From a virus, in IMG/VR virus record IMGVR_UViG_3300037558_002065, positions 1 through 21,594 of that record: DNA of 21,594 bases, one strand, 5' to 3'. The notes beneath the pieces are model-generated. The model saw nothing but the letters and a program-made list of their open reading frames with translations, was not told the DNA's origin and made no database searches. Shown here in pieces: positions 1 through 21,594 of the stretch (positions within the stretch are counted from its first letter, which is position 1; each line of letters begins with the position of its first letter). A program made the position numbers and the translations under genes.

Positions 1-2
1 CG

Positions 3-98
3 AATGTTTTAGGTTGTCAGATGAACTCGGGAGTGGTACTAATAGGGTCTGAGTGGTGGTACGGTGTCACCGCTCCGTTAACGGAGGCCAGCGTATGA
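3..98 (+). CDS. 3' end of an upstream gene (partial, uncertain)
   Basis: This frame is open from the window edge to a TGA at 96-98. The TGA overlaps the ATG of the next gene (95-97) as ATGA, the junction style seen repeatedly in this window. About 31 codons are visible, ending in Glu-Ala-Ser-Val. Nothing in the visible part identifies a function. The support is positional only, so this could be a non-coding leader. An internal ATG at 21 would give a 25-residue peptide with no good ribosome site. Confidence 0.35.
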   Translation, partial: NVLGCQMNSGVVLIGSEWWYGVTAPLTEASV

Positions 99-655
99 GC
101 GACGACAGTATCCCGGACTATTCCGGTTTCAAGGATGATGCTCCAGCCATTGGTGGGAACCTGATGGTAGCGCTCACCAGCCTCGCTGATCAGAAACAGG
201 CTGCTGATGAAGAAGTCGCGCGGTTGGAAGCACTGCTCGACGAAGCCAAGAAGAATCAGCAGCGCATCACCGAACATGAAATCCCCAAGCTGATGGACGG
301 TCTGGAAGGCAAGATCAATCTGCCAGACGGACGTGTCATCGAGGTTGGCGAGAAGATTCGTGCCAGCATCGGGGGCGACAAGAAGCCCCTCGCAATGCGC
401 TGGCTCGATGACCACGGTCACGGCTCGCTCATCAAGCGACGCTTCATCGTGGAGTTCGGCCGGGATCAGGAGGAATGGGCGAAGAAGTTCGAGGAGCAAC
501 TCGAACAAAGCGAAACCCCACTCAACGTGAAGCGTGAACGCAATGTTCACTGGCAGACGCTCGACGCATTCGTGCGTGAGCAGCTTGAGAACGGTGCAGA
601 GCTTCCGCTTGAGCTTTTCGGCGTGTTCCGGCAACGGTTCGCGAAGATCAAGTAA
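95..655 (+). CDS. Phage coiled-coil protein of unknown function
   Basis: The protein has 186 residues from the ATG at 95, which has a GGAGG ribosome site at 83-87. A GTG at 53 would add 14 residues but lacks such a site. The first third is a predicted coiled coil (about residues 30-62, rich in Glu, Lys, Ala and Leu). A small domain follows with a Pro-Asp-Gly-Arg turn, a Gly-Gly-Asp-Lys-Lys segment and a Gly-His-Gly-Ser-Leu-Ile stretch. This layout resembles a widespread phage family of unknown function often found beside single-stranded DNA-binding genes, and the next gene here is such a candidate. That similarity is from memory. There is no catalytic motif. A Gam-like or DNA-end-binding role is possible but not shown by the sequence. 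Confidence 0.85.
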   Translation: MSDDSIPDYSGFKDDAPAIGGNLMVALTSLADQKQAADEEVARLEALLDEAKKNQQRITEHEIPKLMDGLEGKINLPDGRVIEVGEKIRASIGGDKKPLAMRWLDDHGHGSLIKRRFIVEFGRDQEEWAKKFEEQLEQSETPLNVKRERNVHWQTLDAFVREQLENGAELPLELFGVFRQRFAKIK

Positions 656-819
656 CATGAGATATCCACTTCTTCTATACGATTGTATGGTGGGCGCTCA
701 TAGCGGTGCGGGCGCGCCCCTCGAACAACCCGCTTAGAATGTGAACTGGCTGACTTCACCGCCGCACTGTCAGTCCCCAACGCCTCGGGTGAGGCATCAA
801 CTGAGAAAGGAGCCTAGCT
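656..819. other. Intergenic region with small palindromes
   Basis: This 164-base gap holds a perfect 10-bp palindrome, GGGCGCGCCC, at 710-719. It also has a loose CGCT/AGCG hairpin just before that, and a small hairpin (GCCTC at 782-786, GAGGC at 791-795, 4-nt loop). The GC-rich palindromic part resembles, weakly, the two GC-rich patches near 10.8 kb and 19.6 kb. A 26-codon ORF from ATG 658 to 737 has no convincing ribosome site, so I do not call it. TAGAAT at 735-740 is -10-like but has no matching -35. Confidence 0.5.
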
Positions 820-1662
820 ATGGCTGGCAAAGACGTTGTGAAGAAAGAGGAAGGCGGCGCTGTCGCAGCCTACAATTATGGCGAGATGGCCGGAGTCGGC
901 TTTGAAGATACGAAGGGTTCCGACCTTTCGATTCCCTTCATGAACCTGCTCCAGTCCAACTCCCCGGAAGTCGAAGAAGAACTCGTTCCTGGTGCCAAGA
1001 CCGGCGACATGCTGAACACGGTCACGGGCGAGCTCATCAAGGCCGACAACGGCTTCGTGTTCCTGCCTGTTCACAAGGAGGAAGCATGGGTCGAATGGAT
1101 TCCGCGGAACAAGGGAGGCGGATTCGTCGGTATGCACGATCCGGCCGGTGAACTTGTCCAGGATCTCATCAAGGCCAACGGTGGCTCGCGCATCCCGCCG
1201 AAGGGGTCCGACGGCAAGCGCATCGCGTTCAAGCACGGCGACAACGAGGTCATCGAGACCTACTACGTCTACGGGCTGCTCCTGAATGACGATGGCACTG
1301 AAGTTGAATCCTTCGCCGTCATCTCGTTCAGCTCGACGAAGATCAAGCCCTATCGCGACTGGCTCACCTCGATGTATCTCATCAAGGGCAAGCCTCCGAT
1401 GTTCGCGAACCGGGCGCGGATCAAGTCGGTCAAGCAGAAGAACGAGTCCGGCACCTATGCGAACTTCGCCATCAATCCTCTCAAGGAAACGTGGGCGAAG
1501 TCGCTGATCAACCCTGCTGACGAGAAGGCGCTCCTCGACGAGGCCGTTTCGTTTCGTGACATGGTGCTGAACGGCGTCGCCCGCGCTGACTTCAACCATC
1601 AGCAGAACGCTGCCACTGGCGGAGATGGCGGTGGCGGCGAGGGCGACAAGGCTCCGTTCTGA
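820..1662 (+). CDS. Probable single-stranded DNA-binding protein
   Basis: The protein has 280 residues, with the start fixed by an AAAGGAG site ending at 812. It resembles a phage family, found next to replication genes, whose N-terminus reads like Leu-Ser-Ile-Pro-Phe with a nearby Leu-Leu-Gln-Ser-Asn-Ser-Pro (residues 36-49). The last 15 residues are Gly-rich and acidic and end in Lys-Ala-Pro-Phe. A flexible acidic tail ending in Pro-Phe is the hallmark of bacterial SSB tails, which recruit partner proteins. The inferred role is coating single-stranded DNA during replication or recombination. The SSB identity rests on the tail, the context and remembered family resemblance, not on an OB-fold I can demonstrate. 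An intrinsic terminator follows 25 bases after the stop. Confidence 0.75.
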   Translation: MAGKDVVKKEEGGAVAAYNYGEMAGVGFEDTKGSDLSIPFMNLLQSNSPEVEEELVPGAKTGDMLNTVTGELIKADNGFVFLPVHKEEAWVEWIPRNKGGGFVGMHDPAGELVQDLIKANGGSRIPPKGSDGKRIAFKHGDNEVIETYYVYGLLLNDDGTEVESFAVISFSSTKIKPYRDWLTSMYLIKGKPPMFANRARIKSVKQKNESGTYANFAINPLKETWAKSLINPADEKALLDEAVSFRDMVLNGVARADFNHQQNAATGGDGGGGEGDKAPF

Positions 1663-1687
1663 TCCTCCTCCCCAGGACGTGAGCCTA

Positions 1688-1732
1688 GGCCGGAAGGGTG
1701 ATCTCGCCCGCTCCCCTTCCGGCCACCTTTTT
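1688..1732 (+). terminator. Intrinsic terminator after the SSB-like gene
   Basis: A perfect 11-bp stem (GGCCGGAAGGG at 1688-1698 with CCCTTCCGGCC at 1714-1724) encloses a 15-nt loop. After ACC comes TTTTT at 1728-1732. It lies between the SSB-like stop and the ribosome site of the next gene. It probably ends, or attenuates, the first transcription unit. Confidence 0.85.
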
Positions 1733-1755
1733 CTCCAGCGACTGAAGGAGTCGAC

Positions 1756-1950
1756 ATGGAAATCGTTTCAAACATCATGACAAGTCTGATCTCAGACATT
1801 GCTCCGCCGCAATCCCGCATGATGATGCCGATGATCAAGAAGCGGTCCAAGAAGGGCCAGCCAGATCGTCGCATCATTCGCCGTTTCGTGAAAGATGGTC
1901 GTGAGCATTATCTTCATGCCACGAAAGGGTGGAGGACCCGTCGGGTATGA
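1756..1950 (+). CDS. Small basic protein of unknown function
   Basis: The protein has 64 residues, with a GAAGGAG ribosome site ending 8 bases before the ATG. The N-terminal half is hydrophobic and methionine-rich. The C-terminal half is strongly basic, with runs of Lys and Arg, and ends in Arg-Thr-Arg-Arg-Val. The stop overlaps the helicase start as ATGA (1947-1950), so the two are probably translationally coupled. I recognise no family. A nucleic-acid or helicase accessory role is a guess from charge and position. Confidence 0.7.
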   Translation: MEIVSNIMTSLISDIAPPQSRMMMPMIKKRSKKGQPDRRIIRRFVKDGREHYLHATKGWRTRRV

Positions 1951-3173
1951 GATGGTCACCTCAGCAGGATGATGCCCTATCAGCCGTTCGGGATTGGCTC
2001 CTGAACGGTGAGGAGCAGGTGTTTCACCTGTTCGGGTACGCCGGGACTGGCAAGACCACTCTTGCGAAACATCTGGCGGAAGGTGTGACGGGGACTGTCC
2101 TCTTCGCTGCCTTCACAGGAAAAGCTGCTTACGTCCTCCAGTCGAAAGGCTGCGAGGGCGCAACGACAATCCATTCACTGATCTACCATTCCAGGGACAA
2201 GGGTAAGGCTCAGCTCCTAGAAATGGAGATCCAGCTACAGAAACTCTTGGACGAACTCAGTGAAGAGGGCGAGGATCCTGAGAAGAATCCAAGGGTCAAA
2301 GATCTCACTAAGATGATCGAGCAAGAGCGGGAAAGTCTCAAGCAACCGTTCTTCGTCATCAATCCGGACAGCGAAGTCAGGGGTGCCAAGCTGGTCATCA
2401 TTGACGAGTGTTCTATGGTTGACGCTAGGATGGGTGCTGACCTACTCTCGTTTGGAGTTAAGGTCCTCGTCTTGGGCGATCCGGCTCAGCTGCCTCCAGT
2501 CGGTGGGGCTGGCTACTTCACAGAGAACGTTCGTCCAAATGTCATGCTTGAAGAGATCCATCGTCAAGCTGAAGAATCCCCAATTATCCGCATGGCAACC
2601 CAAGTGAGAAATGAGCGTCCGCTTGATCTCGGTGAGCTCGGGAATGAGTGTCGTGTAATCGCCGGTGAGAAGATAGACCCAGACCTTGCTTTGGCATTTG
2701 ATCAAATTCTTGTTGGCAAGAACAAGACACGGTTCGCAACCAACAAGAGAGTTCGGACCTTGAAGGATCACAATGATCCGTATCCCGTGATCGGCGATCG
2801 TTTGGTCTGCCTCAGGAATGATCATGACGCAGGACTCCTGAACGGAGCAATCTTCCAGGTGTCAAGTGTTGGCGGAATCATGGACCACAAGGTCATGATG
2901 GACATAGTCCCAGACAACGAGCGTTTCGCACAGAGCGTCATGGCTCATGAGCACTACTTTCTAGGCCAAGGTGATGATCTCCAATGGTTTGAACGAAAGG
3001 AAGCTCAGGAGTTCGACTACGGTTACGCTCTCACAGTTCACAAGGCTCAGGGCAGTCAGTGGAATAGTGTTCTGCTGTTTGACGAGTCTTATTGCTTCAG
3101 AAAGGATAGATGGAGATGGCTCTACACGGGAATAACAAGGGCGGCGGAAAAGCTAACCGTGGTCCGAATGTGA
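1947..3173 (+). CDS. RecD/Dda-like SF1B DNA helicase
   Basis: This 408-residue ATP-driven 5'-3' type helicase belongs to the RecD2/Dda branch of superfamily 1. The motifs appear in order: Walker A Gly-Tyr-Ala-Gly-Thr-Gly-Lys-Thr-Thr (30-38), Walker B Ile-Ile-Asp-Glu-Cys-Ser (151-156), motif III Gly-Asp-Pro-Ala-Gln-Leu-Pro-Pro-Val (177-185), a UvrD_C_2-type Thr-Val-His-Lys-Ala-Gln-Gly-Ser segment near 370, and a C-terminal Tyr-Thr-Gly-Ile-Thr-Arg-Ala. A charged, probably coiled-coil insertion (about 86-133) separates the early motifs from Walker B. The start is ATG 1947, which overlaps the previous stop and has GGAGG at 1931-1935. An upstream GTG at 1929 is less likely. Likely jobs are fork restart, recombination or primer displacement alongside the phage polymerase. 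Confidence 0.93.
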   Translation: MRWSPQQDDALSAVRDWLLNGEEQVFHLFGYAGTGKTTLAKHLAEGVTGTVLFAAFTGKAAYVLQSKGCEGATTIHSLIYHSRDKGKAQLLEMEIQLQKLLDELSEEGEDPEKNPRVKDLTKMIEQERESLKQPFFVINPDSEVRGAKLVIIDECSMVDARMGADLLSFGVKVLVLGDPAQLPPVGGAGYFTENVRPNVMLEEIHRQAEESPIIRMATQVRNERPLDLGELGNECRVIAGEKIDPDLALAFDQILVGKNKTRFATNKRVRTLKDHNDPYPVIGDRLVCLRNDHDAGLLNGAIFQVSSVGGIMDHKVMMDIVPDNERFAQSVMAHEHYFLGQGDDLQWFERKEAQEFDYGYALTVHKAQGSQWNSVLLFDESYCFRKDRWRWLYTGITRAAEKLTVVRM

Positions 3174-3490
3174 ATCCAGTTCAGCAGATGACGGAGGAGC
3201 TCCAAGCTGCCTACGTCAAAGCTGGCGAGGACATGGGGAAACAGATGGCAGCGGCGATCGTCGCTATCGTCACGAAGATGACTTCGGGTCAAGGTCAGCC
3301 GTCAGTGTTCGGTTGGCACTTGAAGACTATTCCGGAGGACATCAAATCGATCATTCCCGCCGACAAGATGGGAGAGACCGAATGGGTCGTGATCATTTCC
3401 CCCGAAATCAGCGAGATACCTCTGCTCCAAGGAACTCCTCTTTGGGCAACAGAACTGACGAGCGGTCACCAACTCCTCGTCCTGGGATAG
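3116..3490 (+). CDS. Hypothetical protein overlapping the helicase 3' end
   Basis: The protein has 124 residues if it starts at ATG 3116, which has AAAGGA at 3101-3106 at good spacing. ATG 3110 is possible but too close to that site. The first 58 bases lie inside the helicase gene, in another frame, which is a longer overlap than elsewhere here. Residues 1-25 are Gly/Asn/Lys-rich. An Ala-rich amphipathic helix follows (about 25-55), then a compact C-terminal part ending in a hydrophobic Gln-Leu-Leu-Val-Leu-Gly. I recognise no family. A terminator begins 13 bases after the stop, so this is the last gene of its unit. A start at ATG 3188 would remove the overlap but has no ribosome site. Confidence 0.7.
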   Translation: MALHGNNKGGGKANRGPNVNPVQQMTEELQAAYVKAGEDMGKQMAAAIVAIVTKMTSGQGQPSVFGWHLKTIPEDIKSIIPADKMGETEWVVIISPEISEIPLLQGTPLWATELTSGHQLLVLG

Positions 3491-3503
3491 CCAAGATACT
3501 CGA

Positions 3504-3539
3504 CTCGGCGCATCTCCACATATGCCGAGCCGGTTTTTT
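3504..3539 (+). terminator. Intrinsic terminator
   Basis: A CTCGGC (3504-3509)/GCCGAG (3524-3529) stem has a 14-nt loop, followed by CC-GG and six T residues (3534-3539). It is positioned right after the stop at 3490 and ahead of the ribonucleotide reductase unit. Confidence 0.75.
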
Positions 3540-3549
3540 GATCGTTACC

Positions 3550-3660
3550 ATGATTGTCAAACGGCATCTGTGGCGTTCGTATGTGGAGGAAGCGCAACAG
3601 CATCTGGCAGAAGCCCAGGAGAAGTTAGGAGAACTCGATGATTGGACCGACCGTTCCTGA
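3550..3660 (+). CDS. Possible 36-residue leader peptide before nrdJ
   Basis: This short frame runs from ATG 3550 to a TGA at 3658-3660 and overlaps the first 23 bases of the reductase gene. The peptide is helical and charged, with Glu-Glu-Ala-Gln-Gln and Glu-Lys-Leu-Gly-Glu-Leu segments. No ribosome site precedes the ATG, only the terminator T-run and about 10 bases. Its value may be as a coupled leader for the reductase, or it may be chance. Its codon use is ordinary for the window. Confidence 0.35.
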   Translation: MIVKRHLWRSYVEEAQQHLAEAQEKLGELDDWTDRS

Positions 3661-5440
3661 ATGCGATGCAACTCACGCTGAGAAGTATCGTGGCAAAGGC
3701 GAGAATTTCAGGGAGGCGATGAACAGAATTGCCGCCTCTCTTCAAGATGACCATGACCACTACATGTCTTTCAGGAATATTCTCCTGAACATGCGGTTCA
3801 TGCCACCCGGCCGAGTTCAGGCCGCGATGGGTAGTCTCAAGAATGTTACGCCCTACAACTGTTTCGTGATGCCGACCATTCACGACAGTTTCACCGACGG
3901 ACCAACGGATGAAGAGCTCGCTGAACTCCGTCATGGTGAACACCCCTCCCTCTCCATCATGGATACTGCCAAGGCGGCAGCGATCACCATGCGCCAAGGC
4001 GGCGGCGTCGGCTACGATGTCAGCACCCTCCGGCCTCGTGGCGACCTTATCCGTGGTGTCCAGTCCACAACCGACGGGCCACTGGCCTTTGCTCCCATCT
4101 ATGATGCTGTCTGCCGAGCGACCTCGTCCGCTGGCAACCGACGAGGGGCGCAAATGCTGGTCATGCGGTGTGATCACCCGGACATTGAAACCTTCATCCG
4201 TGCGAAACAGGCGGCTCAGGAAGTCCCCTATGAATATCGCCCGTTGCGAGGCTTCAACATGTCTGTCGGTATTACTGACAAGTTGATGGAGTGCGTCCAG
4301 TCTGGCAAGCCATTCCCACTCACCTTTGGTGGCGAGGTCTACCGTGAGGTTGATCCTCAGGCGCTCTGGGAAATGATCATGCGTGGAACCTACGACTGGG
4401 CCGAACCAGGAGTCTTGTTCATCGACACGATCAATCGCATGAACAACCTCTATTATTGCGAAACGATCGCAGCGACGAATCCATGCGGCGAGCAGCCTCT
4501 GCCTCCGTACGGAGCCTGTCTCTTGGGCTCGTTCAACCTGCCACAATACCTCGTCAAGCACGATGGGGAGTGGGTCTTCAACTGGGATCAGTTGGAGTCT
4601 GATATTCCGGAAGTTGTTCGTGCGATGGACAATGTCGTTGATCGTGCTCGCTACCCTCTCCAGGAACAACGGATCGAAGCCCAAGCGAAGAGACGGATGG
4701 GTCTCGGTGTCACCGGTCTGGCGAACTGCATCGAAGCTATGGGCCGTCCCTACGGCAGCGAAAAGTTCATCGAACTTGAAGATCGCATCATGCGATTCAT
4801 CACGCGTCACTGCTATCTGTCCAGCGTGAATCTGGCTCAGCTTAAGGGACCATTTCCTCTCTTCGATGCTGACCTATATTGCGAAGGCGAGTTCATCAAA
4901 ACCCTGGATAAAGACGTTCAGGATAAGATCCGCAAGTACGGGATCAGGAACTCTCATCTCACCAGTGTCGCACCGACTGGTACCATCTCATTCTGTGCCG
5001 ACAACGTGTCGTCGGGTATTGAACCGATCTTTGGCTACTCGCAGAAACGCCGACAGATCATGACTGAGGGAACCATCGTCGTTGATGTTCCTGACTTCGG
5101 CGTCAATAAACTCGGTGTTCGTGGCAAGCGAGCCCAGGACGTCACAGCCGCTGAGCATGTCGCAGTTCTCTGCACCGCCCAGCGTCACATCGATTCGGCC
5201 GTCAGTAAAACCTGTAACGTGCCGACAGACTTCCCCTACAATGACTTCAAGAACCTTTATCTCATGGCCTACGAAGGGGGAGCTAAGGGCTGCACGACGT
5301 ATCGGCCGAACGGAAACTACGACGAAGTCGTCAAGTCTGTTGACATGGAAACCACTGCTGAGAAGAAGGATTTCGCGGAAGGCGAGGCTTGTTCGTTTGA
5401 CCCGGTCACCGGACAGCGTACTGGTGATTGCGCCGACTAA
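3638..5440 (+). CDS. nrdJ: Adenosylcobalamin-dependent (class II) ribonucleotide reductase
   Basis: This 600-residue enzyme would reduce ribonucleotides to deoxynucleotides using a B12-generated thiyl radical. The active-site pieces are visible: Cys75 (Tyr-Asn-Cys-Phe) and Cys294 (Gly-Ala-Cys) as the reducible pair, Asn281-Pro-Cys283-Gly-Glu285 as the catalytic triad segment with the radical cysteine, and Pro-Thr-Gly-Thr-Ile-Ser in the late barrel. The end of the barrel reads Cys-Asn-Val-Pro-Thr-Asp with a downstream Gly-Cys-Thr-Thr-Tyr-Arg, which is the class II pattern. Cys585 and Cys598 near the C-terminus could be the shuttle pair that accepts electrons from thioredoxin. There is no ATP-cone. 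The start at 3638 has TAGGAG at 3626-3631. It supplies dNTPs, so the host must provide or import cobalamin. Confidence 0.95.
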   Translation: MIGPTVPECDATHAEKYRGKGENFREAMNRIAASLQDDHDHYMSFRNILLNMRFMPPGRVQAAMGSLKNVTPYNCFVMPTIHDSFTDGPTDEELAELRHGEHPSLSIMDTAKAAAITMRQGGGVGYDVSTLRPRGDLIRGVQSTTDGPLAFAPIYDAVCRATSSAGNRRGAQMLVMRCDHPDIETFIRAKQAAQEVPYEYRPLRGFNMSVGITDKLMECVQSGKPFPLTFGGEVYREVDPQALWEMIMRGTYDWAEPGVLFIDTINRMNNLYYCETIAATNPCGEQPLPPYGACLLGSFNLPQYLVKHDGEWVFNWDQLESDIPEVVRAMDNVVDRARYPLQEQRIEAQAKRRMGLGVTGLANCIEAMGRPYGSEKFIELEDRIMRFITRHCYLSSVNLAQLKGPFPLFDADLYCEGEFIKTLDKDVQDKIRKYGIRNSHLTSVAPTGTISFCADNVSSGIEPIFGYSQKRRQIMTEGTIVVDVPDFGVNKLGVRGKRAQDVTAAEHVAVLCTAQRHIDSAVSKTCNVPTDFPYNDFKNLYLMAYEGGAKGCTTYRPNGNYDEVVKSVDMETTAEKKDFAEGEACSFDPVTGQRTGDCAD

Positions 5441-5460
5441 GATCGTCGCTGGCCGAATAA

Positions 5461-5521
5461 TAGGTGTTGCTCTTTGCGCGGCGATGTGCCATTGTCATTG
5501 AGCCAGTGAGTGCAACACCTA
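5461..5521. repeat. Long-armed inverted repeat between nrdJ and the next gene
   Basis: TAGGTGTTGC (5461-5470) pairs perfectly with GCAACACCTA (5512-5521) around a 41-nt loop that can fold further only weakly. It fills most of the 104-base gap and ends just before the AAGGAG site at 5531-5536. There is no T-run, so it is not a simple terminator. It could be an mRNA-stabilising or processing hairpin, or a binding site for a regulator. It does not fold as a tRNA. Confidence 0.7.
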
Positions 5522-5544
5522 CTTTACATCAAGGAGAAATGAAG

Positions 5545-6306
5545 ATGAGTGATCCCAAATCTGTCGAATTCCAGGGCAAGACGTACACCCAAGATTCGCT
5601 TTCGAAGATGGACGAACAGGCGCTGCTCAGCCTCCGCAATATCGTCGCCGAAAATCTCGGCGTCGCCCGCATCAAGGGCTTCAAGGACATCGATCAGGCT
5701 CGCGACGCCACCTGGAAGGCCCTGCTGAAGTTCGACGATACCGACGATGCAGATCTCGCCGGCTCCGGCGACGGCGGCAAGCCCGCCAAGCCGAAGGAAC
5801 CGAAGGAGCCTCGCGTTGTCAAGGGCGCTCTGCCGGCAAAGGTCAAGCGGCCGACCCGCAATATGTTCCGCAAGATCGAGAAGATCAAGGAACCCGATCG
5901 CGTCAAGGATCGCTGGGACAACTACAAGGACGGCATGACGGTCCTGGAGACGATCGAGGGCGACAACATGACGCCGCTCGACATCTACTGGTACGCCGAG
6001 AACGGCTTCGTCAAGCTGCACGACCCGACCGAGGAAGAATATCAGGCCGGGATGGACGCGTGGTACAAGCGCGAGGGCCTGGAGAACCCGGCCGAGGCCA
6101 AGCGGAAGCGCGAGGAAGAGCGCGCCAAGGCGAAGGCCGAGCGTGAGGCCAAGAAGGCTGAAGAGGCCGAGGCCAAGGCGAAGGCGAAGGCCGAGAAGGA
6201 AGCGGCCAAGGCTGCCGAGAAGGAAGCCAAGGCGAAGGCCAAGGCCGAGGCTGAAGCCAAGAAGAAGGCCGAAGCCGAAGCTGCCGCCGCGAAGAAGTCC
6301 TCGTAA
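5545..6306 (+). CDS. Lys/Ala/Glu-rich helical protein of unknown function
   Basis: The protein has 253 residues from ATG 5545, which is 8 bases after AAGGAG. The ATG at 5539 is too close to that site. Residues 1-60 form a small domain with Ser-Leu-Arg-Asn-Ile-Val and Arg-Ile-Lys-Gly-Phe segments. A basic Pro/Lys linker follows (about 75-105), then a compact middle containing Asp-Arg-Trp-Asp-Asn-Tyr. The last 75 residues or so are an almost uninterrupted Lys/Ala/Glu/Arg helix, of the single-alpha-helix or TolA-like kind. Codons there are strongly GC-ending, and the DNA is a degenerate repeat of GCCAAG/GAGGCC triplets. No enzyme motif is visible. The charged helix and high-GC codons suggest an abundant structural or nucleic-acid-associated protein, but this is inference. 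The stop overlaps the next start as TAATG. Confidence 0.85.
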   Translation: MSDPKSVEFQGKTYTQDSLSKMDEQALLSLRNIVAENLGVARIKGFKDIDQARDATWKALLKFDDTDDADLAGSGDGGKPAKPKEPKEPRVVKGALPAKVKRPTRNMFRKIEKIKEPDRVKDRWDNYKDGMTVLETIEGDNMTPLDIYWYAENGFVKLHDPTEEEYQAGMDAWYKREGLENPAEAKRKREEERAKAKAEREAKKAEEAEAKAKAKAEKEAAKAAEKEAKAKAKAEAEAKKKAEAEAAAAKKSS

Positions 6307-7211
6307 TGGAAGCGCCGGTCAACACCGGCGCGTTCTTCGCCTTCATGCGGGAACGCGAGCAGGTCCGTCTCCAAAAGGAGGCGGGCTTGCCTCGTCCCTG
6401 GACTGATGATCCCATCCTCCAGGAATTCAAATTCACAAATGTGCGTCGGTTCCACGACTGGACCACCACTCAGCTCCGGGAGAATTTCTATTCCGAGAAC
6501 CGCAGCGACGATCGTCGTGCGATCTTGATGAACTGTGCTCTTTACCGTTACTTCGGCACCTTTGAATTCGCCGAGGCAGTTGGCTGGCAAGAGTACGACA
6601 CCTTCGACTTTGAGGAGATCATTGACACGGCTGCTCGCCGCCTGGACTCCAAACAACGGGTCTTCACAGGGGCTTACGTGATCACCAATCAGGGGATTAG
6701 CGCTCCCAAGCAAGAAGTTGTCGTCGATTACTTCCTGAGGGATCTTCACGCCAAAGTTCCTGAGCTTCTTAAAATCGTTCAAATGACAAGAAGCTGGCAG
6801 AAAGTGGCCGAAGCCATGTCCAAGATTGGCGGCTTCGGTGGCACCGGATTCATGACAAAGGAGATCCTCCTGGATACCATGATGACGGACTTCTGGGATG
6901 CTCCAGCTGATCAGGACGGCTACAAGCTCACGCTACCTGACGACTATGCAAGCTGGACTCCGATAGGCCCTGGAGCGCTCAGAGGGGCTGCTAGGCTGCT
7001 CGGTTACGAGTGGCCGGAGCATAACACCATCCGGCCAGCCAAGGCGCTGGAGGTGATCCTCAAGCTCGTCGAGGACCAATCCGAACACTGGCCCTCCGAA
7101 TATGGGCATCTGTATCCGACCGATGTTCAATTCCAACTGTGCGAGTTCGATAAATACCAGCGGGTCAAGCTGGTACAGGGTCGCCCTCGCTCCAAATATC
7201 GGCCGAGGTAA
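6306..7211 (+). CDS. Amino acid:DNA transferase / alpha-glutamyl/putrescinyl-thymine pyrophosphorylase-like protein
   Basis: The protein has 301 residues. It matches the helical family first described computationally as alpha-glutamyl/putrescinyl-thymine pyrophosphorylases, whose helical domain also occurs with 5-hmdU DNA kinases. Characteristic stretches are Arg-Glu-Arg near 15-18, Pro-Trp-Thr-Asp-Asp-Pro-Ile-Leu (31-38), Lys-Phe-Thr-Asn-Val-Arg-Arg (42-48) with Asp51, Tyr-Arg-Tyr-Phe-Gly-Thr-Phe (80-86), and Gly-Pro-Gly-Ala-Leu-Arg-Gly (221-227). Known relatives act on phosphorylated 5-hydroxymethyluracil in phage DNA, replacing the phosphate with an amino acid or amine to make hypermodified thymine. 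The gene overlaps the previous stop as TAATG and is probably coupled to it. No 5-hmdU kinase is in the window. Family membership is from remembered signature motifs. The exact substrate is unknown. Confidence 0.8.
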   Translation: MEAPVNTGAFFAFMREREQVRLQKEAGLPRPWTDDPILQEFKFTNVRRFHDWTTTQLRENFYSENRSDDRRAILMNCALYRYFGTFEFAEAVGWQEYDTFDFEEIIDTAARRLDSKQRVFTGAYVITNQGISAPKQEVVVDYFLRDLHAKVPELLKIVQMTRSWQKVAEAMSKIGGFGGTGFMTKEILLDTMMTDFWDAPADQDGYKLTLPDDYASWTPIGPGALRGAARLLGYEWPEHNTIRPAKALEVILKLVEDQSEHWPSEYGHLYPTDVQFQLCEFDKYQRVKLVQGRPRSKYRPR

Positions 7212-7213
7212 TT

Positions 7214-7475
7214 ATGAAGATACTCATCACCGGGGGAGCCGGATATGTCGGCTCCCATGTTGCCATTGAGGCATTGTTCGCAGGGCATGAAGTCCTGATT
7301 TATGACAACTATCTGAGCGCCTCCCGTAGAGCCTCATCCGGGAGACATTCAGCACAGTGTCGCGAACTGCAATCTCATCAACCAGGAAACAGGGTGGAAG
7401 CCCACTCGGACACTGGAAGATATGTGTCGCGATGCTTGGGAAGCGGAAAGTCTCCGCTTGTCATCTGAACGCTAA
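7214..7475 (+). pseudogene. galE: Internally deleted, frameshifted UDP-glucose 4-epimerase remnant
   Basis: The first 37 codons from ATG 7214 read as the start of GalE: Met-Lys-Ile-Leu-Ile-Thr-Gly-Gly-Ala-Gly-Tyr-Val-Gly-Ser-His, the NAD-binding Rossmann turn, then His-Glu-Val-Leu-Ile-Tyr-Asp-Asn. From about 7325 a different frame reads as the GalE C-terminus (Pro-Gly-Asp-Ile, then Thr-Gly-Trp-Lys-Pro-Thr-Arg-Thr-Leu-Glu-Asp-Met-Cys) and stops at TAA 7473-7475. In the starting frame translation stops at 7466-7468. A normal GalE has about 330-340 residues, so some 250 internal codons are gone, including the Tyr-x-x-x-Lys catalytic pair. A GAGG site at 7205-7208 remains. The protein cannot be an active epimerase. 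Confidence 0.85.
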
Positions 7476-7486
7476 CGGGTTATACT
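7458..7486 (+). promoter_or_regulatory. Near-consensus sigma-70-type promoter for the glycosyltransferase unit
   Basis: TTGTCA (7458-7463) and TATACT (7481-7486) are separated by exactly 17 bases, each one mismatch from consensus. The -35 lies in the dead galE 3' end and the -10 just after its stop. The spacing to the glycosyltransferase ribosome site (GGAGG, 7500-7504) suits a short leader. Confidence 0.65.
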
Positions 7487-7509
7487 GAAACCCTCAACTG
7501 GAGGTAACA

Positions 7510-8292
7510 ATGAAGATCCTGATCCCTTCTCGCTCTCGTCCCAAGACGATGAGTACGCCTTTTCAAATTCCTGAAGCCTATCAGGAAGATGTCCGGGTCT
7601 ACGTCGCTGTCGAGCAGAAAGCGGAATACGCCAAGGCGAATCCCGGCTTGAATATCCGCTCTGTCAGTACCCTGAACGACCTGCTCGGCAAGAAGCTGGA
7701 GCTGATGTCTCGTGATGTGGAAGATGAGCTCGTCATGTTGTGTGACGATGATTTCGTCTTCTTCCGCCGCATCGATCCGTTCGAGCCGCAGCTCCGCAAG
7801 ATGGAGGAGGACGACTGGGAAGATATGTTCGAACAGATCAACGGTCTGTTCGCATCGAACCCGAACCTCTACGGCGTCGGCATTTCCATGCGTCAGGGGA
7901 ACAACCGGCTGGAGCCCGAGGGCAACCCCAACACTCGTCTCAACGGCTGCATTATCTATCGGCGCTCGCTGTTCCTGGATGATCGTATCGAACACGATCG
8001 CATGAATCCCATGAACGACTTCGACGTCAACCTCCAGTTGCTGCGTCTCGGCTACGACAACCATCTGATCTCCGAGTTCTGCTACAATCAGGGCGGAACG
8101 AATGCGCCGGGTGGATCGTCGGACTATCGCACTCTGGACACGCAAGCGGCGTCGGCTCACAGGCTGGCTGAGCTCCATCCTGGGTTCGTCAACATTCGCC
8201 AGAAGAAAAACAAGACTGGCGATCCCTCCCTGCGCGAGCGGACCGAAGTCACGGTCTACTGGAAGAAGGCTCGCGCCTCCGCAAACTCGTAG
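7510..8292 (+). CDS. GT-A fold glycosyltransferase, candidate DNA-base glycosyltransferase
   Basis: The protein has 260 residues, with a GGAGG site at 7500-7504. It opens with Met-Lys-Ile-Leu-Ile-Pro-Ser-Arg-Ser-Arg-Pro, the beta1-loop typical of GT-A enzymes. It has a Cys-Asp-Asp-Asp-Phe segment (78-82), the expected metal/nucleotide-sugar Asp-x-Asp motif. The acceptor half contains Asn-Asp-Phe-Asp (169-172), Leu-Leu-Arg-Leu-Gly-Tyr (177-182) and Gly-Gly-Ser-Ser-Asp-Tyr-Arg (201-207). No membrane segment is visible. Phage enzymes of this type near nucleotide-modification genes have been proposed to glycosylate hydroxymethylated bases, which fits the neighbours here. Alternatives are glycosylation of host surface or phage proteins. 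The fold is fairly sure. The DNA substrate is inference. Confidence 0.7.
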   Translation: MKILIPSRSRPKTMSTPFQIPEAYQEDVRVYVAVEQKAEYAKANPGLNIRSVSTLNDLLGKKLELMSRDVEDELVMLCDDDFVFFRRIDPFEPQLRKMEEDDWEDMFEQINGLFASNPNLYGVGISMRQGNNRLEPEGNPNTRLNGCIIYRRSLFLDDRIEHDRMNPMNDFDVNLQLLRLGYDNHLISEFCYNQGGTNAPGGSSDYRTLDTQAASAHRLAELHPGFVNIRQKKNKTGDPSLRERTEVTVYWKKARASANS

Positions 8293-8301
8293 GGTGTGAA
8301 C

Positions 8302-8508
8302 ATGGAAGTCGGCGAGAAGTGCATCTGTCAGCACGATGATTGGTATAACGCTTTCGGTGACCGAAGCGAAGCCATTCATCGTGGGATGAGGCTCACTGTT
8401 TCCGGTCGCAAAGCAATCGCCGGTCAGCTCTACTACAGCTTTGAAGAAGTTGATGAAGAGAACTGGTACTGGTCACCCGGTTTCAAACCGATGAGGAACC
8501 TCAACTGA
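8302..8508 (+). CDS. Small phage protein of unknown function
   Basis: The protein has 68 residues. ATG 8302 has AGGGTG at 8291-8296. A GTG at 8296 is a less likely start. The sequence is rich in Trp, Tyr and Cys (Cys-Ile-Cys-Gln-His near the N-terminus) and ends in Trp-Ser-Pro-Gly-Phe-Lys-Pro-Met-Arg-Asn-Leu. It looks like one of the small beta-rich phage proteins with a C-terminal Phe-x-Pro motif. No function can be assigned. The stop shares one base with the next start (TGATG). Confidence 0.75.
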   Translation: MEVGEKCICQHDDWYNAFGDRSEAIHRGMRLTVSGRKAIAGQLYYSFEEVDEENWYWSPGFKPMRNLN

Positions 8509-8747
8509 TGCTGAATCCCACCAAGACAGCACTGGAAGCGCTCACGCTCGTCAACGGGAAATCCGGCGATCCCAGGTTGACGTTCGTCACTCTACTGACA
8601 GCAGCTTCCATCGCCGGTAAGATCATCGGCCTCGATCAGCGCGAAATTCGTCGCAAGCTGAAAGAGGTCGACGGACCTGTCACAATAATCTTCAACCAAA
8701 TTGCGGAGAAAAGCAATGCAGACAATCAAGGTCAGAAACGTTCATGA
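8508..8747 (+). CDS. Small helical protein of unknown function
   Basis: The protein has 79 residues, starts one base inside the previous stop and runs 32 bases into the TS-like gene. A GAGG lies at 8493-8496. The sequence is mostly helical: an Ala/Leu-rich first half, then Gln-Arg-Glu-Ile-Arg-Arg-Lys-Leu-Lys-Glu-Val. The last 12 residues, in the overlap, are polar and probably disordered. No family is recognised. Its coupling to the TS-like gene suggests a role at the same stage. Confidence 0.65.
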   Translation: MLNPTKTALEALTLVNGKSGDPRLTFVTLLTAASIAGKIIGLDQREIRRKLKEVDGPVTIIFNQIAEKSNADNQGQKRS

Positions 8748-9783
8748 GGCTCTGCAGAAGGGAATGTGCCTTCTGAACATGAACGGCATTCGCAGAGAAA
8801 GCAGGGTCGGCGATGTGCTGGTCATGCCCGAGCCAGTGACGACGCTCTACGAGAAGCCTGACGAGCGTGTCATCTTCTGGGCTGACAGGGATGCCAACCC
8901 GTTCTTCCATTTCATGGAAGGTCTGTGGATGCTCGCCGGGCGGAATGATGTTGCGTGGATTTCGCAATTCAACAGCACGATCAGCCAATTCAGCGATGAC
9001 GGCGTCAGCTTCCATGGTCCGTACGGATATCGCTGGATCAACCACTTCGCCAAGGAAGTTCCGGCCGATCCCGAAGTTCCCGAGGATGGCGGCGGTCTCT
9101 ACGTCCCATTCAATCAGCTGGAAACAGTCGTTCAGATGCTGAAGGCCAATCCCAATGAGCGGCGCTGTGTCGTTCAGATGTGGGACGCTGAAGTTGATCT
9201 CGGTCGGGTCGGCAAGGACGTTCCCTGCAACACGCAGATCTACTTCAAGATCGGCACCGACGGTCGGTTGAACATGACTGTCTGCAATCGCAGCAATGAC
9301 ATCATCTGGGGCGCATATGGGGCGAACGCTGTTCACATGTCCATGCTCCAGGAATTCATGGCTGCGTGGGTCGGCGTTCCGATCGGTCGCTACTGGCAAG
9401 TCAGCAATGACTTCCATGCCTATGTCGACGTCTTCGACAAGCACAAGTCCATCATTGAACACGAACCGAAGCCGTTCGATCTTCCTTACGAACACGGTCG
9501 CAAGGGTATGGCTGCGGTCACTCCCTTCCCGATGGTCAACGGTCCGATCGAGGAATGGATTTCGGACCTGATGATGTTCATGGACGAAGGGCCGGTGCCA
9601 GCCATGCGGGACCGCTTCTTCCGGAAGGTTGTCAACCCGATCTGGAATTCCTGGTTCGCCTGGAAGGACACCGAGGGCGACAAGGCGGCTCGTGCAGAAG
9701 CAGCTTTCCACGAACTCCAGGGCTGCAAAGCCACGGACTGGAAGCTGGCCTGCGAAGAGTGGCTTCTCCGGAGGGCATCATGA
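8716..9783 (+). CDS. Thymidylate synthase-fold enzyme, candidate dUMP hydroxymethylase
   Basis: The protein has 355 residues, with GGAGAA at 8705-8710 setting the ATG at 8716. Fold signatures are Asn-Pro-Phe-Phe-His-Phe-Met-Glu-Gly-Leu-Trp (61-71), Arg149-Arg150 for the phosphate, the nucleophile Cys171 (Val-Pro-Cys-Asn-Thr), Arg-Ser-Asn-Asp (192-195), Asn204 and His234-x-Tyr236. Asn204, after a one-residue insertion, aligns with the Asn that selects uracil in thymidylate synthase. dCMP hydroxymethylases carry Asp there, so dUMP is the likely substrate. The last 115 residues do not look like the usual synthase tail and extend the protein well beyond the typical 264 residues or so. It makes either dTMP or, in keeping with the amino acid:DNA transferase-class gene nearby, 5-hydroxymethyl-dUMP. 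Sequence alone cannot separate these. The stop overlaps the HD gene as ATGA. Confidence 0.85.
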   Translation: MQTIKVRNVHEALQKGMCLLNMNGIRRESRVGDVLVMPEPVTTLYEKPDERVIFWADRDANPFFHFMEGLWMLAGRNDVAWISQFNSTISQFSDDGVSFHGPYGYRWINHFAKEVPADPEVPEDGGGLYVPFNQLETVVQMLKANPNERRCVVQMWDAEVDLGRVGKDVPCNTQIYFKIGTDGRLNMTVCNRSNDIIWGAYGANAVHMSMLQEFMAAWVGVPIGRYWQVSNDFHAYVDVFDKHKSIIEHEPKPFDLPYEHGRKGMAAVTPFPMVNGPIEEWISDLMMFMDEGPVPAMRDRFFRKVVNPIWNSWFAWKDTEGDKAARAEAAFHELQGCKATDWKLACEEWLLRRAS

Positions 9784-10322
9784 GCTATCAACTCGAAACA
9801 GCAGTTCAGCGAGTGAAGTTCGCTCGCGAAGCGGGGGCGGTTCGCCGCCTCCACATTCACCGCATCATCGGTGAGTATGACATCGCTCAGCATACCTATG
9901 GCGCTCTGTGCCTGCTGAGGGTGCTGAATCCTGATGCTCCCTCTCGTCTCCTTTGGGCTATCCTGTCCCACGACAAGCCGGAGCGTCTCACTGGCGATAT
10001 TCCATCGCCGGCGAAATATAATTGTCACTGGTTCGACAAGGAGAAGTATGCTAAGCATGAGGATGAGATCCTTGCTGGCACCGGCTTCAACTGGGACGAG
10101 CTCACTCCTGAAGAAGAGCAGTGGCTGAAAGCAATCGACGCTTTGGAGTTCTTCCTTTTCTGTCTCGATCAAGAACAATTGGGTCACCGAGGGTTGTCAA
10201 AGCCCAAGAGGAAGATCATGCGCTATATCGAAATGGAAATCGATAATTGGCCCTCTGTCCCGGCTGCATTCTATGCGGAGCTGAAGACCGCTCCGTGGGA
10301 AATGTGTGACGAGCTCGGCTAG
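9780..10322 (+). CDS. HD-domain 5'-deoxynucleotidase (YfbR-like)
   Basis: The protein has 180 residues, ATGA-coupled to the TS-like gene. A metal-binding HD set is present: His38 (Ala-Gln-His-Thr), His64-Asp65 in Ser-His-Asp-Lys-Pro-Glu, and Asp120. The stretch Glu-Arg-Leu-Thr-Gly-Asp-Ile-Pro-Ser-Pro-Ala-Lys (68-79) closely parallels Glu-Val-Leu-Thr-Gly-Asp-Leu-Pro-Thr-Pro-Val-Lys of E. coli YfbR, which dephosphorylates dNMPs. Phage relatives such as DatZ hydrolyse a specific dNTP so that a modified one is used instead. Placed right after the TS-like gene, it may remove a competing canonical nucleotide such as dTMP. That target is inference. No PurZ, the partner of DatZ in 2-aminoadenine phages, is visible in this window. 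Confidence 0.87.
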   Translation: MSYQLETAVQRVKFAREAGAVRRLHIHRIIGEYDIAQHTYGALCLLRVLNPDAPSRLLWAILSHDKPERLTGDIPSPAKYNCHWFDKEKYAKHEDEILAGTGFNWDELTPEEEQWLKAIDALEFFLFCLDQEQLGHRGLSKPKRKIMRYIEMEIDNWPSVPAAFYAELKTAPWEMCDELG

Positions 10323-10331
10323 GAGAGTAAG

Positions 10332-10850
10332 ATGGGACACAGCAACTGTGATAAATGCGGATACGATACCAAGATGTGTGACTGCCCGAAGGACGAGGTA
10401 ACGACTGAGTATCTCAATGATCGGTCTGGGTCTTTCGTTTGCCAAGAAGGTGGCAATCACTATCAGGCTGAATATCAGCATTGGGACTGGGTCCAGGAAA
10501 CTGGCATCGGTTATCTCGTTGGTAACGCCACGAAGTATCTTAGCCGCTGGCATAAGAAGAACGGGGTCCAAGATCTCGTGAAAGCCAAGACGTATCTGGA
10601 GAAGATCATCGCTACGCGGCATCTTCCCGGAGCGGACTGGCACTATCGTGAAGCCAGCTATCGGACGAGGGTTCTCACTGAGAAGTTCATCAAGTGCAAC
10701 CAGATTCAGCAGGCTGAGGAAGAGATTATCTGGAACCTCAGCGGAACCTGCCCGGTGGAAATTGTCAAGCTGGCGTTGGACCGTTTGGACGTGCTTATCA
10801 AGAATGCTCAGAAGGCCGCTGGTGGCCGGGGCGGTGCCGGGGCGGTATAG
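10332..10850 (+). CDS. DUF3310 protein (T7 gp1.7-like nucleotide kinase family) with N-terminal Cys cluster
   Basis: The protein has 172 residues, with AGGAGA at 10321-10326 overlapping the previous stop. The core holds the DUF3310 pattern: Gly-Gly-Asn-His-Tyr-Gln (41-46), then Gly-Asn-Ala-Thr-Lys-Tyr-Leu-Ser-Arg (64-72) and Lys-Asn-Gly-Val-Gln-Asp-Leu-Val-Lys-Ala-Lys (76-86). T7 gp1.7 of this family phosphorylates dTMP and dGMP without a classic P-loop. The N-terminus adds Cys-x-x-Cys and Cys-x-Cys, a likely zinc site. The last nine or so residues (Gly/Arg/Ala/Val) are encoded by a GC-rich 11-bp tandem repeat and look like a non-native tail. It probably helps channel monophosphates from the preceding enzymes into dNTPs, as an inference from family and context. 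Confidence 0.8.
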   Translation: MGHSNCDKCGYDTKMCDCPKDEVTTEYLNDRSGSFVCQEGGNHYQAEYQHWDWVQETGIGYLVGNATKYLSRWHKKNGVQDLVKAKTYLEKIIATRHLPGADWHYREASYRTRVLTEKFIKCNQIQQAEEEIIWNLSGTCPVEIVKLALDRLDVLIKNAQKAAGGRGGAGAV

Positions 10851-10945
10851 TGCCGGGGCGGTGCCAAGGGCCGCTCTGAGCGGCTCCGAGCACGGCGCTG
10901 GCCGGGGCATAGCACGGCGGGTGGGGCTGGCAACGGTCTGACAGT
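10825..10945. repeat. GC-rich repeat patch (copy 1)
   Basis: The 11-bp unit GCCGGGGCGGT occurs at 10825-10835 and 10836-10846 in direct tandem, and again at 10852-10862. A shortened copy (GCCGGGGC) is at 10901-10908. GCCGCTC-T-GAGCGGC forms a 7-bp-arm palindrome at 10870-10884. The patch is far richer in G and C than its neighbours. It encodes the end of the DUF3310 gene and fills the gap before the cupin-like gene. It shares a word order (GTGCCGGG, GCCAAGGG or GCAAGG, CCGCTC-AGCGG, TGGCCGGGG) with the patch at 19.53-19.67 kb. Confidence 0.8.
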
Positions 10946-10982
10946 CGCAGTTTAACCTCAATCTGCACGAAAGGGGCAGTAA

Positions 10983-11516
10983 ATGATCGGAAAGCTACTC
11001 GCAGCAGCGATTTGGAGGATGGTTCCGCCTAAGCGGAAGCCTGACTTCCTCATCGGACCCAATCTCGAGGATCCGTATATGCGGCGCTGGTGGATTCTGC
11101 CAAGGAACAAGGTCTTCAACATCTACTTGCATCACATGCGACACGATGACGATGATCGGGCTCCTCATGATCATCCGTGGTGGTCACTGTCTCTCTGTCT
11201 TCACGGTCATATTGAGGAGCATGAGCTCCTTCCGCAAGATGAGGAGTTCATCGAATGGCTCGGCCCTACTCTTGGGCAGAACATGACCCAGGAATTTCGG
11301 GTCAACCATATCCGGAAGGGCGACTGGAAGTGGCGTGGCAAAGAATATGCTCACTTCCTGAAGTTGCCTGACGGCGACGCATGGACCCTGTTCATAACCG
11401 GACCGAAGATCCGCAAGTGGGGCTTCCATTGTCCGAAGGGCTGGCTCCCGTGGGACAAGTTCGTCGATCCCGAAGACCCCGGCAAGCCGGGTCGTGGTTG
11501 CGGGGAGTTGAGCTAA
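10983..11516 (+). CDS. Cupin-like metal-binding phage protein
   Basis: The protein has 177 residues, with AAAGGGG at 10970-10976. The N-terminus is a short hydrophobic/basic helix. The core has Tyr-Leu-His-His-Met (49-53) and His62-Asp63-His64-Pro-Trp-Trp, a His-x-His metal pair in a cupin-like beta-barrel setting, then Trp-Thr-Leu-Phe-Ile-Thr-Gly-Pro and Trp-Gly-Phe. The end is Gly-Arg-Gly-Cys-Gly-Glu. This arrangement is familiar from a common phage family without known function. A dioxygenase- or isomerase-type chemistry on a sugar or base would suit the neighbourhood, but nothing proves it. Confidence 0.75.
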   Translation: MIGKLLAAAIWRMVPPKRKPDFLIGPNLEDPYMRRWWILPRNKVFNIYLHHMRHDDDDRAPHDHPWWSLSLCLHGHIEEHELLPQDEEFIEWLGPTLGQNMTQEFRVNHIRKGDWKWRGKEYAHFLKLPDGDAWTLFITGPKIRKWGFHCPKGWLPWDKFVDPEDPGKPGRGCGELS

Positions 11517-11567
11517 GGCATGGCATCTCGCAAAAAACACAACCCGAACTTAGGAGGAGCGATCCAG

Positions 11568-13589
11568 ATGAGTTTCTTCACACCGGAGAGCTCCTGGAGC
11601 CCTCCTAAGATTTCAGACCTCCCTTCCTGGGCTGGTGCAAAACGAATTGCACTTGACTGTGAGACAAAGGATGTTCAACTCCGTGATCTCGGTCCAGGTC
11701 CAAGGAGAGGAAGTTACACAACCGGATGGGGCTTCAAGATTGAAGGTGGTCCGAAGCACTATCTCCCGATAAGGCACGAGGGCGGTGATAACCTTCCTGT
11801 CGATGAAGTCCTGCGGTATCTGCGGGACAACTTGAAGAATTTCGATGGAGAGATCGTTGGTGCGAATCTGTCGTATGACATTGACTTCGCTGCGACCGAC
11901 GAATTGGAATTCCATCCCGATGTCAAGTTCCGTGATATACAGGTCGCAGATCCTCTGATATACGAACTTCACAAATCGTACAGCCTGAAGAACATTGGTG
12001 AGCGATGGGGCGTCAAAGGCAAAGAGACAGACGTTCTCTTCGAAGCTGCCCGGTCAATGGGGCTTGATCCTGGTCAGGGGATGTGGCGTCTTCCTGCTCG
12101 CTACGTTGGCGAGTACGCTGAGAACGATGTGGACGCGCCATTGCTCATCTACGAGAAGCAGCGCGAAGCTATCGATCGTGATGATCTCTGGCAGGTCTTT
12201 GATCTGGAGACCGCGCTCTTGCCAGTCCTAGTGAAGATGCGACAACGAGGCGTTCGGATTGATTTCAACAAACTCCGTTCCATTGAGAACTGGTCGCATA
12301 CCGAGGAGACCGAAGCCCTCCGCCTCATCAAGCATCATACTGGTGTTCATATTGATGTCGGCGATGTCTGGAAGGCTGGAGCTCTCGCCCCGGCTCTAGA
12401 ATCTATTGGCGTGAAGTTGAAGAAGACGAGCACTGGAGCACCGTCAATTGATGCCGAGATGTTGGATGGTTTAGATCATCCTGTCGCTAAGGCGATGAAA
12501 CATGCTCGTAAGGTGAATAAGATGCGGACCACGTTCGCAGCTTCAATTCACAAGTATCAGACCAACGGGCGAATCCATTGCTCCTTCCATCAGATCATTG
12601 CACAGTCACAAGATGATCGTGATCAGAAGGGCGTCCGGTATGGTCGTCTCTCTGCAACAGACCCCAATCTCCAACAGCAGCCAAGCCCTGACCGTGATCC
12701 AGTCATCGCCGGCGAATGGCGCAAGATCTTCATCCCGGAGGAAGGGGCGATCTGGGGCTGTAACGACTATTCTCAGCAAGAGCCTCGCTGGACGACACAC
12801 TTCGCCGCTCTCATGGATCTCCCCAAGGCTCAGGAAGCTGCCAAGCGGTATCGTGATGATCCGACCACTGACAACCACGATATGATGACAAGACTCATCC
12901 ATGGGGATGAGCAGGTGGACGAATGGTTCGCGAATGATCTCAAGGGAGCCTACAAGGTGAACCGGGGGTATTCCAAGAATATCTTCCTCGGCTTGTGCTA
13001 CGGCGAAGGTGGAGCGAAGCTCTGCATCGATATTGGTCAGCCGACTCGCTGGGCTTTGATCAAAGGCTATGGGCGCAACAAGGAAATGGAATATTTCGAA
13101 AATCGGCATGACGCTTGGAAAGCCCGAGCAGGTGCCGGTGAGGGATATATCCGTGAAGTCGCTGGTCTGGAAGGCCAAGAAATCCTCGACAACTTCGATG
13201 CCGAAGTTCCATATGTTCGCAAGATCGCTTCCAAGGCCAGCGAGCGAGCTGAATCTGTCGGTTATGTGAAGACAGTCATGGGTCGCCGCCTACACTTTGA
13301 ACAGAGGCCGGATGGAACCTACGATTGGACACATAAGGCTCTCAACCGTGTGATCCAGGGTTCGTCTGCTGACCAAACGAAAAAGGCTGTCGTTGATCTG
13401 GATCGGGCTGGCTACTATCTTCAGCTACAGGTCCACGACGAAACCGACGGCAGCTTTGGTTCAGTCGCTGAGGCGAAGGCCGCTGGTGACATCATGAAGA
13501 ATAGCATTCTTGATGTCTGCTCACCTCTCGTACCTTTTAACGTGGACACGGAATGCGGTCCCTCATGGGGAGAAATCAAAGGTGTCTGA
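11568..13589 (+). CDS. polA: Family A DNA polymerase with 3'-5' exonuclease
   Basis: The protein has 673 residues from ATG 11568 (AGGAGG at 11552-11557). ATG 11520 would add 16 residues but has a poorer site. The N-terminal DnaQ-like proofreading domain has Asp30-x-Glu32, Ser-Tyr-Asp-Ile-Asp, and Tyr-x-x-x-Asp in Tyr-Ala-Glu-Asn-Asp-Val-Asp. In the polymerase domain, motif A is Asp400-Tyr-Ser-Gln-Gln-Glu-Pro-Arg, motif B has Arg466, Lys470 and Tyr478, and motif C is His623-Asp-Glu. Motif A carries Gln-Glu-Pro-Arg where Ile-Glu-Leu-Arg is usual. The position equal to E. coli Phe762 is Leu474. There is no 5' nuclease domain, as usual in phages. It replicates the phage genome with the primase-helicase and ligase encoded downstream. 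Confidence 0.96.
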   Translation: MSFFTPESSWSPPKISDLPSWAGAKRIALDCETKDVQLRDLGPGPRRGSYTTGWGFKIEGGPKHYLPIRHEGGDNLPVDEVLRYLRDNLKNFDGEIVGANLSYDIDFAATDELEFHPDVKFRDIQVADPLIYELHKSYSLKNIGERWGVKGKETDVLFEAARSMGLDPGQGMWRLPARYVGEYAENDVDAPLLIYEKQREAIDRDDLWQVFDLETALLPVLVKMRQRGVRIDFNKLRSIENWSHTEETEALRLIKHHTGVHIDVGDVWKAGALAPALESIGVKLKKTSTGAPSIDAEMLDGLDHPVAKAMKHARKVNKMRTTFAASIHKYQTNGRIHCSFHQIIAQSQDDRDQKGVRYGRLSATDPNLQQQPSPDRDPVIAGEWRKIFIPEEGAIWGCNDYSQQEPRWTTHFAALMDLPKAQEAAKRYRDDPTTDNHDMMTRLIHGDEQVDEWFANDLKGAYKVNRGYSKNIFLGLCYGEGGAKLCIDIGQPTRWALIKGYGRNKEMEYFENRHDAWKARAGAGEGYIREVAGLEGQEILDNFDAEVPYVRKIASKASERAESVGYVKTVMGRRLHFEQRPDGTYDWTHKALNRVIQGSSADQTKKAVVDLDRAGYYLQLQVHDETDGSFGSVAEAKAAGDIMKNSILDVCSPLVPFNVDTECGPSWGEIKGV

Positions 13590-14223
13590 GATTTCTTCAT
13601 ATAGCGTTATGCAGATCGACCCCAAATCGGCGAAGATCTATATTCGGGCGAATCATTACAGCAAAGGATGCCACAACGGACCCTCGCCGTGTTTCGGTCT
13701 ATTTGACGCTGACTATGAACTTATCGGAGTTCTCATGTTCGCAGTGTCCTGCTCTGAGAACGTTCGCAGAGTCGTCTTCGGCATTGGACAAGAGCACATG
13801 ACAATCGAATTGCATCGTCTTCACATACAGGATGTCACACCTAAGAACGCGGAGTCGTGGTTCATCGCACGGTGTATGCGAATGCTTAAGAAAATCAAGC
13901 CAGAGATAAGGGTTGTCGTATCCTATTCCGATGGGACACAGGGTCACGATGGTACTATCTACGCTGCCTCAAATTTCATTCTCACCGGAAAAGAACTAAG
14001 GGAGAATTACGGATATCATTATTTGGACGAGAATGGACGCATTCGTCACACTCGTCAGAACGGTGTCAACATAAAGCCGAACGAGGCCAAGGCTCGTGGC
14101 TGGCAGGTTATCTATAGGAGTGGGAAGAGGCGTTGGCATTTCCCACTTGGAGACTCGTTGTCGGACAATCGAAGGATACGGAGAAGACTACTCGAAATTG
14201 CAAAGGAGAATAACTGTGTCTAA
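13582..14223 (+). CDS. Mom-like DNA-modification protein (GNAT-fold)
   Basis: The protein has 213 residues from GTG 13582, with GGGGAG at 13567-13572, overlapping the polymerase stop by 8 bases. It matches the phage Mu Mom family, which makes a methylcarbamoyl adenine in phage DNA to block host restriction. Signatures are Asn-His-Tyr-Ser-Lys-Gly (24-29), Phe-Gly-Leu-Phe (38-41), Glu-Leu-His-Arg-Leu (76-80), Lys-Asn-Ala-Glu-Ser-Trp-Phe-Ile-Ala-Arg (88-97), and Tyr-Ser-Asp with Gly-His-Asp-Gly-Thr-Ile-Tyr-Ala-Ala (115-129). The C-terminus is basic (Arg-Arg-Ile-Arg-Arg-Arg), suited to DNA contact. No Com-like translational activator is seen. The substrate could be adenine, or an amine on a hypermodified thymine. 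The family call is fairly firm. Confidence 0.85.
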   Translation: MSEISSYSVMQIDPKSAKIYIRANHYSKGCHNGPSPCFGLFDADYELIGVLMFAVSCSENVRRVVFGIGQEHMTIELHRLHIQDVTPKNAESWFIARCMRMLKKIKPEIRVVVSYSDGTQGHDGTIYAASNFILTGKELRENYGYHYLDENGRIRHTRQNGVNIKPNEAKARGWQVIYRSGKRRWHFPLGDSLSDNRRIRRRLLEIAKENNCV

Positions 14224-14446
14224 GATCTGGCGACATAAGAAAACTGGAGATCTGTACGTGATCATCACGGAGAACTTCTTAATTGAGGCCACTATGAAGC
14301 AGGGTGTCCTCTATCGCAGCTTGTCCGATGGACGAGATTGGTGCAGACCACGTGAGGAATTCATGGATGGTCGATTCGAATCCATGAACTCGATGGAGTA
14401 CAAGGGCGAGGGTAAGATTGAGCTCTCACATTTGGACGCTTTTTAG
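14216..14446 (+). CDS. DUF1653-like small protein
   Basis: The protein has 76 residues from GTG 14216, with AAAGGAG ending 7-8 bases before it. It overlaps the Mom-like gene by 8 bases. The pattern Trp-Arg-His-Lys-Lys-Thr-Gly-Asp-Leu-Tyr-Val-Ile followed by Val-Leu-Tyr-Arg-Ser-Leu and Trp-Cys-Arg-Pro-Arg-Glu-Glu-Phe is that of DUF1653, small SH3-like proteins of unknown role common in phages. Its tight coupling to the Mom-like gene is the only functional hint. Confidence 0.75.
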   Translation: MSKIWRHKKTGDLYVIITENFLIEATMKQGVLYRSLSDGRDWCRPREEFMDGRFESMNSMEYKGEGKIELSHLDAF

Positions 14447-14461
14447 AAAAGGAGAAACAAT

Positions 14462-15013
14462 ATGCAATCCAAAGATCTCGGTGTGGTTCTCGTACACGAG
14501 TTCCACCAAGTCTTCAACTGTGCGATCGGTAGCTCGGTGGGGCCAAATATCCCGACGTTCAATGATGACATCTCACTCGGTGATCTCGCCAGCTATGCAA
14601 GCGCGGCAGCAGAACTAGGCGAGCGTCTGAAGACCTATGCCGCTTCGGCGAAGGAACAGGGCGACGAGGCCGGAGCGCTGCTCCTCATCCGTCTTCAGCT
14701 GATCCAGGAAGAGCTTGCTGAACTGGCGTATGCTTTCACCAATCGCGATATCGTCGAGAGCTTCGACGCCCTGGTCGATCTCTCCTACGTCGTTGATGGA
14801 ACCTACATCACTCTTGAGCTTCATGAACACAAGGAGGCTGGACTTCTGGAAGTTCATCGTTCCAACATGAGCAAGTTGGACGAGAATGGTCAGCCCATCA
14901 TCAGCGATGCTGGTCGGGTAGTGAAGGGTCCGAACTATTCACCACCTGATCTGGCGAAAGTTCTTCGCGCTGGAACCCAGAAGCCGATGTACTCACTGGA
15001 GGATGATGAATGA
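14462..15013 (+). CDS. MazG-like all-alpha NTP pyrophosphohydrolase
   Basis: The protein has 183 residues with a clear AAAGGAG site. It carries the all-alpha dNTP pyrophosphatase (MazG/PRA-PH) signature: Gln-Glu83-Glu84-Leu-Ala-Glu87 on one helix and Asp102-Ala-Leu-Val-Asp106 on the next, which bind Mg2+. A phage-type start (Val-His-Glu-Phe-His-Gln-Val-Phe, 11-18) precedes them. The end holds Ser-Asn-Met-Ser-Lys-Leu and Lys-Gly-Pro-Asn-Tyr-Ser-Pro-Pro-Asp-Leu (139-148 for the latter, approximate), typical of phage dNTP pyrophosphohydrolases. It converts a dNTP to a dNMP plus pyrophosphate. Next to the dCTP deaminase-like gene (ATGA overlap), it may supply dUMP or trim unwanted triphosphates. 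Confidence 0.88.
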   Translation: MQSKDLGVVLVHEFHQVFNCAIGSSVGPNIPTFNDDISLGDLASYASAAAELGERLKTYAASAKEQGDEAGALLLIRLQLIQEELAELAYAFTNRDIVESFDALVDLSYVVDGTYITLELHEHKEAGLLEVHRSNMSKLDENGQPIISDAGRVVKGPNYSPPDLAKVLRAGTQKPMYSLEDDE

Positions 15014-15516
15014 CGATCCTCAGCGCACAGACTATCTCTTCTCTCTGTCATCCTCCAGAGGTAACTGGTCTTGAACCAATGCTGGAGCCATTCTGTGTCC
15101 GGACAAGACATGAAGGGGTCACCTTCGGTCTCAGCGCGGCGGGCTACGATGTTCGTGTTGAGTTTGACGAGAGCGGTTCTATTGAAGAAGTTCTTCTTGA
15201 ACCTGGAGACTTCATACTGGCATCTACGATTGAGCGGTTCCACATGCCGACAGATGTCGTTGGCATTGTCCACGATAAGTCCACTTGGGCTCGTCGTGGG
15301 ATCGCTGTTCAGAACACGGTTATCGAGCCGGGCTGGTCAGGCTTTCTTACCCTGGAGCTCACCAATCATGGAATTGAACCTGTGAGACTGATCAGGGGAA
15401 TGGGCATTGCCCAGATCCTATTTCATCGTCTTGACTCGCCAACTACTATTCCCTATGAGGGCAAGTATCAGGCCCAGGAGAGGGGACCAGTGGGGGCGAA
15501 AAACGATGGCAACTAA
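15010..15516 (+). CDS. dCTP deaminase/dUTPase-fold enzyme
   Basis: The protein has 168 residues, with GGAGG at 14998-15002, ATGA-coupled to the MazG-like gene. Trimeric dUTPase-superfamily motifs are Gly-Tyr-Asp-Val-Arg (45-49), Ser91-x-x-Ala-Arg-Arg-Gly (91-97), Glu-Pro-Gly-Trp-Ser-Gly (106-111) with Leu-Thr-Leu-Glu116, and Gly-Ile-Ala-Gln-Ile-Leu-Phe (132-138). The Pro-Gly-Trp-x-Gly followed by an acidic Glu is as in dCTP deaminases, where that Glu is catalytic. The dUTPase-only Asp is replaced. It therefore probably makes dUTP, or dUMP directly if bifunctional, from dCTP and feeds the TS-like enzyme. Whether the substrate is dCTP or a modified pyrimidine cannot be told here. Confidence 0.85.
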   Translation: MTILSAQTISSLCHPPEVTGLEPMLEPFCVRTRHEGVTFGLSAAGYDVRVEFDESGSIEEVLLEPGDFILASTIERFHMPTDVVGIVHDKSTWARRGIAVQNTVIEPGWSGFLTLELTNHGIEPVRLIRGMGIAQILFHRLDSPTTIPYEGKYQAQERGPVGAKNDGN

Positions 15517-15982
15517 ACTGAAACAGATGTATCGACATGTTCCTGAAGACGGTTTGTTCGGTGACTGTCATCGTGCTTGTTACGCAAGCATCCTGGAAGT
15601 TCCCATAGAAGAGATACCTCATTTCTTCGATCAGGATCGTTCGTGGGAGGAGTCGCAGCCTTTGTTCAGAGAAGTTTGGGATCGCTTCAAGATAAGGGAG
15701 CTCCAGATTATTTTCCCAGAAGGTGATCTTGATCTCATCATGCAAACCCTGGAGAATCTTAATCCGGGAGTCCCGTATATTCTTGGAGGTCGTAGCAGGA
15801 GCGGTGTCAATCATAGTGTTGTGTGTGTTGGCGGAGAAATCTTCTGTGATCCTTCCCTGAATGACTCAGGCATCATAGGACCAACTGAACCAGACAAATT
15901 CTATTGGGTCACTTACCTCGTCGGTGAAATTCAACACTTGTCATCTGAACATCAAGGTGCTAAGGTGGTAACTCATGAGTGA
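15506..15982 (+). CDS. Papain-like fold phage protein (putative cysteine peptidase or amidase)
   Basis: The protein has 158 residues from ATG 15506 and overlaps the previous gene by 11 bases. A G-rich stretch about 9 bases upstream can serve as ribosome site. A Cys-His-Asp triad of papain-like order is visible: Gly-Asp-Cys21-His-Arg-Ala-Cys, Val-Asn-His103-Ser-Val-Val, and Cys-Asp115-Pro-Ser. The segment Val-Pro-Ile-Glu-Glu-Ile-Pro-His-Phe (32-40) is typical of a phage family of this fold without known function. There is no signal peptide, so the action is cytoplasmic. A peptidase, deamidase or acyl-transfer role is possible. Confidence 0.78.
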   Translation: MATKLKQMYRHVPEDGLFGDCHRACYASILEVPIEEIPHFFDQDRSWEESQPLFREVWDRFKIRELQIIFPEGDLDLIMQTLENLNPGVPYILGGRSRSGVNHSVVCVGGEIFCDPSLNDSGIIGPTEPDKFYWVTYLVGEIQHLSSEHQGAKVVTHE

Positions 15983-16391
15983 GTCTGGAATGCGGCAAAA
16001 TCTGGTCCGGGCTCTCAAGCCACTGGACGCAGTTCCAATTGAAAACCATATGCGGGCCGGAACACCAGACGTCAATTATATAGGGGGATGGATCGAATGC
16101 AAGTGGCTCAAGCTCTGGCCGAAATCGGCTGACACTCGCCCGGTCCGATTTCCTCACCCTCTAACTAAGGAGCAAGGTATATGGCTCGCTCGGAGATGGG
16201 CACGAGGGGGAACGACGCTAGTCTGCGCTCAGGTGGCGCGGGAGTGGTTCTTCTTCAGCGGGGAGACCGCCAAGAACACATTCGGCAAAATGACACGACC
16301 AGAGATGAGGGAGGAAGCCCTGTTGCATTTCCAAGCAGGTCTGGACAGAGAGAGGTTGCTCCAGTGGCTAAGTTCGATCTCCAGGGGCTGA
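15975..16391 (+). CDS. VRR-NUC-like PD-(D/E)XK nuclease
   Basis: The protein has 138 residues, with AAGGTGG at 15961-15967, overlapping the previous gene by 8 bases. Restriction-fold catalytic residues are Gly-Thr-Pro-Asp32-Val-Asn-Tyr and Trp-Ile-Glu41-Cys-Lys43, with Glu23 ahead. The order Glu ... Gly-Thr-Pro-Asp ... Glu-x-Lys is that of small stand-alone VRR-NUC nucleases of phages. They cut branched DNA, including Holliday-junction-like structures. Later segments Thr-Lys-Glu-Gln and Gly-Gly-Thr-Thr-Leu-Val-Cys complete the fold. It probably resolves replication or recombination branches. Confidence 0.83.
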   Translation: MSESGMRQNLVRALKPLDAVPIENHMRAGTPDVNYIGGWIECKWLKLWPKSADTRPVRFPHPLTKEQGIWLARRWARGGTTLVCAQVAREWFFFSGETAKNTFGKMTRPEMREEALLHFQAGLDRERLLQWLSSISRG

Positions 16392-16708
16392 CAACTGGTG
16401 AGACGTTGTTGATCTTCCGTCGGCGATCTGGAGAGTCCCAAGAAACTATCGCCCGCCGTTTCGACATGACTCGTAATGCTTACGGTCGAGTAGAGCGTGA
16501 CGATGACGAGCTGAGCGGCAGCGTTAGCCTTCCAGAACTCGGTGAACTGACGGAGGATGAGCAGTGCCTCATTCTTCGCAGGCGCTCCGGTTTGACCCAA
16601 GAGAATTGTGCCGAGAAGATCGGTATAACTCGCTTCTGGTTCAACCAGATGGAGACCGGTAAAGTCTCCTGCGCTGACCTCGTCAAGTTCTGGGAGTCAC
16701 GCGTATGA
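16364..16708 (+). CDS. Tandem XRE-type HTH protein
   Basis: The protein has 114 residues from GTG 16364, with GAGAGG at 16349-16354, overlapping the nuclease gene by 28 bases. Two Cro/CI-like helix-turn-helix units are arranged in tandem, about residues 11-46 and 64-99. Each opens with Leu-Ile-Phe/Leu-Arg-Arg-Arg-Ser-Gly, continues with Ser/Thr-Gln-Glu and a Thr-Arg turn, and ends near a Glu. The offset is 53 residues. This is an internal duplication. It probably binds DNA as a single-chain pseudo-dimer, acting as a regulator or an origin/primase cofactor. The stop overlaps the primase-helicase start as ATGA. Confidence 0.8.
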   Translation: MAKFDLQGLTTGETLLIFRRRSGESQETIARRFDMTRNAYGRVERDDDELSGSVSLPELGELTEDEQCLILRRRSGLTQENCAEKIGITRFWFNQMETGKVSCADLVKFWESRV

Positions 16709-19095
16709 AGGGCGACAACAATGCAGCGGTTGACTTCCTAAAGAAGTGGAAAAAGGATGGTCCTTGGGTATTAACGTCTATCCAGACTGATCGCAAGGGA
16801 ATCAATACTTCTACCTTCAAGGCGGGTCAAGAAAAAGAACTTCTCAAGTGGCTGGATCAGTACAACGGAACGAGGAATATCTATTTCCACGTGAACACAA
16901 CCGTTCGGGAAATGTCCAGCAAGGCACTTAAGGAAGACGTCAAGTCCGCAGACTGGATTCATATCGATATTGATCCTTCGCCAGACGGAGATCTTGCCGA
17001 GGAGCGTGATCGCGCCCTTGGGCTTCTCACCGACAAAATCCCCAAGGGTATTCCCAAGCCGACTGTTATCGTTTTCTCTGGTGGTGGGTATCAAGGTTTC
17101 TGGCGTTTGTCAGAATCTGTAACGATAGACGGTGACGTCAAGAAAGCCGAGGAATTCGAGCTCTATAACAAAAGGCTTGAGCAAGTATTCGGTGGCGACC
17201 ATTGCCACAATGTCGATCGCATTATGCGACTTCCAGGAACAGTGAATATTCCGGATGCAAAGAAGAAGAAAGCTGGTCGAACTGAAGAACTCGCAATCTG
17301 CATGGAGTTCAGCAATAAGACTTATGACCTGTCTGAATTCAAGAAGTCACAGGGTGTCCAGATTGAAGGTGGGGCTGGCGTTCAAGGAGGAACTCACGTC
17401 GGCGGTTACACTGTCAACGTTCCAGGTAATGTAGAACGAATTCTTGATTTGGCAGAGCTCGATGAGTGGAATGTCCCGGATCGAGTGAAGGTCATCATCG
17501 CCCAAGGGAGACACCCTGATCAGCCGAAGGAGGGAGATAACAGTCGGTCCGCATGGCTGTTCGACTGCATCTGCCAACTGTTCCGCGCCGGGGTGCCGGA
17601 CGATGTTGTCTATAGCATTGTCACTGATCCAGAATGGGGCATCGCCGAGTCCGTCAGAGAAAGTAAGAACCCAGAGCGATACGCTGTTCGGCAAATGACT
17701 CGTGCCAAGGAACATGTGGATGATCCCAACCTTCGTATGATGAATGAGCGCCATGCCATTATCGGGAATATCGGTGGGAAGTGCCGAGTGATTGAAGAAG
17801 TTGAGGACGACATCATGAATCGCTCTCGGCTCACCATCTCCTCATTTGAGGATGTTCGAAATCGATACTCACATCTCAAAGTAGGTGTCGGTCAGGACAA
17901 AGATGGCAAGACAATTGAAATTCCGCTCGGGAAGTATTGGCTGGCTCACCCACGACGTCGTCAATTCGATTATATGCGTTTCATGCCTCAAGGTGACCGA
18001 CCAGGAGTCTACAACCTTTGGAGAGGATTCAGCGTCGAACCGAAGCCCGGCGACTGTTCACTTTTCTTGCAGCACATCAAAGAAAATGTATGCAACGGAA
18101 ATGAGCAGTATTACGATTATTATATGAAGTGGATGGCGAGGGCAGTGCAGACTCCTGCTTCCCAGGGTGAAGTAGCGATCGTCATGAGGGGAGGCAAGGG
18201 CGTCGGCAAGTCAATTGTCGCGAAGATCTTTGGTAGCCTGTTTGGACGTCACTATCTGCATGTCGCCAACCCCTCTCATCTCGTCGGAAATTTCAATGCT
18301 CACTTGAGAGATGTTATCTGCCTGTTCGCTGACGAAGCGTTCTTCGCCGGGGATAAGAAACATGAATCAGTCCTCAAAATGCTCGTCACAGAAGATAGCA
18401 TCCCGATCGAACAAAAAGGCGTCGACGTTGAGACATACCCGAACTATGTTCACTTGATGATGGCCGCTAATGATCCTCACATCATTCGAGCTTCTGGTGA
18501 TGAGCGCCGCTATTTCGTTCTGGAAGTTGGTGAAGGGGCCAAGCAGGATAAGAAGTTTTTCGGTGACATGATGAAGCAGATAAACAACGGCGGACTGGAG
18601 GCTCTGCTGTTTCATTTGCAAGAAATCGATATATCTGACTTCCAAGTTCGTGACGTTCCACAGACCGATGCACTGCAAGAGCAGAAACTGCTTAGCATGA
18701 GCATTGATGAAGAATGGTGGTATCGCAAACTCCAGAATGGTCGTGTGCTAGACCAGGATGCTGAGTGGTCGCGAGAAACTGCATGTGAGGCAGTGGTCAC
18801 TGACTTCACGGCATATGCTGAGAAATGGAAATTCAACCGTCGTGGCAATGAGACTTCTCTAGGCAGGTTCTTGAATAGAGTCTGCCCTCATATTCAAAAA
18901 GATCAAAAGCGGCGGACTGTTGACATATATCAGGAAGGTGATAATAGACCATCGCGGCAGACTGTTCGGGCTTACTTCTATGACTTCGGAACGCTGAAAC
19001 AATGCCGTGAGGAATGGGAGAAGATCCACGGAAAAACGCAGTGGGAAACTCCTGATGAACCGAGCAAACCTGAACAACTCAAGGATCCTTTCTGA
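16705..19095 (+). CDS. AEP primase-SF3 helicase fusion (replicative primase-helicase)
   Basis: The protein has 796 residues, with GGGAG at 16692-16696. The N-terminal archaeo-eukaryotic primase (RepB/PrimPol-like) domain has Ile-Asp88-Ile-Asp90-Pro metal ligands, Ser-Gly-Gly-Gly-Tyr-Gln-Gly-Phe-Trp (125-133) and Asp171-Arg-Ile-Met-Arg-Leu-Pro-Gly-Thr (171-179). A linker follows that contains a Gly-rich stretch near 220. The C-terminal D5/DUF5906-like SF3 helicase has Walker A Gly-Gly-Lys-Gly-Val-Gly-Lys-Ser (496-503), Walker B Phe-Ala-Asp543-Glu544, sensor Met-Ala-Ala-Asn-Asp-Pro and an Arg-Arg finger in Gly-Asp-Glu-Arg-Arg-Tyr. It lays primers and unwinds the fork for the family A polymerase. 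The second AEP motif has Gln where many AEPs have His. Confidence 0.93.
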   Translation: MKGDNNAAVDFLKKWKKDGPWVLTSIQTDRKGINTSTFKAGQEKELLKWLDQYNGTRNIYFHVNTTVREMSSKALKEDVKSADWIHIDIDPSPDGDLAEERDRALGLLTDKIPKGIPKPTVIVFSGGGYQGFWRLSESVTIDGDVKKAEEFELYNKRLEQVFGGDHCHNVDRIMRLPGTVNIPDAKKKKAGRTEELAICMEFSNKTYDLSEFKKSQGVQIEGGAGVQGGTHVGGYTVNVPGNVERILDLAELDEWNVPDRVKVIIAQGRHPDQPKEGDNSRSAWLFDCICQLFRAGVPDDVVYSIVTDPEWGIAESVRESKNPERYAVRQMTRAKEHVDDPNLRMMNERHAIIGNIGGKCRVIEEVEDDIMNRSRLTISSFEDVRNRYSHLKVGVGQDKDGKTIEIPLGKYWLAHPRRRQFDYMRFMPQGDRPGVYNLWRGFSVEPKPGDCSLFLQHIKENVCNGNEQYYDYYMKWMARAVQTPASQGEVAIVMRGGKGVGKSIVAKIFGSLFGRHYLHVANPSHLVGNFNAHLRDVICLFADEAFFAGDKKHESVLKMLVTEDSIPIEQKGVDVETYPNYVHLMMAANDPHIIRASGDERRYFVLEVGEGAKQDKKFFGDMMKQINNGGLEALLFHLQEIDISDFQVRDVPQTDALQEQKLLSMSIDEEWWYRKLQNGRVLDQDAEWSRETACEAVVTDFTAYAEKWKFNRRGNETSLGRFLNRVCPHIQKDQKRRTVDIYQEGDNRPSRQTVRAYFYDFGTLKQCREEWEKIHGKTQWETPDEPSKPEQLKDPF

Positions 19096-19358
19096 TGTTG
19101 CTGATAACAGAAGATCGTCGTATAATCGGTGACTTCACCAGACCAGTGACGACTTCGGTTGTCATTGTCCAATTGGGGATTGGTCAGGACGTAAATCTTA
19201 GCCACCCTGAGGCAATTTACAACTTGCAGCAAGCAAAGATGTTGAGGCTCGAACGCATAAAGATCTTCCGGACAGATTTTCTCCTAATAAGAGAGCCGGT
19301 GCCAGAGGGTCTATTTCAGAACGAGGGGTTCGTCCAATGGACTGGCGATGGTATTTAA
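19095..19358 (+). CDS. Hypothetical protein
   Basis: The protein has 87 residues, its start sharing one base with the primase-helicase stop (TGATG). Only AAGGATC at 19081-19087 resembles a ribosome site, so coupling is likely. The sequence is beta-rich, with Thr-Ser-Val-Val-Ile-Val-Gln-Leu and Arg-Ile-Lys-Ile-Phe-Arg-Thr segments, and has a short helix around Leu-Gln-Gln-Ala-Lys. No family is recognised. Its bases are less GC-rich than the flanks. Confidence 0.65.
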   Translation: MLLITEDRRIIGDFTRPVTTSVVIVQLGIGQDVNLSHPEAIYNLQQAKMLRLERIKIFRTDFLLIREPVPEGLFQNEGFVQWTGDGI

Positions 19359-19525
19359 TCAGTTATCTCGTAATATCATTGATCCTGTGCGAGGGTCTGA
19401 TATTACATGGGAAGAAAACCGGGAAAGGAACCAAAGCGAGTGAGTATATTCTGCTCCTGTTCCTGGGACCATTTACCATAATTCTCCTAATAATTGCAAA
19501 TGCGCTAAGAAAGGGGCCAAAATGA
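19337..19525 (+). CDS. Small two-TM membrane protein
   Basis: The protein has 62 residues, with GAGGGG at 19323-19328, overlapping the previous gene by 22 bases. Two hydrophobic segments (about 5-23 and 38-56) are separated by a basic Lys/Gly/Thr loop, and the C-terminus is basic. The N-terminus starts Met-Asp-Trp-Arg-Trp-Tyr. It is predicted to sit in the inner membrane. Two-TM phage proteins include holins and spanin or anti-restriction helpers, but its place among replication genes makes a lysis role unlikely. The gene is AT-rich for this window. Confidence 0.68.
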   Translation: MDWRWYLISYLVISLILCEGLILHGKKTGKGTKASEYILLLFLGPFTIILLIIANALRKGPK

Positions 19526-19677
19526 GACTGTCAGACGCCGCTAGGGCTGGCCGTGGCGGGCCGTTGCCCTTGGCAGGGCCAAGGGTGCCGGGACATAGGG
19601 GCAAGGCCGCTCAGCGGACGCTCAGAGCCGCTCCGACCAACAATGAAAGGGGCCGCTTGGCCGGGGGTGCCGCATGA
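19522..19677 (+). CDS. Putative 51-residue Arg/Gly/Ala/Pro-rich protein within a GC-rich patch
   Basis: This frame is open from ATG 19522, overlapping the previous stop as ATGA, to TGA 19675-19677, which overlaps the ligase ATG as ATGA. An AAAGGGG site lies at 19509-19515. The whole reading frame lies in the second GC-rich patch. The peptide is strongly basic (about nine Arg) with Gly, Ala and Pro, and is likely disordered. Overlapping junctions on both sides favour translation, which would also carry ribosomes onto the ligase, whose own ribosome site is poor. Open frames are easy in such GC-rich DNA, so coding remains unproved. Confidence 0.5.
   Translation: MRLSDAARAGRGGPLPLAGPRVPGHRGKAAQRTLRAAPTNNERGRLAGGAA
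19531..19673. repeat. GC-rich repeat patch (copy 2)
   Basis: This stretch, far richer in G and C than its flanks, contains an 8-bp perfect hairpin (CCCTTGGC at 19567-19574 with GCCAAGGG at 19578-19585). A short CCGCT-C-AGCGG palindrome lies near 19608. The words GGTGCCGGG, GCAAGGCCGCTCAGCGG and TTGGCCGGGGG recall copy 1 near 10.85 kb in the same order. It lies between the membrane protein and the ligase. There is no transposase or terminal repeat. Confidence 0.7.
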
Positions 19678-20624
19678 AGCCAATGCTCGCAGGAAAGTTC
19701 GTACCAGAGAAGATTGAGGGCCAGCTCCCTCTCTTTGGGCAACCGAAACTTGACGGAATTCGCATGTTCATTCGTGATGGCGTCGCTTACACAAGGTCAC
19801 TGAAACCTGTTCGTTCAGAATGGGTGCAGAAGCTGGTGGAAGATGCTGGCTCAATTGTCAATGGATTAGATGGAGAGATCATCGCTGGAGATCCAACTGC
19901 CGAAGATTGCTATCGGCGAACTTCTTCATCGGTGATGTCCTATGCGAAGCCGGACGATGTCAGTTTTCACGTCTTTGACTTCTGGGATCACGAAGGCCAA
20001 TTCTTAAGAAGGAATTCTCATCTCAAGTCTCTCGCTCTGCCAAACTGGTGCCAGCTTGTCGATACTCAGCTTCTCCACAGCATGGAAGAGATCTCCATCT
20101 ACGAGGCTCAGCTTCTCGCCGAAGGCCACGAGGGAGTGATCCTTCGCTCTCCCGCTGGATTCTACAAGCATGGCCGAGGAACTCCCACTCAAGGAGAGTT
20201 GATCAAGCTGAAGCAGTTTCACGATACCGAGGCTCGGGTGACTGGCTTCATCGAGTTCATGCACAATGGCAACGAAGCCGACATCAATGCTCTCGGTTAC
20301 ATGGAACGGACTTCTCACCAGGAGAATCTCGTCGGCATGGAGATGCTTGGAGCCCTGACTGCCGAAGGTCAGTTCCCAGATGGAACGCCATACAAGGTCA
20401 GGATCGGAACTGGCTTTGACATGGCTCAGCGGCAAGAGATCTGGGATAACCAGATTGACTATCTCGGCAAGCTGGTCAAGTTCAAGTATTTCCCAGGCGG
20501 CGTGAAGGAAGCTCCTCGCTTTCCAGTCTTCTTGGGCTTTAGGGATGGGGACGACTTATCTTCGGCAGAGCCCAAGAAGAAGAAGGAGACCGTGGAACAG
20601 ACTCAAGGTGATTTGTTCGGTTAA
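19674..20624 (+). CDS. ATP-dependent DNA ligase
   Basis: The protein has 316 residues and seals nicks, for instance between Okazaki fragments, through an enzyme-AMP intermediate. Nucleotidyltransferase motifs are I Gln-Pro-Lys25-Leu-Asp-Gly-Ile-Arg (23-30), III Gly-Leu-Asp-Gly-Glu-Ile-Ile, IIIa Phe-His-Val-Phe-Asp-Phe-Trp, IV Glu-Gly-Val-Ile-Leu-Arg and V Ile-Lys-Leu-Lys. A C-terminal OB-fold region follows. The size is near that of T7-type ligases. The last residues are Gln-Gly-Asp-Leu-Phe-Gly (311-316), which fit a bacterial sliding-clamp-binding motif. The ribosome site is only a G-run (19662-19667), and the start overlaps the 51-residue ORF as ATGA. Confidence 0.95.
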   Translation: MKPMLAGKFVPEKIEGQLPLFGQPKLDGIRMFIRDGVAYTRSLKPVRSEWVQKLVEDAGSIVNGLDGEIIAGDPTAEDCYRRTSSSVMSYAKPDDVSFHVFDFWDHEGQFLRRNSHLKSLALPNWCQLVDTQLLHSMEEISIYEAQLLAEGHEGVILRSPAGFYKHGRGTPTQGELIKLKQFHDTEARVTGFIEFMHNGNEADINALGYMERTSHQENLVGMEMLGALTAEGQFPDGTPYKVRIGTGFDMAQRQEIWDNQIDYLGKLVKFKYFPGGVKEAPRFPVFLGFRDGDDLSSAEPKKKKETVEQTQGDLFG

Positions 20625-20644
20625 AGAATAATTGCACTTGTCAT

Positions 20645-20672
20645 TTGACCCTCTATATGCAAGGGTTATCGT
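20645..20672 (+). promoter_or_regulatory. Candidate promoter before the HTH regulator
   Basis: TTGACC (20645-20650, one mismatch) and TATCGT (20667-20672, two mismatches) are 16 bases apart in the only gap of this stretch. They lie 21 bases before the regulator's ATG. An overlapping pair, TTGCAC (20632-20637) and TATATG (20654-20659), is a weaker alternative. Confidence 0.45.
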
Positions 20673-20692
20673 GCCAACACAAGGAGGGCATT

Positions 20693-21067
20693 ATGAAAGC
20701 GAAAGCGAATGAGGCTGGTCTCCTCAAGTCATTTGAGGATCTCGGCGAAGTAATGAAGCCGGAAAAGAAGTTCTTCAACTCACCAATCGGCACATGCGAG
20801 CCGGTGGCTCTGTCTCGGTTAGTGGAAATCATTGGCAATCAGACGAAGGTCGGCAAGATGATCGGGGTCTCTGGCTCCCATATCAGTGCCTGTCTGAAGG
20901 CCAACGAAACTCGACTCTCCTATGAGCTCGCTGCTAAGGCGGTCCTCATAGAGATGGAACGAGAATCCACTCGTCCCACATTCTACTTCGTGGAAGTCCG
21001 CAGCGCTCAGCAGGAAGTCTTCGACGCCTTCCTTCGGGGCATGAACCTCAAGGCGACTACGCTATGA
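20693..21067 (+). CDS. Phage HTH regulator-like protein
   Basis: The protein has 124 residues with a strong AAGGAGG site (20681-20687) and its own likely promoter. A Cro-like helix-turn-helix is visible around residues 46-75: Leu-Val-Glu-Ile-Ile-Gly-Asn-Gln-Thr-Lys-Val-Gly-Lys-Met-Ile-Gly-Val-Ser, then Ser-His-Ile-Ser-Ala-Cys-Leu. The first 40 residues are polar and the tail (about 95-124) is a separate helix-rich piece. It probably regulates phage transcription. I cannot say whether it is an activator or a repressor. The stop overlaps the next start as ATGA. Confidence 0.75.
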   Translation: MKAKANEAGLLKSFEDLGEVMKPEKKFFNSPIGTCEPVALSRLVEIIGNQTKVGKMIGVSGSHISACLKANETRLSYELAAKAVLIEMERESTRPTFYFVEVRSAQQEVFDAFLRGMNLKATTL

Positions 21068-21594
21068 AGCATCTAGCTTTCGTCACCGATGGTGCGATCG
21101 ACCTTCGCTCGTTTACCACCTTCGGTTTCAACGCCAAGCCGAATACGACCAGCCCTATCGGGTTCTTCGGCACCGGCCTCAAGATCGCTACGGCGGTCAT
21201 CGCCCGGCTCGGTTGCAAGATGACCGTCATTGTCGACGGGGTGCAGCACGAGTTCTATACCAAGGAAACTCAGTTCCGTGGCAAGACCTTCCAGGTCATC
21301 CGGATGCGTAAGCGGAAGAGCATGCTCTCTCGCTGGCAGTACCAGGAGATGCCGTACACGACTGAGCTCGGCAAGAACTGGGAACCGTGGCAGGTGTTTC
21401 GTGAGCTGGAGTCAAACACTCGCGATGAAAACGGTCAGACATTAATCATTGATGAAGATGATCCACACGGTATGTCGTTCCTGAATGATGAGCACCGTGG
21501 CAAGACCGTGATTCTCATTGACGAACCGTCAGTGGTCAAGGCTTACGAGGAGCGTGATACGATCTTCCTGCCTCCAGAGTTGGAGCTCCGCACG
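21064..21594 (+). CDS. Phage protein with GHKL-like glycine motif (5' part, truncated by window end)
   Basis: The frame is open from ATG 21064 to the window end, 177 codons with no stop. Early on it has Ser-Pro-Ile-Gly-Phe-Phe-Gly-Thr-Gly-Leu-Lys-Ile-Ala (30-42), resembling the Gly-x-Phe-Gly-x-Gly-Leu-Lys nucleotide loop of GHKL ATPases. This is followed by Phe-Arg-Gly-Lys, Glu-Leu-Gly-Lys-Asn-Trp-Glu-Pro-Trp and Phe-Arg-Glu-Leu-Glu-Ser-Asn-Thr. Phages have a poorly known family with this pattern. The glycine loop hints at ATP binding, but a GHKL Asn/Asp box ahead of it is not clear. Codons are GC-ending. Confidence 0.8.
   Translation, partial: MKHLAFVTDGAIDLRSFTTFGFNAKPNTTSPIGFFGTGLKIATAVIARLGCKMTVIVDGVQHEFYTKETQFRGKTFQVIRMRKRKSMLSRWQYQEMPYTTELGKNWEPWQVFRELESNTRDENGQTLIIDEDDPHGMSFLNDEHRGKTVILIDEPSVVKAYEERDTIFLPPELELRT

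Follow-up and report, generated by a model that had tools for sequence, protein, structure and literature searches.

The gene at positions 13582-14223 of a 21,594-base IMG/VR fragment from an uncultured phage (the window, that is, the whole stretch of DNA that was analyzed) encodes a genuine relative of Mom, the enzyme with which phage Mu camouflages its DNA. It lies immediately behind the DNA polymerase gene, and the locus as a whole is best explained by a Mom-type adenine modifier that was probably inserted on top of an hmU-type thymine modification system with a glycosyltransferase (GT), a reading in which we have good but not full confidence. The enzyme belongs to a known family; the unusual part is the combination and the clean insertion. 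The features of the Mom locus are as follows.

11520-13589, plus strand: family A DNA polymerase (polA), 689 amino acids (PF00476, 2.1e-39)
13582-13592, plus strand: 5′ junction GTGTCTGAGAT, Mom GTG start over polA TGA stop (sequence and empty-site alignment)
13582-14223, plus strand: Mom-family protein, 213 amino acids, GTG start (PF25680, phrog_1384, PDB 8bv8, conserved residues)
14216-14226, plus strand: 3′ junction GTGTCTAAGAT, GTG start of the next gene over Mom TAA stop
14216-14446, plus strand: small gene, 76 amino acids, found directly after polA in the relatives L012 to L014 (empty-site alignment)

To determine the identity of the 13582-14223 protein, we started with a profile search, which placed it inside the Mom family (PF25680, E=1.7e-35, 123 bits against a cut-off of 27.1). 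The same frame matched phrog_1384, annotated as “Mom-like DNA modification protein” (E=3.6e-44), and comparison by sequence with Mu Mom (PDB 8bv8, “Methylcarbamoylase mom”) gave E=4e-13. Of the 202 model positions of PF25680, the alignment spans 2-149, and the protein is divergent toward its C terminus; identity to Mu Mom is about 22-27%. All motifs cited in the original prediction of an intact Mom signature were present, i.e., NHYSK (residues 24-28), ELHRL (76-80), KNAES (88-92), and GHDGTIY (121-127). In an alignment of Mom proteins from 14 phages, every invariant residue was found in the window protein, including H25, Y26, E76, R79, N89, S114, D117, and Y127, and across 44 Moms the invariant positions were E76, L77, R79, N89, S92, H122, G124, Y127, A129, and N131. 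Window S92 pairs in the alignment with S124 of Mu Mom, the residue changed in 8bv8, whose title reads “inactive mutant S124A.” A structure predicted from the 44 Mom sequences had a mean pLDDT of 89.3 and a pTM of 0.85. When this model was searched with Foldseek, the first PDB matches were the two 8bv8 chains (E=2.4e-12 and 1.2e-11; probability 1.00, TM 0.65/0.68), while ordinary GNATs ranked below them, at ~2e-6 or weaker. The frame is full length and has no internal stops. The protein is most likely a working CoA-dependent DNA modifier, with a putative activity, product, and base specificity that we infer from its relationship to Mu Mom. The two proteins have in common their sequence family, a GNAT-like fold, the conserved H/Y/E/R/N/S/D/Y residues including S124, and a start that overlaps the upstream gene, which is com in Mu and polA in the window. 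Unlike Mu Mom, the window Mom is a single insertion within a replication module.

The family is widely distributed. Contrary to the earlier statement that Mom alone is known from Mu-like phages, 250 phage records contained a homologue by tblastn (E<=1e-5), among them records of phages of Vibrio (including ICP1), Paenibacillus, Enterococcus, Proteus, Microbacterium, Mycobacterium, Salmonella, and others. According to a survey of jumbo phages (PMC7824862), members of this family also occur in the genomes of both phages and bacteria. The closest homologue of the window Mom was gp215 of Halogranum tailed virus 1 (HGTV-1), with 38% identity over 98% of the length by tblastn, and in a 57-row tree the two formed a supported pair (100/96) apart from Mu. 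HGTV-1 differs in being a haloarchaeal virus in which gp215 sits in another gene neighborhood, and neither HMUDK_hel nor the kinase was found in it. Overlap of Mom with a family A polymerase gene was seen in two further lineages, L155 and Microbacterium phage WaterT. Because identity to Mu Mom is so low, an enzyme that acts on adenine might nonetheless differ from Mu Mom in the acyl group it transfers or in the sequence it recognizes. The distance from Mu (about 27% identity over the alignment) and the grouping with HGTV-1 would fit such a divergence; however, the family-conserved residues, including the equivalent of Mu S124, are intact, and we consider a changed acyl group or target unlikely.

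As originally proposed, the Mom start overlaps the polymerase stop, by 8 nt (13582-13589). At both junctions, GTGTCTGAGAT and GTGTCTAAGAT, a GTG start overlaps the preceding stop by 8 nt; the junctions are 11 bp each and identical at 10 of 11 positions, and the inserted Mom unit between them measures 634 bp. The three closest relatives, L012, L013, and L014 (polymerase 82-85% identical), display the empty site, with polA followed by the 76-residue gene, and in their alignment with the window the gap opens at the stop/start overlap. Mom was absent from all 80 polA-related loci, which gives a frequency of 1/81 when the window is included, and was not found by profile search in 79 whole contigs (32 + 47); the same model recovered Mom in all eight control records. 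These absences led us to reject Mom as part of the thymine cassette. Recombination between the junction repeats might have removed Mom from the relatives, yet gain is the simpler account given that the gene is missing from the 80 loci and the 79 contigs. Mom probably entered the genome as one gene, inserted precisely between polA and its downstream neighbor and coupled to them in translation. Such rarity, together with the lack of a close homologue for a selection test, might also suit a passenger gene without present function, decaying or silent, but a full-length frame without stops, conserved residues, translational coupling kept on both sides, and a confident predicted fold make this very unlikely. 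The GC content of Mom is 47.7%, compared to 53.5% for the window. Low GC was dropped as proof of foreign origin, since the primase (49.0%) and one more gene (46.2%) are also low. The relatives L028, L030, L032, and L050 encode methyltransferase-like (VLDIGANIG) and short HNH-like proteins immediately after polA, which gives this slot the look of a site for accessory genes.

The remaining features of the window to which we refer are listed below.

6306-7211, plus strand: HMUDK_hel protein (also annotated aGPT-PPlase1), stand-alone, without kinase domain (PF18723, 1.4e-33)
7214-7468, plus strand: NAD-dependent epimerase remnant, 84 amino acids (intact at 316 amino acids in L014/L195)
7510-8292, plus strand: TAGT-type GT, 260 amino acids (PF20691, 1.6e-08; phrog_842, 1.4e-25)
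8716-9783, plus strand: thymidylate synthase (TS)-type protein, presumed dUMP hydroxymethylase (PF00303; phrog_5131, 2.3e-125)
9783-10322, plus strand: HD-domain 5′-deoxynucleotidase-like protein (PF12917, 1.4e-06; phrog_6047)
14462-15013, plus strand: MazG-like nucleotide pyrophosphohydrolase (PF01503, phrog_671)
15010-15516, plus strand: dCTP deaminase (TIGR02274, above cut-off)

By sequence, the phage belongs with the M6/PaMx11-type phages (Mesyanzhinovviridae). Its polymerase shares 49-54% identity with the enzymes of Mesyanzhinovviridae (M6, YuA, PaMx11, Ab18, and CN1) and phage Simon and up to 85% with those of IMG/VR relatives, and the order Dda helicase, ribonucleotide reductase (RNR), HMUDK_hel, TS, HD protein, polA, VRR-NUC, primase is largely common to the window and this family. 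A DpoZ-type aminoadenine polymerase was rejected for the window (NF038380, 260 bits against a cut-off of 500). Positions 3638-5440 encode a class II-type reductase (NrdJ, TIGR02504), and PaMx11 and Lucjan have an NrdA/NrdB-type enzyme.

The co-occurrence of Mom with a thymine-modification set, on which the original prediction relied, stands insofar as the TS-like protein, HMUDK_hel, and the GT lie in the same gene run; stable membership of Mom in that set does not, given the 80 polA-related loci without it. The TS-type protein is 47% identical to M6 gp58 and keeps the active-site Cys and Asn, although it could instead be an ordinary thymidylate synthase. HMUDK_hel is the orthologue of M6 gp55. 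Downstream of the 84-residue epimerase remnant, the C-terminal coding sequence of the epimerase is still visible; the intact copy lies at L014:5362-6312. HMUDK_hel, GT, and TS follow each other in that order on one strand without a kinase at window positions 6306-9783, and most relatives are alike. In most close relatives the GT between HMUDK_hel and TS is either GT4-like (~430 amino acids) or, as in the window, of the TAGT type (~260 amino acids). In L015, L016, L051, L207, L221, and L236, the same interval carries radical SAM/SPASM proteins, some with FkbM methyltransferases, beside GTs, and these might possibly tailor the sugar or base further. In pelagiphages, TS, aGPT-PPlase1 (the HMUDK_hel family), and a glucosyltransferase have been described as associated near polA (PMC9599517); the four gene types are the same as those near polA in the window, and the accessible part of that report mentions neither Mom nor an alternation of GT and kinase.

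M6 and PaMx11 share with the window orthologous TS and HMUDK_hel proteins and the order Dda helicase, RNR, HMUDK_hel, TS, HD, polA, primase. Between RNR and TS, they carry an amino acid:DNA transferase (ADDT, PF18724), a 5-hmdU DNA kinase, and tailoring enzymes, namely PLP and radical SAM enzymes in M6 and an FAD enzyme and a GNAT in PaMx11. In contrast, the window is without the kinase, the ADDT, and the PLP, radical SAM, FAD, and GNAT enzymes, and has the GT instead and Mom in addition. Searches with Pfam models and tblastn found neither the kinase (PF18748) nor the ADDT in the window or in any of 24 related contigs of up to 77 kb searched whole, and the local kinase profile was empty on the window proteins. 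As a control, the kinase model recovered the kinase in M6, G025, and G030 but scored PaMx11 below the cut-off, which leaves room for a highly divergent kinase that escaped the search. The 21.6-kb window is a fragment and missing genes could lie elsewhere, but whole relatives of 50-77 kb lack them too. In a gene matrix of the 80 polA-related loci, the kinase and ADDT were absent at >=60% polymerase identity and frequent in more distant loci. With neither gene found in these searches, an amine-bearing thymine made in the window phage was rejected.

To investigate which partner accompanies HMUDK_hel, we scanned IMG/VR for its loci (L194-L273). Among the 80 loci most similar to the query, which are related to each other and in some cases fragments, 63 had a GT without a kinase, 9 had a kinase without a GT, and none had both, a GT being counted if it lay within 7 kb of HMUDK_hel and matched profiles seeded from these same loci. 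The rest had neither (seven loci) or an ADDT only (one locus). The kinase-bearing reference phages were likewise without such a GT, and in Brevibacterium phage LuckyBarnes, HMUDK_hel and TS are accompanied by two TAGT genes but no kinase. This distribution suggests an exchangeable partner, and our reading is that HMUDK_hel helps to present hmU in DNA to its catalytic partner, kinase or GT. A sequence search of the PDB returned no relative of HMUDK_hel, and its fold matches were weak (8-oxoguanine glycosylase, E=0.09; PaMx11 PUGT, E=0.72). The modeled resemblance to a DNA glycosylase, at E=0.09, would be in line with an hmU-presenting role and proves nothing.

Mom and HMUDK_hel rarely occur together elsewhere. 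HMUDK_hel was found in 0 of 13 Mom phages searched whole and in 1 of 50 Mom contigs, G033 (L114/L274, IMG/VR 3300035507_000073), so a pairing unique to the window was rejected. This contig encodes Mom, HMUDK_hel (194.6 bits), a PF18748 kinase (36 bits), a TS-family protein, and a family A polymerase. Its Mom was placed on another branch of the tree than the window Mom, pointing to at least two separate origins of the combination. In the TS-family protein of G033, Asp (GFPYD) takes the place of the Asn of the window TS-type protein (GAN), which in the TS family may be a sign of a dCMP-type enzyme.

Of the two options offered by the original prediction, we prefer that of two different modified bases, as Mom lies in a gene run with the thymine set. 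The other, in which a relative of Mom would acylate the amine of a hypermodified thymine, could appeal to that shared gene run and to the GNAT within the thymine cassette of the relative PaMx11, but it is hardly credible, as ADDT and kinase (PF18724 and PF18748) are missing from the window and its 24 relatives and GT and kinase never occur together at the 80 HMUDK_hel loci, the PaMx11 protein (gp48) is an ordinary GNAT (Acetyltransf_1) without a Mom match, every sampled phage of the clade with the same thymine set is without Mom, and many Mom phages are without HMUDK_hel.

An adenine-N6 modification stacked on an hmU-type, probably glycosylated, thymine fits best. According to this scheme, Mom, with its translation coupled to that of polA, would act during or after replication on adenine N6 in phage DNA, and its product would be methylcarbamoyl-adenine, as in Mu; the acylated adenine would block restriction enzymes. 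The TS-type enzyme, HMUDK_hel, and the GT would together make a modified and perhaps glycosylated hmU that replaces some thymine. The phage DNA would then carry two unrelated modifications, an acyl type on some adenines and a sugar type on some thymines. A more specific version, which we rate at somewhat less than even chances, combines an A:T pair doubly modified with Mom acyl-adenine and glycosylated hmU with a thymine system of modular design, where HMUDK_hel acts as an hmU-DNA-binding subunit and its catalytic partner is exchanged between kinase and GTs.

Each half of the pairing, Mom and the putative thymine-rebuilding set, is of a known kind, but the pairing is unusual, and adenine and thymine alike may be disguised in this virus. 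Mom would represent a single mobile gene, distantly shared with an archaeal virus, that joined a replication module in a phage with a DNA disguise already in place. The case makes it possible to test an additive effect of adenine and thymine modifications against restriction, as well as whether HMUDK_hel, named after the kinase, serves glycosyltransferases in many phages, a question that reaches beyond the Mom gene.
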